NCBI RefSeq assembly: GCF_012275375.1
Contig: NZ_JAAZQJ010000002.1
Span: 62,001 to 126,000, forward strand
Source: Dyella sp. SG609
GTDB taxonomy: Bacteria; Pseudomonadota; Gammaproteobacteria; Xanthomonadales; Rhodanobacteraceae
Length of the DNA stretch: 64,000 bases
Reading direction: 5' to 3'
The notes under the pieces are model-generated. The model saw only the letters and a list, made by a program, of their open reading frames with translations. It made no database searches and was not told where the DNA came from. Below are positions 1-64,000 of this stretch, piece by piece. The position numbers and the translations under genes were made by a program. Numbering within the stretch: position 1 is the stretch's first letter; each line of letters starts with the position of its first letter.

Positions 1-1
1 G

Positions 2-1069
2 GCGGCCATCCAGGACATGCCGACCGGCAGTGCGCCGTTCATGGCGCTGAGCAGCCTGCAGGGCGATGCGCCGTTGCGCATGGCCGCGGACCGGCTCTCC
101 GGCGAGATCTACGCCAGCGCGCAAAGCGCCTATCTGGACGACACGCGCATCATGCGCGATGCCGTGAGCCATCGGCTTGGCCAGGCCGATCCGGACGCCG
201 ATGTCGCAGGCGCCGTTTCCGGCCAGCGGGTCAGAACCCAATCGAATGGCCTGGCCTGGTGGGGGCAGTCCGTTGGCTCGTGGGGGCGCATGGACGGGAC
301 GGCCAACAGCGCGCCGATGTCGCGCACGACCGGCGGTCTCCTTGTCGGCGCGGACATGCCGCTGGGCGAGGGCGGTCGCTTGGGGATCGTCGGCGGCCGT
401 ACGCGAACCGCGCTCGGCGTGCCGCAGCGCGGCTCCTCGCTGTCCAGCAATGACGACTACGCCGGTCTTTACGCGGGCGGCTCGGTCGGCGCGCTGGCCT
501 TGGGCGCCGGCGCCGATTACACGCGGCATCGCGCGGACACCACCCGTCGCGTGGCGGTGGCCGATGCCGGCGGCAGCCTGTACAGCAGGGCGGCAGCGCA
601 TACCGCGGAGTTCTATGGCAACGCCGCTTATCGGATAGCCGTGAACGACGCGGTCGTCGAGCCGTTCGCCCAGGCGGCCTATGTCAAGCTGGCCACGGAT
701 TCGTTCCGGGAGCGCGGCGGCTCCGTGGCGCTGGCGGTCAGGAGCAACCAGCGCGCGGTGGTCTACACCACGCTGGGTACGCGCGCGGCCACGCACTTCG
801 TGTTCCAGGGCGATGCGTTCAACGCCTATGCCAGTGCCGGATGGCGCCATGTCTCCGGTGACCTGAAGGCGCGCAGCTCGCTGGCTTTTGCCGATACCGG
901 TGCGTTTGCCGTGTATGGATTGCCGATCGCGCGCAACGCTCTTGCGTTGAGCGCAGGCGTCGACGTGGCGGTAAACAGGAGCGTCAGGCTTGGCGTTTCG
1001 TACGATGCGCAGCTCGCCTCGCATACGAAGGATGCGTCGCTCAGGGCACAGTTGAGCTGGCGATTCTAG
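2..1069 (+). CDS. Autotransporter beta-barrel domain protein (5' end outside window)
   Basis: This is the C-terminal part of a type V autotransporter. The reading frame is open back to the left edge, so the start codon and passenger domain lie outside the window. An internal ATG at 17 is not a convincing start. The first residues hold the short conserved stretch that precedes the barrel (LSGEIYASAQSAYLDDTR, about residues 28-45 from the edge). About 280 residues of alternating polar/aromatic strands follow, ending in the outer-membrane signature LSWRF, with Phe as the last residue for BAM recognition. The family role is to translocate the passenger across the outer membrane. The passenger function cannot be read here. 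Confidence 0.9.
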   Translation, partial: AAIQDMPTGSAPFMALSSLQGDAPLRMAADRLSGEIYASAQSAYLDDTRIMRDAVSHRLGQADPDADVAGAVSGQRVRTQSNGLAWWGQSVGSWGRMDGTANSAPMSRTTGGLLVGADMPLGEGGRLGIVGGRTRTALGVPQRGSSLSSNDDYAGLYAGGSVGALALGAGADYTRHRADTTRRVAVADAGGSLYSRAAAHTAEFYGNAAYRIAVNDAVVEPFAQAAYVKLATDSFRERGGSVALAVRSNQRAVVYTTLGTRAATHFVFQGDAFNAYASAGWRHVSGDLKARSSLAFADTGAFAVYGLPIARNALALSAGVDVAVNRSVRLGVSYDAQLASHTKDASLRAQLSWRF

Positions 1070-1099
1070 AGCCGGCGCGCAGCCGCGGCACACCGAGGA

Positions 1100-1134
1100 G
1101 CCGCGGAGCGCGGACGAAGCCCGCACTCCGCGGC
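1100..1134. terminator. G+C-rich hairpin between convergent genes
   Basis: A 14-bp inverted repeat (1100-1113 with 1121-1134, one mismatch, 7-nt loop) lies between the converging stops of the autotransporter and the phosphodiesterase. There is no T-run, so it may slow polymerase on both strands rather than act as a classical intrinsic terminator. Confidence 0.5.
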
Positions 1135-1157
1135 CTGGTCAGTCAGGCCGGGTCAGA

Positions 1158-2378
1158 TCAGTTGCACAGATCGCGCTGGAAATCCGAGAGCGAACTGCTC
1201 CACTGCGAGTGGTTCATGTCGCCCATGATGTCGATGATGACGTAGTCGGGATTGGCGCTGTTGACGAAGTTCTGCTTGGCCTGGCGTGCGTTGAAGTTGA
1301 ATCCGGCAGCGCGCGGATCGGTGGACTGCCAGGTGTAGTACTTGCAGGAGCCGCCCTCGCGCCGGCCCGCATCGGGGTTCGGCACGATGGACATGGTCTG
1401 GCGGCCGTTGTGCCGCGCCCAGTTGATCGCTTCCCACGCGGCCTTGGTGGCATTGGAGTCGTTCCACGGCACGCTGGCGCTGACGATCGGCATCTGGGCG
1501 GCGTTGTCGTTGTGCTGCGCCTGGGCGCCGGCCCAGCAGCCCAGGAAGTCCGGGATGCTCAGCCAGGTCTGGAACGCGGCGATGCCGCGGTCGTCGTTTT
1601 CGGCCTCGGGGTCGTTCGAGTAGGCGGTCAGCTCGCCATCGTTGATCTGCGGAATGATCTTCAGCCCGTTCAGATGGTTATGCCAGGCGTATTGGTAGCA
1701 GGTGTCCGCGCCGTTATAGCGAGTGTCGTTGAACAGCGCCTTGCTGGCGAAGAACTTCAGGTAGACCGAATTCCTGGCGCCGCGGGATGCCCAGTTCTGG
1801 ACGATCTGGCCGGCCTTTTGCAGGATGTTCGGGTCCTGGATGTCGAGGATGATCATGAAGTCCCTGCTGCGCAGGATGTCGCCTCGATTGGCATTCAAGT
1901 AGCCCAGCAGGCCGTCCAGCGTCTGCATGTACGAGCTGAAGTCGCCGTCCGCGCCCCAGTTCACGATCTGGCCGTTCTTGCCGTAGACCTTGAGCTTGGT
2001 GTTCTGCCAATGATGCGCGTTGTCCTTGTCCACCCAGTGGGCGCCCGGCGGCCTGCCGCTCAGCGCACCGTCGATCGGGTTGTAGTTGCCGCCGGCGAAA
2101 TCGTCGCGGGTGGTGCGATTGGCGATCTGGTCGTGCGTCACCATGACCTGGCCATCGGAGGAAAGCCGCAGATCGAGCTCGACGCCCTTGAGCCCCATGT
2201 CGTAGGCGCGCTGAATGGCGAAAAAGGAGTTTTCCGGCAGATTCCAGCGATCGGTGGCGTCGTGAAAGATGCCGCGATGGGCCACCAGATGCGAGGCCGA
2301 GGCCAGGCTGGGCGCGAGCAGCGCCGTGGCAACGGCGGCCATCAGGCATTTGCTGAACTTATTGAGCGAAAGCTTCAT
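1158..2378 (-). CDS. Secreted PLC-like / GDPD-fold phosphodiesterase
   Basis: A 406-residue protein of the PLC-like phosphodiesterase (glycerophosphodiester phosphodiesterase) fold. The chosen ATG at 2378 begins a Sec signal peptide ending near SLASA and has GGAG about 11 nt upstream. A longer frame to 2465 adds 29 residues that would bury the signal. Mature-end motifs match the GDPD active site: VAHRGIFH (catalytic His), a PENS turn, the acidic pair in VELDLRLSSDG (metal ligands) and VTHD (second His). The body after about residue 100 is longer and more divergent than bacterial GlpQ, nearer to eukaryote-like PLC-like enzymes, so the substrate is open. Two adjacent Cys/Trp-rich stretches near the C-terminus suggest disulphides. 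It stands alone and converges on the autotransporter. Confidence 0.8.
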   Translation of the reverse strand: MKLSLNKFSKCLMAAVATALLAPSLASASHLVAHRGIFHDATDRWNLPENSFFAIQRAYDMGLKGVELDLRLSSDGQVMVTHDQIANRTTRDDFAGGNYNPIDGALSGRPPGAHWVDKDNAHHWQNTKLKVYGKNGQIVNWGADGDFSSYMQTLDGLLGYLNANRGDILRSRDFMIILDIQDPNILQKAGQIVQNWASRGARNSVYLKFFASKALFNDTRYNGADTCYQYAWHNHLNGLKIIPQINDGELTAYSNDPEAENDDRGIAAFQTWLSIPDFLGCWAGAQAQHNDNAAQMPIVSASVPWNDSNATKAAWEAINWARHNGRQTMSIVPNPDAGRREGGSCKYYTWQSTDPRAAGFNFNARQAKQNFVNSANPDYVIIDIMGDMNHSQWSSSLSDFQRDLCN

Positions 2379-2873
2379 AAACGAACGAACTCCAGTCGGT
2401 GGATAACGGTTGAAGGTTGGTTTTCGGTCGGGCATCGGTAAAACCAGGCACGCGGACGCCCGCAACGGCGCGAAGCGTCGAAGTTCGATTTCGATAAGCG
2501 GGTGGACATCCTTGTCCTAATGTTTTGTGGCGGCCGTCATGCCCGTTCGGGCCGCTTTGCGGTACTCGATTTACGTGAGGCGGCTAGAAGCCTCGCGATT
2601 AATTCGGGTGGCGATTCCTTTAATTGTGACGAGCTTTACTGCGCAGCTATTGAGCGTTTGGAAGGTGGCTTAATTACGCGGCCGGCGACATGTCCAATCA
2701 GGTCAATATCTGCTTTGAAGCGGAAATTGCGGAGAGATGCTCAAGCGCTGTTTCTGGTCCGCGCCGTCGCTGGAAAATGTCATAATCGCGCCGCGTTGAA
2801 TTCCTGGTGCAATGTCTTCTTCCGGGCCATCAATGGCCTGATGGAATATCGGTAAAACAAAAAACCTCAAGCC

Positions 2874-2901
2874 CGTCATTCCGGCCTGCGCCGGAATGAC
2901 G
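2874..2901. repeat. REP-like dispersed palindrome in a gene-free gap
   Basis: A perfect 11-bp inverted repeat, CGTCATTCCGG (2874-2884) and CCGGAATGACG (2891-2901), with a 6-nt CCTGCG loop. This core is a widespread intergenic repeat in Proteobacteria. It is the only structured element seen in 2379-2961, which otherwise holds the promoter side of the phosphodiesterase gene and no convincing gene. It lies about 60 bp beyond the ROK stop, so it may also form the 3' end of that operon's transcript. Confidence 0.75.
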
Positions 2902-2961
2902 CCTTGTAGCAAGTGGCCGGCCACCGCGCCATGCGCGATGGCAGCCATCGGCTCTACGTAT

Positions 2962-4128
2962 TCACTCGAACAGCCGCTCCTTCAGCGGCACCAGCGCGGC
3001 ACCGATCGCCGACGCATCGCCATTGGTTTCGGCCAGCACCAGCCTGGGGCGGTCGGGCCCCATGCCATAGCGATGGATCTCCAGAAAACAGGCGCGTTCG
3101 ATCAGCATGCGGCCCAGCGGCAACGGCAACTGGCCGCCGAACACGATGGCTTCCGGATCGAACAGCCCGGCCAGCGCATTGATGGTGCGGTTGAGCGCGG
3201 GCAGGCTGCGCTGGATCCAGCGCTCCACGCCGGGCCAGGTGGGATCGAAGCGCTGGCGCAGATCCTCCACCGAATCCACCATCACGCCGTGGGCCCGCAG
3301 CTCGTCCATCAGCGAGCGCAGGGTAGGGCGGTGCATGGCTTCCTCGGTGGTGAACAAGGTGAGCTCGCCGGCATTGCCATGCGTGCCGAACAGGGGCTTG
3401 CCGTCGAGCACGATGCCCGCGCCGAAACCGTAGTTGAAGGCGAGGTAGGCGAAGTTGCGCGCCCACAAGCCGGCACCCAGCAGGCTTTCGCCGATGGCGG
3501 CGGTGGTGGCGTTGTTTTCCAGCCATACCGGCAGGCGCAAGGCCTCTTCCAGGATCGGCGCCAGCTCGATCAGCGACCAGTCCTGCAGCGGCTCGGAGGC
3601 ATTGACCTGGCTGCGGCCGGCGATAAAGAAACCGGCGATCGCCACACCGGCGCCGATCAGGCGCTCGCGCGCCACGCCGTTGCGCGCCAGCATGCGCTCC
3701 AGCGCATCGACGATGGCGGCCAGCGAGGCCTTTCGATGCGTGGGCGGCGTGCGGATATGCACCTCTTCCAGCACGCGGCAGCCCAGGTCGGCCAGGCACA
3801 GCGTGATCGAATCGGTATTGATCGAGATGCCCACGCTGCAGGCCGCCTCGCGCACCAGTTCGATGCGCGGGCTGGGCTGGCCGCGCCCGTTGGGGATGGC
3901 GGCGCCGGCGCGCAGCAGGCCGCGCTCGATCAGCTGTTCGACCAGGCGATGCACCGATTGCTGGGCCAGATCGGTCTCGGCGGCGATAGCCGCGCGCGCG
4001 ATCGCGTCATGGCGGCGCACGATGTTCAGGATCATGCGTTCGCTCGGCGACAGCGCCAGTTCGCCCGGAGGTTTCGCGCGCGGCGCCTTCGCCGCGGTGC
4101 CTGCCGATTTTTTCCTGGTGGTGCTCAT
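2962..4128 (-). CDS. ROK-family transcriptional regulator
   Basis: A 388-residue repressor of the ROK (NagC/XylR/Mlc) type. After a basic, Lys/Ala-rich tail of about 25 residues comes a winged helix-turn-helix (ILNIVRRHDAIARAAIAAET, then QQSVHRLVEQLIERGLL, about residues 33-75). The sugar-kinase-like ROK fold follows, with GVGISIN-type and NYGFGAGIVLDG segments. The usual GHM and Cys-rich zinc signature is degenerate here (HGNAGELTLF), as in several ROK regulators that no longer bind zinc tightly. ATG 4128 is preferred over 4176 because it sits 4 bp after the stop of the upstream phosphatase gene. As last gene of the operon it is the likely local repressor of the transport cluster, responding to the imported sugar. 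Confidence 0.85.
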   Translation of the reverse strand: MSTTRKKSAGTAAKAPRAKPPGELALSPSERMILNIVRRHDAIARAAIAAETDLAQQSVHRLVEQLIERGLLRAGAAIPNGRGQPSPRIELVREAACSVGISINTDSITLCLADLGCRVLEEVHIRTPPTHRKASLAAIVDALERMLARNGVARERLIGAGVAIAGFFIAGRSQVNASEPLQDWSLIELAPILEEALRLPVWLENNATTAAIGESLLGAGLWARNFAYLAFNYGFGAGIVLDGKPLFGTHGNAGELTLFTTEEAMHRPTLRSLMDELRAHGVMVDSVEDLRQRFDPTWPGVERWIQRSLPALNRTINALAGLFDPEAIVFGGQLPLPLGRMLIERACFLEIHRYGMGPDRPRLVLAETNGDASAIGAALVPLKERLFE

Positions 4129-4132
4129 GGCC

Positions 4133-4954
4133 TCAACCGACCTCCGGATGCGATAAACGTGGCGCGCCCTGGGCATGGCCGCCGGCCAGCAGGATAGACC
4201 AGCAGGGCATGGCTGCCTGCATCAAGGCCGGCGTGCCCGCGGCGACACTCACCGTGCCCGCCTCGGCGGAAACGGTGGATTCGACCAGCAGCCCGGCTTC
4301 GCGGCACAGCGCCATGCCGGCGGCGATGTCCCAGGTGTGGGTGCGATCCTCGAAGTAGCCATCGATATAGCCGAGCGCCGCGAAGCCCAGGCCCACGCTG
4401 GCGCAGCGATAGCGGGCGCAGGTCCACTGGTGCTGCCGCAGATGCGCCTCGAGCGCCGCCGTCTGCGCGACATCCCAGCGCGCATTGCCGCCGATCGCCG
4501 CCACGCGCACCTCGGGAAACGGCACCGAGCGCCTGGCCGGCTTGCCGCCGACGAACAGGCCCAGGCCCGCGGCGGCGGCCAGGCTCATGCCCAGCGCGGG
4601 ATAGCAGATGGCGCCGACGACGGGCTCGCCATCGCGCACATATGCCACGGCCACGCCCCACAACGGCGAGCCGCGCAGGAAATGGCTGGTGCCGTCGATG
4701 GGGTCCAGCACCCAGCCGCAGGCAGCCGCCTCGCCGCCAAGCTCCTCGCCGACGATGGCTTCGCCGGGGACGTGCAGGGCCAGCTCGTCGCGCAACCGGC
4801 GCTCCACCGCCGTGTCCGCCTCGCTGGCGAAATCCATGCGTCCCTTGCTGCTGGCGGCCAGCTGTTCGCGCGCGCCGAAATAGCGGCGGGCGAGCTGGCC
4901 GCCGCTTTCGGCCACGCGCATGGCGAGGGTCAGGCGCGCCGGCAGGCCGATCAT
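4133..4954 (-). CDS. Inositol-monophosphatase-family sugar phosphatase
   Basis: A 273-residue cytoplasmic phosphatase of the Mg2+-dependent IMPase/FBPase fold. Metal and phosphate motifs are complete: GEE at 69-71, DPIDGT at 84-89, and the C-terminal WDIAAG motif carrying the third metal-binding Asp. The start overlaps the ABC ATPase stop (ATGA, 4951-4954), so the two are translationally coupled. Its place inside a sugar-import operon with a 2H phosphoesterase suggests it removes the phosphate left after a phosphodiester is cut, as AccG does in agrocinopine catabolism. That substrate assignment is inference. Family members also act on inositol, histidinol, glucosylglycerol and arabinose phosphates. 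Confidence 0.85.
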   Translation of the reverse strand: MIGLPARLTLAMRVAESGGQLARRYFGAREQLAASSKGRMDFASEADTAVERRLRDELALHVPGEAIVGEELGGEAAACGWVLDPIDGTSHFLRGSPLWGVAVAYVRDGEPVVGAICYPALGMSLAAAAGLGLFVGGKPARRSVPFPEVRVAAIGGNARWDVAQTAALEAHLRQHQWTCARYRCASVGLGFAALGYIDGYFEDRTHTWDIAAGMALCREAGLLVESTVSAEAGTVSVAAGTPALMQAAMPCWSILLAGGHAQGAPRLSHPEVG

Positions 4955-6033
4955 GCGGCGGTCTCCGCGCCATCGCCGGGGAGGCGTTCGCCGGTGGCCG
5001 GATCGAAGCGGCGGATCGCGGCCGGCGGGAAGCCCAGGCACAGCATCTCGCCGGGTCGATACGGGCGCCGGCTGCTGTCGATGGCGAGGACGCGCTGGCC
5101 GCCGATGCGCGCATAGACCACCCGATGGCTGCCGAGATCTTCCACCGCTTCCAGCGTGGCGGCGATGCCGCCCGGCACGTCCAGCACGATCGCCTCCGGG
5201 CGGATGCCGAGCACCACCGGCATCGCCTGGCCGGCGTGCTGGCGCATGCGCAGCCGGCCGCCGTGCTCGATGACGGCGTGATCGCCTTCGTGCCACGCGT
5301 CCAGCATGTTCATCGGCGGCGTGCCGATAAAGCCGGCGACGTACGCCGTGCGCGGCTGGTGATAGAGCGCCATCGGCGTATCGGCCTGCTCGACGCGCCC
5401 CTGGTTCAGCAGTACCACGCGGTCGGCCAGGGTCATCGCTTCCACCTGGTCGTGCGTGACGAAGATCGTGGTGGCGCCGATCTCGTCGTGCAGCCGGCGC
5501 AGCTCCACGCGCATGTCGTGGCGCAGCTTGGCATCGAGATTGGACAGCGGCTCGTCGAACAGCAGCACGCGCTGGCGGCGCGCGATGGCGCGGCCGATGG
5601 CGACGCGCTGGCGCTGGCCGCCGGACAGCTGCGCCGGCTTGCGTTCGAGCAGGTCGCGCAGGCCCAGCAGCTGCGCCGCCTCGCCGATGCGCCGCTCCCG
5701 CTCGGCGCGTTCGAGGCCGGCCAGCTTGAGCGCGTAGCCGATGTTGTCGCGCACGCTCATATGCGGATAGAGCGCGTAATTCTGGAAAACCATGGCGCAA
5801 CCGCGGTCCTGCGGCGCCATCCGCGTCACGTCGGCGCCGCCGATGCTCACCGTGCCGTGCTCGGCTTCCTCCAGGCCGGCAATCACCCGCAGCAGGGTCG
5901 ACTTGCCGCAGCCGGACGCGCCGAGCACCACGGTGAACGCCCCTGCGGCAAATTCGAGATCGAGCCGGTCGATGACCGCGCGCTGGCCGTAGCGCTTGCA
6001 CAGGCCGCGCACCTGGATGGCCGCGCCGCTCAC
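4951..6033 (-). CDS. ABC transporter ATP-binding protein (UgpC/MalK type)
   Basis: A 360-residue ATPase of the CUT1 carbohydrate importer class. Walker A GASGCGKST is at 38-46, the Q-loop at 84, signature LSGGQ at 136-140, Walker B LLFDEP at 157-162 and the H-loop His at 194. The C-terminal third is the MOI/TOBE regulatory domain typical of UgpC/MsmK/MalK, including VLGIRPE. The start is GTG 6033, overlapping the permease stop as GTGA. An apparent upstream ATG at 6138 lies inside the permease gene and is rejected. It powers the two permeases encoded just upstream. Confidence 0.95.
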   Translation of the reverse strand: MSGAAIQVRGLCKRYGQRAVIDRLDLEFAAGAFTVVLGASGCGKSTLLRVIAGLEEAEHGTVSIGGADVTRMAPQDRGCAMVFQNYALYPHMSVRDNIGYALKLAGLERAERERRIGEAAQLLGLRDLLERKPAQLSGGQRQRVAIGRAIARRQRVLLFDEPLSNLDAKLRHDMRVELRRLHDEIGATTIFVTHDQVEAMTLADRVVLLNQGRVEQADTPMALYHQPRTAYVAGFIGTPPMNMLDAWHEGDHAVIEHGGRLRMRQHAGQAMPVVLGIRPEAIVLDVPGGIAATLEAVEDLGSHRVVYARIGGQRVLAIDSSRRPYRPGEMLCLGFPPAAIRRFDPATGERLPGDGAETAA

Positions 6034-6920
6034 TTGCCCGCTCCGGTCACGCCGCGCACGAACCAGCGCTGGGTCAGGCCGATCACCAGCAGCGGCGGCG
6101 CCAGCGCGATCAGCGCGGCCGCCATCACCAGGTTCCATTCCGGCGGCTGGCCCGTTTCGGTGGGCAGGAAGCTGGCGATGCCAAGCGCGATGGTGCGCAT
6201 CTCAGGGCGGCTGGTGGCGACGAGAGGCCACATGTAGTCCTTCCAGGTAGTGAGAAACACGATGGTGCCGAGCGCGGCGAAATTCGCCTTCGACAGGGGC
6301 AGCAGGATGTCGACGAAGAAGCGCCATGCGCCGGCGCCGTCCATGCGCGCCGCCTCGGCGAGCTCCGCCGGCACGGTGAGGTAGAACTGGCGGAACAGAA
6401 AGGTGCCGGTGGCCGAGGCCATCAGCGGCAGCGACAGGCCGGCATAGCTGTCGAGCAGGTTCAGCGACACGCGCAGGTGCAGTCCGGTGCAGGCCGCGAG
6501 CACCGCGCGCAGCGGTTCGAGCAGATCGGAGGCCACGGCGTAAGTGGGCACGATGCGCACTTCCAGCGGCAGCAGCAGCGTGGCGAAGATGCCCCAGAAC
6601 ACCACGTGGCGCATGCGCGAGCGGAAGTACACCACCGCGAATGCGCTGGTCGAAGCCAGCGCCAGTTTGCCGGCCACCACGATCAGCGCCACCACCAGGC
6701 TGTTCAGCAGCATGTGCCCGATATCGGCGCGATGCAGCACCGCGGCGAGGTTCTCCAGCAGATGCCCGCCCGGCGCCAGCGCCAGGCCGTGCAGCAGGAT
6801 CTGCCGGCTGGTCACCGAGGCCGAGCACAGCGCCAGGTAGAGCGGCCCCAGCGCAAACACCAGACTGAGCATCAGCAGCAGCAAGGTGAGCAGCTTCAGT
6901 ACGGGATGGCGTTCGATCAC
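6030..6920 (-). CDS. ABC sugar permease, UgpE-like
   Basis: A 296-residue inner-membrane permease with six predicted transmembrane segments and the cytoplasmic EAA loop (ELAEAARMDGAG, then DILLPLSK) that docks on the ATPase. It ends with the RWFVRGVTGAGK tail characteristic of the UgpE/MalG side. The start is GTG 6920, sharing GTGA with the stop of the first permease. The longer frame to 7574 is out of register with the real upstream gene. Together with the 6917-7810 product it forms the heterodimeric channel. Confidence 0.93.
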   Translation of the reverse strand: MIERHPVLKLLTLLLLMLSLVFALGPLYLALCSASVTSRQILLHGLALAPGGHLLENLAAVLHRADIGHMLLNSLVVALIVVAGKLALASTSAFAVVYFRSRMRHVVFWGIFATLLLPLEVRIVPTYAVASDLLEPLRAVLAACTGLHLRVSLNLLDSYAGLSLPLMASATGTFLFRQFYLTVPAELAEAARMDGAGAWRFFVDILLPLSKANFAALGTIVFLTTWKDYMWPLVATSRPEMRTIALGIASFLPTETGQPPEWNLVMAAALIALAPPLLVIGLTQRWFVRGVTGAGK

Positions 6921-7810
6921 CGGAAGCCCTCCTGCCGCGCGCGGCGTTCCATGGCCGCGAACTGCGCCGCGATGGCGGCAAGCAGCAGGAGCATCAACAG
7001 CATCGACAGCGCCGAGGAGCCGGACAGGTCCAGCCCGACGAAGCCGTCGCGATAGGCCCGGTAGGCCAGGATGCCGGTGGCGCCGCCCGGGCCGCCCTGC
7101 GTCATGGTGTCGACGATGGCGAAACTGTTGGTGATGGAATCGACCAGGTTCATGGTCGCGACGAAGAACAGCTGCGGGCGGATCATCGGGATCTGGATAT
7201 CGAGCAGCCGGCGCAGCGGCCCGGCGCCGTCGATCGCCGCCGCGGCCAGATAGTCGGCGGGAATCGAACGCAGCGCCGCCACCAGCACGATGAAGTCGAA
7301 CGGAATCTGCGTCCAGGCAAAGGCGGCCACCACCAGGGCCATGGCCTGCGCGCCATCCAGATGCGGCTGCCAGACATGCGGCCACAGCCGGTTGAGGTAA
7401 GCCATCGGCCCGATGCCCGGGCTGGCGGCGGCGCGCAGGATCACGCCCAGCACGGAGCCGGCGACGGCGTACGGCCAGATCAGCAGATAGCGGAACAGCT
7501 TGCCGCTGCGGCGATGGAATTCCACCATCCATGCCAGCGCCAGCGCGGCCGCCACCGACAAGGCGACACCGCACAGCGAAAACACGGCGGTGCTGAGCAG
7601 CGATGCGTAGAGGCTGGCGTCGCCCAGTTCACGCCGGTAGTTGTCCAGGCCGACGAAGCGCGTGCAATGGCCGAACGGGCACTCCAGGTGCAAGGACCAC
7701 CACAGCCCCTTCCAGCTCGGCCAATAGAAGAACCACGCGATCAGCACCAGCTGGGGCAGGCCGAGCGCCAAGGGCATCCAGCGGCCGTGGAAGCGCGCGC
7801 TGGTCTTCAT
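6917..7810 (-). CDS. ABC sugar permease, UgpA-like
   Basis: A 297-residue inner-membrane permease with six transmembrane segments and an EAA loop (YLAAAAIDGAG, then DIQIPMIRP). The periplasmic stretch after the first helix contains two Cys (ECPFGHC). The segment TQGGPGGAT in the last loop is a hallmark of UgpA/MalF-type permeases. ATG 7810 overlaps the binding-protein stop as ATGA, so translation is coupled. Confidence 0.93.
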   Translation of the reverse strand: MKTSARFHGRWMPLALGLPQLVLIAWFFYWPSWKGLWWSLHLECPFGHCTRFVGLDNYRRELGDASLYASLLSTAVFSLCGVALSVAAALALAWMVEFHRRSGKLFRYLLIWPYAVAGSVLGVILRAAASPGIGPMAYLNRLWPHVWQPHLDGAQAMALVVAAFAWTQIPFDFIVLVAALRSIPADYLAAAAIDGAGPLRRLLDIQIPMIRPQLFFVATMNLVDSITNSFAIVDTMTQGGPGGATGILAYRAYRDGFVGLDLSGSSALSMLLMLLLLAAIAAQFAAMERRARQEGFR

Positions 7811-9135
7811 GGCTGGCTCCGTGCCGTGCCGGCATAGGTGGCCTGGAAGCGCGCGAGCAGCAGATTGCCGCGCGCCTGCGCATGCGCAAGGGCGTCGTCC
7901 ATGCTTTGCCGCCCGGCCAGGGCGCGCTGCACTTCCTCCTGCCAGATCAGCCGGAACAGCGACATGAAGCCCAGCCGCGCGCCGGCGCTGTAGGCATTGC
8001 CGGGCAGGGCCATCGAGGCCAGGCCGACGCGGATGGCGGCCGGCTCGCCCAGCGGCGAGGCTTCCAGCTGCCGCTGCGCCTCGCGCGTGAGCGGCAGATA
8101 GCCGGTGCGCGCGGAGAACAGCCGTTGCTGCCGCGGCTCGCGCAGATACGCCAGAAACCGCGCCGCCGCCGGATAGACGGCGGCAGGCTTGCCCTTGAAT
8201 ACCCATAGCGACGAGCCGCCGATGGTATTGCCGTAGCGGGCGGCGCCGGCATACGCCGGCAAGGGCCCGACCTCGGCGTCGACGATGCCGGCCTTGAGCA
8301 CGATGGCATACGAGCCGGTGGAGTCGAGCGACAGCGCGCATTCGCCATCGGCAAAGGCCAGGGGCTGATCGCCGGCATGCGTCAGCACCGCGGGCAGCAG
8401 CAGCCCTTGCGCATGCCAGCGCGCCACGTCGCGCATGTAGCGGCGGTGGATGCCGTCGGCAAACGCATAGCGCGCGGCAAGACCGTCGCGCCCATTGCCG
8501 GCGCTGGCGATCGGCGCACCGGCCGCGGCATTGACCTGGTCCAGCATCTTCCAGGGCGTGAAGTCGGCGACGGCGGGGCAGCTTTCGCCATGCGCCTTGA
8601 GCGCCCGCAGGGCCTGCTCGAACGCTTCCCAGGTCCGCGGCAGCCCGGGAATGCCGGCTGCCGCGAGCTTGCCGCGGTTGCCGTACAGCACCAGGGTGGA
8701 GGTGCCGAACGGCTGCGAGAACAGGCGGCCGTCCGCGGCGGCATAGTAGCGGCGGATGCCGTCCAGGTAATCGGCGTCGTCGACGGCCTGGCCGTTGTCC
8801 TTCATCAGCGCATCCACCGGGTAGATGGCTTCGCTGTGCAGCATGTCGGCGGTGCCGATGTCGTAGATCTCCACCAGCGCGGGGGGCTGGCCGGCGCGAT
8901 AGGCCGCCACTGCCTTGCGCAGGGTCTGCTCGTAGGTGCCTTGCGACAGGCAATGCACGTGGTCCTGCGGGTGGGTCGCGTTGAAACCGTCGCAGAGCTC
9001 GTCGATGGCCTGCGCGTACAGGCCGCCATGCGCATACCAGAATTCGACCTCCGCGGCCCGGCCGGCCAGCGGCGCCGCGGCGGCGAGCGCCCACAGCGCG
9101 CAGGCAAGCCGGCGTGCGGCCGCGCGGCCGATCAT
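7807..9135 (-). CDS. UgpB-like extracellular solute-binding protein
   Basis: A 442-residue periplasmic binding protein with a Sec signal peptide ending at about residue 27 (GRAAE). Line by line it resembles UgpB more than maltose-binding proteins: VEFWYAHGG at the start, GTYEQTLRKAVAAYRAG, the ligand-site stretch SQPFGTSTLVLY, FTPWKML, and TGYLPLTREA near the C-terminus. In E. coli the UgpB pocket binds sn-glycerol-3-phosphate and glycerophosphodiesters, so a phosphorylated ligand is plausible here, although the contacts cannot be verified by eye. ATG 9135 overlaps the stop of the 2H phosphoesterase gene (ATGA). Confidence 0.9.
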   Translation of the reverse strand: MIGRAAARRLACALWALAAAAPLAGRAAEVEFWYAHGGLYAQAIDELCDGFNATHPQDHVHCLSQGTYEQTLRKAVAAYRAGQPPALVEIYDIGTADMLHSEAIYPVDALMKDNGQAVDDADYLDGIRRYYAAADGRLFSQPFGTSTLVLYGNRGKLAAAGIPGLPRTWEAFEQALRALKAHGESCPAVADFTPWKMLDQVNAAAGAPIASAGNGRDGLAARYAFADGIHRRYMRDVARWHAQGLLLPAVLTHAGDQPLAFADGECALSLDSTGSYAIVLKAGIVDAEVGPLPAYAGAARYGNTIGGSSLWVFKGKPAAVYPAAARFLAYLREPRQQRLFSARTGYLPLTREAQRQLEASPLGEPAAIRVGLASMALPGNAYSAGARLGFMSLFRLIWQEEVQRALAGRQSMDDALAHAQARGNLLLARFQATYAGTARSQP

Positions 9136-9842
9136 GCGCCGTGCTCCTGCCGCCGCAGCAGGAAACGATTGTCGAAAGCCAGCATGTCGTTGAACGTGCA
9201 GAACTCCGGGGCGCCAAGCGCGATGACGCCGAGCGGCGCCACCAGCTCGCTGTACAGCTGGCTATGCACCGCCAGGGCCTGCTTCACCGCATCCAGGCTC
9301 AGCAGCTTGATGAGATAGGAGTGCGTGATGTGGAACGCATAGCTGTCGTGCCACGGCGTGCGCATGCCCAGGTGCTGCGCCAGGCGATCGCGCAGCCCGC
9401 GCAGCTTGTGCGCTTCCGCGGCATCGGCCGGCACCAGGCGCATCGCGCCGATCATCAGCTGCTGGCCGGGTTCGTCGAGCTTCATGCGCAGGGGCAGCTC
9501 GCAGCCCAGGTCGAACGCGCGCAGCTTGCCGTCCATATGGCGCGTGCATTGGGCCATCGTCGCATTGAGCGGCAGCGCCGCCGGCCAGCGCTCGCGGGTG
9601 CGGGCAAGATCGTTGGCACCCTCGAATACCGTCATGTGGTAGCTCTCCGGCGGCAGCGTCGCCAGGGCGTCGGCATGGGGAGCGGCGCCGATCCGGTCGC
9701 GCACGGCGGTCAGCGCATCCGACAGCGGCGTGAACAGCGGCACGTGGCAGAGCAGCGTGTTGCCCGGAAAGCGCAGCACATGGCCGTGCGCATCGAACTT
9801 CTGGTCCAGGTGGGTAAGCGGCTGGTGGTACTTGCTGAGCAT
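9132..9842 (-). CDS. DUF1868 / 2H phosphoesterase superfamily protein
   Basis: A 236-residue cytoplasmic protein with the two H-x-T motifs of the 2H (LigT/CPDase) fold: YHMTVFEG (His69, Thr71) and FHITHSYL (His171, Thr173). Spacing and overall length match the DUF1868 family. 2H enzymes cut 2',3'-cyclic or linear phosphodiesters without metal. The gene is the second in an operon of eight, 59 bp after the TonB receptor and coupled (ATGA) to the binding protein. A phosphodiesterase embedded in an Ugp-like importer operon suggests it opens the imported phosphodiester, replacing the GDPD-type UgpQ of enteric ugp operons. Direct biochemical function is not known for the family. Confidence 0.85.
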   Translation of the reverse strand: MLSKYHQPLTHLDQKFDAHGHVLRFPGNTLLCHVPLFTPLSDALTAVRDRIGAAPHADALATLPPESYHMTVFEGANDLARTRERWPAALPLNATMAQCTRHMDGKLRAFDLGCELPLRMKLDEPGQQLMIGAMRLVPADAAEAHKLRGLRDRLAQHLGMRTPWHDSYAFHITHSYLIKLLSLDAVKQALAVHSQLYSELVAPLGVIALGAPEFCTFNDMLAFDNRFLLRRQEHGA

Positions 9843-9901
9843 GATGAGTGTCTGCCGGGGTGGCTGGAGAAGCCGATGGCTTCAGGCGGCGCGGAGCGCG
9901 T

Positions 9902-12667
9902 TCACAGCGAATGCGGGGTGTACTTCACGCCCACCCAGTAGGTACGGCCGATCGAGAAGCTGTCCTTCAGCAGGTCGTGCGCCCGCCCGGTGACGCTGGT
10001 CACCGGCGAGCGGGTGAGGTTGGCGATCTCGAAGAAGGTCTGCACATCGCTGCCGACGTTGCGGTACAGGCGCAGGTCGATCTCCTTGCGCGCCTTCCAG
10101 TACACGTCCTGGCTGGGCAGGGCGCTGTCGACCAGGCGCAGGCTGCGCGAGGTCCAGTGATAGCCCAGGTCCACGCCGGTGCCGCCGCGGTGGTAGAACA
10201 CGCTGAAGTTGCGGATCTGGCCGGGCTGGTTCACCAGGCCGTCGATGACGCGCGTGGCGCCCGACGAGGTGACGGCGTCCAGGCGTCCGCGCAGGAAGGT
10301 CGCGTTGCCGCTGTAGCCGGCGCCGGCCAGCCAGGGCGCGAGCCACTCCAGGCTGCCGTTGGCGAAGTTGAGTTCCGCGCCATTGAGCTGCGAGCGCGAG
10401 GCATTCATCGGCTGCGCAATGGCGGCGATGCGGTCGGCACCGCCGAAGAACACGCTGCCGACGCTGTTGAGGGTGTAGATCTCGTCGCTGATCCGCTTGT
10501 GGAACAGCGCCGCCGACAACAGGCTGTCGTGCGGCAGGAACCATTCCGCCGAGCTGTCCAGGTTGAGCGACTGGCGCGGCTTGATCGCCGGATTGCCGCG
10601 CGTCACGCCGATGCTGCCGTCGGTGTTCTGGCTATAGGTGGTGTTGGGCGCGTAGGCGTCGTAGGTCGGCCGGCCGATGGTCTTGCTGGCGGCAAGCTTC
10701 AGGCGCACGGCGTCGGTGGCGTTGAAGACCAGCGAGGCGGCGGGCAGGGTGAAGCGGTACTGCGAGCGCAGGGTCTGCGGCTGCCATTGCGTCGCGCCGC
10801 CCACGATCTGCCGCACGTTGCCGGTGGTCGACAGCCAGGTGTCGTCCTGGCGCAGTCCGGCCAGCACGCTCAGGCGTTCGGTCTTGTAGCTGCCCATGAG
10901 GTACGCGGCGGCGGTGTCCTCGGCATGGGAGTAATTGCCCTGCAGGCTGTTGGCGGCATTGCTGGCGTAAGCGGCGGCATGCGTGCTGGCCGCCAGCTGC
11001 GCCCAGGACTGGCGCGGGTCGATCTGCAGGAAGGGCAGGTTGCTGCCGGGCAGCGTCCCGCCGATGCTGCCGGCGCCGGCCAGCGTGTCGCCGGGCGACG
11101 TGGCGACGAACTGCTGGTAGAACTCGTTGTAGCGATGTTGCAGCCGGCGCGCATCGACGCCGGCGGCGTAACCGAAGCCGCGGGCGTCGCCGTCCAGGTT
11201 CTGGCGGAAATCCAGCTTCAGGTCGCCGACGCTGTCGTCGATGCTGATGGTGTCGTGGCGCCAGTACACCGCATTGAAGTTGTTGAGGTCGGCGAAGCCG
11301 GCCGGATTGGCCAGGCTGACGCCGGGCAGGAAACCCGAGGTGTCGTAGCTCATGGCCAGGCCGGGCGTGCCAGTGATCGCCACGCCGCCGGCGCCGTTGT
11401 ACTTGAATGCGCCGTAGGCGTACTTGCTCAGGGCGACGGGATTGCGGTCGCTCGCGGAGGAATACGAGGCGCGCGCGGACAGCAGCTTGTCTTCGCCGAT
11501 ATGCCAGTCGAAACCGCTCTGGGCGAAGCGGTCCTCGCGCTTGAGCGTGCCCTGCATCCGGCCGACCTCCGCTTCGCCGCGCGCGAAGGCGCCGGTGCTG
11601 GCGGTCTGGCCGAGCACGGGATTGGGGCCGGTGGAGCGGCTGTCGTCCAGGAACACTTCGTTGCGAGAGGAATGGACTGCCTCGGCGTTGGCGCCGAACG
11701 ACAGGAAGCCATACAGGTCCGGCGCGAACTGCGCCTCCAGCTTGCCGTCCAGGCCCTTGCGCTGCAGGTTCTCCGGAAAGCGCCAGTACTTGAACTGCTG
11801 CGGCACCGGGATCCCGTTGCCGAAGGCGGGGCCGCCGGTGGCCGGATTGTTGGCGTTGGCGCCGTTGGCGCCGTAGTAGTTGTAGAAAATGTTGTCGCTG
11901 GTCATGCGGCCCAGCGAATACAGATTGCGGTTTTCGACGTTGGCCGCGAGCACCAGGCCCAGCCTGTGGTCCGGGCCGAACGTGGCGCTGAATACCGCAT
12001 CGCCTTTCCGCCCCAGGCCCTGGTTCGCCGACAAGGCCTTGCCGGTGCCGGTCGCGTGGCCGAGTGCCGCCGTCACGCTGGCATAGGTGCGCCCCTGATG
12101 GTCGAACGCGCTGCGCGTGACGATATTGATCGAGCCGCCGACGGCGTTCGGGTCCTGGTCCGGCTGCCAGGTCTTGTACACGTCCACTTCCTGCACCAGC
12201 GAGGCCGGCAGCAGATCGGTCCGCACGCCGCGGCTCACCCGGTCGGTGGTCGCCATGGGCGCGCCATCGAAGCTGATGTTGTTGTAGCTGGCGTCGAGGC
12301 CGCGGATGGCGATCTGCTGCGCCTCGTCGCGGCCGTTGACGTTGTCGGAGTTGAAGCTGGCCGAGACGCCCGCCACGCGCTGCACGGCCTGCGGGATATT
12401 CAGGCTGGGCAGCGCCTGGATCTGTTCGCTGGTGGCCGCGTCCATGACGCGGTCCTGGGTCTGCTTGGCGGCGATAGCGATGCCGATCGGCGCCAGTTCG
12501 CCGCTGACCCGCACATCGGCGAGCGTCTTGGCCTTCGACTGTTCGGGCGCGGTGCCGGGCGCGGCGCCGGTTTCGCCCGCCAGGTTCACGCCCGGCAGGG
12601 CCGCCAGAATCGCCATGGCCAGCAGGGACAGCCGGCGGCCATGCGGTCGTTCGGTGTGCTTGAGCAT
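9902..12667 (-). CDS. TonB-dependent outer-membrane receptor (sugar-type)
   Basis: A 921-residue receptor. ATG 12667 gives a Sec signal (LSLLAMAILAALPGVNLAG) after a basic head. The longer frame to 12736 adds an implausible leader. The plug domain carries IRGLDASYNNISFDG and VGGSINIVTRS, with the DVYKTWQPDQDP insertion typical of the large 'TonB-dependent receptor' class linked to carbohydrate loci. The barrel ends in YWVGVKYTPHSL, so the final aromatic is displaced by a few residues. No STN domain is visible, so signalling to an anti-sigma factor is unlikely. As first gene of the operon, it supplies the periplasm with the substrate that the binding protein and ABC transporter then import. 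Confidence 0.93.
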   Translation of the reverse strand: MLKHTERPHGRRLSLLAMAILAALPGVNLAGETGAAPGTAPEQSKAKTLADVRVSGELAPIGIAIAAKQTQDRVMDAATSEQIQALPSLNIPQAVQRVAGVSASFNSDNVNGRDEAQQIAIRGLDASYNNISFDGAPMATTDRVSRGVRTDLLPASLVQEVDVYKTWQPDQDPNAVGGSINIVTRSAFDHQGRTYASVTAALGHATGTGKALSANQGLGRKGDAVFSATFGPDHRLGLVLAANVENRNLYSLGRMTSDNIFYNYYGANGANANNPATGGPAFGNGIPVPQQFKYWRFPENLQRKGLDGKLEAQFAPDLYGFLSFGANAEAVHSSRNEVFLDDSRSTGPNPVLGQTASTGAFARGEAEVGRMQGTLKREDRFAQSGFDWHIGEDKLLSARASYSSASDRNPVALSKYAYGAFKYNGAGGVAITGTPGLAMSYDTSGFLPGVSLANPAGFADLNNFNAVYWRHDTISIDDSVGDLKLDFRQNLDGDARGFGYAAGVDARRLQHRYNEFYQQFVATSPGDTLAGAGSIGGTLPGSNLPFLQIDPRQSWAQLAASTHAAAYASNAANSLQGNYSHAEDTAAAYLMGSYKTERLSVLAGLRQDDTWLSTTGNVRQIVGGATQWQPQTLRSQYRFTLPAASLVFNATDAVRLKLAASKTIGRPTYDAYAPNTTYSQNTDGSIGVTRGNPAIKPRQSLNLDSSAEWFLPHDSLLSAALFHKRISDEIYTLNSVGSVFFGGADRIAAIAQPMNASRSQLNGAELNFANGSLEWLAPWLAGAGYSGNATFLRGRLDAVTSSGATRVIDGLVNQPGQIRNFSVFYHRGGTGVDLGYHWTSRSLRLVDSALPSQDVYWKARKEIDLRLYRNVGSDVQTFFEIANLTRSPVTSVTGRAHDLLKDSFSIGRTYWVGVKYTPHSL

Positions 12668-12966
12668 AAGGTTCCCGTGCTTCGGATAAGGGGCGCGGCG
12701 GTGCGGTCGCCAGCGCGGACCGGGGAACAATATCACTCATCATGTGTCATATTATTTACAATCCTGGCGGACAAGGAAAAGTCCCGCTTCACCCGCACCG
12801 AGGCCTGAAAAGACCTTGAAAAATAGCTGTGTCGATGATGTGCGCAGAACCGCCTCGGAGCGGAGTGTCGCCGTCGGGCGACCGATCGCATCGCGGCCCG
12901 GGTAATTAAGTAACTTTATGAGTAATATTGCGTCGCGCAATGTCGCGCACTTCCGGGCAGGCAAGC
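12668..12966. promoter_or_regulatory. Divergent control region with palindrome at 12927-12941
   Basis: This A+T-richer spacer separates the divergent TonB receptor operon and the GH32-like gene, so both promoters must lie here. At 12927-12941 is a 15-bp palindrome, ATTGCG-TCG-CGCAAT, a good candidate operator. It ends 25 bp before the ATG of the hydrolase. The stretch 12728-12765 (ATCATGTGTCATATTATTTACAAT) is the most promoter-like part on the receptor side. Assignment to the ROK regulator is inference. Confidence 0.45.
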
Positions 12967-13989
12967 ATGGCGTTTCGCCTCGACGATCGTTGGGTATGGG
13001 ATTTCTGGTTTGCGCAGGACGGCGGGCGCACGCACCTGTTCTTCCTGCAGGCGCCCAAGTCGCTTGGCGATGCGAACAAGCGCCACTGGCACGTGTCGAT
13101 CGGGCACGCCGTCTCGGACGACCTGGTGAACTGGGCGGAGCAGGAAACCGCGCTGCGGCCGGCGGCATCCGCCGCGTGGGACGACTACACCACCTGGACC
13201 GGCACCGTGCTGCGGGCGCCGCAAGGGCACTGGCTGATGTTCTACACGGGGACCTCCCGCGCAGAACAAGGCCTGATCCAGCGCATCGGCCTGGCCACCT
13301 CGCCGGATCTGCGGCGCTGGGAGCGCTCACCGCGCAACCCCGTCCTGCAATTGCCCGACAACCGGCTTTACGAAACGCTGGATCGGGACGCCTGGTACGA
13401 ACAGGCCTGCCGCGACCCGTGGATCTTCCCCGACCCGGACGGCCGCGGCTGGCACATGGTCTTCACCGCGCGCGAGCCGGACGGCCCGAGCATCGGCCGC
13501 GGCGTCATCGGCCACGCCACCTCCGACGACCTGGAACAATGGACGCTGCAGCCGCCACTGTTCCGTTCGCGCGTGTTCGCGCATATGGAAGTGCCGCAGA
13601 TCTTCTGCTGGCAGGGGCGCTGGTATTGCCTGTTCTGCACGGCCGCGAACCTGATCGACAGCGATTACGCCCGCGGCGCGATGTCCCGGCCGATGACCGG
13701 CACGCACTACCTGATGGCGGACCATCCGCTCGGCGAGTGGCGCCTGGTGCCGGGAGATTTCCTGGTGGGCGATCCGGCCGGCAGCCTGTATGCGGGACGG
13801 GTGCTGCCGGCGCCCGATGGCGGCCTGCGTTTCATGGCCTTTCGCAAGAACGGCGCAAACGGTGCGTTCATTGGGGAGCTGTGCGATCCCATGCCGGTGA
13901 CGGTCCGCGCGGACGGAACCTTGCAGGTGGATACAGCGGCCGTTCCCGCCGCTGATAGATTTTGTAATGCCGATCCGCAAATAAGTTAA
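12967..13989 (+). CDS. GH32-like five-bladed beta-propeller glycoside hydrolase
   Basis: A 340-residue cytoplasmic protein (no signal) of clan GH-J type (GH32/GH68). The three catalytic landmarks are present in order: WDFW with nucleophile Asp12, CRDP with transition-state Asp150, and EVP with acid/base Glu208 (the canonical GH32 motif is ECP). Repeating IGHAVSDDLVNW/IGHATSDDLEQW blade motifs are clear. It lacks the C-terminal beta-sandwich of typical invertases and is short for the family. ATG 12967 is chosen because homology starts there; TTG 12928 and ATG 12940 are in frame. Divergent from the transport operon, it probably hydrolyses a fructoside-like product after uptake. A GH43-like specificity remains possible. 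Confidence 0.75.
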   Translation: MAFRLDDRWVWDFWFAQDGGRTHLFFLQAPKSLGDANKRHWHVSIGHAVSDDLVNWAEQETALRPAASAAWDDYTTWTGTVLRAPQGHWLMFYTGTSRAEQGLIQRIGLATSPDLRRWERSPRNPVLQLPDNRLYETLDRDAWYEQACRDPWIFPDPDGRGWHMVFTAREPDGPSIGRGVIGHATSDDLEQWTLQPPLFRSRVFAHMEVPQIFCWQGRWYCLFCTAANLIDSDYARGAMSRPMTGTHYLMADHPLGEWRLVPGDFLVGDPAGSLYAGRVLPAPDGGLRFMAFRKNGANGAFIGELCDPMPVTVRADGTLQVDTAAVPAADRFCNADPQIS

Positions 13990-14040
13990 TCGGCTCCTTT
14001 GCTATATATCGCCGCTTTCCGGACTGGCGGGAGAGGCGGC

Positions 14041-15261
14041 ATGCGTCATCGGTTTCTGACATGGGCTTTGGGCGCTTCGCTATGCGCGTGCACGGCCGGC
14101 GCGCTGGCCGCCGGTTCGAACCATCGCGCCTGGGTCGACGCCTGGTCCGCCGTCCCCGATACCGCCGGCCCCGCGCTGAACGACCAGACCGTGCGCCAGA
14201 TCGTGCGGATCAGCGCCGGCGGCTCGGAGTTGCGCATCCGGCTGTCCAATCTGCTCGGCAATGCACCCGTTACGCTGGGCCCGGCGCATGTCGCGCTGCA
14301 TGCAAGCGGCGCGGATACCGTGCCCGGCAGCGATCGCCCGCTGCTGTTTCAGGGCCAGCCCACGGTGACGATCGCCAAGGGCGAAAGCGTCTTGAGCGAT
14401 CCGGTCAAGCTGGATGTGCGGGCCCTGCAGGAACTGGCGGTAAGCCTCTATGTGCCGGCCGCCGAGCAATATCGCGCTTCGACCGCGCACAATGCCGGCC
14501 AGGCCACCGCCTACATCACCGAAAGCGGCGACGCCGGTGCGGCAGCGGCATACCCAAGAGAAGAGGTGAGCGGCATGCGCTTCTTCCTCACCGACGTGGA
14601 GGTGTCCGGGCCTGCCGCCAAGTCCACGATCGTCACCTTCGGCGACTCGATCACCGACGGCGCCGGCTCCACCCAGGACGCCAACACGCGCTGGCCGGAT
14701 GCCCTGGCGGAGCGCCTGCAGGCCGAGCCCAGGCTTGCATCCATCGCCGTGGCGAATGCCGGCATCGGCGGCAACCGCATCCTGCATGACGGCTACGGAC
14801 CCAGCGCGCCGTCGCGCTTCGATCGCGATGCGCTGGACAAGCCGGGCGTGCGCTGGATCATCCTGCTGGAAGGCATCAACGATATCGGCGGCTCCGGCTA
14901 TGCATGGGACGCCAAGGACAAGGTCTCGGCGCAGCAGCTGATCGACGGCATGCAAGCCCTGATCGACCGCGCGCACGCCCGGCACGTGAAGATCTATGGC
15001 GCCACCCTCACGCCGTATGGCGGCAACGGCTGGCCCTACCACAGCGTTGCCGGCGAGAAGACCCGCCAGGCGGTGAACGAGTGGATCCGCCACGCCGGCG
15101 CCTTCGACGGCGTGGTGGATTTCGACCAGGCCATTCGCGATCCGGCGGCTCCGGAAAAAATGCTGCCCGCCTATGACAGCGGCGATCACCTGCATCCCAG
15201 CAGCGCGGGCTACAAGGCGATGGCGCAGGCGGTGGACCTGCGCTGGTTCGGCACGCCCTAG
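14041..15261 (+). CDS. Secreted SGNH/GDSL-family esterase
   Basis: A 406-residue exported hydrolase. The signal peptide ends at about residue 24 (ALAAG). All SGNH blocks are visible: block I TFGDSITDG with nucleophile Ser203, block II Gly in AGIGGN (241-245), block III GIND (Asn280) and block V DHLH (Asp382, His385). The N-terminal 190 residues form the extra beta domain found in secreted GDSL esterases that deacetylate plant or microbial polysaccharides. ATG 14041 has GGGAG 8 nt upstream and is preferred over 13999. It follows the GH32-like gene by 51 bp on the same strand and may share its transcript, although a TATATA box lies in the gap. Confidence 0.9.
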   Translation: MRHRFLTWALGASLCACTAGALAAGSNHRAWVDAWSAVPDTAGPALNDQTVRQIVRISAGGSELRIRLSNLLGNAPVTLGPAHVALHASGADTVPGSDRPLLFQGQPTVTIAKGESVLSDPVKLDVRALQELAVSLYVPAAEQYRASTAHNAGQATAYITESGDAGAAAAYPREEVSGMRFFLTDVEVSGPAAKSTIVTFGDSITDGAGSTQDANTRWPDALAERLQAEPRLASIAVANAGIGGNRILHDGYGPSAPSRFDRDALDKPGVRWIILLEGINDIGGSGYAWDAKDKVSAQQLIDGMQALIDRAHARHVKIYGATLTPYGGNGWPYHSVAGEKTRQAVNEWIRHAGAFDGVVDFDQAIRDPAAPEKMLPAYDSGDHLHPSSAGYKAMAQAVDLRWFGTP

Positions 15262-15285
15262 AGGCGATAGAGGCGATAGAGGCGA
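15261..15285. repeat. Short tandem repeat, GAGGCGATA x 2.8
   Basis: Two full 9-bp copies and one 7-bp partial copy begin on the last base of the esterase stop codon. The repeat is untranslated and lies between convergent stops. It is a possible slippage tract with no obvious role. Confidence 0.7.
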
Positions 15286-15302
15286 GGGGCGTTCGCCGCG
15301 GC

Positions 15303-15797
15303 TCAAGGCCGCACGGCAATCACTTCGATCTCGACCCGGTAGCCCGGATTGCCCAGCGCCGCGATCTGGAACGCCGAGCGCGCCGGCAGCTTCGGCTGCT
15401 GCGGCGTGCCGAAGAACTGGCGGTAGCCGGCCATGAAGCCGGCGAAATCCATGTGTCCGCCATGGGCTTCGTCGCCCACCAGGAACACCTGCATCTTCAC
15501 CACGTCGCCCAGCCCCAGGCCCATGCCCTTGAGCTGCTTCTCGATCGCGGTGAGCACGCCTACGGTCTGGGTCTTGGTGTCGCCATAGGCGGCCGCCGCA
15601 TCCTTGGGCGCCTTCGGATCGACCACCGGCGGCACGTTGCCGCTCACGTACACGGTGGCCTTGCCGGCGGGCACTTCGACCGCGGCCGAAATGGGGAAGT
15701 CGCTGTCGGGAATCTTGTAGCGCTTCACTTCCTGCGCGGATGCCGCCGTGGCGGCGAGCAGGAGGAGGGGCAGGGTGCAGCGGATGATCTGACGCAT
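15303..15797 (-). CDS. Exported RidA-family protein
   Basis: A 164-residue YjgF/YER057c/UK114 (RidA) protein with a clear Sec signal peptide (MRQIIRCTLPLLLLAATAASA), unlike the usual cytoplasmic RidA of about 130 residues. Core motifs include VSGNVPP, the Arg of LPARSAF that binds the carboxylate of imine substrates in active RidAs, and the closing VEIEVIAV. RidA enzymes hydrolyse reactive imines to ketones or aldehydes plus ammonia. The neighbouring exported flavin amine oxidase would generate such imines, so a periplasmic imine-clearing role fits. It lies 23 bp downstream of the cytochrome c stop, probably in the same transcript. Confidence 0.88.
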   Translation of the reverse strand: MRQIIRCTLPLLLLAATAASAQEVKRYKIPDSDFPISAAVEVPAGKATVYVSGNVPPVVDPKAPKDAAAAYGDTKTQTVGVLTAIEKQLKGMGLGLGDVVKMQVFLVGDEAHGGHMDFAGFMAGYRQFFGTPQQPKLPARSAFQIAALGNPGYRVEIEVIAVRP

Positions 15798-15820
15798 GGG
15801 GTGCTCCTTGGGGAATGGGG

Positions 15821-16267
15821 TCAGCGATGCAGCGCGGCGACATCGTCGGCGCTGATGCTGTCGGTGTACCGGTTGCCGAAATGGGTGCGGATGTAATTGA
15901 TCACGCCGGCGATCTGCGCATCGCTCAAGCCCGCGCCACGCAAGAAACGCTCCTCGCCTTCCGGCGGCGGCTTGAACGAGGGCATGTCGCGCCGGCCATG
16001 CAGGATCACCGCGGCCATGTATTGCGGCGACACCAGCCGCGGATTGCCGGTAAGCGCCGGATAGCTGCCGGCACCCCGCGCGCCCTTGGCGTCGGGCATG
16101 TGGCAGCCCTGGCAGATGCCGCGGAACACGGCCTCGCCGTCGGCGGCGGCGAGACGTCCGTCCGCATGTCCGGCGTTATCGGAAGACTGTCCGCGCGCCG
16201 CGCCCGCGGCGAGCAGCACGGCAGCGCCGGCCAGCGCCATCAATCGATGCCTGGTATGTCGCTTCAT
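15821..16267 (-). CDS. Exported monohaem cytochrome c
   Basis: A 148-residue class I c-type cytochrome. The signal peptide ends at about residue 26 (AARGQ). Haem attachment is CQGCH at 52-56 and the likely axial Met lies in RRDMPSFKP. The C-terminal helix (LSDAQIAGVINYIRTHFGN) is the standard cytochrome c cap. ATG 16267 overlaps the amine-oxidase stop (ATGA). The longer frame to 16438 is antisense-derived and rejected. It is probably the electron acceptor for the flavoenzyme made from the same transcript. Confidence 0.92.
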   Translation of the reverse strand: MKRHTRHRLMALAGAAVLLAAGAARGQSSDNAGHADGRLAAADGEAVFRGICQGCHMPDAKGARGAGSYPALTGNPRLVSPQYMAAVILHGRRDMPSFKPPPEGEERFLRGAGLSDAQIAGVINYIRTHFGNRYTDSISADDVAALHR

Positions 16268-17883
16268 CCGCTGGCTCCCGTTGCGCGCGCATGGATGCGT
16301 CCGATGGCATCCAGCGCGGAAGTGACCGCCCCCTCCTGCCACGCCGGCAGGTACGAGGCATGTTCGCCGGCCAGCACGATGCGCCCGTCCAGCTGGCACA
16401 GGTTGTCGTAGTGGCGTTCGCGCGCCTCGTCGGACCACACGCCGAAGCAGCCCAGGGTGAATGGCGAGCGATGCCAGCCCACGGCGACGCCGTGCTCGAA
16501 TTCATCGCGGTATTGCGGATGGATCCGGCTGCCGTAATCGACCGCCTTGCGCACCCGTTCTTCGGGCGGCATTGCGGTGAACTGATAGGCGTCCACGCCC
16601 CACATGTACGCCCCCAGCAGCACGCCCTTGCCGCCGCTGTGAAAGCCGGTGCTCGGATAGCTGATGTTGGCGATCGGCAGGTCGGTGTAGGTGATGCCGC
16701 CGTAAATCTGCTCGTCTTCTTCCCAGAAGCGCCGCTTGAACTGCAGGCCCACTTTCACCGAGGCCGCATAAGGCACCGCGGCGATCGCCTCGGCCATGGC
16801 GGCGCCGACCTTGAGCGGCAACTGGCCCAGGATCGACAGCGGGATGGTGCACACGCACCAGTCCGCGCTTGCCGTATGCGTGGCGCCCGGGGCTTCGGCG
16901 TCTTCGTAAGCCACGGTGACGCCGCGCTCGTCCTGCTCGATGGCGGTGACCTTGGCGCCGTAGCGGATCACGCTTTTCAGTTCGCGGCCGAACGCCTCGC
17001 CGATGCGGCCCATGCCGCCGACCGGCTGGAACAAGGTGGTCTGGAATTCGTAGATCTCGCCGGCCACCAGGTGCTGCCACAGGCGCGAGCCGAGCACGTC
17101 CTTCAGTTGCAGTGGCGTGGACGGCTGCGGCCTGGCGGACAGGCCGCCGCCGGCATCGCGGTCGTAGCCGCGCCGGTTGCTGCTGGCTTCGCCGCGCGCG
17201 TAGGCGAACTGCTGGTCCAGCGCGCCCCATGCGCGCAGCGATTCCAGCAGGCGTTCCTGGTCCTCCTTGCTCACGCGCTGGTCCAGCTGTCCCTGCTGCG
17301 TGCTCTTGGCCAGCAGTTCGGCCACGTGGCCGCGGTAGTCGGCGTTGATCTCGCGATAGCGCCGCGGCTTGCCGCCGAACGCATCCGCGCCGTGCAGATA
17401 GGCGTTGTGATTGACCTGGACGAACGGCTCCAATGCCACGCCGAGTCTTTTGCAATACGAGAGGATGCCGTGGTGGTGATAAGGCAGGCGCCATGGCCCG
17501 GGATTGATATACAGGCCGTCCTCGAACTGGCAGTGCTGGGTAAAGCCGCCCAGTTCGGTGAAGCGGTCGCCGCCGCGCAGCGACCAGTTGCGGCCGCCGG
17601 GACGGCGGTTGTACTCCAGCACCTGCACGCGGTAGCCGGCCTGGCGCAGCTCGTAGGCCGCCACCATGCCGGCGATGCCGGCGCCGAGCACCAGCACGGA
17701 TGCGCCGCGCGGGGCGCCTTCCAGCCGCGGCGGGCCGCGGTAGGGCGATTCGGCCGCGAGGCCGAGGCTGCTCATCGCCTGGTACATCGCCGCACCGCCG
17801 GCGGCGGCGCCGATCATGCGCAGCAGGTCGCGCCGCCTCATCGAGCGCGGGCGCTCGCCGGCGGCGGAAAGATCATCTTGCAT
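16264..17883 (-). CDS. Tat-exported flavin monoamine oxidase family protein
   Basis: A 539-residue FAD enzyme. A twin-arginine signal is visible (SMRRRDLLRM at 14-23, then a hydrophobic Ala/Gly stretch). The dinucleotide fold is VLVLGAGIAG (about residues 63-72), followed by the GGRNWSLRGGD loop typical of flavin amine oxidases and the C-terminal GEHASYLPAWQEGAVTSA FAD motif. It would oxidise primary or secondary amines to imines in the periplasm. Tight coupling to a cytochrome c suggests a dehydrogenase rather than an H2O2-producing oxidase. An exported RidA completes the set. Substrate (amino acid, polyamine or aryl amine) is unknown. Confidence 0.9.
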   Translation of the reverse strand: MQDDLSAAGERPRSMRRRDLLRMIGAAAGGAAMYQAMSSLGLAAESPYRGPPRLEGAPRGASVLVLGAGIAGMVAAYELRQAGYRVQVLEYNRRPGGRNWSLRGGDRFTELGGFTQHCQFEDGLYINPGPWRLPYHHHGILSYCKRLGVALEPFVQVNHNAYLHGADAFGGKPRRYREINADYRGHVAELLAKSTQQGQLDQRVSKEDQERLLESLRAWGALDQQFAYARGEASSNRRGYDRDAGGGLSARPQPSTPLQLKDVLGSRLWQHLVAGEIYEFQTTLFQPVGGMGRIGEAFGRELKSVIRYGAKVTAIEQDERGVTVAYEDAEAPGATHTASADWCVCTIPLSILGQLPLKVGAAMAEAIAAVPYAASVKVGLQFKRRFWEEDEQIYGGITYTDLPIANISYPSTGFHSGGKGVLLGAYMWGVDAYQFTAMPPEERVRKAVDYGSRIHPQYRDEFEHGVAVGWHRSPFTLGCFGVWSDEARERHYDNLCQLDGRIVLAGEHASYLPAWQEGAVTSALDAIGRIHARATGASG

Positions 17884-17970
17884 GGATCACCTCTGACGTG
17901 GATGGGGACATGCCGCGCGCACGCGGTTCGTCTCGCCCCTCCGCGCCGGCCGGGCGCGGAGGGGATGCCG

Positions 17971-20403
17971 TCAGAAGCGATAGGCGACCTTGCCGTACCA
18001 GTAGCGGCCGTTGAAGCCGAACGGCGACAGCGACGAGTACTGCAGGCCGTCGGCGCGGTCCTCGTACACGTTGGCCAGCGAGGCCTTGGTCGGATACTGG
18101 TTGGTGAGGTTGTCCACGCCGGCGGTGAAGGTCCACGCGTCCCACGCATAGCTGGCGGAGAGATCCAGCAGCCAGCGCGCGGCGAACTTCTGGTCCTGGC
18201 TGCCGTCGTCGGCATCGCCGCGGCGGATCACCGATCCATAGCGCGTGAGGTTGGCATGCAGCCCGAAGCCCTGCAGCTGCCAGTCGCCGCTGAACACGTA
18301 CTTGGTGCGTGGCGTGGACGCGGTGAGCAGGCCTTCGCTGGCGCGGCCGAACGCGGGCGTGGAGACTTCCAGCACCTTGGTCTTGTTGTAGTTGCCGCTG
18401 GCGGTGAGGTTCAGCTTGCCCCAGTCGTCCAGGTCCATGCGGTAGTTGGTGATCAGGTCCGCGCCGCGCGTGCGCGTGGTGGCGCCGTTGACGAAGAACT
18501 GCGCGCCGGTGACCTGGCTGTTGGGGATGCTCACCGCGATCTGGTCCGAATACAGGATCGCGTCCGCCACACGGATCTGATACAGGTCCAGGGTCGCGCT
18601 GAAATCGCTCCACGGCTGCCACACCGCGCCAAGGCCGTAGTTGGTGGACTTCTCCGGCTTCAGCGCCTTGGCGCCCAGCGCGATCGCCACCGGGTCCGAC
18701 GTGCGGTAGGTGCCGATCTGCGCCAGCGTGCCGTTCTGGATCAGCGTCACCACCGACTCGTAGTTCTGCTGCGCCAGCGACGGCGCGCGGAAGCCGTTGG
18801 AGGCGGTGCCGCGCAAGGCGAACGTATCGGTGAACTGGTAGCGTGCCGACAGCTTGCCCGAGCGCGTGGAACCGGCGTCGCTGTAATGCTCGTAGCGGCC
18901 GGCCAGGCCCATGGAAAGCTTGCTGGTCACGTCCGTTTCCAGATCCACGTACGCCGCCTGGCTATGCCGGCCGAACGTGCCGGCGACCTGCGGCGTCAGG
19001 CCCGGAAACACCTGCGAGCCGCCCGCGTACGGCGTGGTGGTGCCGGGAATCAGCGTGTTGGGGTCGAAGAAATAGGAATCCGGATCGCCCGCGTCGATGA
19101 CATAGGTTTCCTTGCGGTATTCCGCGCCGAACGCCAGCGTGACCGGATTGGGCAGGAAGCCGACATGGATGTCCTTGCTCAGATCCAGATTCGCCACGCT
19201 CTGCTTGTTGCGGAAAGTGCCTGCGTTGAAATACGTCGGCGAATAGCCGTTGGTGTAGTACAGGTTGGTATTGACGCTGTTGGCGATGTCGAAGGCCAGG
19301 TTGTTCTCGCCGTGATCGGCGGAGAAGTCCCAGTGCCAGCCGCCCGCCGTGGTGCCGCGCAGGCCCAGTACCGCGGCGATGTCGTTGCTGTGGTTGACGA
19401 TCTGCGGCAGGAAGCCGTTCGGGTAGATCGCCGGCACGTTGCGTGCCGAGTTGTAGGCGCGGTAATAGCCGTTGGAGGTGACGTCGCGCTTGCTGCCGTT
19501 GATGTAGCCGTACAGCTCGACGCCCGAGGTGATGTCGTAGCCGAAGTTCAGCAGCAGCTGATAGGTCTTTACCGCGGGGTCGCCGTAGCGCTCGTACGGA
19601 ATGCCGCTGGGATTGGCGGCGCCCGCCAGCGTGGTGGTCTTGTCGCGATTCTCCGCGCGGTTGGTGTTCATGGCGTTCTGGTAGTTCCACGCCACGCGCA
19701 TCCAGCCCGGCGCCTTGCTGTCGGTACCGCCCAGCGGAATGCCCATGCTGCCCTGCACGCCGTTCTGCGCGCCGTCGCCCTTGTCCATCACGCCGCCGCT
19801 GGCGGTGACGCTGTTGCCGCCCGCCGCGCCGCCGCGCTTGAGCACCACGTTGATCACGCCGGCGATGGCGTCGGAGCCGTACTGCGCCGCCGCGCCGTCG
19901 CGCAGCACTTCGATGTGATCGATGGCGGCGATGGGAATCGAGTTGAGGTCCACCGGCGCCGAGCCGCGCCCGATCGCCGAGTTGTAATTGACCAGGCTGG
20001 TGGTGTGGTACCGCTTGCCATCCACCAGCACGAGCACCTGGTCCGGCGACATGCCGCGCAGGCTGGCCGGCCGGATCGCGTCGTTGCCGTCGTTGATGGC
20101 GGGGCGGGGAAAGTCCAGCGAAGGGAGCAGGGTGCTCAGGGCGCTGGCCAGATCGGTACTGCCGGTGGCGTTGAGGTCCGCGGGGGTCAGTACGTCGATC
20201 GGTGCGAGGGATTCGGAAGCGGTGCGGTCGGTGCTGCGCGTTCCGGTGACTACGACTTGCTGGAGCTGTTTGGCTTTTTCGGGCGATGCCGCGTCGGCGG
20301 CGGGCGTTTCGTCGGCCCAGGCCACCGAGGCGGCGAGGGCATTCATACAGCAAAGAGGTAGCAGCGCGGCCGCCGGCAGGCGCCGCTTAAGTCGTTTGGT
20401 CAT
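17971..20403 (-). CDS. TonB-dependent outer-membrane receptor
   Basis: An 810-residue receptor with a Sec signal (ending near SVAWA), a TonB box QQVVVTGTRS at about 47-56, a plug with SLRGMSPDQVLVLVDGKRYH and GSDAIAGVINVVLKRG, and a barrel ending WYGKVAYRF with C-terminal Phe. It is 87 bp upstream of the amine-oxidase gene on the same strand, so it probably heads that transcript and imports its substrate. There is no STN domain. The class (iron complex versus other ligand) cannot be told by eye, but its linkage is to amine oxidation rather than siderophore genes. Confidence 0.93.
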   Translation of the reverse strand: MTKRLKRRLPAAALLPLCCMNALAASVAWADETPAADAASPEKAKQLQQVVVTGTRSTDRTASESLAPIDVLTPADLNATGSTDLASALSTLLPSLDFPRPAINDGNDAIRPASLRGMSPDQVLVLVDGKRYHTTSLVNYNSAIGRGSAPVDLNSIPIAAIDHIEVLRDGAAAQYGSDAIAGVINVVLKRGGAAGGNSVTASGGVMDKGDGAQNGVQGSMGIPLGGTDSKAPGWMRVAWNYQNAMNTNRAENRDKTTTLAGAANPSGIPYERYGDPAVKTYQLLLNFGYDITSGVELYGYINGSKRDVTSNGYYRAYNSARNVPAIYPNGFLPQIVNHSNDIAAVLGLRGTTAGGWHWDFSADHGENNLAFDIANSVNTNLYYTNGYSPTYFNAGTFRNKQSVANLDLSKDIHVGFLPNPVTLAFGAEYRKETYVIDAGDPDSYFFDPNTLIPGTTTPYAGGSQVFPGLTPQVAGTFGRHSQAAYVDLETDVTSKLSMGLAGRYEHYSDAGSTRSGKLSARYQFTDTFALRGTASNGFRAPSLAQQNYESVVTLIQNGTLAQIGTYRTSDPVAIALGAKALKPEKSTNYGLGAVWQPWSDFSATLDLYQIRVADAILYSDQIAVSIPNSQVTGAQFFVNGATTRTRGADLITNYRMDLDDWGKLNLTASGNYNKTKVLEVSTPAFGRASEGLLTASTPRTKYVFSGDWQLQGFGLHANLTRYGSVIRRGDADDGSQDQKFAARWLLDLSASYAWDAWTFTAGVDNLTNQYPTKASLANVYEDRADGLQYSSLSPFGFNGRYWYGKVAYRF

Positions 20404-20611
20404 CAGTGGTTTCCCCGGTCAGGCAGTCAGTAGACAGGCTCCTTGCCTGGATCTTGCGTCGCAGCAATCCTCCCCAGGGCTGCGACGATTCGAGGCTAAG
20501 CGCGATTGCTGCGGCGCGTCAATATCTGGTCATTCGCGCGTCATTGCGCTGTAATCGTCGGCCCGGTGCGTTTTTGCAACGCGACAAAATCTTGCGGCCA
20601 CCGGATCGACA

Positions 20612-20643
20612 GAGGCCACGGGCGAGGGTTCGCCCATGGCCTC
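20612..20643. terminator. Hairpin between TonB receptor promoter side and reductase stop
   Basis: A 14-bp stem with one mismatch (20612-20625 with 20630-20643), GGGT loop, followed by a second small palindrome GTTGCCGGCAAC (20645-20656). It lies 22 bp past the reductase stop on the minus strand and is a likely transcription end for it. There is no strong T-run. Confidence 0.5.
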
Positions 20644-20664
20644 GTTGCCGGCAACAGATCGGCC

Positions 20665-21534
20665 TCAGCCCGCGGCCGTGATCTCGGCGACGAACTCGCG
20701 ATAAGAACGCAGCGGGCGTCCCAGCATCCGGGTCAGCCGCTCGGCGTCGCCCGCCTCCGGCAGCATGCCGTCGCTGACGAAGCGTTCGGCCATCAGGCGC
20801 ATTTCGTAGGCCATCCACTTCGGCAGGAAGCCGGCGGCGTTCCGCTCGAAGCCGGCCGGATCGTCGCCGCCGTACACCACGGGGCGTCCCAGCGCTTCCG
20901 ACCAGATCGCCGCCGCATCCGCGCCGGTCAGCGCGTCGGGGCCGACCAGGTTGATCGTTTCGGTCGGCAGCGTGGCAGGCGCCTGGTCGCGGCGGATCAG
21001 TTCGATCGCGGCGAGCTCGGCGATGTCGCGCGTATCGATCATGGCCAGGCCCTTGCCGCCGATCGGCATCGGATAGACGCCGTGCTGAAGCACCACGTCC
21101 TTGATCGTGTGGTCGTTGTCGATGAAGTAGGTCGGACGCAGGATGGTGGCGCTGAAACCCATCTCCCGCAGCATCCGTTCGGCGCCGTACTTCACCGCGA
21201 AATGCGGCACGTTGACGAAGCGGTCGGCATGGATCACCGACAGGTACACGACGCGCTCGACGCCCGCCTCGCGGGCCAGGTTGAGGGTAAGGATCGCCTG
21301 GGTGAATTCATCGCCGGTGACGGCGTTGAGCAGGAACAGGGTGCGCACGCCGGAGAAGGCGGTGCGCATGGCGTCGAGGTCGAGCAGGTCGCCCTGAACC
21401 ACCTCCACGCCGGCGGGGAAGCTGGTTTTGGAAGGATCGCGGGTCAACACGCGCACGGCTGCGCCGCGCTGGACGAGCTGGTCGACGACCTGGCGGCCGA
21501 CGCGGCCGGTGGCACCAGTAACGAGGATAGTCAT
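20665..21534 (-). CDS. NmrA-like NAD(P)-binding reductase
   Basis: A 289-residue atypical short-chain dehydrogenase of the NmrA/HSCARG/QOR2 group. A Rossmann motif TGATGRVGRQV is at the extreme N-terminus (7-17). The classical YxxxK is replaced by HFAVKYGAERML, as usual for this group. Domain length is typical (about 280-300). Members are NADPH sensors or quinone/azo reductases. It is divergent from a LysR gene with a 104-bp spacer, so that regulator is its probable controller. The spacer holds A/T-rich half-sites spaced like a LysR T-N11-A box (around 21571-21600). Confidence 0.88.
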   Translation of the reverse strand: MTILVTGATGRVGRQVVDQLVQRGAAVRVLTRDPSKTSFPAGVEVVQGDLLDLDAMRTAFSGVRTLFLLNAVTGDEFTQAILTLNLAREAGVERVVYLSVIHADRFVNVPHFAVKYGAERMLREMGFSATILRPTYFIDNDHTIKDVVLQHGVYPMPIGGKGLAMIDTRDIAELAAIELIRRDQAPATLPTETINLVGPDALTGADAAAIWSEALGRPVVYGGDDPAGFERNAAGFLPKWMAYEMRLMAERFVSDGMLPEAGDAERLTRMLGRPLRSYREFVAEITAAG

Positions 21535-21638
21535 GGCAGTACTCCGAGTGGGTTGGGAACGTGCCGGCTATGTTATTGATCCAAATTCTGGCGAATAGCC
21601 GCTAAAATTAAACGCGCTGTCCCACTGACGAGACACTC

Positions 21639-22532
21639 ATGGACCTTCTCGCACTGGCCGATTTCAACCTGGTCGCCCGCCACGGCGGCTTCGGCAAAGC
21701 CGCCCGCGAAGCCGGCCGGCCGAAGGCGACCCTGTCGCGGCGCGTGGCCGAGCTGGAGGCCAGCCTGGAGCTGCGCCTGTTCGAGCGCGGGGCGCGATCG
21801 CTCAAGCTCACGGAAGAGGGCCGCGCCCTGTTCGAGCGGACCGCGCTGCTGCTGACCGAGCTCGACGAGACGGCGACCGCCATCGCCTCCGGCGGCCATG
21901 CCGCGCGCGGCCGCCTGCGCATCAGCGCGCCGCTGCTTTTTTCGCAGACCGCGATGGGCCGGCTCGCCGCGGGCTTCGCGCTGCGCTACCCGCAGGTGCG
22001 GCTGGAAGTCACCGCGGAAGACCGCGCCGTGGACATGATCGAAGAGGCTTATGACCTGGTGATCCGGGTCAACCCGGAACCCGACGCCACCCTGGTCGGG
22101 CGCATCTTCCTGCGCGACCGCATGGTCGTCGTGGCCAGCCCGGCGTTGCCGCGGCCCGAGGGCGCCGCACCGGTCCCGGCGGTGACCCGCGGCCCCGTCA
22201 AGCAGGCGGAGACCTGGACCATGAAGACAGCTTCCGGGACGTCGGCCATGCTCGCCCATCCCGTGCTCGGCCTGTCATCGCTGGTGATGGTCCGCGACGC
22301 GGTGCGCATGGGCGCGGGCGCGGCGCGCCTGCCGTTGTCGCTGGTGAGTCCGGACCTGGCCGACGGAACCTTGGCGCACTGGGGCGACGTGGAAGGACCG
22401 GAAACCGCGCTCTGGGCGCTCTATCCGACCCGCCGCCTGCTGAGTGCCCGCGTGTCGGCGTTTCTGGACTATCTCAGGGAAGCTTTTCCACGAGGAACGC
22501 CGGACGAACTGGCCGCCTATGTCCGCGGCTGA
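21639..22532 (+). CDS. LysR-family transcriptional regulator
   Basis: A 297-residue LTTR. The N-terminal helix-turn-helix is intact (FNLVARHGGFGKAAREAG, then KATLSRRVAELEASLELRLF, about residues 6-45), followed by the type 2 periplasmic-binding effector domain (from about residue 90). The segment RPKATLSRRV is characteristic of the LTTRs paired with NmrA-like or quinone reductases. The gene faces away from the reductase gene; such pairs are usually regulator and target. A DLLALADF start directly follows ATG 21639. Confidence 0.92.
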   Translation: MDLLALADFNLVARHGGFGKAAREAGRPKATLSRRVAELEASLELRLFERGARSLKLTEEGRALFERTALLLTELDETATAIASGGHAARGRLRISAPLLFSQTAMGRLAAGFALRYPQVRLEVTAEDRAVDMIEEAYDLVIRVNPEPDATLVGRIFLRDRMVVVASPALPRPEGAAPVPAVTRGPVKQAETWTMKTASGTSAMLAHPVLGLSSLVMVRDAVRMGAGAARLPLSLVSPDLADGTLAHWGDVEGPETALWALYPTRRLLSARVSAFLDYLREAFPRGTPDELAAYVRG

Positions 22533-22700
22533 GCTTGCCGCCCGGCAAGCGATTCGCGCACCCGGCGCATGGCCGAACCAAAATTAAATCGCCTCGAAAA
22601 ACCCCGCTTGCCAAACGCCTTCCGCTGATTATCTTTACGCCCCGCCGATCGCTGCGGGATCGGCCTGACCACGCCGCAAAGGTGTGGCGAGTGTTCACTC

Positions 22701-22724
22701 CCATGTTGCTTAAAGAGGATATGG
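22701..22724 (+). promoter_or_regulatory. ROSE-like RNA thermometer hairpin of hsp20
   Basis: The transcript can fold so that CCAUGUUGCU (22701-22710) pairs with AGGAUAUGG (22716-22724). The UUGCU anti-Shine-Dalgarno box sits opposite AGGA, with G22708 bulged and a five-base UAAAG loop (22711-22715). UYGCU opposite AGGA with an unpaired G is the defining heart of ROSE thermometers upstream of small heat-shock genes. The masked AGGA ends 7 nt before the preferred ATG at 22727. The upstream 5' hairpins of a full ROSE element were not resolved. Confidence 0.7.
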
Positions 22725-22726
22725 CT

Positions 22727-23194
22727 ATGCGCACTGTGCTTGATTTTTCTTCTCTTCACCGCTCCAGCATCGGCTTCGACCGGATGTTCGAACTGCTGGA
22801 AACGGCGGCCAGCACCACGCCGGCGGATAACTGGCCGCCATTCGATTCGATCAAGGTCGCGGACGATCAGTACCGCATCACCATGGCAGTCGCCGGCTTC
22901 GGCCGCGACGACCTGCAGATCACGCTGCAGAACAACGTGCTCACCGTCAGCGGCGAGCGCAAGGCCGACCACGTCGGCGAAATCCTGCATCGCGGCATCG
23001 CCAACCGGCCGTTCACGCGCCGCTTCGAGCTGGCCGAGCACATGCAGATCGATGGAGCCAGCCTCAAGGACGGCCTGCTGGTGATCGACTTGAAGCGCGA
23101 GCTGCCCGAGGCGCTCAAGCCGCGCCGGATTCCCATCGGAAATCCGGATCAGCCCGCCATCGAACCGCGCCGGCTGCAGAACCAGGCGGCGTGA
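22727..23194 (+). CDS. Small heat-shock protein Hsp20 (IbpA type)
   Basis: A 155-residue alpha-crystallin chaperone. The protein begins MRTVLDFSSLHRSSIGFDRMF, matching IbpA/IbpB N-termini, which fixes the start at 22727 rather than 22721 or 22535. The alpha-crystallin domain spans about 36-128 (YRITMAVAGFGRDDLQITLQ, then LVIDLKRELPEA). The IxI-type tail is IPIG (about 134-137). It is an ATP-independent holdase binding unfolding proteins in the cytoplasm. Expression is probably controlled by the thermometer hairpin that sequesters its ribosome-binding site. A strong intrinsic terminator follows. Confidence 0.95.
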   Translation: MRTVLDFSSLHRSSIGFDRMFELLETAASTTPADNWPPFDSIKVADDQYRITMAVAGFGRDDLQITLQNNVLTVSGERKADHVGEILHRGIANRPFTRRFELAEHMQIDGASLKDGLLVIDLKRELPEALKPRRIPIGNPDQPAIEPRRLQNQAA

Positions 23195-23241
23195 TTCGCC
23201 CGCAAGAGGCGATGGCGGTTTGAATCCTGAAGTGGTTACTG

Positions 23242-23270
23242 GCGGCGGCAGACTTGCCGCCGCTTTTTTT
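23242..23270 (+). terminator. Intrinsic terminator of hsp20
   Basis: A 9-bp G+C-rich stem (GCGGCGGCA 23242-23250 with TGCCGCCGC 23255-23263), GACT loop, followed by seven T. It lies 47 bp after the hsp20 stop. The remaining 23271-23689 shows no convincing gene; it is A+T-richer around 23390-23530 and presumably carries the autotransporter promoter. Confidence 0.92.
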
Positions 23271-23689
23271 ATACGTGGGAATGGGCCTGGTAAAAGTGGC
23301 ATTTTGGCCCCTCAATCCCTTGACTTATCCGTACTGGCAAAAGACGCGCGGGCGACGCGCAAGTCGAGCCCGCTTTTTAAGATTTTCACCAGATGGACTT
23401 AATGTTTTTGCGCGAATGTGCCTTTCATCACCATTGCCGGCGCCGCGAAAAAAAGCCAGGAAAATCAGCTGTGATTGCAGTAACGCGATGGCCAAGTCGC
23501 CGTCAACTATCGGCGCGCCTTGTGTTACTTAGCATGCACTGAGTGCGCATCAGGAACGCGCACTCGCAACAGGGGCGTCAGTCGTGCTTGCGGCGGCGCG
23601 AGTTATCCGCCGGACATCAACACATGCTTTTTGCGTCCGGTCTGCGCGGCCGGCGACGGCGGCGCTTGATCTGCGACAGGGGTACGACA

Positions 23690-26600
23690 GTGAACAAGCA
23701 AGACGAAGCGAGCATCGCGCTCTGGCTGCATTACCGGCGCGAGCCGGAGCTTTTCGCGCAGCTGCCCGAAGCGTGGCGGCACTCCATCGCCGAGCACTAC
23801 GCGCATGCGCGGCAACGGCAGCAGCTCCGGCAGCGCCGCTCGGTGCTGCCGCTCTCCGTGCTGGCGGGGCTGGCCGCGCTGAGCGCCGCGAAGGCGCGCG
23901 CGGCCACCAACTACACCACCGTGCTCACCGGCACCAACGCGGACACCGCCTACTCGAGCAGCACCGACGCCAACGGCAACCTGGTCTATCGCCTGGCCGG
24001 CGGCGACAGCATCAGCACGACCACGACCGGCACGGACAGCGTCAGCGCCATCAGCCTGCAAAGCGGCACGCCCAAGGTGGTGCTGCAGGTGGACGCCGAC
24101 GGCAAGGGCGCACTGGCAGTGTCCGTCGACCGCCCGGAGACACCCTGGCCCGGCGTGCACGGCACCGCCCATGCCATCGACATGGGCGCGGGCGAATACC
24201 TGACGGTGAACGGCAACACCTCGCTCACCGCGCAGGCGGATGACCGGGCCCGCGTCGTCAACGGGGTGTGGGTGGGTGGATCGGAGGCGCGGGGTCTGCA
24301 CCTTGACCGGTCGACGGCCGTCTTCAACGGCAAGCTGGACGTTACGACCAAAGGCGCGGACTGGAGCCAGGGCCTGTGGATCTACCGCGGCTTCCTGACC
24401 GTCAACGGCGACACCAACATCGTCACGCACGGACGCGGCACCAATACCGCCGGCATCTATAACTCCGGCGGCGGCACCGGCAACGTGGTGTTCAACGGCA
24501 ACCTGGGCATCGTCAGCTACGGCGACTGGCCCAACGACACCGTCCAGGGCATTTACAACGACAACGTCAACACGCGGATCACCGTCAATGGCGATCTGAA
24601 TATCGCCGCCACCTCGAACGGCTCGACGGTGATGGGCATCCGCAACCAGGGCACGATCTATGTGACGGGCAACACCACCGTCACTTCCGACGGACCGCGC
24701 TCCGCCCTGGGTATCGTCGCTACCCATGCCTCCGCGCGCTTTCATGCCGGCGGCGACGTGAAAGTGACGGTGGTCAGCCACACCGACTACACGCCGTACG
24801 GATCGCCCACCGCGCTGGGCAACTCGTACGGGCACACCTACGGCTCCATGACGCTGGACGGCGCCGTCGACGCGCGCGTCAGCGGCGTCAGCACGAGCTT
24901 CGCGGTCACCAACAGTAGCGTGATGACCTTTACCAATGCCGCGAAGACGGCGGTGCTGCGCGCGAGCGTGGACTGCAAAACGTGTGACGTCTACGGCATT
25001 TACAACGACGGCGGCACGCTCACCATGGCCGGCGGCCTGGACGTGGCCGTGAGCAACACCGGCAGCGGTGCTCGCTATGCCATATGGAACATAGGGGGTG
25101 ATTGGTGGCAAACCCAAAGCACGCTAAGCGTCAACCAGGCTGGCGGGCAGTCCGTCAAGTTGGATGGCGACGTGCTGACGCGCAACCTGATCAATGCCGC
25201 CGGCAAGCAGTACACCGCCACCACCCAGGTGAACTTCAACGATAGTGCGTCGTTCCTCAAGGGCATGGTGCTCGGCGGCAGCGGCGTGATCCCTGCCAGC
25301 GGCAACAGAGGCGTGTACACCTATAACGCAGGCGTGCCCATCCTGAGCTTCGCCAACGGCGCCCGCTGGATGCCCACCGGCACCGGCACGCTCGCCAGCG
25401 ATTTCGGCGCCGGCAGCCTCTCGCTCGGCAACGGTGGCGCGATCGACCTGGCGGCGAGCTGGGGGGCGTTCGCGCCGGGCAGCGTGCCCGCGCACAGCCT
25501 GCGCAGCCTTAGCGTCGACAGCTCCACCGGCGGCGCCACGGTGAATCTCGCGGACGGCGCCACCTTCACGCTGCTGAGCGACATCCGCAACGCGCAGGCG
25601 GACAAGGTGAGCTTCGGCGCCGGCATCACGACATTCAACGCCACGGGCACCCAGAAGCTGCGCATCGCCTACGACCCGGTGCTGGACGACGCCTCCTGGG
25701 TGAGCGCCGCGGCATTGCAGAACGGCACCACCATCGCGGCGGCCCAGCCCATCGTCGTCGTCGACGCCAGCGCCGCGGCCGGCGGCAAGGCGGCGTTCCA
25801 ATCGGTCGCCGGCGTGGCGGGGCAGTGGAGCGCCACTTACGAGAACGCGCTGGCGCGTTTTACCTACGTGCCGCGCGTACAGCTCAGCGCGGACGGCAAG
25901 CAGCTGCTGCTCACCGGTATCGATATCGCGGGCACGGGTGGTTCCACTCCCGGCGGCTCGACTCCGGGTGGATCGACACCGGGCGGCTCGACTCCAGGCG
26001 GCTCGACACCGGGAGGCTCGACCGGCGGCGGCTCCGGTAATTCTGGAACTGGAAGCGGAACCGGCAGCGGCACGCCGCCCGCCTCCGGCAATCCCGCCGG
26101 CACACCCGTGCCGCCCGCAGGGACGGGCGCGCCTCCGGCGATCACAGCTTCGACCGGAGTCCTGGTCGCTGCCGACGCCGCACTGGCCATGGCCAACCTG
26201 TGGCAGCCCGACGAGCGCGCCATCGCACGCCGCAGCGAGGCCTTGCGCACCGACGGGGCGGCAACGGACGCGACCTTCTGGGCCGATGCCGACGGCGGCG
26301 AGCTGAGAGGCGACGACAACCAAGGAAGCACCTATCGGCAGAACGCCACCAGCGCCTCGGCAGGCGTCGAATGGGGCGTGCCGTTCGACGGCGGGCACGG
26401 CGCGGTGGGCCTGCTCTACACGCATGCGCAATCGCGCGCCACCTTCCAGAGCGGCAACGCCGACCTGCGCGGCAACGCCGTGGGCGCCTATGGCACCTGG
26501 AACACGCGTGACGGCTGGTTTGCCGATGCGGCGGCGCGCGTCGGCCGGCTGCGCGACAGCTACGTATCGAGAGACAGCTTCGGCACCGCCTCCGGCCGCT

Positions 26601-27076
26601 ACGACACGCACGCCGCGAGCGTCAGCGTCCGCGCGGGCCGCCGTTTTCAGTTGGGCGGCGGCGCCTATATCGAGCCGCAGGTCCAGGCCGCATACGGCAC
26701 GCTCGGCCCCAGCAGCTACACCGCCAGCGATCGCGTGCGCTTCGAGGTGGGACACAACCGCACCTTCCAGTCGCGCGCCGGCGTGCTGGCAGGGCAGGCC
26801 TTTACCTGGACGGGCGGCGTCGGCGGCGAGGCCTATGTGCGCCTGGGCGTGGTCCACACCGTCGGCAGCCGGCCCGACTTCACCGCATCGCTGGACGGCG
26901 GCTCGCTGCCGGTGGCGCTGCCGACGCGGCACGACACGGCCGGCGAAGCCACCGCGGGCGTGCGGCTGGCGTTCGGCCAGGCATGGAGTGCCTTTGCCGA
27001 AGCGGGGCGCTCGTCGCGTACCGACGTGGTCGCCGGCGGATGGCGTGCCGCCGCGGGATTGCGCTGGCGGTTCTGA
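23690..27076 (+). CDS. Large autotransporter (passenger plus beta-barrel)
   Basis: A 1128-residue type V secretion protein. GTG 23690 is chosen: AGGGG lies about 8 nt upstream, and the upstream frame to 23543 is Arg-rich and unlike the protein. The N-terminus is unusual: about 45 charged residues (NKQDEASIALWLHYRREP) precede the hydrophobic signal (VLPLSVLAGLAALSAAKARA). The passenger (about 70-745) is a Gly/Asn/Thr-rich beta-helix with many repeated VNGDxNI and TVNGN turns. A GGSTP repeat linker follows, then the barrel (about 850-1128), with NATSASAGVEWGVPF and terminal LRWRF. Passenger function, adhesin or enzyme, is not evident, and no protease triad was recognised. Confidence 0.9.
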   Translation: MNKQDEASIALWLHYRREPELFAQLPEAWRHSIAEHYAHARQRQQLRQRRSVLPLSVLAGLAALSAAKARAATNYTTVLTGTNADTAYSSSTDANGNLVYRLAGGDSISTTTTGTDSVSAISLQSGTPKVVLQVDADGKGALAVSVDRPETPWPGVHGTAHAIDMGAGEYLTVNGNTSLTAQADDRARVVNGVWVGGSEARGLHLDRSTAVFNGKLDVTTKGADWSQGLWIYRGFLTVNGDTNIVTHGRGTNTAGIYNSGGGTGNVVFNGNLGIVSYGDWPNDTVQGIYNDNVNTRITVNGDLNIAATSNGSTVMGIRNQGTIYVTGNTTVTSDGPRSALGIVATHASARFHAGGDVKVTVVSHTDYTPYGSPTALGNSYGHTYGSMTLDGAVDARVSGVSTSFAVTNSSVMTFTNAAKTAVLRASVDCKTCDVYGIYNDGGTLTMAGGLDVAVSNTGSGARYAIWNIGGDWWQTQSTLSVNQAGGQSVKLDGDVLTRNLINAAGKQYTATTQVNFNDSASFLKGMVLGGSGVIPASGNRGVYTYNAGVPILSFANGARWMPTGTGTLASDFGAGSLSLGNGGAIDLAASWGAFAPGSVPAHSLRSLSVDSSTGGATVNLADGATFTLLSDIRNAQADKVSFGAGITTFNATGTQKLRIAYDPVLDDASWVSAAALQNGTTIAAAQPIVVVDASAAAGGKAAFQSVAGVAGQWSATYENALARFTYVPRVQLSADGKQLLLTGIDIAGTGGSTPGGSTPGGSTPGGSTPGGSTPGGSTGGGSGNSGTGSGTGSGTPPASGNPAGTPVPPAGTGAPPAITASTGVLVAADAALAMANLWQPDERAIARRSEALRTDGAATDATFWADADGGELRGDDNQGSTYRQNATSASAGVEWGVPFDGGHGAVGLLYTHAQSRATFQSGNADLRGNAVGAYGTWNTRDGWFADAAARVGRLRDSYVSRDSFGTASGRYDTHAASVSVRAGRRFQLGGGAYIEPQVQAAYGTLGPSSYTASDRVRFEVGHNRTFQSRAGVLAGQAFTWTGGVGGEAYVRLGVVHTVGSRPDFTASLDGGSLPVALPTRHDTAGEATAGVRLAFGQAWSAFAEAGRSSRTDVVAGGWRAAAGLRWRF
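25937..26023 (+). repeat. In-frame 15-bp tandem repeat encoding GGSTP
   Basis: Five full GGSTP units and one GGST partial, followed by GGGSGNSGTGSGTGSG. The copies are near-identical DNA with third-position changes, so copy number could vary by slippage without frameshift. It forms a flexible linker between passenger and barrel. Confidence 0.9.
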
Positions 27077-27142
27077 TGTCAGCGCCGTCCCCTTCGCGCC
27101 TTTGCTAAATCTCGCAACAGGCGTAACGAATTTACCCAGCCG

Positions 27143-27175
27143 GCCGGGGCGGGGCGGCTGAACTGCCGCCCCGGC
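27143..27175. terminator. Hairpin after the autotransporter
   Basis: A perfect 10-bp G+C stem, GCCGGGGCGG (27143-27152) with CCGCCCCGGC (27166-27175), 13-nt loop. There is only a weak T-rich tail (ATGTT). It probably separates the autotransporter from the GH31 gene. Confidence 0.55.
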
Positions 27176-27244
27176 ATGTTAGAAACCCGCATTCGGCCGC
27201 ACGCCAGGCGATGCGGATGCCGGTGCTGACGCTGAGGGAACTTC

Positions 27245-29587
27245 GTGCGGAACTGCCAACTTGCCGTGCTCGGCCTGTCCTTGTCTTTCGCCGCGGCGTT
27301 CACCGCCGCGCACGCGGCGCCCGTCGCCACGCTCGACCGGCATGGCGCCTGGGTCAGCGTCGAAGCGTATGGCCCCAACGCGGTCCACATCACGATCGCC
27401 GCCGACAAGGCGCAGGCGCTGCAGCCCCCGGGCTACGGGATTCTTGCCGGCCATGCCGACGCATCGGCGTTCCGGCACATGCAGGATCGAAGCGGCGATA
27501 CGTTTGCCTCTTCCGCGCTCAGCCTGCACGTGGATGCGGCGCCGCCGCCGCACACCCCCGGCACCATGGAGCGCTACTTCGCGCCCGAACTGGCGCCGGT
27601 GCGCCTGCAGGTAAGGAACGCCAGCGGCGCCACCGTCGTCGACATGACCGGTTGGGAAATGTCCCCGCACGAAGTGGCAGGCGAGGCGACCTACCAGGTG
27701 GGCGCGAGCTTCGCGGCGCCGGCCGGCGAACACTATTACGGCATGGGCCAGAACCAGGACAGCCTCGGCCCGCTCGACCTGCGCGGCCGCGTCATCGACT
27801 GCCGGCACTGGTACGACGCGCCCGCGGGCGAAACCGTCTGCGTGCCGTTCATGGTGTCGTCGAAGGGCTACGGCATCATCTGGGACAACCCTTCGGATAC
27901 GCGCTTCGTCGCGGGCATCCGCGGCCGCACCAGTTTCCAGTCGAAGGTGGGCGAGCGCGTCAGCTTCTTCGTGGTGACGGGCGACACGCCCGAGGCCATC
28001 TACTCCGCCTACGCCCGGGTCACGGGCAAGACGCCGATTCCGCCGAAGGCAGCCTTCGGCCTGATCCAGTCCAAGGCGCGCTACGACAGCCAGGCCGAGA
28101 TCCTGCGCGTGGCGCGGACGTATCGCGAAAAGAACTATCCGCTCGACGTGATGGTGCTCGACTGGTTCTACTGGACGCGCATGGGCCAGCTGGACATCAA
28201 TCCGGCGGAGTTCCCCGATCCGGACGCCATGAACCGGCAGCTGCACGACGCGGGGCTGAAATCGATCGTCTCGATCTGGCCGCGCTTCGAGCGCTCCAGC
28301 CGCTATTTCGGCGAGCTCGATGCCAAGGGCTACCTGCTGAAGGACCGGAACGGCAGGACGGTCGACGGCCTGGCGTTCCGCTCGGATCGCGCCGGCGCGC
28401 TGCTCGATGCCACCCATCCGGCGGCGCGGCAGTGGTTCTGGGAGCATGCGCGCGACAACATCCTCGCGCATGGCTTCGACTATCCATGGCTCGACGAGAC
28501 CGAGCCGGACCTGGTGCCGGACGGTTACTTCTATTCGATCGGCTCGGGCGATCGCTATCACAACCTGTTCCCGCTGGTGCACGTCGAAGGCGTGGCGCAG
28601 GGCATGCGCGCGTGGAAACCGGACGAGCGCGTGCTGATTCTTTCGCGCGCCGCCTATCTCGGCTCGCAGCGTACCGGCGCGCTGTTCTGGTCGTCGGATA
28701 TCGATCCCAGCTGGGAAGCCTTGCAGCGCCAGATTCCCACCGGCCTCAACATGACCGCGTCCGGCATCGCCTACTGGGGCAACGATATCGGCGGCTGGCA
28801 GGCGCTGCCGCAGACCACCCGCGCCAGCAAGGCGCCGCTGCTCGATCCTTCCGACGCGCGCGACACGGTGGGCCGGAACGACGACTACCCCGAGCTGCTC
28901 ACGCGCTGGTTCGAGTACGGCACCTTCCTGCCGACGCTGCGCCTGCACGGCGACCGCAGGCACACGGAAATCTGGGCCTTCGGCCGCCAGGCCGAAGCGA
29001 TCATGGCGAAGTACGACCAGCTCCGTTATCGGCTGATCCCCTACATCTACAGCCAGGCCAGGAACACCTACGACACCGGCGCGCCGTTCATGCGTCCGCT
29101 GTGGATGGATTTCCCGCACGATGCGCAAGTCGCCGACCTGGGCACGGAATACATGTTCGGCCCCGCCTTCCTGGTGGCGCCGGTCACCGAGCAGGGCCAG
29201 ACGGAGAAGGATGTATACCTGCCCGCCGGCAGCGACTGGTACAACTTCTGGACCGGCGAAAAGCTGGCCGGCGGGCGCTGGGTCAAGGTGGCCGCTCCCA
29301 TCGATCAGATCCCGGTTTTCGTCCGCGCCGGCTCCATCGTGCCGCTGGGCTCGGATATCCCGTCGACCGCGACGAAACAGCCGATCGCCGAGATCCGCGT
29401 GTATCCGGGCAAGGACGCCGGCTTTGCGCTTTACGACGACGACGGCGGCACGTACGGCTACGAGCGCGGCGCAAGCACCACGACGCAGCTGCATTGGAAC
29501 CAGGCGTCAGGCACTTTGAGCGCGACCGGCGGCGATGCCGCCTTCAACCGGAAAGTGGCGGGACTGGCCAAGGTCGTCGGGCGGTAA
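27245..29587 (+). CDS. Exported GH31 alpha-glycosidase
   Basis: A 780-residue enzyme starting at GTG 27245 (GAGGGA 8 nt upstream) with a Sec signal ending near AAHAA. The N-terminal galactose-mutarotase-like domain (about 30-260) precedes a (beta/alpha)8 barrel. The nucleophile is Asp417 in YPWLDETEPD, and the acid/base Asp is expected in the YWGNDIGGW region. Barrel and distal motifs (FWSSDIDPSWE, PYIYSQARNTYDTGAPFMRPL, YMFGPAFLVAPVTE) are diagnostic of GH31. The WLDxTEPD form resembles alpha-xylosidases more than starch-active alpha-glucosidases, so xyloglucan or other alpha-xylosides are possible. A paralogue lies at 41700. Confidence 0.92.
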   Translation: MRNCQLAVLGLSLSFAAAFTAAHAAPVATLDRHGAWVSVEAYGPNAVHITIAADKAQALQPPGYGILAGHADASAFRHMQDRSGDTFASSALSLHVDAAPPPHTPGTMERYFAPELAPVRLQVRNASGATVVDMTGWEMSPHEVAGEATYQVGASFAAPAGEHYYGMGQNQDSLGPLDLRGRVIDCRHWYDAPAGETVCVPFMVSSKGYGIIWDNPSDTRFVAGIRGRTSFQSKVGERVSFFVVTGDTPEAIYSAYARVTGKTPIPPKAAFGLIQSKARYDSQAEILRVARTYREKNYPLDVMVLDWFYWTRMGQLDINPAEFPDPDAMNRQLHDAGLKSIVSIWPRFERSSRYFGELDAKGYLLKDRNGRTVDGLAFRSDRAGALLDATHPAARQWFWEHARDNILAHGFDYPWLDETEPDLVPDGYFYSIGSGDRYHNLFPLVHVEGVAQGMRAWKPDERVLILSRAAYLGSQRTGALFWSSDIDPSWEALQRQIPTGLNMTASGIAYWGNDIGGWQALPQTTRASKAPLLDPSDARDTVGRNDDYPELLTRWFEYGTFLPTLRLHGDRRHTEIWAFGRQAEAIMAKYDQLRYRLIPYIYSQARNTYDTGAPFMRPLWMDFPHDAQVADLGTEYMFGPAFLVAPVTEQGQTEKDVYLPAGSDWYNFWTGEKLAGGRWVKVAAPIDQIPVFVRAGSIVPLGSDIPSTATKQPIAEIRVYPGKDAGFALYDDDGGTYGYERGASTTTQLHWNQASGTLSATGGDAAFNRKVAGLAKVVGR

Positions 29588-29693
29588 AAGCGCGGCGGCG
29601 CGGCATCCGTTTTCCGCCGGGCGCCGTAAGCAAGGGCAGGGCGCGACGGGTCGCGGCGAGCCGGCGCCTTTCCCGCCTGCGCCGCGCTACGCC

Positions 29694-30101
29694 ATGGACC
29701 GCGCCATGCCACCCGACGCCGCTCCGACCGGACTGACCCAGGCAGAAGTGGAACTGCTGCTCCAAATCGAGCATGGTCAAATCGAGCGCGGCCAAATCGA
29801 GCATGGTCAAATTGAACGCGGTCAAATCGAACACGGCCAAATCGAACACGGCCAAATCGAACACAGCCAGATCGAGCAGGACTCGCCGCTGATCCTGGCG
29901 AGCGCGCCAGCAGCGAGCCTGCTCATGCGCGGCTACCTGATGCCCGTGCCGCCGGGCCATACGAGTTATTTTTCATACCGCATGGTGCTGGCGGGTCGCC
30001 CGCTGGCCATCCAGCTGAGCTACCGCGCGCACAAGCTCCTGCAGTCCATTCGCGATGGAGAAACCAGCCGCTGGCCATGCCGGGTTCCGCCGCGCCGCTA
30101 G
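29694..30101 (+). CDS. Unknown small protein with QIE pentapeptide repeats
   Basis: A predicted 135-residue protein of unknown function. Residues 24-63 are eight consecutive pentapeptides of the form QIE-H/R/Q-G/S/D. The remainder is non-repetitive (LILASAPAASLLMRGYLM, then HTSYFSYRMVLAGRPLAIQLSYR, then a basic tail) and looks like real protein with mixed alpha/beta character. No signal peptide or clear ribosome-binding site is seen; starts at 29694 and 29706 are equally possible. Its stop codon overlaps the stop of the convergent anti-sigma gene (TAG/CTA sharing bases). Coding status is uncertain, but the repeat keeps frame perfectly. Confidence 0.5.
   Translation: MDRAMPPDAAPTGLTQAEVELLLQIEHGQIERGQIEHGQIERGQIEHGQIEHGQIEHSQIEQDSPLILASAPAASLLMRGYLMPVPPGHTSYFSYRMVLAGRPLAIQLSYRAHKLLQSIRDGETSRWPCRVPPRR
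29763..29882 (+). repeat. 15-bp tandem repeat, eight copies
   Basis: Eight head-to-tail 15-bp units (CAAATCGARCATGGT-like) with a few substitutions, all in frame. Unit length is a multiple of three, so array expansion or contraction would preserve the reading frame. Confidence 0.92.
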
Positions 30102-30757
30102 AGCTTGAACAAGGGCTGCAGCGTGCGGGCCAGCCAGCCGGAAAAACGCAGCGGAGCATCGGTCGCCGCCACGCAGATGCACGGCACGCCGGGCGAGGTG
30201 ACGGGCTGGTGCTCGGTGTCGCCATCGAGGTCGGCGGCATCGCCCGGCGCGAAATGCCCAAGCAGGTCGTCGTAGGCGCCGCGCAGCACCACCGTCAGCT
30301 CGTTCGCGCCATGGCTGTGCAGCGGCACGCTGCGGCCAGGGGCGATGCGCAACAGCATCAGGTCGCCGCCCTCCATGCGCGGGCCGCGGATGTGGTGCAC
30401 GCCGGGACCGATGGTGCGCCAGCGCAGCCCGCTGAAGGTTTCGCCGAAATAAGGCCGCAGGGGCAAGGGCAGGCGGTCGTGATCGGACGCAGCGGCAGCC
30501 GCGGGCGGGACCGGCGGCTGCGCCGGCGGCAACTGCGCCAGCCGCGCGCGCATGGCCTCGCGCGCACCCGCGGAAAGCGGCGCCGGCTCCTGCTGCTGCA
30601 TCAGCGCTCCGCCGATGCGGTCGGCCTGGCGCAGGCGCTCGCGGCAGACCTGGCAAAGGCTCAGGTGGGTGGCGGCCACCGCCATGAAAGCCGCCGGCAG
30701 GGCGCCGGCCGAATAGCCCAGCAGCGTGGCGGCATCGAGGTGATGATTCGGCCTCAC
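30098..30757 (-). CDS. ChrR-family zinc anti-sigma factor
   Basis: A 219-residue two-domain anti-sigma. The N-terminal ASD has the ZAS zinc motif H-x3-C-x2-C (HLSLCQVC, about residues 32-39) after the family's LDAATLLGYSAGALP helix. The C-terminal cupin (about 105-215) carries PLHSHGANELTVVLRG and APGDAADL, as in Rhodobacter ChrR, where the cupin is needed for the response to singlet oxygen. GTG 30757 overlaps the sigma stop (GTGA), the usual translationally coupled arrangement ensuring near-stoichiometric amounts. A longer frame to 31246 is antisense noise. It sequesters the adjacent ECF sigma until oxidative triggers release it. Confidence 0.92.
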   Translation of the reverse strand: MRPNHHLDAATLLGYSAGALPAAFMAVAATHLSLCQVCRERLRQADRIGGALMQQQEPAPLSAGAREAMRARLAQLPPAQPPVPPAAAAASDHDRLPLPLRPYFGETFSGLRWRTIGPGVHHIRGPRMEGGDLMLLRIAPGRSVPLHSHGANELTVVLRGAYDDLLGHFAPGDAADLDGDTEHQPVTSPGVPCICVAATDAPLRFSGWLARTLQPLFKL

Positions 30758-31395
30758 GGCACGCCTCCCAGGCCGGCCTGCAGCTTGGCGAACGCGCGCC
30801 GCAGCGAGGACTTTACCGAACCCAGCGGCATGCCAAGCTCGTGCGCGATCTCGCTGTGGCTCTTGGCTTCGAAATACGACATGCGGATAAGCCTGGCCTG
30901 CACCGGCGGCAGGCTGTCGATGGCACGCTTCAGGCCGGCGTGATCGGCGAATGCCTCGGCGCTGGAGCCGGCATCGGCGGGCGCCTGCTCGTCCAGCCAA
31001 TCGAGGCCTTCCTGCATCGGCAGCCAGTGCGGTTCGCCGCGCAGGCTGTCGATGTACAGATTGCGCGCCACGCGGAACAGCCAGGTCGCCAGGCCGGCCC
31101 GCGCCGGATCGAACGATTCGGCGCGCCGCCACAGGCGCAGCAGCGCCTCCTGCACCAGTTCCTCGGCGCGCGCCGCGCTCACGCCCATGCCCAGCAGGTA
31201 GCGCTGCAGGCGCGGCGCGAAGTGGTCGTAGATGCGCATGAAGCAATCCATATCCCGGCGCAGGGCCACGGCCGCCATCTGTTCGGCCCAGTACTGCGCA
31301 TCGGCATTGGCTTGGCTGGCTGGCGTGGACAAGGATCGTTGCGCCCTCAGAGGCGTCACCTTCGTGGTTGCCGGATCGCTGCTCATCTTAACCAT
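30754..31395 (-). CDS. rpoE: ECF sigma factor (ECF11/RpoE-ChrR type)
   Basis: A 213-residue extracytoplasmic-function sigma factor. Region 2 (about 50-115) contains YDHFAPRLQRYL and ARAEELVQEALLRLWRR with TWLFRVARNLYID. Region 4 (about 148-205) has LPPVQARLIRMSYFEAKSHSEIAHELGMPLGSVKSSLRRA. Pairing with a downstream ChrR-type anti-sigma identifies the ECF11 group. Starts at 31395 or 31386 are both possible, with no strong SD for either. It lies 117 bp downstream of the lipocalin and at the end of a long co-oriented gene run it probably activates, which would give positive feedback. The symbol reflects the Rhodobacter naming and not the enteric sigma-E. Confidence 0.9.
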   Translation of the reverse strand: MVKMSSDPATTKVTPLRAQRSLSTPASQANADAQYWAEQMAAVALRRDMDCFMRIYDHFAPRLQRYLLGMGVSAARAEELVQEALLRLWRRAESFDPARAGLATWLFRVARNLYIDSLRGEPHWLPMQEGLDWLDEQAPADAGSSAEAFADHAGLKRAIDSLPPVQARLIRMSYFEAKSHSEIAHELGMPLGSVKSSLRRAFAKLQAGLGGVP

Positions 31396-31512
31396 GGGGC
31401 TGGCTGCCTGGAGGCGGCCGCGCGGGCCGCCGTCGCTGGCGGCCCGCGCGCAGGCCGCTTTCTCCTTCTACGCCGCCGCGCCGCTTCTGGATGCAGTCCC
31501 TGGCCAGCGCGC

Positions 31513-32052
31513 TCACTGCGCCGGCCAGCGCTGCGGCACGCGGCGCAGCCTGGAAACGTCGTAACCCATGGCAGCGACGCGCCGCACCAGCGCGGCGTAG
31601 CGCGCGTCGTCCAGCGCGGGTGTGCGGGCCATGATCCAGACGTAGTCGCGCTTGCTGCGCGCGACGATCACCTCGCGGTAGCCGGGGTCGAGCCAGGCGA
31701 TCACGTATTGCGCCTTGACCGGCCAGACGAACTGCATGCCCCATTCGGCCCGGCCGGTTCCGGCCCGCACCGTGCCGACCGGATGCATCGCCTTCGCGGC
31801 GCCGCCGAAGCCGCCGGCGCGGTAGCGGAAGGTGGTCTGGATGCGGCCGTCCGGCAGGCGGGCGTACGACTCCACCGCGTTGTATGCATCGCGCTCCAGC
31901 CAGGTCGGGATCGAGGCGATCACGTACCAGTCGCCCATGAAGCGGTCCAGGTCGACGTCGGCGGCACGCGGCAGCGGTGGCTGCGCCACGCAGCCGGGCA
32001 GAGCGACCGCGGCCACGCAGGCGGCGAACAGGGCGGCGATGGGGATGCGCAT
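31513..32052 (-). CDS. Blc-type lipocalin lipoprotein
   Basis: A 179-residue bacterial lipocalin. The lipobox LPGC places the lipidated Cys at about 21, and the next residues (VAQPP) favour outer-membrane sorting. Lipocalin signature GDWYVIASIPTWLE follows the linker. A conserved C-terminal YVWIMARTPALDDARY stretch matches Blc. The family binds fatty acids or lysophospholipids and helps membrane maintenance. It lies 17 bp after the methyltransferase stop in the fatty-acid operon, so it may handle modified fatty acids made by this cluster. Confidence 0.93.
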   Translation of the reverse strand: MRIPIAALFAACVAAVALPGCVAQPPLPRAADVDLDRFMGDWYVIASIPTWLERDAYNAVESYARLPDGRIQTTFRYRAGGFGGAAKAMHPVGTVRAGTGRAEWGMQFVWPVKAQYVIAWLDPGYREVIVARSKRDYVWIMARTPALDDARYAALVRRVAAMGYDVSRLRRVPQRWPAQ

Positions 32053-32069
32053 CGGATGCTCCGGCGGCG

Positions 32070-33155
32070 TCAGGCGTCGCGCACGAAGCGGTAATGGGCC
32101 ACCAGCCAGGCCTGGCCTCCCGCGTAGCCGAACAACTCCGCGCAGGCCATCCAGAACATCCGCCAGCGCTGGAACCACAGCGGCGCGGCCGCCTTGCCGT
32201 AAGCGCCCTGCAGGATGCGCAGCACCGGTTCGTGATGCCGGTCCTGGTTGGCCAGCCAGTGCTCGGCGGTGCGCTGGTAATGCGTGCCGTCGAGCAGCCA
32301 GCGCCGTTCCAGATGCAGCCCGCGCTGATAGTGCAGCAGCGTGTCCACCGCGGGCATCAGTCCGCCGGTGAAGAAGTGGCGCCCCATCCAGTTGTCCTCG
32401 CCCTCGGTATCGAACGGATAGGCCGTGTCCCGGTGCGCGAAGATGTGCACGAACAATTTTCCGCCCGGACGCAGCCAGGAGGCGATGCGGCGCATCAGCA
32501 GGCCGTGATTGCGCACGTGCTCGAACATTTCCACCGACACGCAGCGGTCGTAGCTGGCCGCTTCCAGCGCAAGGCGGCTCACGTCGCAGGTCAGCACGCG
32601 CACATTGCGCAGGCCGCGCGCCGCGCAGCAGGCTTCGATATGGGCGCGCTGCGAGCTGGAGTTGGATACGGCGGTGATGCGTGCGCGCGGATAGCGCGCG
32701 GCCATCCACAAGGTGAGCGAGCCCCAGCCGCAGCCCAGTTCCAGGATGTCCTGGCCGTCGCGCAGCTCGGCGCACTGGCCGTAGCGCTCCAGCATGCAGG
32801 TCTCGGCCTGCGCCAGCGTCTCGCTGCCTTCGGGGTAGTAGCAGCTGGAATATTTCAGCTGGGGCCCCAGGCAATACTGAAAGAAAGCCGCGGGCAGCTC
32901 GTAATGCTGGGCATTCGCGGCGTCGGCATGGATGGCGATCGGCCCTTCGCGCCAGGTATCCAGCAGCAGCGTCTGCCGTGCGTGCGCCACTTCCACGCTG
33001 CCGGCATGCAGTTCGCGCAGGCGCTGCGCGCACAGGCGGCGGATGCCGGCGCGGATCAGCGCGTCCGGCAGCAGGCCGCGCTCGGCCAGTCCCAGCAGGC
33101 CGGGGGCGGGGCGGTCGGCGGCCAGTTCGCGGGTATCGAGCACGGAGGCGCTCAT
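32070..33155 (-). CDS. Cyclopropane-synthase-like SAM methyltransferase (UfaM-like)
   Basis: A 361-residue SAM-dependent methyltransferase of the CFA-synthase superfamily. SAM motif I is ILELGCGWGSLTLWMA (about 137-152). EMFEHVRNH replaces the EMIEAIG of classical CFA synthases and the usual N-terminal SCP2-like domain is shortened. This divergent form matches the second methyltransferase in RpoE/ChrR operons, for which methylation of a diunsaturated acyl chain on the way to furan fatty acids has been described (UfaM). The call is by similarity and context. Its start overlaps the DUF1295 stop (ATGA). Confidence 0.82.
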   Translation of the reverse strand: MSASVLDTRELAADRPAPGLLGLAERGLLPDALIRAGIRRLCAQRLRELHAGSVEVAHARQTLLLDTWREGPIAIHADAANAQHYELPAAFFQYCLGPQLKYSSCYYPEGSETLAQAETCMLERYGQCAELRDGQDILELGCGWGSLTLWMAARYPRARITAVSNSSSQRAHIEACCAARGLRNVRVLTCDVSRLALEAASYDRCVSVEMFEHVRNHGLLMRRIASWLRPGGKLFVHIFAHRDTAYPFDTEGEDNWMGRHFFTGGLMPAVDTLLHYQRGLHLERRWLLDGTHYQRTAEHWLANQDRHHEPVLRILQGAYGKAAAPLWFQRWRMFWMACAELFGYAGGQAWLVAHYRFVRDA

Positions 33156-33964
33156 GATTCGCTCCTGCGGTCAGGTGAACGGGGAAACCAGGGAATGAGC
33201 ATGGGCGTGCGGCGCTGGTAGTCGCGATAGTCCTCGCCGCGCGAGCGCAGCGCCTGCGCCTCGGTGAACGGCACGCCGCTGAACCAGCGCAGGAAGACAT
33301 ACATCACGACCGGCCCCAGCCACGCCGCCCAGGCCCAGGGCGAGCCGGCGGCGAGTGCCGGATAGGCGAACCAGTGCAGCCATTCGAAGAAGTAATTCGG
33401 ATGCCGCGAATATCGCCACAACCCCTCGCGGCAGGTCTTGCCGCGGTGGCGCGGATCGGCGCGGAAGCGGGCCAGCTGGCGGTCGGCCACGCTTTCGCCG
33501 AGCACGCCGGCCACCCATAGGGCGACGCCGCCGGCGAACCATGGCGAGAATCCGTCCGCGGGCGCCGCGGCGACCGCCACGAACGGCAGCGCGAACAGCA
33601 GCACCAGCAGGGCCTGCGCCTGGAAGAACAGAAAGAACTTGCCCTGGTGCCCCTGCCAGTGCGCGCGCAGATGGCGGTAGCGGCCGTCCTCCGGCTCCTT
33701 GCGCACCCGGCGCCACAGATGCCACGCCAGCCGGCAGCCCCAGCTGCCGCCGAGCACGGCCGCGGCCAGGCGAGCGGTCGGCGAGCCGCTGCCGGTCGCT
33801 CCGGCCAGCAGCGCCGCGAACGCAAGGCCGCCGGCCCACAGCACGTCGACGATGCCGGCGTTGCGATGGCGCCGCTGCCAGCGCCAGCCCGCGGCCATCA
33901 GCAGCGCCATCGCCGCCGCCAGCACGCCCAGCTGCAGCCACGGCGACCACGCCGGCGCGCTCAT
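33152..33964 (-). CDS. DUF1295 membrane protein (steroid 5-alpha-reductase-like)
   Basis: A 270-residue inner-membrane protein with about seven hydrophobic segments. The diagnostic C-terminal stretch is CREGLWRYSRHPNYFFEW followed by RRTPMLIPWFPR, as in DUF1295/steroid 5-alpha reductase and isoprenylcysteine methyltransferase relatives, where the RHPNY region binds the cofactor. Members probably reduce or methylate lipid substrates with NADPH or SAM. It is coupled at both ends by ATGA overlaps within the ECF-linked lipid operon. The reaction is unknown. Confidence 0.9.
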   Translation of the reverse strand: MSAPAWSPWLQLGVLAAAMALLMAAGWRWQRRHRNAGIVDVLWAGGLAFAALLAGATGSGSPTARLAAAVLGGSWGCRLAWHLWRRVRKEPEDGRYRHLRAHWQGHQGKFFLFFQAQALLVLLFALPFVAVAAAPADGFSPWFAGGVALWVAGVLGESVADRQLARFRADPRHRGKTCREGLWRYSRHPNYFFEWLHWFAYPALAAGSPWAWAAWLGPVVMYVFLRWFSGVPFTEAQALRSRGEDYRDYQRRTPMLIPWFPRSPDRRSES

Positions 33965-34491
33965 GGCGCCCCCGCCGCGGCGCGCAGCGACCATTGCCTG
34001 GCGCGGCCGGCCAGCAAGGGCAGGGCGATGGCCCAGCCCGCGGCGAGCCAGAGCCAGGCGCGCCAGGACGGCTCCGCTACCGTCAACGCCCGCCCCGACG
34101 CGGCGTAATAGGCGGCGGGCGCGCCCAGGCCTCCCAGCACGGCCGCGAGCCAGGCGTGCCGCTTGGCGATGGCCAGCGAGCCGTTGAGGGTCATCGCGAA
34201 GGCGGCCCACAAGGCTTCGATCCACAGCGGCGCTCCGGGCGGAAGCGCCGGCGAGGCCGCGGCATAACGCACCCAGACGCAGTACGCCATGACACCGTCC
34301 ACGGCCAGCCCGCAGGCCATGGCCAGCGCGGCAAGCCGCCATTCGACCAGCGGCTGCGCGGAACCCAGCGCCTGCCACGCCACGAACGCGCACGCGCCGG
34401 CCACGCCGGGCCAGGCCCGCCCATGCGCCGCGCCACCCACCGCGAGCAGCCACACCAGTTGGTAGCCGAGCAGATTGCCCCAGAAGCTCAT
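33961..34491 (-). CDS. DUF2878 family membrane protein
   Basis: A 176-residue protein with five to six short hydrophobic helices and the N-terminal motif SFWGNLLGYQLVWLLAV typical of DUF2878. No catalytic residues are evident beyond a conserved KRHAW segment. It is ATGA-coupled to both neighbours, which suggests tight co-expression with the CFA synthase and DUF1295. DUF2878 recurs in this type of gammaproteobacterial lipid operon. Function is unknown. Confidence 0.82.
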   Translation of the reverse strand: MSFWGNLLGYQLVWLLAVGGAAHGRAWPGVAGACAFVAWQALGSAQPLVEWRLAALAMACGLAVDGVMAYCVWVRYAAASPALPPGAPLWIEALWAAFAMTLNGSLAIAKRHAWLAAVLGGLGAPAAYYAASGRALTVAEPSWRAWLWLAAGWAIALPLLAGRARQWSLRAAAGAP

Positions 34492-35783
34492 GCCGGCCCG
34501 TCCTCCGCGCGCGCGCCCCAGCGCGGCGCCGGCGGCCGCGCGCCGGGCTTGGCCAGCAGCAGGTGGGAGACGCCGATCGAACGCTCCAGGAAACCGCCTT
34601 CGCAATAGGCCAGGTAAAACTCCCACAGGCGCAGGAAGCGCTCGTCGAGGCCCAGCGCGCGCGCGTCGGCCAGGCGCGCCATGAAGCGCTCGCGCCATGC
34701 GTGCAGGGTCATGGCATACGACAGGCCGAAGTCCTCCTGGTGCACCAGCGCCAGGTCGGCCGCGCGGCTCTTGGCCTGCAGCATGGCGGCCAGCGAGGGA
34801 ATGAAGCTGCCGGGGAAAATATGCCGCTTGATGAAATCCACCGAGGCCAGCGCCTGTTCGTAGCGGTGGTCTTCGATGGTGATGGCCTGGATCAGCGCCA
34901 TGCCGTGCGGTTCGAGCAGCGCGCCGAGCCTGGCGAAATAGGTATCCAGATACTCCGCGCCGATCGCCTCGATCATCTCGATCGAAACCAGCTTGTCGTA
35001 GCGCCCGGCCAGGTCGCGGTAGTCGTCCAGCCGCAGCGTCACGCGATCCTGCAGGCCGGCCTCGGCGATGCGGGCGGCCGCCAGCGCATGCTGCTCGCGC
35101 GAGATCGTGGTGGTGGTGACGTGGCAGCCGTAGTGGCGCGCCGCGTGCAGCGCGAAACCGCCCCAGCCGGTGCCGATCTCGATCACGCGGTCGCCCGGGC
35201 GCAGGTCCAGCTTGCGGCAGATCACCTCCAGCTTGCGGGTGGACGCCTGCTCGAGCGTGTCGTCCGGCTGCGTCCACAGCGCCGATGAGTACATCAGGTC
35301 CGCCGACAGGAACAGGCCGAAGAAATCGTTGCCCAGGTCGTAATGCGCGGCGATGTTGCGCCGGCTGCCGGCCCGGCTGTTGGCGCGCAGGGCATGCCAT
35401 GCGCGCAGCAGCAGGCCTCCCAGGCGGGCGGTACCGCTCTCCATGCCGTCGAGCAGGTCGCGGTTGCGCACCAGCAGCCGCACCAGCGCGACCAGATCGT
35501 CGCAATGCCATTGCCCGTCGCCGTACGCTTCGCCGGCGCCGACGCTGCCTTGGAAGGCCAGGGCGCGGTAGAAACCCAGGTCGCGCACTTCCACCTGCAC
35601 GCTGAGCGCGGGACGCTCCGCCACCGGCTCGCCGCACTCGGTGCTGCCCAGCGCGTCGTGCACCACCAGCCGCCCATGCCTCAGCCCGCGCAGCGCATCG
35701 AGCAGGCGGCGGCGCAGGAAGCGGTCCGTGGCGGTGGCGCCGTCGGCCGTGGATGCCGGCGCGGTCCTGGCAAGTTCGTTCAT
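34488..35783 (-). CDS. cfa: Cyclopropane-fatty-acyl-phospholipid synthase family protein
   Basis: A 431-residue methyltransferase of full CFA-synthase length. The N-terminal lipid-binding part (about 25-135) is followed by NIAAHYDLGNDFFGLFL, SAM motif VIEIGTGWGGFALHAA, the bicarbonate-site region VSIEMIEAIG, and FIKRHIFPGSFIPSL. All key CFA motifs are present. It transfers a methylene from SAM to unsaturated phospholipid chains at the inner membrane. In Rhodobacter a cfaA gene belongs to the singlet-oxygen RpoE regulon. The start overlaps the DUF1365 stop (ATGA). Confidence 0.93.
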   Translation of the reverse strand: MNELARTAPASTADGATATDRFLRRRLLDALRGLRHGRLVVHDALGSTECGEPVAERPALSVQVEVRDLGFYRALAFQGSVGAGEAYGDGQWHCDDLVALVRLLVRNRDLLDGMESGTARLGGLLLRAWHALRANSRAGSRRNIAAHYDLGNDFFGLFLSADLMYSSALWTQPDDTLEQASTRKLEVICRKLDLRPGDRVIEIGTGWGGFALHAARHYGCHVTTTTISREQHALAAARIAEAGLQDRVTLRLDDYRDLAGRYDKLVSIEMIEAIGAEYLDTYFARLGALLEPHGMALIQAITIEDHRYEQALASVDFIKRHIFPGSFIPSLAAMLQAKSRAADLALVHQEDFGLSYAMTLHAWRERFMARLADARALGLDERFLRLWEFYLAYCEGGFLERSIGVSHLLLAKPGARPPAPRWGARAEDGPA

Positions 35784-36580
35784 GGCGAGTCTCCGTGGAC
35801 AGGCGTAGCGATGCGCTCGCGCAGGCGCGGGTGGTCGTGCACAGGCATGCGCTTCAGCCACAGGCGCAGCGCCTGCCAATGGATCGCCCCGATCACCTGG
35901 GCCGTCATCAGCGGGTAGCGCCACAGCACGCGCGCCAGCGCGCCGCCGTCCAGCGCACGGCGGCGCAGATCCAGCGTGGCGTCGAACTCGCAGGCGGGCC
36001 CGCGCCGCACCTTCATGTGCACGCGCAGGTCGTCGGCCGGCGCGGTGAAGCGCCAGTCGTACTCGCGCTCCATCGCCATGAAGGGCGACACGTGAAAACG
36101 CTTGTCGAAGGACCAGCCCAGGCTGCGGCCGCGCCGTTCGGCGAGGCGCGCGTCCAGCACGTAGGCATGGCGTTCGCCCCAGGGCGTGTTGGTGATCTCC
36201 GCGACGATGCCATCCAGCGTGGCGCCGTCCTCGGCATAGCAGTAGTAGAAGGCGACCGGATTGAACACGTAGCCGGCATAGCGCGGATGGGCCAGCATGC
36301 GCACCGGGCCGCGGACCTCGCGCCCGCTGGCCCGGCTCAGCCGCCCGCGCACGGCCTGGGCGAGCGAGGGAACGTCCGGATCGAGGTAATCCTCGCGCCG
36401 CCACTCGGCCAGGTTGCGGCGCCCGGCGGACCACAGCCAGCGGCCGCGGAAAGCGGCGTCGATCTCGTCCAGGTCCAGGTAAAGCTGGGCCATGCGGTAG
36501 CGGAACATATGGCGCCGCGGCAACAGGCGCCGGTGCGTCACCGCACCCTCGTAGACCGCACTGGCGAGCGCGCCGGCCAT
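35780..36580 (-). CDS. DUF1365 family protein
   Basis: A 266-residue protein of the DUF1365 family, a constant partner of the FAD oxidoreductase and CFA synthase in RpoE/ChrR-type operons. Family motifs are visible: YEGAVTHRRLLPRRHMFRYR at the start, PVAFYYCYAEDG in the middle and FDKRFHVSPFMAMEREYDW later. There is no signal peptide. The start at 36580 lies one base past the FAD gene stop, giving termination-reinitiation coupling. The molecular activity is unknown; a role in modifying membrane fatty acids is inferred from context. Confidence 0.92.
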   Translation of the reverse strand: MAGALASAVYEGAVTHRRLLPRRHMFRYRMAQLYLDLDEIDAAFRGRWLWSAGRRNLAEWRREDYLDPDVPSLAQAVRGRLSRASGREVRGPVRMLAHPRYAGYVFNPVAFYYCYAEDGATLDGIVAEITNTPWGERHAYVLDARLAERRGRSLGWSFDKRFHVSPFMAMEREYDWRFTAPADDLRVHMKVRRGPACEFDATLDLRRRALDGGALARVLWRYPLMTAQVIGAIHWQALRLWLKRMPVHDHPRLRERIATPVHGDSP

Positions 36581-36581
36581 G

Positions 36582-37853
36582 TCAGGCGGGCACCGCGGCG
36601 GCGGGCGCCGGAACGGTCCGGCCGCCAAGCGCGCGCGCCACGTCCACCGCGCTGCGCATGCCGTCTTCATGGAAGCCCCAGCCCCAGTACGCGCCGGCGA
36701 ACCAGGTGCGCCGCTGGCCCTGGATTTCCGGCTTGCGCCGCTGCGCCGCGACCGATGCCGCGGTGTACACCGGATGGTGGTAGCTCATCCGGCGCAGGAT
36801 CTTGGACGGATCGATGGCGCTGGTGCGATTGAGCGTCACCACGAACGGCTCGCGCGAGCGGATGCCCTGCAGCAGGTTCATGCAATAGCTCACCGTGCAT
36901 GCCTCGCCGGCCGCGGCCGGCACGTGGGCATTCCACGCGGCCCAGGCCTTCCTGCGGCGGGGCAGCAGCCGCGCATCGGTATGCAGCACGGTGTCGTTGG
37001 CCTGGTAGGCGATGGCGCCCAGCACCTCGCGCTCGCGTTCGCTGGAATCTTCCAGCAGCCGCAAGGCCTGGTCGCTGTGGCAGGCCATCACCAGCTGGTC
37101 GTAGAGCTCCACGCCATGGCGATGGCGCACCTGCACGCCTTGCTCGAGGCGCCGCACGGCAAGGACCGGGCAGGCGAGGCGCTCGCGCACCGTCCAGCGC
37201 CGGCGCAAGGCGTGGACATAGCTGGCGGACCCTCCTTCCACGACGCTCCATGCCGGCCGTCCGCTGGCCTGGAGCATCTGGTGGTTGGCCATGAACTGCA
37301 CCAGGTAGCGCGCCGGAAAACGCAGGATGTCCTGCGCGGGGGAGGACCACAGCGCGGACGCCATCGGCACCAGGTGATCGTCGCGGAAGGCCGCGCCGTA
37401 GCCTTGCCGTGCCAGATAGTCGCCCAGCGCCAGGGCGTCGTCGCCGCCGTCCAGCAGGGCCGGCGCCTCGCGATAGAACCGCAGCAGGTCGCGCAGCATG
37501 CCCAGGAAGCGCGGCGACAACAGGTTGCGGCGTTGGCAGAACAATCCGTCGAGGCTGCCCGCGTTGTACTCCAGGCCCGTGCCGGCGTGCTGCACGGAAA
37601 AACTCATGGTGGTGGGACGCGCGGCCACTCCCAGTTCGTCGAACAAACCGTGCAGCAGCGGGTAATGCGCGCGGTTGAAGACGATGAAGCCGCTATCCAC
37701 CCGGTAGCGCTCGCCGTCCTGCTCGACCTCGTGCGTATGCGTGTGGCCGCCGAAGCGGTCGCCGGCCTCGAACAGCGTGACGTCATGCGCGCGCGACAGC
37801 AGCCACGCGCTGGCCAGCCCGCTGATGCCCGAACCGATCACCGCGATGCGCAC
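36582..37853 (-). CDS. FAD-dependent oxidoreductase of the fatty-acid operon
   Basis: A 423-residue flavoprotein of the amine-oxidase/phytoene-desaturase superfamily. The N-terminal FAD fold is IAVIGSGISGLASAWLL, followed by FGGHTHTHE and a C-terminal AGAYWGWGFHEDGMRSA motif for FAD contact. The frame demands GTG 37853, two bases after the desaturase stop. The open frame to 39887 is antisense to real genes. It belongs with DUF1365, CFA synthase and ECF/ChrR in many proteobacteria. A role in oxidation of acyl chains, analogous to the UfaO step of furan fatty-acid synthesis, is inference. Confidence 0.88.
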   Translation of the reverse strand: MRIAVIGSGISGLASAWLLSRAHDVTLFEAGDRFGGHTHTHEVEQDGERYRVDSGFIVFNRAHYPLLHGLFDELGVAARPTTMSFSVQHAGTGLEYNAGSLDGLFCQRRNLLSPRFLGMLRDLLRFYREAPALLDGGDDALALGDYLARQGYGAAFRDDHLVPMASALWSSPAQDILRFPARYLVQFMANHQMLQASGRPAWSVVEGGSASYVHALRRRWTVRERLACPVLAVRRLEQGVQVRHRHGVELYDQLVMACHSDQALRLLEDSSEREREVLGAIAYQANDTVLHTDARLLPRRRKAWAAWNAHVPAAAGEACTVSYCMNLLQGIRSREPFVVTLNRTSAIDPSKILRRMSYHHPVYTAASVAAQRRKPEIQGQRRTWFAGAYWGWGFHEDGMRSAVDVARALGGRTVPAPAAAVPA

Positions 37854-37855
37854 AC

Positions 37856-38812
37856 TCAGTACCTCGCCTTGCGGGCTACCCAGGCGGGCACCGGCTTGAG
37901 GTCCCGCACCAGGCCCAGCTGCTCCAGCAGGCACAGGCCGTACCAGGTCAGGTCGATCTCCCACCAGCGGAAACCCTGGCGGGCGGAGCCCGGAAAGTAG
38001 TGATGGTTGTTGTGCCACCCTTCGCCGAACGTGAGCAGGGCCAGCCACACGTTGTTGCGGCTGTCGTCGCGCGTGTCGAAACGGCGGCGGCCGAAGCGAT
38101 GGGCCAGCGAATTGATGGTGACCGTCGCATGAAACAGCACCACGGTGGACACGAAGAAACCCCACACCAGCATCTGCCCGCCGCTGGTGCCGAGTCCTGG
38201 CGCCACCGCGTGCAGCAGGGCGCCCAGGCCGTACAGGCCGGCCGCCAGCAGCACCGGCACGACGGTGTCGTAGCGGTCGAGCCAGCGCAGCTCCGGGTAG
38301 GCGGCCAGGTCCGGCACGCGCTCCAGCTCCGTGCGGAACGCGCCGCGCGTGAGGAACCAGCCCACGTGGCTCCAGACGAAACCGAACACGCCCGGAGAGT
38401 GCGGATCCAGCGCGGTGTCCGCATGGGCGTGATGGCGCCGGTGGTGGGCCGCCCACCACAGCGGCCCGCGCTGTACGCAGGAGGCGCCAATCAGGGCGAA
38501 CGCGAACTGCACGGCGCGCGAGGCGCGGAACGTGCGGTGCGAGAAATAGCGGTGATAGAAACCGGTCAGCGCGAACATGCGCACGGCGTACAGCAGCGCG
38601 GCGGTCCACAGCGCCACCGGGGATACGCCGACCCAGAACACGGCCGCGCAGGCCAGATGCATCGCGATGAAGGGGGCCGCCCGCAGCCAGTCGATACGCG
38701 CGGCTTCCTCGTCCGTCACCTGCGCCGAGGTATCGACCCAGCGCCGCAAGGCGGTCGCCCATCGGCCGGCGCGGGCAGGGGCGGCTGCGGAAGATGGCGC
38801 GATCGGATGCAT
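37856..38812 (-). CDS. Membrane fatty-acid desaturase (delta-9 type)
   Basis: A 318-residue di-iron desaturase with four hydrophobic helices. All three His boxes are present: HRYFSH (87-92), HHRRHH (123-128) and HNNHH near residue 270. These ligate the di-iron centre that inserts a cis double bond into saturated acyl-CoA or phospholipid chains. ATG 38812 is preferred over 38866, with AGGGA 8 nt upstream. It supplies the unsaturated chains that the CFA-like methyltransferases act on, and matches the UfaD position in described furan fatty-acid pathways. Confidence 0.92.
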   Translation of the reverse strand: MHPIAPSSAAAPARAGRWATALRRWVDTSAQVTDEEAARIDWLRAAPFIAMHLACAAVFWVGVSPVALWTAALLYAVRMFALTGFYHRYFSHRTFRASRAVQFAFALIGASCVQRGPLWWAAHHRRHHAHADTALDPHSPGVFGFVWSHVGWFLTRGAFRTELERVPDLAAYPELRWLDRYDTVVPVLLAAGLYGLGALLHAVAPGLGTSGGQMLVWGFFVSTVVLFHATVTINSLAHRFGRRRFDTRDDSRNNVWLALLTFGEGWHNNHHYFPGSARQGFRWWEIDLTWYGLCLLEQLGLVRDLKPVPAWVARKARY

Positions 38813-38869
38813 GGTCGATCCCTGGTTGGTGACTTCTATACGCCGCGGCGAGGCGTTCGGATGCATGGC

Positions 38870-39685
38870 TCAGGCGCCGCAGCGCGTCACCAGGGGCACC
38901 GTCCGCGCCGCCGCCACCTCGCCCGGCTGCGGCGCGGCGCGTTCGAGCGAACGGGGAAAATCGATGCGCACCCACGCATGGCGCCCCCGCTCGTCGCGGA
39001 TCGTGCCGATGCCCTCGAAGCGCAGCAGGTGGCCATCCATGGTGTAGGTAAGATCGATCGCCGGGGCGAGCGCGCCGAGCAGGCCGCCAAGGCCCAGCCG
39101 GAACCGGCGCACGGCGACGCCGTCCAGCCACGCATCGCGCGCATCGCCCAGGCGCAGGCGCAGATAGTCCTGCCGGCTGGGCATCACGAAGGCGATGTCG
39201 CGCCGCGTGGCGCCGGCAAGGCTCGCCCAGTGTTCCCGCACATAGGCATCGAAGCCGGCGTCGACCACCATGTCCGGCATGGCCTGCAGCAGGCGGGTCT
39301 GCATGGGGGCGTCGCCGCGCTCGCGGGCATAGACCAGCCAGCGCTCGCCTTCGCGCCGCACGCCTTCGCGGTAGCCGTCGCGTCCGTCCTCGAAATCGAA
39401 ATCGGGCGCGGCCGGATCGCCGCGCTCGTAGACCAGCTTGCGTGCGAAGGGCTCGCCGGAAGGGCAGCGATACAACACCAGCCGGGTGGCCACGCCGTCG
39501 GCGCGGAACAGCCAGTGCTCTTCGCGGTAGCGAACGGCCGAGCCGTTTTCCGCGCTGGCGACGCCAAGGTAGTGCCGGTCCTGCGCATGCGCGCGGAGCG
39601 GGCAGGCGCCGAGCACGGCGAGAAGCAGGGCGGCCTCGGCGAAGCGGCATCGCCGATGGGGATTGCGCCAGCTGATCGATGCCAT
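38870..39685 (-). CDS. Exported protein of unknown function heading the lipid operon
   Basis: A 271-residue protein with a Sec signal (AALLLAVLGACPLRAHAQ). The mature part is Arg/Asp/Glu-rich beta-like sequence with no recognised catalytic motif (YTMDGHLLRFEGIGTIRDERG is the best-ordered stretch). ATG 39685 is favoured over 39703 because a candidate ECF promoter would start transcription near 39706 and GGGGCG lies just upstream. It is the first gene of the ECF/ChrR operon. Its presence in the periplasm beside a lipocalin suggests an envelope role, but the function is unknown. Confidence 0.75.
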   Translation of the reverse strand: MASISWRNPHRRCRFAEAALLLAVLGACPLRAHAQDRHYLGVASAENGSAVRYREEHWLFRADGVATRLVLYRCPSGEPFARKLVYERGDPAAPDFDFEDGRDGYREGVRREGERWLVYARERGDAPMQTRLLQAMPDMVVDAGFDAYVREHWASLAGATRRDIAFVMPSRQDYLRLRLGDARDAWLDGVAVRRFRLGLGGLLGALAPAIDLTYTMDGHLLRFEGIGTIRDERGRHAWVRIDFPRSLERAAPQPGEVAAARTVPLVTRCGA

Positions 39686-39712
39686 GGACGCCCCGGCGTT
39701 CACTGATGGCTA

Positions 39713-39742
39713 TCGATACGCGAACCGGTGGCGATTGGATCC
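39713..39742 (-). promoter_or_regulatory. Candidate ECF (RpoE/ChrR) promoter
   Basis: Read on the minus strand: GGATCC (39742-39737), an 18-nt spacer, then TATCGA (39718-39713). The described ECF11 promoter is TGATCC-N18-TAAGA-like, so the -35 core GATCC and the spacing match. It would place the transcript start about 20 nt before ATG 39685. The match is judged by eye. Confidence 0.45.
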
Positions 39743-39756
39743 GCGCCGCGGGATCT

Positions 39757-41403
39757 TCAGCCTGCGACGCCCAAGCCGCGCCCCATGATCCTGAACGCCA
39801 CGGAAGGGGCGCCGGGCAGGCGCTCCGGAAGTTCGAGCCGCAGGCCCTGTGTGTCGCGCTTGAACCGCAATGGCGCTTGCATGCCAAGCAGCTCTACCCG
39901 CTCGACGCTGCCCGGCATGGCCGACCCCAGCGACTTCAGTACCAGCTGCGGCGAAGACGGGCGCCCGAGCGTGATGGCGAACAGCACGTCGCCCTTCACC
40001 GTGTAGCGGATGTCGTCGCCGGTGAAGGCGCCCGCCTTGTCCTCCGCGAACATGCCCGCGGCCACCTTGGTGGGCCCTTCGCCGAACGTTCGCCACGGGC
40101 GCGTGCCGAAGATGGCTTCGCCATTGACCTTCATCCAGGCCGCCAGCTGCTCGAGCACGTCGCGCTCATCCGCATCGATGGTGCCGTCGCCGCGCAGCGG
40201 AATGCTGAGCAGCAGATTGCCGTTCTTCGAGACGATGTCGCACAGGCGCGCGATGACGGTGGCGGCGCTTTTGTAACCGTGCTGCTCGAACAGCCGCCGC
40301 GAATAATGCCAGTCGCCGATGCAGGTGTCGGTCTGCCAGGGCAGGGGGCGGATCGCATCGCTGACGCCGCGCTCGATGTCTTCCACCATGGCGGGCACCT
40401 GTCCGGGCGCCAGCCCCTTGGCGTTGAGCACGGCCTCGAGCCTGCCGTCGTGCCATTGCCGGTTCGCGTTGTAATAGTAAGCGGCGATGTCCAGGCCCGC
40501 CTGCCCGAGCGGCAGTCCGGTGTCGTCGAAATACAGCAGGTCGGGGCGGTACTTGTCGAGCAGCTCCTTGCAGCGCAGGAACCATTGCCGCACGAACCGC
40601 GGGTTCTGCGGCGGCGGGTTTTCGTTCCAGGGGCGGTCGTGCTGCTCATGCCATTGCCTGACGGCCGCCGCGCCGCGAATGCCATCGGGGATGACGATGT
40701 TGGGGCCGGTATACAGCTCCTGCGGATCCAGGCCCTCCCACCAGGTGCCGCGTCCATCCGCCTTGGCCAGGCGTGCGGCATCGTAGCGCTGTCCCGCGCG
40801 CGGGCCTTCGCCGTCGTAGCCATAAGCCGTCTGGAACCAGTGCCAGGCATGCGCGGAGTGATTGCTGACGCCGAACCTCAGCCCATGCTCGCGCGCCGCG
40901 CGCGCCCAGCCGCCGACGATGTCCTTGCGCGGCCCGACCTTGACCGAGTTCCAGGCGTGATGGCTGGAATCGTAATTGTCGAAATTGTCGTGGTGATTGG
41001 CCAATGCGACGAAATACTTCGCGCCGGCCGCCTTGTACAGGCGCATCAGCGCATCCGGATCCCAGTGCTCGGCTTTCCATCGATGGTCCAGCTCCATGAA
41101 GCCGAATTGGGATGGATGGCCATAGGTACGGCAGTGGTATTCGTACTGCGGCTCACCCTGCAGATACATGTTGCGCGCATACCAGTCGCCTTGTTCGGGC
41201 ACGCATTGCGCGGTCCAGTGCGCCCAGATGCCGAACTTGGCGTCGCGGAACCAGGCGGGCGCGGCATAGCCGCGCAGGGAGTCCCAGTCGGGGTGAAATG
41301 GCGCCGGGGCATCGGCTGCGGCACGGCCGAGGCGGGGAGTCCAGCAGGGCGCGGACAATCCGAGCGTCATTCCCAGCAGAAAAGAGCGGCGAGACAGCGG
41401 CAT
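39757..41403 (-). CDS. Tat-exported GH29 alpha-L-fucosidase family protein
   Basis: A 548-residue glycosidase with a twin-arginine signal (SRRSFLLGM at 4-12). The GH29 catalytic barrel spans about 45-420: FGIWAHW, the HHDNFDNYDS loop, WNSVKVGPRKDIVGGW, and nucleophile Asp293 in LLYFDDTG. The loop reads GIWAHW rather than the common GIFIHWG, and a long insertion occurs near 195-250, so it belongs to a divergent subgroup. A beta-sandwich tail follows. It would release alpha-L-fucose, or a related sugar, from glycans outside the cytoplasm. AGGGAA lies 7 nt before ATG. It is divergent from a GH31 gene. Confidence 0.88.
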   Translation of the reverse strand: MPLSRRSFLLGMTLGLSAPCWTPRLGRAAADAPAPFHPDWDSLRGYAAPAWFRDAKFGIWAHWTAQCVPEQGDWYARNMYLQGEPQYEYHCRTYGHPSQFGFMELDHRWKAEHWDPDALMRLYKAAGAKYFVALANHHDNFDNYDSSHHAWNSVKVGPRKDIVGGWARAAREHGLRFGVSNHSAHAWHWFQTAYGYDGEGPRAGQRYDAARLAKADGRGTWWEGLDPQELYTGPNIVIPDGIRGAAAVRQWHEQHDRPWNENPPPQNPRFVRQWFLRCKELLDKYRPDLLYFDDTGLPLGQAGLDIAAYYYNANRQWHDGRLEAVLNAKGLAPGQVPAMVEDIERGVSDAIRPLPWQTDTCIGDWHYSRRLFEQHGYKSAATVIARLCDIVSKNGNLLLSIPLRGDGTIDADERDVLEQLAAWMKVNGEAIFGTRPWRTFGEGPTKVAAGMFAEDKAGAFTGDDIRYTVKGDVLFAITLGRPSSPQLVLKSLGSAMPGSVERVELLGMQAPLRFKRDTQGLRLELPERLPGAPSVAFRIMGRGLGVAG

Positions 41404-41699
41404 GGCGATTCCCTATGGCATGTACGCATGTGCCTGCCGACCGATATCGCCGTGCAGGCTGGTCCGGGCCCTGCAATGAGCGCTCGCGGGGCGGTGGCCG
41501 AGTCTAGGGTGGTGCCGATGGCCGTCCAATAAGCAATCGTGACGTTTCGATATGCGCTCGGATATCGCAGCGGAACATCTCCCGCCGCGTCAGCAAGATG
41601 CGCGGCGGGATGCGGCAAGCGCAAACGAAGAATCGTTCAATGGATTATCTGATTTCGTAAAAAACAGGCATCGCCTTGTGCCGGACACTGGGTGCTTCG
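41404..41699. promoter_or_regulatory. Divergent promoter region between GH29 and GH31 genes
   Basis: A 296-bp spacer from which both genes are read. The part near 41620-41680 is A+T-richer (GGATTATCTGATTTCGTAAAAAA) and is the likeliest promoter for the GH31 gene. No clear palindrome or terminator was seen. Confidence 0.4.
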
Positions 41700-44144
41700 A
41701 TGAATTCAGTGGATAAGGATGTTGTCTCCGTGACGCGAAAGCCATTTCTCTGCGCCTGCATCGCATTGCTGCTGGTCTGGCGAATCGATACCGCGATCGC
41801 CGGTGACGCGCCTTTCGTGCTGGAGCGCCACGGCCGGACGATCGCCATCGAGCCTTATGCGCCGAATATCCTGCGGGTGACGCTGAGCGTCGACCGCGCA
41901 GCCGCGACGGCATCGCCGGGCTATGGGTTCGAAGCCAGGCCTTCGTCCCCGGGATGGACTCATGCACGCGATGAGGCCGGCGGCGATGTCTTCCGCTCCT
42001 CGAGGATGGTGGTTCGCATTGCGCCGGAGCGCCCGGCCACGCAGGGACTCTCCCTGGGCCTGCCCCTGGACGCCCTGAACCATGCATTGCGCGAGCAATA
42101 CTTCGGAGGATGGAAAGACCCGAACAAATTCGACGACGCCCTGAGCATCACCACCGCGGAGGGCAAGCCGCTGTTGCGCATGCGTACCTGGAGCATGGTG
42201 CCGGGGCAGCCGCCGGCGGACGCGGGAGCAAAGAGCTTCCGCAGCGCCGCCACCTTCGATTCGCCCGGCAACGAGCACTACTACGGACTGGGACAGCAGC
42301 AGCAAGGATGGATGGACCTGCGCGATCACGAGGTCCGCTGCTGGCACGACTATGGCGCGCTGGGCGGAGAGAATGTCTGCGTACCCTTCATGGTGTCCAA
42401 TCTCGGCTACGGCCTGGTCTGGGACAACCCGTCCAAGACCACCGTGCAGCTGGGCTTCAATGGCCAGAACGTGTGGTCATCGGAAGTGGGCGACCGGATC
42501 TCTTATTTCGTCATCGCGGGAAACAGCACCGACGAGATCTACCAGGGCTACCGCCTGTTGACCGGCGTCACGCAGATGCTGCCCCGCACGGCCTACGGCT
42601 ATATCCAGAGCAAGGCGATCTATGCGACGCAGGAGGAGATCCTCGCGGTCGCCGAGGAATACCGCCGGAAGAACCTGCCGCTGGGCGTGATGGTGGTCGA
42701 TTTCCTCAATATGACCCGGCAGGGCAATCTGGATCTCGATCCCGCGCGCTGGCCGGACCCGGCCGCGATGAATAGCCGGCTGCACGCCATGGGCGTGGAC
42801 TCGCTGCTGAGCGTGTGGCCGCACTTCTCCGAAGGCTCGCTGTTCTACGACATGCTCGACAGCAAGGGCTGGCTGGTGCGCGGAAGAGACGGCAAGCCCG
42901 ACAAGGGGTGGTACAAGACGATCATCGGCCCGAACATCGACACCACGAATCCCGAAGCGGCGAAGTGGTTCTGGCAACAGATTCGCGACCGCTACATCAA
43001 GCCGCAGGGATTCGATTACCTATGGCTGGACGAGACCGAACCGGATGTCGATCCCGCCAATGACGTGTTCTGGATCGGCCCGGGCTCGCGCTATTACAAC
43101 GTCTACCCGTTGTTCCATACCGCCGCAGCCTATGAAGGATTCCGGCGCGATTTCGGCGATGCGCGCAGGGTCATGATCCTGGCGCGGGCCGCTTACCTGG
43201 GCGCCCAGCGCAACGGCACCGTGTTCTGGTCGAGCGACATCGCCGCGAGCTGGGACATGCTCAAGCGATCCGTTCCGGCGGGACTCAATTTCACCGCCAC
43301 CGGGCTGCCGTATTGGGACACCGATATCGCGGGCTTCATGTCGCCGGCCATCCCCGCCGACTACAAGGCAACGCGGCAACCGCTGATCGATGGTTCCGAT
43401 GCGCGCGACACGATCGGCAACTATGAGGATTATCCTGAGCTGTTCGTGCGCTGGTTCGAATGGGCGACCTTTCAACCGGTCATGCGCGCACATGGAGAAA
43501 GGAAACACAACGAAGTGTGGTCGTACGGCAAACAGGCCGAGCCGATTCTGGCGAAATACCTGAAGCTGCGCTACCGGCTGCTGCCGTATACGTATTCGGC
43601 GGCCTATCGCAGCTACCAGACCGGCGCGCCCTACATGCGCGCGCTGTTCATGGATTTCCCCAACGACCCCAAGGTCGCGGACATTCCCGACGAATATATG
43701 TATGGCCCCGCCTTCCTGGTGGCGCCCGTGACCGAGCAGGGCGCGACCCACCGGACGGTGTATTTGCCGGCAGGCTGCGACTGGTACAACTACTGGACGA
43801 ACGAGCGCCTGCGTGGCGGCCAGACGATCGAGGTGGATGCGCCCATCGATATCCTGCCGCTGTTCGTCAGGGCGGGCAGCATCGTGCCGCTGGGTCCGGA
43901 CGGGGCAGGGGCGCAGCAAACGCAGAAGGTCGTTGCGGTGCACGTGTATCCGGGAGCGGATGCGAAGTTCACGCTCTTCCAGGATGACGGTACTTCCTAT
44001 GGCTACGAGCGCGGCAAATACGCCGTTACCACGCTGACATGGGATGAGGCCGGGCATCGATTCGGGCACGATGGCGGAAAGACCTGGCATGGCGCGGATG
44101 CCCCGGTCGTGTCCGTGATCGGGGATAAGAGCGCCGGCCGATAA
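41700..44144 (+). CDS. Exported GH31 alpha-glycosidase (second copy)
   Basis: An 814-residue GH31 enzyme paralogous to the one at 27245. The N-terminus has a signal-like stretch (FLCACIALLLVWRIDTAIA). GTG 41730 with AAGGA upstream is an alternative start giving a more standard signal. The barrel holds nucleophile Asp444 in YLWLDETEPD, FWSSDIAASWDML, and LPYWDTDIAGF with the presumed acid/base. The distal domain has YTYSAAYRSYQTGAPYMRALF and YMYGPAFLVAPVTEQGA. The WLDxTEPD form again resembles alpha-xylosidases. Sequence between the motifs differs enough from the first copy to suggest different specificity. The deacetylase gene follows after 68 bp and may be co-transcribed. Confidence 0.92.
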   Translation: MNSVDKDVVSVTRKPFLCACIALLLVWRIDTAIAGDAPFVLERHGRTIAIEPYAPNILRVTLSVDRAAATASPGYGFEARPSSPGWTHARDEAGGDVFRSSRMVVRIAPERPATQGLSLGLPLDALNHALREQYFGGWKDPNKFDDALSITTAEGKPLLRMRTWSMVPGQPPADAGAKSFRSAATFDSPGNEHYYGLGQQQQGWMDLRDHEVRCWHDYGALGGENVCVPFMVSNLGYGLVWDNPSKTTVQLGFNGQNVWSSEVGDRISYFVIAGNSTDEIYQGYRLLTGVTQMLPRTAYGYIQSKAIYATQEEILAVAEEYRRKNLPLGVMVVDFLNMTRQGNLDLDPARWPDPAAMNSRLHAMGVDSLLSVWPHFSEGSLFYDMLDSKGWLVRGRDGKPDKGWYKTIIGPNIDTTNPEAAKWFWQQIRDRYIKPQGFDYLWLDETEPDVDPANDVFWIGPGSRYYNVYPLFHTAAAYEGFRRDFGDARRVMILARAAYLGAQRNGTVFWSSDIAASWDMLKRSVPAGLNFTATGLPYWDTDIAGFMSPAIPADYKATRQPLIDGSDARDTIGNYEDYPELFVRWFEWATFQPVMRAHGERKHNEVWSYGKQAEPILAKYLKLRYRLLPYTYSAAYRSYQTGAPYMRALFMDFPNDPKVADIPDEYMYGPAFLVAPVTEQGATHRTVYLPAGCDWYNYWTNERLRGGQTIEVDAPIDILPLFVRAGSIVPLGPDGAGAQQTQKVVAVHVYPGADAKFTLFQDDGTSYGYERGKYAVTTLTWDEAGHRFGHDGGKTWHGADAPVVSVIGDKSAGR

Positions 44145-44212
44145 GCTGACATCAGCACCATCGCGATCGAATCGGAAACTTGCAGGGGCGCCGCGCCATC
44201 GTGAGGACAGTC

Positions 44213-44986
44213 ATGCGAATCAGGCCGATTTTCCTGGCCATCACTCTGGTGGCCACGCAGGCCGTGGCCGGGTCCTGGCCCGACGGCAAGCGGGCGGCGG
44301 TGGTGCTGACCTATGACGATACGCTCGTCTCGCAGCTCGACACCGCGATTCCGGCGCTCGATGCCGCCGGCTTCAAAGGAACATTTTTCCTTATCGGCAG
44401 CAGGGTCACCCCTGAGCAGATAGCGCGCTGGCGGTCCGCCGCGGCCGAAGGCCACGAACTCGGCAACCACACCATTCGCCATGCCTGCCCACAGGCCAAT
44501 TATTCGCCCGCGAAGAAAATCGACACCAGCGAAACCTATGACGTCGACACCATGCTGGCGGAAATCCGCACGATGAACACGATGCTGACGGCGATCGACG
44601 GCAAGCCGCAGCACAGCTATGCCACACCGTGTGGCCAGCACCTGGCCGGAGGCGTCGATTATCTTCCGGCGCTGCGCACCAGCGGACTGGCGCTTTATAC
44701 CCGTGCCGCGGACCCGGCAGAGCGCCCCTTCGATCCGATGGATGTGCCGACCCATTTCTTCCCCTCGAACGCAACCGGCGCCGATCTGATCGCCGCGGTG
44801 CGGGAAGCCGAGCGCAAGGGCGGGATGATCGTGCTCGGCTTCCACGGCGTGGGCGGCGACTACCTCGCCGTGTCCGCGCAAGCCCACGCCCAGCTGCTCG
44901 CCTATCTCAAGGCGCATGCCGGCACCCTCTGGGTGGCGCCGTTCTCGACGGTGATGGGTTATGCCACCAGCCATCAGGCTCATTGA
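44213..44986 (+). CDS. Exported NodB-type polysaccharide deacetylase
   Basis: A 257-residue carbohydrate-esterase family 4 protein with a short Sec signal ending near AVAGS. Motif 1 is LTYDD (catalytic base and metal Asp, 32-36), motif 2 HTIRH (metal His86 and His90), and motif 3 YATPCGQ in place of the usual RPPYG. The LGFHG near the C-terminus supplies the last catalytic His. It removes acetyl groups from O- or N-acetylated polysaccharide outside the cytoplasm. GAGGA lies about 7 nt before ATG 44213. Its position after a GH31 gene fits a debranching and deacetylating pair. Confidence 0.9.
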   Translation: MRIRPIFLAITLVATQAVAGSWPDGKRAAVVLTYDDTLVSQLDTAIPALDAAGFKGTFFLIGSRVTPEQIARWRSAAAEGHELGNHTIRHACPQANYSPAKKIDTSETYDVDTMLAEIRTMNTMLTAIDGKPQHSYATPCGQHLAGGVDYLPALRTSGLALYTRAADPAERPFDPMDVPTHFFPSNATGADLIAAVREAERKGGMIVLGFHGVGGDYLAVSAQAHAQLLAYLKAHAGTLWVAPFSTVMGYATSHQAH

Positions 44987-45459
44987 CGGCCAGCCTCGAG
45001 CGCTTCTACTGCGAGCAGGGGCAACTCAATGAAAATGAAGGGGCCGGTCACTCATCGGCCGTCACCCTAAATTGCGCATTCTTGGTATATGGGGGCAGGC
45101 GTTGCGCCCCTAAGAACCACCTACCACTGATGCAAAGGCTCATCGCCTAAGGACTCATGTTGCGTCATGCGCGACTGCAATCTGTTGCGCATTTAGCAGG
45201 TTGATCGCGCAACGCCCTGAGATCCCAATCGACATGGATGACGCCACAGATCGCGCCGGATGCCGCGACCTCGGCCCAGCAGGCTTTGAGAATGGGTACC
45301 TTGGACCATCCGCACCTCATCGTTGAGCACCGGTCGGCCAGAAAAGAGCGCCAACCTCGATAAAGTGATTATAAATCCAATACTTATAGAAATGGCCGCG
45401 ACTCCCTGATATCCGATTGCGCCGTCGCGCTGCGCCCAACCGCCGCGTTCGTAAAACTT
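44987..45459. other. Gene-free left edge of low-G+C island
   Basis: No convincing gene is seen. Composition shifts here from the G+C-rich flank to A+T-richer DNA by about 45,320. At 45158-45172 is TGTTGCGTCATGCGC, repeated with one change at 52103-52117. Small open frames across the region lack ribosome sites. Confidence 0.5.
45158..45172. repeat. Left copy of 15-bp direct repeat bracketing the island
   Basis: TGTTGCGTCATGCGC here and TGTTGCGCCATGCGC at 52103-52117 (14 of 15 identical, same orientation) frame the low-G+C block. They could be remnants of an integration core or a target duplication. No integrase or tRNA gene lies beside either copy. Confidence 0.35.
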
Positions 45460-45479
45460 GCGAAATTTCGAAATTTCGC
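45460..45479. promoter_or_regulatory. Perfect 20-bp palindromic operator of the XRE-ImmA gene
   Basis: GCGAAATTTC followed by its exact complement GAAATTTCGC. It ends 14 bp before ATG 45494. A possible -35 (TTGCGA, 45459-45464) and -10 (TAAGAT, 45480-45485) straddle it, so binding of the encoded XRE protein would block its own promoter. Confidence 0.75.
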
Positions 45480-45493
45480 TAAGATTCGAACCC

Positions 45494-46609
45494 ATGGATG
45501 AGCACAAGACCCCCGGACAACTTATCGAGACCCTTCTAAGCGAGCGCGGTTGGACGCAGCGACTGCTTGCGGCCGTGCTCGACATAAGCGAATCAACCAC
45601 AAATAAGCTGATTTCAGGTAGCCAAGCAGTAACAGCTGAGATTGCTCTTGCCTTAGAAGAGGTGTTTGACGTTCCCGCCGAACGGTTCCTAAACCTTCAA
45701 AAGGATTACGATTTAGCACGAGCTCGTCTTATCGTTCGCCCAGATCAAGGCCGAGCGGCGCGTGCAAAGATCTTTAGCGGTCTGCCTATAGCCGACATGA
45801 TCAAGCGAGGCTGGCTAGATGCCGCAGACATTAGAAACATGTCCGCAGTGGAGGCGTCGCTCGCCAAATTCTTTGGAGTGCGATCCATTAAAGAGGTCGA
45901 ATTCTTAAATCATGCCGCTAAAAAGACCGACGTCGGCAATGATGCAACACCATCACAACTGGCCTGGCTATATCGAGTAAAGCAGGTCGCCAAAGAAGTT
46001 CTTGCGCCGGCTTACAACGAAGAACGAACAAAGATGGCACTCTCCAAGCTGAAGTCGTACTTGAGCGCACCGGAAGAAGCCAGGCACGTCCCTCGCACGC
46101 TTATGGAATGTGGGATCAGATTGATTTTCGTTGAAAGCCTCAAGGGATCGAAGATTGATGGCGCCTGTCTCTGGCTGAACGAAAAATCGCCAGTTATTGG
46201 TATGACATTGCGATATGATCGCATGGATAATTTTTGGTTTGTACTTCGCCATGAGCTGGAGCATGTACTTCAAGGCCATGGACAAGCCAAACCGATGCTA
46301 GATGTTGATCTAAATGCCGAGCATTCGACAGAGCAAGAAGAGCGCATCGCCAACGCTGCCGCCTCTGAATTCTGCGCTCCCAAAGCCAAGATCGATAGTT
46401 TTATTGCCAGGAAAGCCCCCCTTTTTCCAGAGAGAGACTTTCTTGGATTAGTAAAAATCCTCGGCATTCATCCAAGTCTTGTTGCTGGGCAAATTCAGTT
46501 CAAAACAGGTCGCTATGAACTGTTCAGAGGACATCTGGCAAAAATTCGCGCGCACGTCTTGCCAAATGCCATTGTCGATGGATGGGGCGACATTGCCCCT
46601 ATCAGCTGA
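45494..46609 (+). CDS. XRE-type HTH protein fused to ImmA/IrrE metallopeptidase
   Basis: A 371-residue fusion. The N-terminal helix-turn-helix (about 8-65: TQRLLAAVLDISESTTNKL) belongs to the HigA/VapI class. The C-terminal ImmA/IrrE domain (about 195-330) carries the zinc site HELEH at 253-257 and a downstream acidic EQEERIANAAASEFCAP helix with the third ligand. Such proteins bind DNA and cut partner repressors or act as antitoxins. The start follows a perfect palindrome, suggesting autoregulation. Codon use is A+T-richer than the flanks. A small gene follows after 10 bp, making a two-gene unit. Confidence 0.9.
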   Translation: MDEHKTPGQLIETLLSERGWTQRLLAAVLDISESTTNKLISGSQAVTAEIALALEEVFDVPAERFLNLQKDYDLARARLIVRPDQGRAARAKIFSGLPIADMIKRGWLDAADIRNMSAVEASLAKFFGVRSIKEVEFLNHAAKKTDVGNDATPSQLAWLYRVKQVAKEVLAPAYNEERTKMALSKLKSYLSAPEEARHVPRTLMECGIRLIFVESLKGSKIDGACLWLNEKSPVIGMTLRYDRMDNFWFVLRHELEHVLQGHGQAKPMLDVDLNAEHSTEQEERIANAAASEFCAPKAKIDSFIARKAPLFPERDFLGLVKILGIHPSLVAGQIQFKTGRYELFRGHLAKIRAHVLPNAIVDGWGDIAPIS

Positions 46610-46619
46610 GTAGGCACTC

Positions 46620-47108
46620 ATGACACGAAACGAGCAATACCAAGCACTAATGCAGCTCTATAAGAAGGAGACTGCAAACAAGGTCGTCGATATGGAGGCC
46701 ATGGCAGACTGGTGCATCAGTCGCGGCGTCACCCTTCCAAAACCAAAGTCGGCGCGCGACCTTCTTGTCGCCCAACTTTCAGACGCAGCAAGAGCTGAAT
46801 ATCGCCAAGACCCCAAGACCGGCTTGTCATATCGAGCAAATCATGCGCTTCGCATGACTAAAGCCGATGGCAGGCAGCTTACCCTCTGGGTCGACATCGA
46901 GGATGCGACGAGACCGCAAATGCTTTTGTCGTTAACCAATCGCCGACAGCAGATGGTCGGGGACGCAGTCCACCTCAAAATCGATGAAATGATCTGGAAC
47001 AATCACCACCCTGACGAAGAGCCGATCCAGCAGGTAATGGACTTCACGGAAGACGTTGAGGAGCGATTGAATTCGCCCGGCTTCGGTTCTAATGACGCTG
47101 CGGCCTAG
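46620..47108 (+). CDS. Conserved partner protein of the XRE-ImmA gene, function unknown
   Basis: A 162-residue soluble protein. No transmembrane helix or known toxin motif is visible. The N-terminal half is helical and charged (YKKETANKVVDMEAMADWCISRG), and the second half has KADGRQLTLWVDIEDATR, RRQQMVGDAVHLKIDEMIWNNHHPDEEP and DVEERLNSP. I recognise similar proteins beside ImmA/IrrE genes on mobile elements, so the pairing is conserved. It may be the substrate or toxin counterpart of the peptidase-regulator, but that is inference. It lies 10 bp after the XRE-ImmA stop, with the same low-G+C codon use. Confidence 0.75.
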   Translation: MTRNEQYQALMQLYKKETANKVVDMEAMADWCISRGVTLPKPKSARDLLVAQLSDAARAEYRQDPKTGLSYRANHALRMTKADGRQLTLWVDIEDATRPQMLLSLTNRRQQMVGDAVHLKIDEMIWNNHHPDEEPIQQVMDFTEDVEERLNSPGFGSNDAAA

Positions 47109-47540
47109 CAATTTAGTGACGCGACACCCAAATTCGTCGTGATCAGTTTCTGCATCAAAGTTTTCTGCCTCAATCATTGACCGATACAAGCAGCACTTCG
47201 GTATGCAGTGACGCGGGACGGAAGAGCGTGCGGCGCTCCCTAAGATCAGTCGGCATGACCCACGATGCCGTGGCTGAGAGACACCATCAGCACCGCGCTG
47301 CAGCAGTGATAACGCATCTGAATGCGACCGAACACCTCACACACATTCAATGCCGCAGCAAAGCACCAGGCCGAGTGATAGGCTTCGTCAGCTAAACGCG
47401 CCCGATTGCGATCTGCGAAGCAAGCTCTTCAGGAGATCACGGTCGGCCTGGGTGACCATGAATTCAACTGGTCTTCGCCAGCCAATAGCCGGTAGTGGTG
47501 CTGCCAACCATTCAGCCACCCACGATTCCGCATCAAAGTG
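47109..47540. other. Gene-free stretch within the island
   Basis: About 430 bp without a supportable gene. Short frames (for example 47177-47395) have no ribosome site or protein-like composition. No palindrome of note was found. It may contain decayed coding sequence. Confidence 0.4.
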
Positions 47541-48041
47541 ATGCTGATCACCGCTCTCACTGCATGCGACCTACTCTCCAGCGACGTGGATGGAGTTCGA
47601 CTGATTGGCGACCTGAAAGAGCGCGTCGATTCCAACTGGGAGCCATACCGTTTCGATGAAATAATCCAGCGCTCGGCAGGCCTCTTAATGTGCAGGCATT
47701 TGGATCTAATGGAGTTCAGAAAGAGAAACTTAGATGCACTGCGGACGGCAGTTAAACGAGCACCACTGGCGGAGCGGGCAAGGGCGGCCGAACTTGCTGT
47801 AGAAGCGAGGCTTCTAGGTGAAGTGGCGAGCACGCTCTCTATGACTGCTTCGGAGATAAACGAAAAGCTTGCCTTTAGATCACCTGAGGGATTGGTCATG
47901 TCCTTACTACTACTCCAGAAGATCCCTCCAAACACTGAAACACTTCCGTCATTGCTCGAGCGAGTTGCGAGGGGGTTCGTGCAAACGGATCCGATCTCAC
48001 CAAGCGGCTCGCTGGACACACCATCCGCCAAAGGCTCATGA
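47541..48041 (+). CDS. Hypothetical protein in island
   Basis: A 166-residue open frame with protein-like composition: amphipathic helices such as LKERVDSNWEPYRFDEIIQR, RRAPLAERARAAELAVEARL-like stretches and LAFRSPEGLVMSLLLLQKI. There is no signal peptide, membrane span or recognised domain. GTG 47538 is an alternative start and no strong ribosome site is seen, so it may be a 5'-truncated remnant. The opposite-strand frame over the same bases is Ser/Arg-rich and looks like a shadow. It lies between the XRE-ImmA unit and the Gabija pair. Confidence 0.45.
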   Translation: MLITALTACDLLSSDVDGVRLIGDLKERVDSNWEPYRFDEIIQRSAGLLMCRHLDLMEFRKRNLDALRTAVKRAPLAERARAAELAVEARLLGEVASTLSMTASEINEKLAFRSPEGLVMSLLLLQKIPPNTETLPSLLERVARGFVQTDPISPSGSLDTPSAKGS

Positions 48042-48071
48042 GTCGCCGCCACTATCGGCTTGAACATCAAG

Positions 48072-48090
48072 CATAGACATTGTGTCTATG
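48072..48090. promoter_or_regulatory. 19-bp palindrome upstream of the Gabija pair
   Basis: CATAGACA-TTG-TGTCTATG, a perfect inverted repeat with 3-nt centre, 31 bp after the preceding open frame and 377 bp before gajA. Its form suits a repressor operator. It could also end the upstream transcript, but no T-run follows. The rest of 48042-48466 shows no gene. Confidence 0.4.
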
Positions 48091-48466
48091 GATATAGTCA
48101 GTCGTGACTAGCAGTCAGCACCCCAGGCCGTTGAATCAATGCCTTCAATCGAGCCGGGCAGGGGAGTGCCCAGATGGCGATCCCGCACCAGACCAGTTAA
48201 TGCGCATCATGAAGTCGCCTGGCAAGATGGTAAGTAACCAGACCCCCACTTACGCAGAGACCGTCATCCTGAAGGCGGGGCGGGCAGGGCGAGCGAACAT
48301 CAGGCTTACTCGCAGGCGCCGCGGGCAGCCCCTGCGGCACACCTCAAGGTAAGATCGGCAAAATAACCAAAAAGCGGGCATGGATGAGCGGGCCTGCTCC
48401 GCATTCTTACGGCATAGAGGTCCTTCTGGAGCGCACCGTCCACGCATCAAGGATTGAAAATCCAAC

Positions 48467-50278
48467 ATGTTTATATCCAGGCTGGTCGTCAGAAATTTTC
48501 GCAACCTTCGCTATATCGACACGCCACTCCACTCAGGAGTGAATGGCATTGTCGGCGAGAACAATAGCGGAAAGTCGAACGCGATACTTGCGCTCAGAAC
48601 CTGCCTGGATGTCGACCTTCCTTCGCGACTTCGCACGCTGGTGCCGTCAGACGTGCACACGTCAGTGGATCTCGCGAAGCCCTTCCAAGTCCTGATTGGC
48701 GTGGAATTCGCGGACTATTTGGGGAATCTAAGTGAGCTAGCGCTGCTGCACGCGTGCCAAATTTCTGCCGACCGAGCCCGAATCTTCTACCGATTCCGGC
48801 CAAAGAGGCTGGCACGAGAGATGATCGCAAACGGGGAACGGGTCGCAGAAGACCTTCAGCTTGAGGACTATGGATGGGAGATCTGCGGCGGCGGCAATCC
48901 CAAGGTCGACCTCAAGGACTTAGAGTGGGATGAGGACACCGGCGAGTCGATCAGGTTCTCCGATCTCCAGTACTTCCAGGTGGTCAGTCTGCACGCGTTG
49001 CGGGACGTGGAGCAAGATTTGAGGAATGGACGAATCTCTCCGCTGGTCAAACTTCTCGAGACTAAAAAGGTAACTGCGGAGGAACAGAACGAGTTCATTC
49101 GCCTGCTAGTTGCCGCCAACGCCGCCATCGCTTCCGCGGACTCGTTAGGGCAAACGGCCAAGGGCATCGAAAAGGCGCTGCGAGAGGTTACGGGTCCTAG
49201 CTATGGCATTAGCACATCCATTGGGGTGGGTGACCCCACGTATGAATCGATCCTTCGGTCACTGAAGATCCTTCTGTCCGAGGAGGAGGGCCTGGCGAAT
49301 GCCGATCCATCCAAAAACGGACTCGGCCTCAATAACGTTCTCTACATCGCGATTTGGCTTGAGTACCTTCGCGCCCGAACAAAGCGTGCCGGCAGTGCCG
49401 GACAGATCATTCTTATTGAGGAGCCGGAAGCGCATCTGCACCCCCAGCTTCAGCTGAGCCTCGTGTCTGCATTGAGCCAGATCGCAATGCAGACCATCTT
49501 GACCACACATAGCACACACATCACAGCGCGCCTTCCGCTTTCCTCCCAGGTGGTGATGACAAGGAAAGGTGGCGAGATAACGAGCCACGCGATTTCACGC
49601 AACGCCGCCCTTTCTCCTGAAGACCGAAGGGATCTGGAGAGATACCTCGACGCGACCAAATCAACACTTCTCTTTGCCCGCAAAATTATTCTCGTCGAAG
49701 GAGCTGCCGAGCTCATTCTTCTACCATGCTTAGTCCGGGAAATGATGGAGATTGACCTCGAAAAGCACGGCATCTCGGTGATTCCGGTAAACGGCAGACA
49801 CTTCGCCCCCTTCATGAAGCTCCTCGAAGGCGGAAAGCTTGGCAAGCGCTGCGCAGTCGTCGGCGACGCAGACCTCCCTCCCGCGATCGACGAGGAGGAA
49901 GACCAAGATGTAAGCGAGACTCGGGCCGATCTAAAGGCGCTGGAGGGATCGGCGGTTAAGGTGTTTTTCGGTCGTACAACGTTCGAGCGCGAACTTGCGG
50001 ACGTGCACAACGCGAAGATGCTTGTCGCGGCAACCAAGGAGTCAGGCCTGAAGGTGGCCAGTGAGAAGTTGGCCTCGCTAGCCACAAAGGTAAAGGCGCT
50101 TCCCGAGGAGGATGCCGGCCGACATCCCTTAGAGGAGGAGTTTCGTGACAAGGTATTAAGGGTGGCCATTCGCATCGGGAAAGCGCGATTCGCTCAGCTG
50201 TGCGCAGCCCACATCAACCAGGCCGTCCTTATCCCCGACTACATCTCCGACGCCGTGGATTGGCTGATTGAAGAATGA
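48467..50278 (+). CDS. gajA: Gabija protein GajA: OLD-family ATPase with TOPRIM nuclease
   Basis: A 603-residue protein. The N-terminal ABC-type ATPase has Walker A GENNSGKSN (30-38) and Walker B IEEPEAHLHP with Glu318/Glu319, interrupted by a helical dimerisation insert. The C-terminal TOPRIM domain holds VEGAAEL (Glu411) and GDADL (Asp467, Asp469), the metal ligands for DNA nicking. Length and order match class 2 OLD nucleases. Coupling by ATGA overlap to a UvrD-like helicase identifies a Gabija defence module, in which nucleotide depletion during phage infection releases GajA's nicking activity. AAGGA lies 13 nt before ATG. Codon use is less G+C-rich than the flanks, consistent with transfer. 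Confidence 0.9.
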   Translation: MFISRLVVRNFRNLRYIDTPLHSGVNGIVGENNSGKSNAILALRTCLDVDLPSRLRTLVPSDVHTSVDLAKPFQVLIGVEFADYLGNLSELALLHACQISADRARIFYRFRPKRLAREMIANGERVAEDLQLEDYGWEICGGGNPKVDLKDLEWDEDTGESIRFSDLQYFQVVSLHALRDVEQDLRNGRISPLVKLLETKKVTAEEQNEFIRLLVAANAAIASADSLGQTAKGIEKALREVTGPSYGISTSIGVGDPTYESILRSLKILLSEEEGLANADPSKNGLGLNNVLYIAIWLEYLRARTKRAGSAGQIILIEEPEAHLHPQLQLSLVSALSQIAMQTILTTHSTHITARLPLSSQVVMTRKGGEITSHAISRNAALSPEDRRDLERYLDATKSTLLFARKIILVEGAAELILLPCLVREMMEIDLEKHGISVIPVNGRHFAPFMKLLEGGKLGKRCAVVGDADLPPAIDEEEDQDVSETRADLKALEGSAVKVFFGRTTFERELADVHNAKMLVAATKESGLKVASEKLASLATKVKALPEEDAGRHPLEEEFRDKVLRVAIRIGKARFAQLCAAHINQAVLIPDYISDAVDWLIEE

Positions 50279-52035
50279 ACCTCACGGATCAACAGCGTCG
50301 AGCGACTGCGATTGATGGGCACACGTATATCGAGGCTTGCCCGGGAAGCGGAAAGACGCGTGTACTTACGGCCAAGTCGGTGGCGGAGAGTCTGCTCGTC
50401 GCGGACTCCCCGCGAAAGGTCGCTTGCATTACTTTCACGAATGCTGCTGTTGACGAACTTCAGCATCGCTTAGCCACACAGCTCAACGAGAAGCAACTGC
50501 AGTCCATCGAAGTGTGTACGATCCACTCGTTCTGCCTAAATCATATCTTCAAGCCCTTCCGCTATCGCTTAGACAGCTACGCAGATCGCTTTGAGCTCGT
50601 CGCAGCAGAGGAGGATAGGGCGCGTCAGTTGCTGAGCGAAGTCGCCCACCAATCAGGCTTCTCCGCGCCAAGCCAGAAGATTTTCGAGGCGTTCGCCCAA
50701 GTAAATATTGACGCCATGGGAAATCCTGTCGTCAACGGCAATGACCACTTTCTGCTTCGTTGCATGCCGAAATACTGGGATGCCTGCAGAGAACGCGGAT
50801 GGATCGACTTTTCCCTTCTTGTCTACGAATCACTCAGCATCCTTCAGCACTTCAAGGAAGCACCCAAGAGTCTGTCGGCGAAATTCAGGACCATTCTTGT
50901 GGACGAATTCCAAGACACCTCGGAGATACAGCTAGCCGTCTTGAGGCAAATCAAAGGAGCGAATGAGTCGACGTTCTTTTTAGTTGGAGATCCGCACCAA
51001 TCCATCTACCGTTTCGCGGGTGCCTCACCAGAAGCGGCCGCACAGTTCATAGATGCGATAGGCGCAGACGCGAGCTGCCCGTTGTATGGCAATTTTCGAT
51101 CCTCCGATGAAATCGTCTCAATGTCAGACCGACTCATGCCGCGCAGGCCGGCCATGAGAGCTATTGGAGACAACGCAAAAAAGGGAATTAGCGCAGACGT
51201 CTTCCACTCACCAAGCATGCCGAGGGCGATCGTTGAGCACTTCGTTCCGCAAGCATCGAGCTCCGGCCTGGAACTTGGCTCATGTGCCGTTCTTGCAGCG
51301 TGGTGGATAGATTTGCTTCCCATCGCCCGTGCGTGCACGCAAGCAGGCATTCCTGTGGTTGGACCTGGCGCCAGGCCCTATAAACGCGGCCGCCTGATAG
51401 TGCCCGTCCTAGAGAACTTGGCAGCGGCCTCTACAAACTCCATAGCGCTTGCGAGTACCCAACGCGCATTAGCACGAGCGCTGGTTGAGCTCGGAAGCCC
51501 GGGAGGCGGGGAAGAGGTGCAGGGGTGGGAGGGACGCCTACTGGCGCTGGTGATTCAGAAGAAAGCGCAAGCTCTGCTCGGCAGTAACCCCAGCGCCATC
51601 GCATGGATCGGCGCCATGGGCGAGTCCGTTGACCAGATTCTCGGGCAACATGGCATTGATTCGCGGCACGCGTTCCAAATGTCCGCCAACGATGTCATAG
51701 CCGACCTTCGGGCACGCGAATCAGGCGGGCACCTTGATTTATCGAAACTTACCGTAAGCGGACTAGGACTTTTCGCCAGCCCGGAGCGTGCCTTGAAGCT
51801 GCTGACGGTACATCAGTCAAAGGGGCGAGAATTCGAAGCCGTAGCCATCGTCGGTATGAATGAGGGGCGCTTTCCACACTTCAGTGCCAAGACAGAACCT
51901 GAGATTGAAGATGGTCGCAGGTCTGCCTATGTTGCGTTTACTCGAGCCAAGCGCCTTCTGAGCATTTACGTGGACACATCAGACCGTAGAAATCCTGAGT
52001 CCCGATTCATCGCCGAGATGAGCAGCACTCGCTAG
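50275..52035 (+). CDS. gajB: Gabija protein GajB: UvrD-like helicase
   Basis: A 586-residue superfamily 1A helicase. The Q-motif is LTDQQRRA, Walker A ACPGSGKTRV (motif I, 21-30), motif II VDEFQDTSE, motif III GDPHQSIYRFAGA, motif V/VI LLTVHQSKGREFEAV and YVAFTRAKRLLSIY. All motifs needed for ATP hydrolysis are intact. It overlaps gajA by 4 bp. In characterised Gabija, GajB senses DNA ends and hydrolyses (d)NTPs, activating GajA. It is longer than the Bacillus GajB (about 490 residues), with extra sequence around 330-480. It ends the coding part of the island. Confidence 0.9.
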   Translation: MNLTDQQRRATAIDGHTYIEACPGSGKTRVLTAKSVAESLLVADSPRKVACITFTNAAVDELQHRLATQLNEKQLQSIEVCTIHSFCLNHIFKPFRYRLDSYADRFELVAAEEDRARQLLSEVAHQSGFSAPSQKIFEAFAQVNIDAMGNPVVNGNDHFLLRCMPKYWDACRERGWIDFSLLVYESLSILQHFKEAPKSLSAKFRTILVDEFQDTSEIQLAVLRQIKGANESTFFLVGDPHQSIYRFAGASPEAAAQFIDAIGADASCPLYGNFRSSDEIVSMSDRLMPRRPAMRAIGDNAKKGISADVFHSPSMPRAIVEHFVPQASSSGLELGSCAVLAAWWIDLLPIARACTQAGIPVVGPGARPYKRGRLIVPVLENLAAASTNSIALASTQRALARALVELGSPGGGEEVQGWEGRLLALVIQKKAQALLGSNPSAIAWIGAMGESVDQILGQHGIDSRHAFQMSANDVIADLRARESGGHLDLSKLTVSGLGLFASPERALKLLTVHQSKGREFEAVAIVGMNEGRFPHFSAKTEPEIEDGRRSAYVAFTRAKRLLSIYVDTSDRRNPESRFIAEMSSTR

Positions 52036-52595
52036 AAGTAGGCTCCGGAGTACATCCAGCGAAGCCAGCCATCCAGCGCTCCAGTCTTTGGTCGCAGGCA
52101 ACTGTTGCGCCATGCGCAGGCAATCGGGACATCGCCCCGCAACACCTAAGAATATACCTCTAGTGCGCATAATGTATATTATGTAAAATTACATTTGTAC
52201 GTAGGAACAGCCCTTTGCCGAGCTGAAGCCAGTTTTAGCCACCGGCGCCCCTAACCCCTCCGCCCCACCGCTGGCCGGTTTTCAGCCACCCATAGCCCTC
52301 GATCTCGCCAGCCTTGGCCAACACCCACACAACCGCCCACGAACTGCGCAACCCTCAAAACTGCGACACCCGGTGCGGAACCGTACTCGCGAAGACACCA
52401 TGATCCATGCCGCTCAGACGACAGCACGTCTGTCGCCGACTGAGCATTCCCCGGGGCTCATCAACGCACGCCCCTTTTTTGGATCACCAATTTAGATCGA
52501 TCTACATCAATCCCGGATCACCGCCCACGGTCCGGCAACAGATGGATTGGATTCCCCATCGCATTCGTGGGCATCCGATAGGAGCGCTTCTGATC
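52036..52595. other. Gene-free right edge of island
   Basis: No supportable gene in about 560 bp. It contains the right repeat copy (52103-52117), and an A+T-rich patch with two small inverted repeats: ATAAT-GTAT-ATTAT (52169-52182) and ATGTAA-AA-TTACAT (52181-52194). G+C rises again after about 52,230. The GH76 promoter must lie in the right half. Confidence 0.45.
52103..52117. repeat. Right copy of 15-bp direct repeat
   Basis: TGTTGCGCCATGCGC, matching the left copy at 45158-45172 at 14 of 15 positions in the same orientation, 68 bp past the gajB stop. Confidence 0.35.
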
Positions 52596-54506
52596 ATGAA
52601 TCTCGAAGCCGTACGCGTACGAGTCCGGACACTGCTGGCCGTGATCGGCCTGACCGTGGCCGCCGCAACGCCTTCCTTTGCAGCCGAGCAGGCATCGCCC
52701 GCCAATCCTCGAACCGATGGCCCGACCGCCGTCGCCCGCGCACGCGTGGCGGCGGACGTGCTGATGAATTCGTACGATCCCGGCAAGGCCTGGTTTCCCT
52801 CCAGCTGGTGGAATTCCGCGGTCGCCCTGCAAACCATCGCCGATTACATGCAACGCACCGGCGACCGCCGTTATCTCGGCCAGCTGGACAACACCTTCGA
52901 AAAAGACAAAGGCGTATTTCCACCGGGAGTGCTGTCGGGCGATCCCTTGCTGGGCAATTTCACCAGCCGGGCCATCGACGATTCGGAATGGTGGGGTTTG
53001 ACCTGGCTGCAGGCCTACGACCTCACCAGGAATCCCAAATACCTGGATATGGCGGTCACCATCGCCAACTACGTGAATAACTATTGGGATGCCGGTAGCT
53101 GTGGCGGCGGCGTCTGGTGGAATGCCGAGCGCACTTATAAGAATGCCGTCACCAATGGATTATGGATCCGGCTTACCGCGGAGCTGCATAACCGCATCCC
53201 CGGCGACCAGTTGTGGCTGGGCCGGTCGCGCACCGCATGGGACTGGTTTCAGCACAGCGGCATGATCAACGCCAGCGGCCTGGTCAACGACGGCCTTACC
53301 GATGCCTGCACCAACAATGGCCAGAACGTGTGGACGTACAACCAGGGGCTGGCGATCGGCGCCGGCCTGGAATTGTGGCGAGCCACCAGGGACCCAGCCA
53401 TCCTGGCCAGCGTGCGGCGCCTCGCCGATGCAGCCATTGGCCCGGGTGCGCTGGCCACCGATGGCGTATTGACGGAATCCTGCGACGCCATCACCCAGAC
53501 CTGCGACGACAACGGCAAGCAGTTCAAAGGCATCTTCATGCGCTATTGGACCGACCTGGTCGACACCACGCGCGACCGCCGCTACGCCGCATTTCTAAGC
53601 CAGCAAGCGGAAAACATCTGGAACAACGACCGCGACGCGGCTGGCCGCCTCGGCACACGCTGGTCCGGCGCCACCGATAACGACCACCCCAATGTGTTCG
53701 ACTGGCGCACCCAGGCCAGTGCGCTCAGCGCACTGATCGGCAATGTGCCGATACCGCCGCCGCTGGAATCGCTGGCCGCGACGATGTCGCCGGCGCAGCC
53801 GGTGATCATGCCGTCCGCATCCGGCGCCACGCCTGTCGCCATCGATCTCGGCATCTCGGCCACGGGATTCATTCCGCTCCGCGCACTGGCCTCAATCGAT
53901 GCACCTGCCGGCTGGAATGTTTCACCGCGAGCCGCCCAGATACCCCTGCAGCCGCACGGCAATGCCATCCCAGTCAACGGCGCGCTTGCGCTGAAAGTTG
54001 CCGTGCCGAGTTCGGCCACCGATGGCCATCACCTGGTCACCGCGAACTTGATGGCGGCCGGGTTGCGCTTCACCACCCAGGCCGATGTGCTGGTCGCGCA
54101 CAAGATCGATTTCGACACCGGCACCGTCGACGAAAATCCCTGGCTGTTCGATCCGGATGGATCGCAGAGCAACGGCGTGCAGAATCGCTTTGCCGACGGC
54201 AATGCCCACTTCACCTATCGCCTCCCCTTCCCCGCCGATACCACCGCCGCGAATGTCACCCTGACCATCGACGCCGAATTCCTGGTGCAGGTCAGCAACG
54301 ACAACCAGCACTGGACGACCGTGCTGCAGGAAACCCGGCGCATTACCGATGGATCGAACAAGGCGGATCGCAGCATCGACCTGACGCCCTATCTCGGCCC
54401 CGCCGCGAATGGTGCGCGGCCGATTTACGTAAGGGTGTCGGATGCCTTCCCTGACGATGGCTGGGGCGGGCGCGTCTATCACGTCGCCGCGACTATCGTC
54501 GAATAA
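52596..54506 (+). CDS. Secreted GH76 alpha-1,6-mannanase-like hydrolase with C-terminal accessory domain
   Basis: A 636-residue exported protein. ATG 52596 has GGAG 11 nt upstream and a Sec signal ending near SFAAE; the frame to 52407 is rejected. The GH76 (alpha/alpha)6 barrel spans about 45-395, with the adjacent catalytic aspartates Asp128-Asp129 in AIDDSEWWGL and conserved GGVWWN, VWTYNQG and KGIFMRYW. GH76 enzymes cut alpha-1,6-mannan backbones of fungal cell walls. After a Pro/Ala-rich region comes a beta-sandwich-like domain (about 500-636, DFDTGTVDENPW to VYHVAATIVE) that may bind carbohydrate. It faces a GH127-like gene convergently. Confidence 0.85.
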   Translation: MNLEAVRVRVRTLLAVIGLTVAAATPSFAAEQASPANPRTDGPTAVARARVAADVLMNSYDPGKAWFPSSWWNSAVALQTIADYMQRTGDRRYLGQLDNTFEKDKGVFPPGVLSGDPLLGNFTSRAIDDSEWWGLTWLQAYDLTRNPKYLDMAVTIANYVNNYWDAGSCGGGVWWNAERTYKNAVTNGLWIRLTAELHNRIPGDQLWLGRSRTAWDWFQHSGMINASGLVNDGLTDACTNNGQNVWTYNQGLAIGAGLELWRATRDPAILASVRRLADAAIGPGALATDGVLTESCDAITQTCDDNGKQFKGIFMRYWTDLVDTTRDRRYAAFLSQQAENIWNNDRDAAGRLGTRWSGATDNDHPNVFDWRTQASALSALIGNVPIPPPLESLAATMSPAQPVIMPSASGATPVAIDLGISATGFIPLRALASIDAPAGWNVSPRAAQIPLQPHGNAIPVNGALALKVAVPSSATDGHHLVTANLMAAGLRFTTQADVLVAHKIDFDTGTVDENPWLFDPDGSQSNGVQNRFADGNAHFTYRLPFPADTTAANVTLTIDAEFLVQVSNDNQHWTTVLQETRRITDGSNKADRSIDLTPYLGPAANGARPIYVRVSDAFPDDGWGGRVYHVAATIVE

Positions 54507-54562
54507 GCCAGGCGATGCCTCCGCCCTGCTTACCTCGGGGCGGAGGCATCCACCATCGGCGA

Positions 54563-56590
54563 TCAGTCCAGCGCCGGAAACGCCGCGATGCGCAGCTTCG
54601 CTCCGGCATAAGGCACCAGCGTAATCGCCTGGACGTCTTCGTCGCCCGATGGCTCCGCCTTGGCCGGCACGGGCTCGGCATTGCCATCGGAGGCTTTCCA
54701 TGCCGGCACATAACGCCCCTGCATCGCCAGTTGAACCGCGGGCGCCGCGCCGGCGAAGGGCCTCTCCGCCACAGGATGCTCGGTCACAGCGACCTGCACG
54801 TCCGGCCTGATGCCGAGATTCCAGCGGGAGCCGGGATAGACCTGCCAATCGCTGGTCATCTCGCGCTTGCGCCAGACCACCCAGTGCTCCTCGATCGGCA
54901 AGGCATAGAGCAAGGCGCCCCGGCTGAAACTCAGCGCACCGTTGTAGCCACGCTCGACCTTTACCGCTGCACCAAACGTCAATTCGACCGTGTCGCCCGG
55001 CGCCCAGGTGCGCTCGATCGTCGTAAAGCCCGGGGAAACCTTGACCGGCTTTCCATTCACCGAGAGATGCGTGCCTTGCGACCATGCAGGTATGCGCAAC
55101 TTCAGCGGAAACGCGATGGCGCGCTCCGGTTTCAAGGTCATGCTGACGGCTTGCCGGAATGGATACTCGCTGACCTGCTCGATGACCACGCGTACGCCGC
55201 GCACCTCGGTGGTCACCGTGCAAGGCGCATAACTCATCGCCGCCAATCCCCGATCCGCCGTCGCCATCCACAGGCTGTTGGCGAACTTCGGCCAGCCCTG
55301 ATGGAAATTCGCGGTGCAGCAGCGGAAATTCGGCTCCAGCCCGAACAGATTCGATTCCGGCCCGTCCGTGGTCCAGGGCTCGCGATGCAGGCTGCATTCG
55401 ACCTGGTTGGGTTGCTGGTTGTATTGGTGCGCCCACATGTCGTCGGTCAATGCGGCAGGCAGCGCATTGAAGGCGATGCGCTCCAGGCGGTCGCCCAGGC
55501 CGGCATCCCCGGTAACGGCCAGCGCCACCTCCAGCGAGAACATCGCCTCCACCACGGTGCACAGTTCCGTGCCTTGCGAAGGGCTGCGGCCGGCCAGATG
55601 CTCGTCCGCGGAGAACATGCCATTGGGCAGGCCGTGATAGGTATCCAGCATCCGCAGCTGATGATGGATGGCCTCGCGATCGGGCGCACCGCCAGACACG
55701 ACGGACCACATCGGCGACGCCTTCAACGACTGCGCGATATTGACGCCGTGCACCTGCAGGCCGAGGTCCTGCATGAACGCGTCCGACGCACCGGCCTGCT
55801 TGCGCAAGGCTTCGGCATCGGTCTTTTCCTTGAACGGAAAATGCGCATACATGCTCTGCCAGTCGTAACCCTGCTGCCTGAGCAGATGCGCCAGCTCCAG
55901 CAGCTTCGCATCCTGCGTGCGCTGATACAGCCACAGCACGGAAAGCAGCTCGTCCTGCCAGCGCATCCGGCCCCAGTCGCGCAGCGGGCGGGCCGGCAAT
56001 GCCTGCAACTGATAATGGAAATACCGCGTCATCAGCGGCATGACGCGCGCATCGCCGGTCAGCTCGTGATACTGCGTCAGCACCTTGAGCATGACCATGC
56101 GCGGCCACCAGTCGTCGTTGCCGCGCGGACCGAACATGCCGTTTTCCCAGGGATGGTCCAGCGTCCAGTCGATAAAGCGCATCGCCTTCGCCTTGAGCTT
56201 CGGCGAATCGAGCTGCCACGCGAGCGGCACCAGGCCATCGAGAAAATACGGGCCGTCCTCCCACGACTCGCCCTTCCCTCCCGACCACCCGCTATCCGGA
56301 CCCACGATCGGCCAGAACTCATCGAGATGACCACCCAGGCCATCGGCCTGGATCTGGAGCTGCCGCAACAGCCATCCGCTCGCCTTGATCGAGCCGGCCG
56401 GAAGCAAGGCAAAGGGTTGCTGCGCCAACGGTGCCTGGGGAAACAACGGAGCATGCTGTGCGCGGCCGGCTGTTTCCGCGGGCCGCGCAGCTGCCGCATG
56501 AAGCGGACGGAAGGTCAGTGTGCCTGCCACTCCAGCCAGGGCCATCCCTTGCAGAAAGGACCGGCGGCTTATCGAAGACAGCGAAGGCAT
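54563..56590 (-). CDS. Tat-exported GH127-like (DUF1680) beta-L-arabinofuranosidase family protein
   Basis: A 675-residue protein with twin-arginine signal SRRSFLQGM (about 8-16). The (alpha/alpha)6 barrel shows DUF1680/GH127 landmarks: GHLDEFWPIV, WEDGPYFLDGL, GTELCTVVEAMFSLE (acid/base Glu region), NQVECS and FRCCTANFHQG, where a zinc-coordinated Cys is the nucleophile in GH127 enzymes. A C-terminal beta-sandwich follows. The family cleaves beta-L-arabinofuranosides, with some members on other sugars (GH146 and related), so exact specificity is open. It converges on the GH76 gene. Together these suggest plant or fungal glycan scavenging. Confidence 0.85.
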   Translation of the reverse strand: MPSLSSISRRSFLQGMALAGVAGTLTFRPLHAAAARPAETAGRAQHAPLFPQAPLAQQPFALLPAGSIKASGWLLRQLQIQADGLGGHLDEFWPIVGPDSGWSGGKGESWEDGPYFLDGLVPLAWQLDSPKLKAKAMRFIDWTLDHPWENGMFGPRGNDDWWPRMVMLKVLTQYHELTGDARVMPLMTRYFHYQLQALPARPLRDWGRMRWQDELLSVLWLYQRTQDAKLLELAHLLRQQGYDWQSMYAHFPFKEKTDAEALRKQAGASDAFMQDLGLQVHGVNIAQSLKASPMWSVVSGGAPDREAIHHQLRMLDTYHGLPNGMFSADEHLAGRSPSQGTELCTVVEAMFSLEVALAVTGDAGLGDRLERIAFNALPAALTDDMWAHQYNQQPNQVECSLHREPWTTDGPESNLFGLEPNFRCCTANFHQGWPKFANSLWMATADRGLAAMSYAPCTVTTEVRGVRVVIEQVSEYPFRQAVSMTLKPERAIAFPLKLRIPAWSQGTHLSVNGKPVKVSPGFTTIERTWAPGDTVELTFGAAVKVERGYNGALSFSRGALLYALPIEEHWVVWRKREMTSDWQVYPGSRWNLGIRPDVQVAVTEHPVAERPFAGAAPAVQLAMQGRYVPAWKASDGNAEPVPAKAEPSGDEDVQAITLVPYAGAKLRIAAFPALD

Positions 56591-56686
56591 GCGCGCACTC
56601 CCGAACCGTGACGATCCGCAGAGTGTTGTCTAATTGTCAGACAAATTCAAACCAACCAGGAAATCGCCCCTGCCGACACCAGCCCA

Positions 56687-56974
56687 TCAACCCTTCGGAT
56701 CCTCGAAAGCCAGCTGCGTCTGCAGCATCACCTGGTAGACGCGCCGCCCCATGGGCGTCAAGCCGTGCACCCGAAGGTCGATGGTCCGATAGCCGGAGGC
56801 ATCGGCGATGATCTCGCAGTGGATCAATCCATGCTTATGCAAGGTACTGAAACCACCCAGCACCTGCGCGCGCGAATCGCTTCCGCCCGCGTCGTACTCG
56901 GTGGCGAGCAAGGGCGCGCATAAGGCGGTTGCGTGCAACAGATCGAAGATCAGCGCTATGTCAGCGAAGGACAT
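56687..56974 (-). CDS. Small paralogous protein A, function unknown
   Basis: A 95-residue soluble protein beginning MSFADIALIFDLLHAT, preceded by a perfect AGGAGG 6 nt from ATG 56974. Its N-terminus parallels the upstream gene's product (MPYADIFLVYDLL), and both continue with a helix ending in a SRAQVLGGFSTLHKHGLIHCE or TRSEILSCLCMLWRERMIEPP segment, resembling a small winged-helix domain. No enzyme motif is present. It overlaps the neighbour by 14 bp, so the two are a coupled, duplicated pair. DNA binding is a guess from the fold-like pattern. Confidence 0.7.
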   Translation of the reverse strand: MSFADIALIFDLLHATALCAPLLATEYDAGGSDSRAQVLGGFSTLHKHGLIHCEIIADASGYRTIDLRVHGLTPMGRRVYQVMLQTQLAFEDPKG

Positions 56975-57332
56975 GAGCACCTCCTGCGCCGGCCGGCGCC
57001 CGCATGGACCGCGCGGGCGCCCTGCCATCGCCCATGCGCGCGGCGGCTTCGGACAACGCCGGCGAAATAAGCAGCGTCTCCCGCAAAAACCGATGCATGC
57101 CGCGCCCGCATTCGCTGGCGCCCTCATCGAACGAGATGATGCTGTCCTCGCCGGCGGCAAAACTGACCACCGGCGGCTCGATCATCCGCTCTCGCCACAG
57201 CATGCAAAGACAGGAAAGGATTTCCGAACGGGTGTATTTGCCATCGCGCCCGTAATGAACGACGTCGAGCCGCCCTCGCGCGATCGCGGCGCCCAATAAA
57301 TCATAGACGAGAAAAATATCTGCATAAGGCAT
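56961..57332 (-). CDS. Small paralogous protein B, function unknown
   Basis: A 123-residue soluble protein starting at ATG 57332 with AGGGG about 9 nt upstream. The first 60 residues are paralogous in pattern to protein A. The C-terminal half (FLRETLLISPALSEAAARMGDG, then an Ala/Gly/Arg-rich tail) is specific to it. No signal, membrane segment or known motif was seen. It is the first gene of a two-gene unit. Confidence 0.65.
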   Translation of the reverse strand: MPYADIFLVYDLLGAAIARGRLDVVHYGRDGKYTRSEILSCLCMLWRERMIEPPVVSFAAGEDSIISFDEGASECGRGMHRFLRETLLISPALSEAAARMGDGRAPARSMRAPAGAGGAHVLR

Positions 57333-57545
57333 GCGGAAAACCCCTAATCAGAGGCCGCCAGACTAGGAATGCGACAGGGCCTTACCAACAGGAAATTTCT
57401 CGTACTCCCCCCGCACCAATGCGGTACGCGAAAAAGCCCAGCGAACTGGACGATTCTGGACGGAATGCGGAGCCTCACGCGCTGGAATGATGCTGCCCGC
57501 GAATCAAATCCGCGGGCCATTCAAACATCACCAGAGAGGTATGCC

Positions 57546-57965
57546 ATGACCTTGCTTCGTTCGATGATATGGATCGTATCCTGCACCCTCGCCTCGGCAG
57601 CCGCTTGTGCGGCGGAATCGCGCGCCATCAGCGTGCACGTGCTGGATCAGGTGCGAGGACAGCCCGCCGCCACCGTGGGCGTCACGCTGGAGGAACAGTC
57701 AAAGGGAGCGGACAGCTGGAAGATGGTCGCGCACAGCACTACCGACGAGCACGGACGGGTCGCCAGCCTGCTGCCCGCGGACAAGCCCCTGCACAAAGGC
57801 GTCTACCGCGTCACCTTCGCCACCGGTGAATGGTTCGCCGCGCATCACCAGGCCACGTTCTTCCCTTCCGTCACGGTGACCTTCAGCGTCGACGATCCCG
57901 CCCAGCCATATCACATCCCATTGCTGCTCAGCCCCTTCGGCTATTCCACTTACCGCGGAAACTGA
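57546..57965 (+). CDS. Exported 5-hydroxyisourate hydrolase (transthyretin-like)
   Basis: A 139-residue HIUase with a Sec signal (MTLLRSMIWIVSCTLASAAACAAE). Catalytic His31 lies in ISVHVLD, followed by TTDEHGRV, and the C-terminal PYHIPLLLSPFGYSTYRGN, where the family normally ends YRGS; the last residue here is Asn. Active HIUases hydrolyse 5-hydroxyisourate to OHCU in urate breakdown. A periplasmic copy without uricase or OHCU decarboxylase genes nearby is unusual but known in some Gram-negatives. GAGAGG lies 6 nt before ATG. It stands alone between divergent neighbours. Confidence 0.92.
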   Translation: MTLLRSMIWIVSCTLASAAACAAESRAISVHVLDQVRGQPAATVGVTLEEQSKGADSWKMVAHSTTDEHGRVASLLPADKPLHKGVYRVTFATGEWFAAHHQATFFPSVTVTFSVDDPAQPYHIPLLLSPFGYSTYRGN

Positions 57966-57972
57966 ATGCGCA

Positions 57973-58007
57973 CGGGCACCGGAGCCGACGAACGGCTCCG
58001 GTGCCCG
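57973..58007 (+). terminator. Hairpin after the HIUase gene
   Basis: A perfect 14-bp stem (57973-57986 with 57994-58007), 7-nt loop, 7 bp after the stop, without a T-run. The following 58008-58231 has no gene but holds another palindrome, CCGGATGGA-ATG-TCCATCCGG (58087-58107). Confidence 0.6.
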
Positions 58008-58231
58008 GCATCGCCGGACATTAAGAAGGTCCCCTCCACCGGCCATCCGCCGCGCCAGGAGCCCAGGGGGTGACAGACCGCTGGCGCCGGATGGAATGTC
58101 CATCCGGTGGAGAGGAGAGACGGGAACACCAAAGTCAAGCGCGAAGCACGATCATCGCCTCGATGCAGAACACATTAGCGAGCAAGAGCACCACCGGTTA
58201 ACCGGATTATTCCAGCGACAAGACCCCACCC

Positions 58232-60823
58232 TCACGGCGCCCGCCCACGCGATACCGACGCTCCGCCACAGGTCGCCTGCAAATAGGCATAGTCCCTCGC
58301 CCCATGCCGCGCCGCATCCACCGCCGGCAATCGATAATGGAAGCTGCACACGCGCCCCTCGTCCATATGCACATCCAGGCGCCCTTCGTCGGCGATGCCG
58401 CGCACCAGCGCGCGCCCGCCTTGCGACACCACGCCGACGACCCGGCCTGCATCGTCAAACACATCCGAGCCGAACGGAATCGCCGCGCTGTCCGCGGGAC
58501 TGAGATCGATCACCGCCACCCGCCCCTTGCGCGTCGCGAACGCCGCCATCACCACGGCGCCGTTGCGTGGCACCACTTCGTGGCTTCCCGTAAGCAGTTC
58601 CACTTCGCTGGACAGTCCTTGCGGATTGAGCTCGATCTGGTTGCGCCGATACGGAGTCAGATACGGCACGATCGCGTAGCCGCGTCGGTCGAGCTTGACG
58701 CCTGGGTACGAGCTGACAGCAGCACCTGCCGCATCCGGCGCCTTGATCAGCGCCACCGTATCGCCCAGCCCCTGACCGAAAGTCACGCCGCCCGGATGCA
58801 CCAGCATCGCGCCGGAGGCGCCGAATGCGTATTGCCGATAGCCCGGCCCGAATGCCAGCGAGCCGTTCAGCAACGCATACGGATGGCGATAGGTGCCGCT
58901 GCCATTGAATGCGGTACTGCCCTGCGCATCGCGCGAAACCGACGCGCCGTAACTGATGCGGTCACCTCGCGAGCCGCTGTATGCCACCTGTTCGCTATGT
59001 CCTTCGCGGCCGAAGCCGATGCTGGTGTCCACGGTGTCGCGGCTCAGCGGAATGGAAAACGTGGCGTAGACCCGGTTATCCGTCCGCCCTGCTCCATCGC
59101 GCTGCCTGGCCGCGGAGACCGAGTAATTGAACCAGCGCGTGCTGCCGTTGTAGCTAAGCTGGTACTGCACATCCGAACCGGCACCGCCCCAGTAATTCTG
59201 GGTCGAGCCGGTCAGGTTCAAGCTCCCGCTGCCGCCTACCGACTGGCTGAGCGTGATCTGCGCGGAGTTGCGCCGGTGCATGGCGCCGATACCCATCGCG
59301 GACGTACTCAGCACCGCATCGCGCAGGCTGTAGTAATCGCGGGTCGAATAGCGATAGGCCGCCACCGATAGATTGGTGCCGGTGGCGTTGAGATTCTTGC
59401 TGTAGCTCAGCCGCAGGCTATCTCCTGAAGCAACGCGCCCACCGCCGAATGCACCATCGCCGATGGCAGCATCCTTCGGCACCAGCGCCGGCGCGCGCAG
59501 CACGGTGCGCGCATGGGTCAGATCCAGGCCGAACGCGCCATACGGTGTATTCAACGCGGAACCGAACTGCACCGCCTGGTAATGCTTCGATATCACGGCG
59601 CCGGCATAGCCGGTGATGCGGTTGGACAATCCGCGCTGCCAAGTGGCCTGCGCCACCCACGGATGCACGTCCACTCCGGCTTCGCGGTAAACACCCGCCG
59701 CGGCACTGAAGCGCGTCGACCCTGGGCGCAGCATGCGCGTCACCGCCGCATAAGGCACGGTGAATTTCTGCTCGCGGCCATCGGCCTCCAGCACGCTGAC
59801 TTCCAGGTCGCCACCATAGCCGGTCGGATACAGATCGTCGATGCGGAATGGGCCGGCCGCCACCGTCGTTTCATAGATGACGTAACCGTTCTGGCGGATG
59901 CTCACTTTCGCATTGCTGGCGGCGATGCCGCGCACCACCGGCGCGTAGCCCTGCTGCGAATCCGGCAGCATGCGTTCATCCGTGGAAAGCTGGACGCCAC
60001 GCAGGGCCACCGTATCGAACAACTCACCGCTGGTGCTGAAATCGCCGGCGACCAGCTGCGACTTCAGCGCGGTGATATCCCGCTGCACATGGTTGCGCAG
60101 GTTCTGCCACTGCAAGCCATCGCGCCTGTTCCATTGCAATGACGACTGATGGCGGAAACGCCACGCTCCCGCATTGAAACCGCCGGTAAGCCCCAGATAA
60201 GCCTGGCCGTCCTGACTGCCACCGCCCTGTCGCTGAAACCAGTTGAACTGATAATTGAGCAGGCCGGCGGTGATGCCGTTGTCCCAGCGCGAAGGATCGA
60301 CATAGCCGCGCGCACTGCGCCGCATGGCCGCCTGCGGAATGCTTACATCCAGGCGCTGCTCGCCCAGATCGAAACGCACGCTCGCCGATGGCACCAGCGA
60401 GGCCAGATCGACGCAAGGCTGCGCGGCAGCTTCCGGCGGAAGCTTGTCGACCAGGCCGGATACGAAAGCGTAAGGCAGGCATGCCGTGGCATCGCGTTTG
60501 TTCGGGCCGGCCTTGAACACAATGCTCTCGCTGCCGTGCAGCAGCTCGTTGACGTAGATATTCACGCGGTACGTGCCCGGCGCCACCTGCTCGCCCTGGC
60601 TGAACTTGGCCAGGTCCGCGGAGCCGACGCCGCCCGGCAGGAACACCGGATCGAAATCCACCGCATGCGCGCCTTCGGCGGCCGGCGCTTCCACGGCGCC
60701 AGCGAAAACCGGACTGATCACCAGCACGCCGCCAGCCAGCGCGCGCATCATCCATAAATGAAGAATTCTGGGCCGCAATCGTCCAGCCCCGCCTCCTACG
60801 AGGCAGGTCGTCGCCTTGCTCAT
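58232..60823 (-). CDS. Outer-membrane fimbrial usher (FimD/PapC family)
   Basis: An 863-residue usher. The signal ends near AGAVEAPAAE. The N-terminal periplasmic domain (VDFDPVFLPGG, then YRVNIYVNELLHGSESIVF), the 24-strand barrel with plug (DLYPTGYGGDLEVSVLEADG, then QKFTVPYAAVTRMLRPG) and the two C-terminal domains (YRRNQIELNPQGLS, then FGSDVFDDAGRVVGVVSQGGRALVRG) are all present, so the gene looks intact. It accepts chaperone-subunit complexes and extrudes a pilus. It lies 32 bp downstream of a chaperone that has lost its 5' end, and no pilin gene is in the window, so the system is probably non-functional or displaced here. Confidence 0.93.
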   Translation of the reverse strand: MSKATTCLVGGGAGRLRPRILHLWMMRALAGGVLVISPVFAGAVEAPAAEGAHAVDFDPVFLPGGVGSADLAKFSQGEQVAPGTYRVNIYVNELLHGSESIVFKAGPNKRDATACLPYAFVSGLVDKLPPEAAAQPCVDLASLVPSASVRFDLGEQRLDVSIPQAAMRRSARGYVDPSRWDNGITAGLLNYQFNWFQRQGGGSQDGQAYLGLTGGFNAGAWRFRHQSSLQWNRRDGLQWQNLRNHVQRDITALKSQLVAGDFSTSGELFDTVALRGVQLSTDERMLPDSQQGYAPVVRGIAASNAKVSIRQNGYVIYETTVAAGPFRIDDLYPTGYGGDLEVSVLEADGREQKFTVPYAAVTRMLRPGSTRFSAAAGVYREAGVDVHPWVAQATWQRGLSNRITGYAGAVISKHYQAVQFGSALNTPYGAFGLDLTHARTVLRAPALVPKDAAIGDGAFGGGRVASGDSLRLSYSKNLNATGTNLSVAAYRYSTRDYYSLRDAVLSTSAMGIGAMHRRNSAQITLSQSVGGSGSLNLTGSTQNYWGGAGSDVQYQLSYNGSTRWFNYSVSAARQRDGAGRTDNRVYATFSIPLSRDTVDTSIGFGREGHSEQVAYSGSRGDRISYGASVSRDAQGSTAFNGSGTYRHPYALLNGSLAFGPGYRQYAFGASGAMLVHPGGVTFGQGLGDTVALIKAPDAAGAAVSSYPGVKLDRRGYAIVPYLTPYRRNQIELNPQGLSSEVELLTGSHEVVPRNGAVVMAAFATRKGRVAVIDLSPADSAAIPFGSDVFDDAGRVVGVVSQGGRALVRGIADEGRLDVHMDEGRVCSFHYRLPAVDAARHGARDYAYLQATCGGASVSRGRAP

Positions 60824-60855
60824 AAGTCGTTCCTGAAGGGTGGTGGGCAGGGATA

Positions 60856-61506
60856 TCAGGGGGCGGGCGTCGCCGTGTACTCGCGGCTTGCGCCGTAGTC
60901 GTCGATGGCGACATAACTCACGCGCGGATGCCCAGGCTGCGCATGCAGATCCTTCAGCGCGAAGCGCTTGCGGCCTTGAGGCTCGATCATGCCGTCGCCG
61001 CCCTGGATATCCTTCGCGCCGTCCTGCAGCACCACGCTGCTGAGCGACACGTGATACGGGCTGCGGTTTACCGCCTCCAGCAGATAGCCATCGCCATCGC
61101 GCACCATCGACCAGGACAGCCCGGCCGCCGCCTCTTCCGGCTTGCCCTGGATGCCGTCGGGACGGAAGAACAGCTTGATGCGCGAACGGATGGCGAATTG
61201 CAGCATGTTCTGCTGCGAGTCCTTATTGGCCTTCGGCGGAATCTCCAGCACGTTGAGCCAGAACACCGACTCCTTGTCCGCCGGCAGCGGATCGCCCGTG
61301 TACACCAGCCGCACGATCTGGCTGCGTCCGGCATCGAGCCGCGCCATCGGCGGCATCAGCACGAACGGCACGCGGATGGCATCCGGTGCCTGCCGCGGAT
61401 CGCCCAGGTCGAGCCAGGACTGCACCACCACCGGCTCGGCGCCCTCGTTGCGCAGGCGCACGTCGACTTCCTTGCTCTGTGCCGGATATGCGCTTGCCAC
61501 CGACAT
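60856..61506 (-). pseudogene. Fimbrial chaperone (PapD family), 5'-truncated
   Basis: A PapD-like chaperone lacking its beginning. Homology starts abruptly at YPAQSKEVDVRLRNEG (codon at 61486-61488). Missing are the signal peptide, the first beta strand and the T-R-V-I-Y arginine (PapD Arg8) that anchors the subunit C-terminus. The partner Lys in RIKLFFRPDG is kept, as are VPFVLMPPMARLDAG, VFWLNVLEIPP and the second domain. The ATG at 61506 gives only MSVASA before homology, derived from the adjoining gene. Without export and Arg8 it should not work. It abuts a 5'-truncated sensor kinase on the other strand. Confidence 0.75.
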
Positions 61507-62077
61507 ACGCGCCCATGAATCGGCGGACCGGCATCTGCCGATTCTCGCCCTGACCGCCAGCGCCCTGCCCGATGAAGCCGAACGCTGCTCGCAGGCGGGC
61601 ATGGACGCGCTGCTGGTCAAGCCGACGGGGCTCAGCGAGCTGCAGGAGGCGCTGCATCGATGGATGCCCGCCGCGGCCGGCTTGCGCCGGAGCAAGGAGG
61701 CGGCGGAACCGGCGTTCTCGCCCATCGAGGCGCTGACGGAATTGTTTGGCCCATCCGCGCGGCTGGACGAACTGCTGGACGGCTTTCTGGCGACGGCGCG
61801 CGACGACCTGGCGGTATTCGACGAGGCCTTGCGGGCGGAGGATATCCAGGCCATCGCCGGCTGCATCCATCGCATCGATGGCGCCATCAAGATCTTCGGC
61901 GCGGCCGGCCTGGCCGATACGGGCGAACATATCCGCACCGCCTTGCTCGCGCAGCAGCGGGTCGATGGCCAGGAAGCGCCGCTGCAGCACTATCGGCAGG
62001 ACCTCGTAAACCTGATCGATACGCTGGCCCGCCATCGGGCCGGGCTTCACATCAGCGCGGATCACGCCACCCGCTGA
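61484..62077 (+). pseudogene. C-terminal fragment of hybrid sensor kinase (receiver end plus Hpt)
   Basis: The frame carries the last part of a response-regulator receiver (GYALATDIRAHE, then LPILALTASALPDEAERCSQAGMDALLVKP, including the conserved Lys) and an Hpt domain (about 61740-62010) with IHRIDGAIKIFGA, whose His would carry phosphate. This order is that of BvgS/EvgS-type hybrid kinases. The kinase, the phospho-accepting Asp and everything upstream are missing, and the frame upstream of 61484 is antisense to the chaperone. No start codon or promoter is evident at the break, so it is a remnant. Confidence 0.75.
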
Positions 62078-62097
62078 TGGCGGGCGGCTTCCACGCC

Positions 62098-62122
62098 AAA
62101 AAAAAGGCCCCAGCGGGGCCTT
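62098..62122 (-). terminator. Intrinsic terminator, minus strand
   Basis: Read on the minus strand: AAGGCCCC-GCT-GGGGCCTT hairpin (62122-62104) running into eight T (62105-62098). It lies 318 bp past the FkbM stop and 20 bp past the end of the kinase fragment on the other strand. Confidence 0.85.
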
Positions 62123-62229
62123 GGCGGGAAACGTACGTGAACGATAACGCCCGGAGCATCTGCCATCGACCCTGCATGGCCAGCAAAATCCCGCGCGCAG
62201 CCCGCCGAAACAGGGAGATCTCGCAAAGA

Positions 62230-62255
62230 GAAGGCCCTCATTGCTGAGGGCCTTC
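62230..62255. terminator. Hairpin in FkbM 3' region
   Basis: A perfect 11-bp stem, GAAGGCCCTCA with TGAGGGCCTTC, TTGC loop. It is symmetrical and can act on either strand. With the terminator at 62098 it makes a double stop. The rest of 62078-62439 holds no gene. Confidence 0.65.
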
Positions 62256-62439
62256 GGGGTGACTGCCACAGCTTGTGGCGGTCGGGTGCCAGTGAGAGGA
62301 ACGTTTTCACGGGCTGGCTCGAGAATGATCCAGTGGCCCAGGGGGAAGAGAGCTTGGAGTCATGTGTGTCGAGCCGTGTACAGATTGCCGGACGGCCTGC
62401 CCGATGTGGACTGGAAAATTCTGAAAGCGGCAACCCGCA

Positions 62440-63204
62440 TCAGATTTCCATCAGCTGATCGAACACCGTGCCGCCTTCGACCGGCATCGCGATCACGTTC
62501 TGCAGCACGCGGCCGGGGAAGATGTTGTCGCCCTGCCCCAGGATGTTGGCCGGGTTGTACATGTGCGGCGCGTGCGACCAGCAGCGGTAGCCGAGCTCCT
62601 TGATCGCGCGCACTTCCGCCAGCGCCTGCTCCGGCTCCAGCCGCGCGTAGATCACCGGCCGATGCTTGCGCACCATCTCGACCGCGCCGTGCAGCAGCGG
62701 AATGGTCGAACCCGGCACGTTGATCTTGAGCAGGTCCAGGCCATCCAGGCCCAGGTCGTCGACGGCGACCGGACGCACCACGTCGTCGGTCTCGCAGCGC
62801 AGCGATGCGCCGCCCGGCAGCGCGCTCAGCGGCGCCGCCGCGCCGGTGCGGCCCAGCCACTGGTTGAGCGTATAGACATTGGTCAGGCCGTTCAGCGCCG
62901 CGGTGGCGCACAGCTGCTGGAAGCCGATGCGCGCCGGCTCCGCCACGTAGACCTTGCCGGCCTCGCCCACCACGCGTGCCAGCCACAAGGTGTGCGCGCC
63001 GTATTCGCCGCCGAACTGCAGGACGGTGTGCTGTTCCTGCAGCACGGAGCTGAGCAGATCGATTTCCGCTTCGGCCCATTCGCCGTAGAGCTGCAGCGAG
63101 CGCGCGGCCGGATGCTGCGAAGCGGTGGCGCTGACGACGCCGTAGCGCACGGTCCACAGCAGCGGCGGGACGGGTTCTTGAGCGGCGGCATTGAAAACGT
63201 TCAT
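62440..63204 (-). CDS. FkbM-family methyltransferase
   Basis: A 254-residue SAM-dependent methyltransferase of the FkbM type. The glycine-rich SAM loop is degenerate (VLQFGGEYGAHTLWLAR), followed by VYVAEPARIGFQQLCATAALN and the FkbM hallmark LLKINVPGSTIPLLHGA (canonical: K-x-D-x-E-G-x-E), in which the acidic residues are replaced by N and S. RPVIYARLEP follows. The substitutions suggest altered catalysis or a sugar- or peptide-specific subgroup. AGAGGA lies 8 nt before ATG 63204. It is 77 bp downstream of the partial gene at the right edge, likely the same transcript. Confidence 0.85.
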   Translation of the reverse strand: MNVFNAAAQEPVPPLLWTVRYGVVSATASQHPAARSLQLYGEWAEAEIDLLSSVLQEQHTVLQFGGEYGAHTLWLARVVGEAGKVYVAEPARIGFQQLCATAALNGLTNVYTLNQWLGRTGAAAPLSALPGGASLRCETDDVVRPVAVDDLGLDGLDLLKINVPGSTIPLLHGAVEMVRKHRPVIYARLEPEQALAEVRAIKELGYRCWSHAPHMYNPANILGQGDNIFPGRVLQNVIAMPVEGGTVFDQLMEI

Positions 63205-63281
63205 GGGTAGTTCCTCTTGGATGGTGATGACAACAGATGGATGGAAAGTGGATGGAGCGAGAAAGCGAGCGGCGAATCCGC

Positions 63282-64000
63282 TCAGGCGCTCGCCGCCTGC
63301 GCCGGGCGAAGCGAAGCCGCCAGCGCCGCGGCTTCCGCGCGCTTGGCCTTGGCGGCCGGACCGAGCAGCGCATCGGCCCATAGATGGAGAAGGCGGATCC
63401 TCGCCTCGATCACTTCAGGCGCGCCGTCGCCGGCGCAGGCGTCGTCGAGCGCGCGCAGCTCGAGCAGGCGCCATGCGCCATTCATGGCACCGAGCCGGTC
63501 CAGCCGCAGGTCGACCCAATGGGCCTGCCAGGCGCCGCGCGACGCGGCCGGCACGCTGCGCACCATGCGTTCGGCCAGCGCCTCCACGGCATCCAGCCAA
63601 GGGGCGCGCGCGGCCGGCGGCAAAGCCGCGGCATGGGCGGACAGGCGGCGCGATGCGCCCCACAGCTCCGCTTCGAGTTCCGGCGCGGGCTGGCTTTCCC
63701 AGGCCTTGAGCAAGCTGCCGAGACGAGAGAGCCAGCTTGTGCCGGACTGTTCTTCCTGCGGTGCGGCGGTGATGTCGCAGGCGACCGGCGCCACGGCTTC
63801 GACGATGGGCTGGCGGCTTTCCGGCTCGGCATCCATCACCCCGGATGCAGGCGGCTCGTCCGCGACGGGCATGGGCGATGAAATTTCCGCAGGCAGGTCC
63901 TGCGCATCGTCATGCTGCACGGCCTGATCCTCCACCGGCACAGCTGCGAGATCGGAAGGAGATACATCGAAGACGATTTCCGCCGGCTGCCCGGGCGCTG
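63282..64000 (-). CDS. Hypothetical protein, 5' end outside window
   Basis: The minus-strand frame is open to the right edge with no stop, so at least 239 residues are visible and the start lies beyond. The visible N-terminal part is acidic and low-complexity (Ala/Pro/Glu/Asp-rich, to about 63,770). The C-terminal part is helical with Trp/Ala/Leu repeats (WLSRLGSLLKAWESQP, RLLHLWADALLGPAAKAKRAEA). No domain is recognised. GTG 63941 is unlikely as the start because coding composition continues upstream. Neighbouring FkbM suggests a glycan-modification setting, but that is weak. Confidence 0.65.
   Translation of the reverse strand, partial: APGQPAEIVFDVSPSDLAAVPVEDQAVQHDDAQDLPAEISSPMPVADEPPASGVMDAEPESRQPIVEAVAPVACDITAAPQEEQSGTSWLSRLGSLLKAWESQPAPELEAELWGASRRLSAHAAALPPAARAPWLDAVEALAERMVRSVPAASRGAWQAHWVDLRLDRLGAMNGAWRLLELRALDDACAGDGAPEVIEARIRLLHLWADALLGPAAKAKRAEAAALAASLRPAQAASA

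Follow-up and report, generated by a model that had tools for sequence, protein, structure and literature searches.

We have analysed a stretch of 64,000 nucleotides from Dyella sp. SG609 (contig NZ_JAAZQJ010000002.1, positions 62,001 to 126,000; hereafter the window) and observed an operon that is probably a catabolic route for a sugar-containing phosphodiester, a cytosolic variant of XanP-type utilisation. As we picture this route, a TonB receptor would bring the compound across the outer membrane, a UgpB-like protein together with UgpAEC would pass it on, still an intact diester, to the cytoplasm, a cytosolic 2H phosphoesterase related to XanP would convert it to a sugar monophosphate, and an IMPase-family enzyme would remove the phosphate; a fructosyl or similar bond in what is left may be cleaved by a GH32-like enzyme. 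Both transcripts would be repressed by a ROK-family protein bound at the pair of sites between the divergent genes, and a sugar or sugar phosphate of the pathway would lift this repression. Import, cleavage and dephosphorylation had been put forward in a first-pass annotation of this DNA, and these steps draw support from conserved gene neighbourhoods, from phosphate contacts in the binding protein and from the chemistry of XanP, as given in the excerpted text of the XanP paper; the substrate of the GH32-like enzyme is a guess.

As private nutrients, sugar phosphodiesters were known earlier from agrocinopine and, since December 2025, from xanthosan. If the proposed route is correct, such compounds would be a nutrient class for many more bacteria than these two known cases, and the operon provides a candidate operator, a carrier candidate whose pocket signature can be tested, and named genomes in which further sugar phosphodiesters may be sought.

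Gene organization of the locus

The features of the locus are listed in Table 1. The first-pass annotation had described one coupled operon from the TonB receptor to the ROK gene, with a GH-J hydrolase gene divergent from it, and we found every named gene with a family match, those of the operon on the minus strand. The operon is tightly packed, and the term "coupled" is apt because 4-bp overlaps occur at five consecutive junctions, 2H through IMPase, and the gaps are short at the IMPase-ROK junction (4 bp) and between the TonB receptor and 2H genes (59 bp), as counted with the chosen starts, which are GTG for UgpE and UgpC.

Table 1. Features of the operon and its surroundings, in positions of the window
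Feature	Position	Strand	Evidence
TonB-dependent receptor (outer-membrane uptake)	9902..12667	-	TIGR01782, 441 bits
2H phosphoesterase, no export signal seen	9132..9842	-	PF08975/DUF1868, 115 bits
UgpB-like substrate-binding protein	7807..9135	-	PRK10974, 244 bits; 4aq4 E 6e-60
UgpA-like permease	6917..7810	-	PRK10561, 235 bits
UgpE-like permease	6030..6920	-	PRK10973, 274 bits
UgpC-like ATPase	4951..6033	-	PRK11650, 433 bits
IMPase-family phosphatase	4133..4954	-	PF00459, 145 bits; GEE / DPIDGT / WDIAAG motifs intact
ROK-family regulator, N-terminal winged helix	2962..4128	-	PF00480, 87 bits, + MarR_2, HTH_24
Clan GH-J hydrolase, GH32-like, catalytic propeller alone	12967..13989	+	PF00251, 72 bits
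Site A, candidate ROK operator ahead of TonB receptor	12729..12753	.	imperfect 25-bp palindrome, read by eye
Site B, candidate operator ahead of GH32-like gene	12905..12929	.	conservation in relatives
Secreted GDPD-like protein, operon membership uncertain	1158..2378	-	PF03009, 47 bits, first 54 profile positions

The 2H phosphoesterase

The PF08975 score of the window 2H compares with a cut-off of 21 bits, and the protein matches PDB 2fsq (Atu0111) at E 6e-28. Both H-x-T motifs reported in the first pass are seen, as H69-M-T71 and H171-I-T173, about 100 residues apart; their counterparts in XanP-type enzymes are H99VT and H204IS. In a quick tree, the 2H proteins of all seven UgpBAE operons, the window included, formed one clade (SH-aLRT 95), and an export signal was seen in 0/7 of them. 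In contrast, 10/12 XanP-type enzymes have a Tat-like leader, which the chosen start hides in the other two.

A 2H fold in the phosphodiesterase step had been thought undescribed. That claim has been overtaken by XanP, which is a 2H enzyme that hydrolyses a sugar phosphodiester (December 2025; excerpted text of PMC12807533). In the mostly open-access literature that we searched, DUF1868 by name returned nothing, a search since 2020 that joined sugar phosphodiester, TonB-dependent, ABC transporter and phosphodiesterase returned the xanthosan paper only, and one that joined Ugp, TonB-dependent, ROK, phosphodiesterase and Xanthomonas returned nothing.

The importer and its binding pocket

The UgpC-like ATPase scored just above the NCBI cut-off of 432 bits, and UgpB, A and E gave their best scores to Ugp models yet fell below the equivalog cut-offs (244/411, 235/335 and 274/297, respectively); with this proviso, and with its match to 4aq4, the binding protein is UgpB-like as first described. 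The earlier annotation had also proposed a comparison of the pocket, where a lack of phosphate contacts would have told against the route. The solved structure of Phaeobacter UgpB has four (excerpted text of PMC12718374), whose equivalents by alignment mapping are Y68, S146, S272 and Y346, so that 4/4 are kept in the window protein. Among the eight proteins compared, Y68, S146 and Y346 are present in 8/8 and S272 in 5/8, with Ala at the latter position in three close relatives (both Dyella, and Rhodanobacter). The glycerol clamp of the window protein is F192/W195 rather than two Trp, and its equivalent of Glu88 is D92; replacement of the first clamp Trp by Phe or Tyr and of Glu88 by Asp was seen in 8/8 proteins, from which both solved UgpB chains differ.

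The importer is probably of one family with E. coli UgpBAEC-Q and keeps its phosphate contacts; the operon differs in the changed glycerol clamp, in having 2H and IMPase in place of UgpQ, and in its own outer-membrane receptor. Were this a Ugp system that scavenges glycerol-3-phosphate or glycerophosphodiesters in the ordinary way, but with an unusual phosphodiesterase, the model scores and the retained phosphate contacts would fit. However, the two replacements found in all eight pockets and a coupled operon without UgpQ argue against it, and a dedicated TonB receptor and a GH32-like gene would be superfluous for glycerol-3-phosphate; we consider this explanation decidedly unlikely. ROK regulators, TonB receptors and CUT1 importers are common in sugar loci, and one could suppose that the importer serves an unphosphorylated sugar and that the 2H enzyme has some other task. 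The phosphate contacts in the binding protein, the 4-bp overlap of the 2H and UgpB genes and the persistence of this pair in 6 other genomes make that supposition extremely improbable. That a Ugp-type importer has been re-tooled for a sugar phosphodiester is, as part of the joint reading of inside and outside cleavage given below, a proposition to which we assign even chances.

Conservation of the set and of the candidate operator

The first-pass annotation had proposed a search for DUF1868 beside Ugp genes elsewhere, and the pairing is indeed not limited to this genome: 2H with UgpBAE was found in six further genomes among those fetched (Dyella, Rhodanobacter, Trinickia, Caballeronia and Ralstonia). 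The Dyella nitratireducens locus is without TonB receptor and IMPase, the Rhodanobacter A1T4 locus without TonB receptor, the Caballeronia locus without UgpC and IMPase (and with a receptor in two overlapping pieces), and the Ralstonia locus without UgpC. Some parts of the operon are therefore dispensable, which counts against the route that we prefer.

Candidate site A was noticed by comparing intergenic regions; an automatic palindrome search that allowed at most 1 mismatch missed it. Its best matches in four relatives (L012-L015) were 25/25, 23/25, 22/25 and 19/25, with 0/200 shuffles doing as well in each case, and site B matched at 23/25 in L014 and at 17/25 in L013 and L015. No candidate site was seen upstream of the Ralstonia receptor. 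A half-site pattern had two exact matches in the 5.1-Mb genome, one per site, and with two mismatches allowed 4 matches against 3 for a reversed control; because this pattern was built from the two window sites themselves, weight falls only on the missing further exact matches and on conservation in relatives.

Comparison with xanthosan and agrocinopine utilisation

In Xanthomonas, xanthosan use depends on XanT, a TonB receptor, XanP, a 2H phosphodiesterase, and XanR, a ROK regulator; XanP hydrolyses the intersugar phosphodiester to give Gal-1-P (Science, December 2025; excerpted text of PMC12807533). As in that system, the window has a TonB receptor directly before a 2H with two H-x-T/S motifs, together with a ROK gene. 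It differs in the addition of an ABC importer and a phosphatase and in a 2H in which no export signal was seen. A term search of the main text of PMC12807533 gave no named inner-membrane carrier for xanthosan, and in 13 genomes of the XanP-bearing genus we found no close UgpB (best matches E 6e-11 or weaker). Also, xan has AvrBs2, whereas only a secreted GDPD-like gene lies beside the window operon; no full AvrBs2-type protein was present among the 11 proteins scanned at 1158-15261.

The window receptor is 78% identical to a Dyella acidisoli receptor, 30-31% to receptors beside XanP-type genes and 37-38% to others elsewhere in genomes of the XanP-bearing genus (E limit 1e-60); it is not most like XanT, being closer to receptors of that genus that are not adjacent to a 2H gene. 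These observations bear on the idea that the operon serves for xanthosan itself, or for the same galactose phosphodiester, obtained from plants that Xanthomonas has colonised. The trio of receptor, 2H and ROK genes would fit, as far as the excerpted text describes xanT, xanP and xanR. Against the idea are the low receptor identity, the placement of the window 2H and the XanP-type 2Hs in different parts of the tree, the lack of a full AvrBs2-type protein noted above, and a GH32-like gene of which the excerpted text makes no mention; we hold it to be very improbable.

Agrocinopine catabolism had been offered as the closest parallel in the first-pass annotation. AccF is GDPD-like, and AccA belongs to the SBP_bac_5 family. 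Neither type was found in the window operon, where the diester gene is a 2H, the GDPD-like gene lies outside and encodes a secreted protein, and the binding protein matches SBP_bac_8/SBP_bac_1 and UgpB. The likeness that stands is with the overall scheme of acc (AccA-E, AccF, AccG), namely uptake of the uncut sugar phosphodiester by an ABC transporter, followed by cytoplasmic phosphodiesterase and phosphatase (PMC4526662), as we propose for the window. The operon departs from acc in that its binding protein is of the UgpB/CUT1 type, the diester step would fall to a 2H fold, and a TonB receptor and a ROK regulator are present. Xanthosan use is the nearer parallel because XanP, in the excerpted text of PMC12807533, is a 2H that hydrolyses a sugar phosphodiester and has a TonB receptor gene and a ROK gene as neighbours.

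Proposed cleavage inside and outside the cell

We compared 80 2H loci, the best 80 of 120 relatives, a sample weighted to close kin in which near-duplicates (two Duganella, several Komagataeibacter) were kept in the counts and in which signals were called by eye from N-termini rather than by a trained predictor, several starts being uncertain. An ABC importer lay beside the 2H gene in 15/23 signal-less loci and 1/57 signal-bearing loci; the seeds for this search were of Ugp type or rhizobial, and one locus (L079) was added by eye, so that other importer types may escape. An IMPase neighbour was seen for 7/23 signal-less and 0/57 signal-bearing 2H genes, and a PAP2 phosphatase neighbour for 7/57 signal-bearing and 0/23 signal-less ones, counts that are biased toward the pattern by the way in which they were seeded, IMPase from signal-less loci and PAP2 from a signal-bearing locus. 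An ABC importer also accompanies a signal-less 2H in 8 loci of alphaproteobacteria and in one on a Deinococcus plasmid; a signal-less 2H for which no importer was found occurs in L059 and in seven loci of acetic acid bacteria (L081-L085, L088, L091).

A statistical test of compartment against transporter was set aside: the tree needs 5 and 4 changes, the sign (independent-pairs) test cannot reach 0.05, and the match of compartment and transporter thus rests on few events. It is about an evens matter, in our judgement, that these loci form a widespread class for scavenging sugar phosphodiesters with XanP-family 2H enzymes, in two topologies: cutting outside, with a signal-bearing 2H, PAP2 and an MFS carrier, or importing whole and cutting inside, with a signal-less 2H, a dedicated ABC importer and IMPase. 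The window would be of the inside type.

The GH32-like and GDPD-like genes

The GH32-like gene probably starts at ATG 12967 rather than TTG 12928, since residues ahead of that Met are unconserved in four relatives. No signal was seen in the protein, in which PF00251 matches the N-terminal domain and whose length of ~340 aa would leave little space for the C-terminal beta-sandwich of GH32. Candidate acidic residues D25, D163 and E221 (counted from TTG 12928) are invariant across 5 sequences, and a structure model (pLDDT 70), used for fold class only, retrieved fructosyl-active enzymes at Foldseek ranks 1-33. The common candidate operator, and presence in 4/6 other Ugp-operon loci, suggest that this gene belongs with the operon.

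A GDPD-like gene, absent from the first-pass annotation, lies 583 bp beyond the ROK gene on the same strand. Its HRG, PENS, ExD and HD residues are kept in 5 aligned sequences, and the AvrBs2 model (cut-off 1000 bits) reached 35 bits over 62 of its residues. A structure model was set aside (mean pLDDT 40). At E 1e-15 the protein was found in 1/197 family genomes, its own, and we therefore dropped it from the operon's enzymes; no GDPD was seen in the fetched flanks of either Dyella locus.

Cyclic phosphates are substrates of many known 2H enzymes, and it could be imagined that a secreted GDPD-like or other extracellular enzyme leaves a cyclic sugar phosphate, via neighbouring-hydroxyl attack on a larger phosphodiester, which the operon imports and the 2H enzyme opens. 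GDPD-like genes do occur within 9 kb of the 2H gene in 8/80 loci (phmmer; best 80 of 120 relatives), three of them weak matches of 28-34 bits, with one more in L032 by Pfam; in L010 such a gene stands between receptor and 2H. However, the rarity of the window GDPD in the family and the production of Gal-1-P by XanP from an intersugar diester (excerpted text of PMC12807533) speak against this route, and we regard the cyclic intermediate as unlikely. In Trinickia, a distant secreted GDPD follows the ROK gene.

Gene content and its relation to the xanthosan system

The locus described in the first-pass annotation, a set of 8 minus-strand genes with a divergent GH32-like gene, was confirmed by our searches, in which Pfam or NCBIfam backed the family of every operon gene. 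The 8 operon genes are packed head-to-tail and, with the start codons chosen here, overlap by 4 bp at five junctions. Coordinates are collected in the table.

Features of the window operon and of related loci
Feature	Location	Strand	Basis or remark
Operon, in order: TonB receptor, 2H phosphoesterase, UgpB-, UgpA-, UgpE-, UgpC-like importer, IMPase, ROK regulator	12667-2962	minus	Pfam/NCBIfam
2H phosphoesterase (PF08975/DUF1868)	9132-9842	minus
GH32-like gene	from about 12967	plus	Pfam/NCBIfam; divergent from operon
Secreted GDPD-like gene	2378-1158	minus	adjoins operon; absent from first-pass annotation
SGNH/GDSL hydrolase gene	13999-15261	plus	directly 3' of GH32-like gene
Candidate operator site A	12729-12753		before receptor gene
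Candidate operator site B	12905-12929		before GH32-like gene
Tat-type phospholipase C-family phosphoesterase	L016 (Caballeronia) 10714-12837		between 2H and UgpB
Tat-type phospholipase C-family phosphoesterase	L019 (Ralstonia) 5728-7866		between 2H and UgpB
ROK, ABC importer, GDPD, IMPase, 2H	L086 (Rhizobium vallis) 2870-10639		in one row
Receptor paralog, NAGPA-type phosphodiester glycosidase, divergent secreted GDPD	L110 (own genome, contig C1 782000-794731) 5509-10976
TonB receptor, GDPD, signal-bearing 2H	L010 (family member) 9602-14234	one strand	adjacent
DUF1868 gene	L114 (E. coli IncFIA plasmid) 6878-7678		between toxin-antitoxin pair and partition genes

The route proposed earlier, from import through phosphodiester cleavage to dephosphorylation and glycoside cleavage, holds in outline, but its 2H step is not novel. 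According to PMC12807533, xanT codes for a TonB-dependent transporter and is co-transcribed with xanP, the gene of a 2H phosphoesterase, and xanR is of the ROK family; purified XanP released Gal-1-P from xanthosan, and mutation of either H-x-T/S motif abolished this cleavage. The 2H as key enzyme step is already known, and the novelty lies in a XanP-family enzyme, cytosolic here, being paired with a phosphatase and an importer of Ugp type.

Among 398 genomes sampled from the window's order, 19 had PF08975, and 13 of these belong to one other genus, presumably Xanthomonas. Among 12 2H proteins of that genus, 10 carry a Tat-like leader and 3 (L099, L100 and L102) have the motifs exactly at H99-x-T and H204-x-S. 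Directly beside the 2H gene, 4 of the 13 genomes have a TonB receptor that shares 30-31% identity with the window's (at an E limit of 1e-60, which may hide others). Receptors nearer to the window's, at 37-38% identity, sit elsewhere in genomes of this genus, away from the 2H gene, so the receptor in the window is not just another XanT. Binding proteins resembling the window's UgpB showed up in the 13 genomes only as weak matches (E 6e-11 or weaker).

Conservation in other genomes

An alignment of six 2H proteins served to scan genome contigs, and the best 80 of 120 relatives were kept. Among these, the 2H gene formed one run with UgpB, UgpA and UgpE at 6 loci, from Dyella acidisoli, D. nitratireducens, Rhodanobacter A1T4, Trinickia symbiotica, a Caballeronia and an uncultured Ralstonia. 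ROK was present in all 6, and IMPase, UgpC and a TonB receptor (in two pieces in Caballeronia) in 4 each; the first four species named also have the GH32-like gene. In the last three, small ExbB-, ExbD- and TonB-looking genes lie between receptor and 2H, the likeness being confirmed by Pfam for Trinickia ExbB only. Caballeronia and Ralstonia have in addition a phospholipase C-type gene, Pfam-confirmed in Ralstonia. In Pseudomonas capsici, UgpBAEC is divergent from a signal-bearing 2H.

The locus is sporadic. PF08975 turned up in 5 of 197 sampled genomes of the window's family, one of the 5 being its own, and was missing from all five further same-genus genomes on the list; one more family member came from a second draw. 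This distribution makes it a candidate for transfer, probably having passed between lineages. A plasmid-borne DUF1868 gene (L114) had no annotated sugar genes around it in the stretch shown.

Two proposed layouts of 2H loci

N-terminal signals, called by eye in the best 80 of 120 relatives, were absent from 23 2H proteins and present in 57. All 7 IMPase neighbours found were beside signal-less 2H and all 7 PAP2 neighbours beside signal-bearing 2H, counts that lean these ways because the IMPase seeds were drawn from signal-less loci and the PAP2 seed from a signal-bearing one. Signal-less 2H was also paired with another ABC importer at eight alphaproteobacterial loci and on one Deinococcus plasmid, an order shared by an annotated Rhizobium plasmid; the Rhizobium vallis locus (L086) is an alphaproteobacterial counterpart of the window operon. 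These observations suggest that cutting outside, and importing and cutting inside, are two versions of one trade, an idea we keep as a hypothesis because the 2H tree places few independent changes behind the two layouts. The seven UgpBAE-operon 2H proteins, including the window's, formed one clade (SH-aLRT 95, quick tree with no bootstrap).

Binding protein, GH32-like protein and candidate operators

We mapped the G1P/G3P-holding residues that PMC12718374 names for Phaeobacter UgpB to chain 9lff, where an offset of 20 placed 9 of 9 on the right letters. In the window's UgpB-like protein the four residues contacting phosphate (Y68, S146, S272, Y346) are all retained, as are G307 and R395, which correspond to hydroxyl contacts; Asp stands for Glu88 and Phe for Trp188. 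Asp at the former position is, in the same paper, the residue given for GPC- and trehalose-binding proteins. Across 8 binding proteins (the window, six operon relatives and P. capsici), Asp and Phe/Tyr, respectively, occupied these positions in all, and S272 was Ala in 3. By its residues, such a pocket would be expected, which is not proof, of a protein that binds phosphate compounds in which the second half differs from plain glycerol.

The GH32-like protein is short, has the fold of the GH-J class and showed no signal. For its moderate-confidence model, the first 33 Foldseek ranks were fructosyl-active enzymes (query TM-scores 0.60-0.67). At three candidate acidic positions the 5 aligned sequences carry the same residue, and roles may be assigned to these residues by analogy. 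Both a diester with a fructosyl part and induction by sucrose would be compatible with this, the latter being reported for xanT and xanP in PMC12807533. The neighbouring SGNH/GDSL hydrolase gene had no match among the best 80 of 120 relative loci at E 1e-6.

Site A is a 25-bp imperfect palindrome. In the operon relatives that have a GH32-like gene (L012-L015), its best matches agree at 25, 23, 22 and 19 of 25 positions (shuffle maxima 16); the Trinickia match (L015) lies on the GH32 side. Site B, related to site A, was clear in L014 (23/25) and weaker in L013 and L015 (17/25). Upstream of the receptor, Caballeronia has an 18/25 match and Ralstonia none above chance. Across the 5.1 Mb genome, exact matches to the half-site pattern are confined to sites A and B, one in each; with two mismatches allowed, the pattern gave 4 matches, versus 3 for the reversed control. 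The ROK protein would bind the palindrome at these candidate sites.

GDPD-like neighbours

Four GDPD matches were found in the window genome. The secreted GDPD-like protein beside the operon matches no more of the GDPD profile than its first quarter, and among 197 family genomes was found in its own alone (E 1e-15). By phmmer, 8 of 80 loci have a GDPD-like gene no more than 9 kb from the 2H gene; Pfam adds L032, another relative's locus. Only one other receptor in the window's own genome falls within E 1e-60 of the operon's, and this paralog has another secreted GDPD and a NAGPA gene at its side (L110), a hint that the bacterium may have a second locus for sugar phosphodiesters. In a family member (L010), receptor, GDPD and signal-bearing 2H genes are adjacent.
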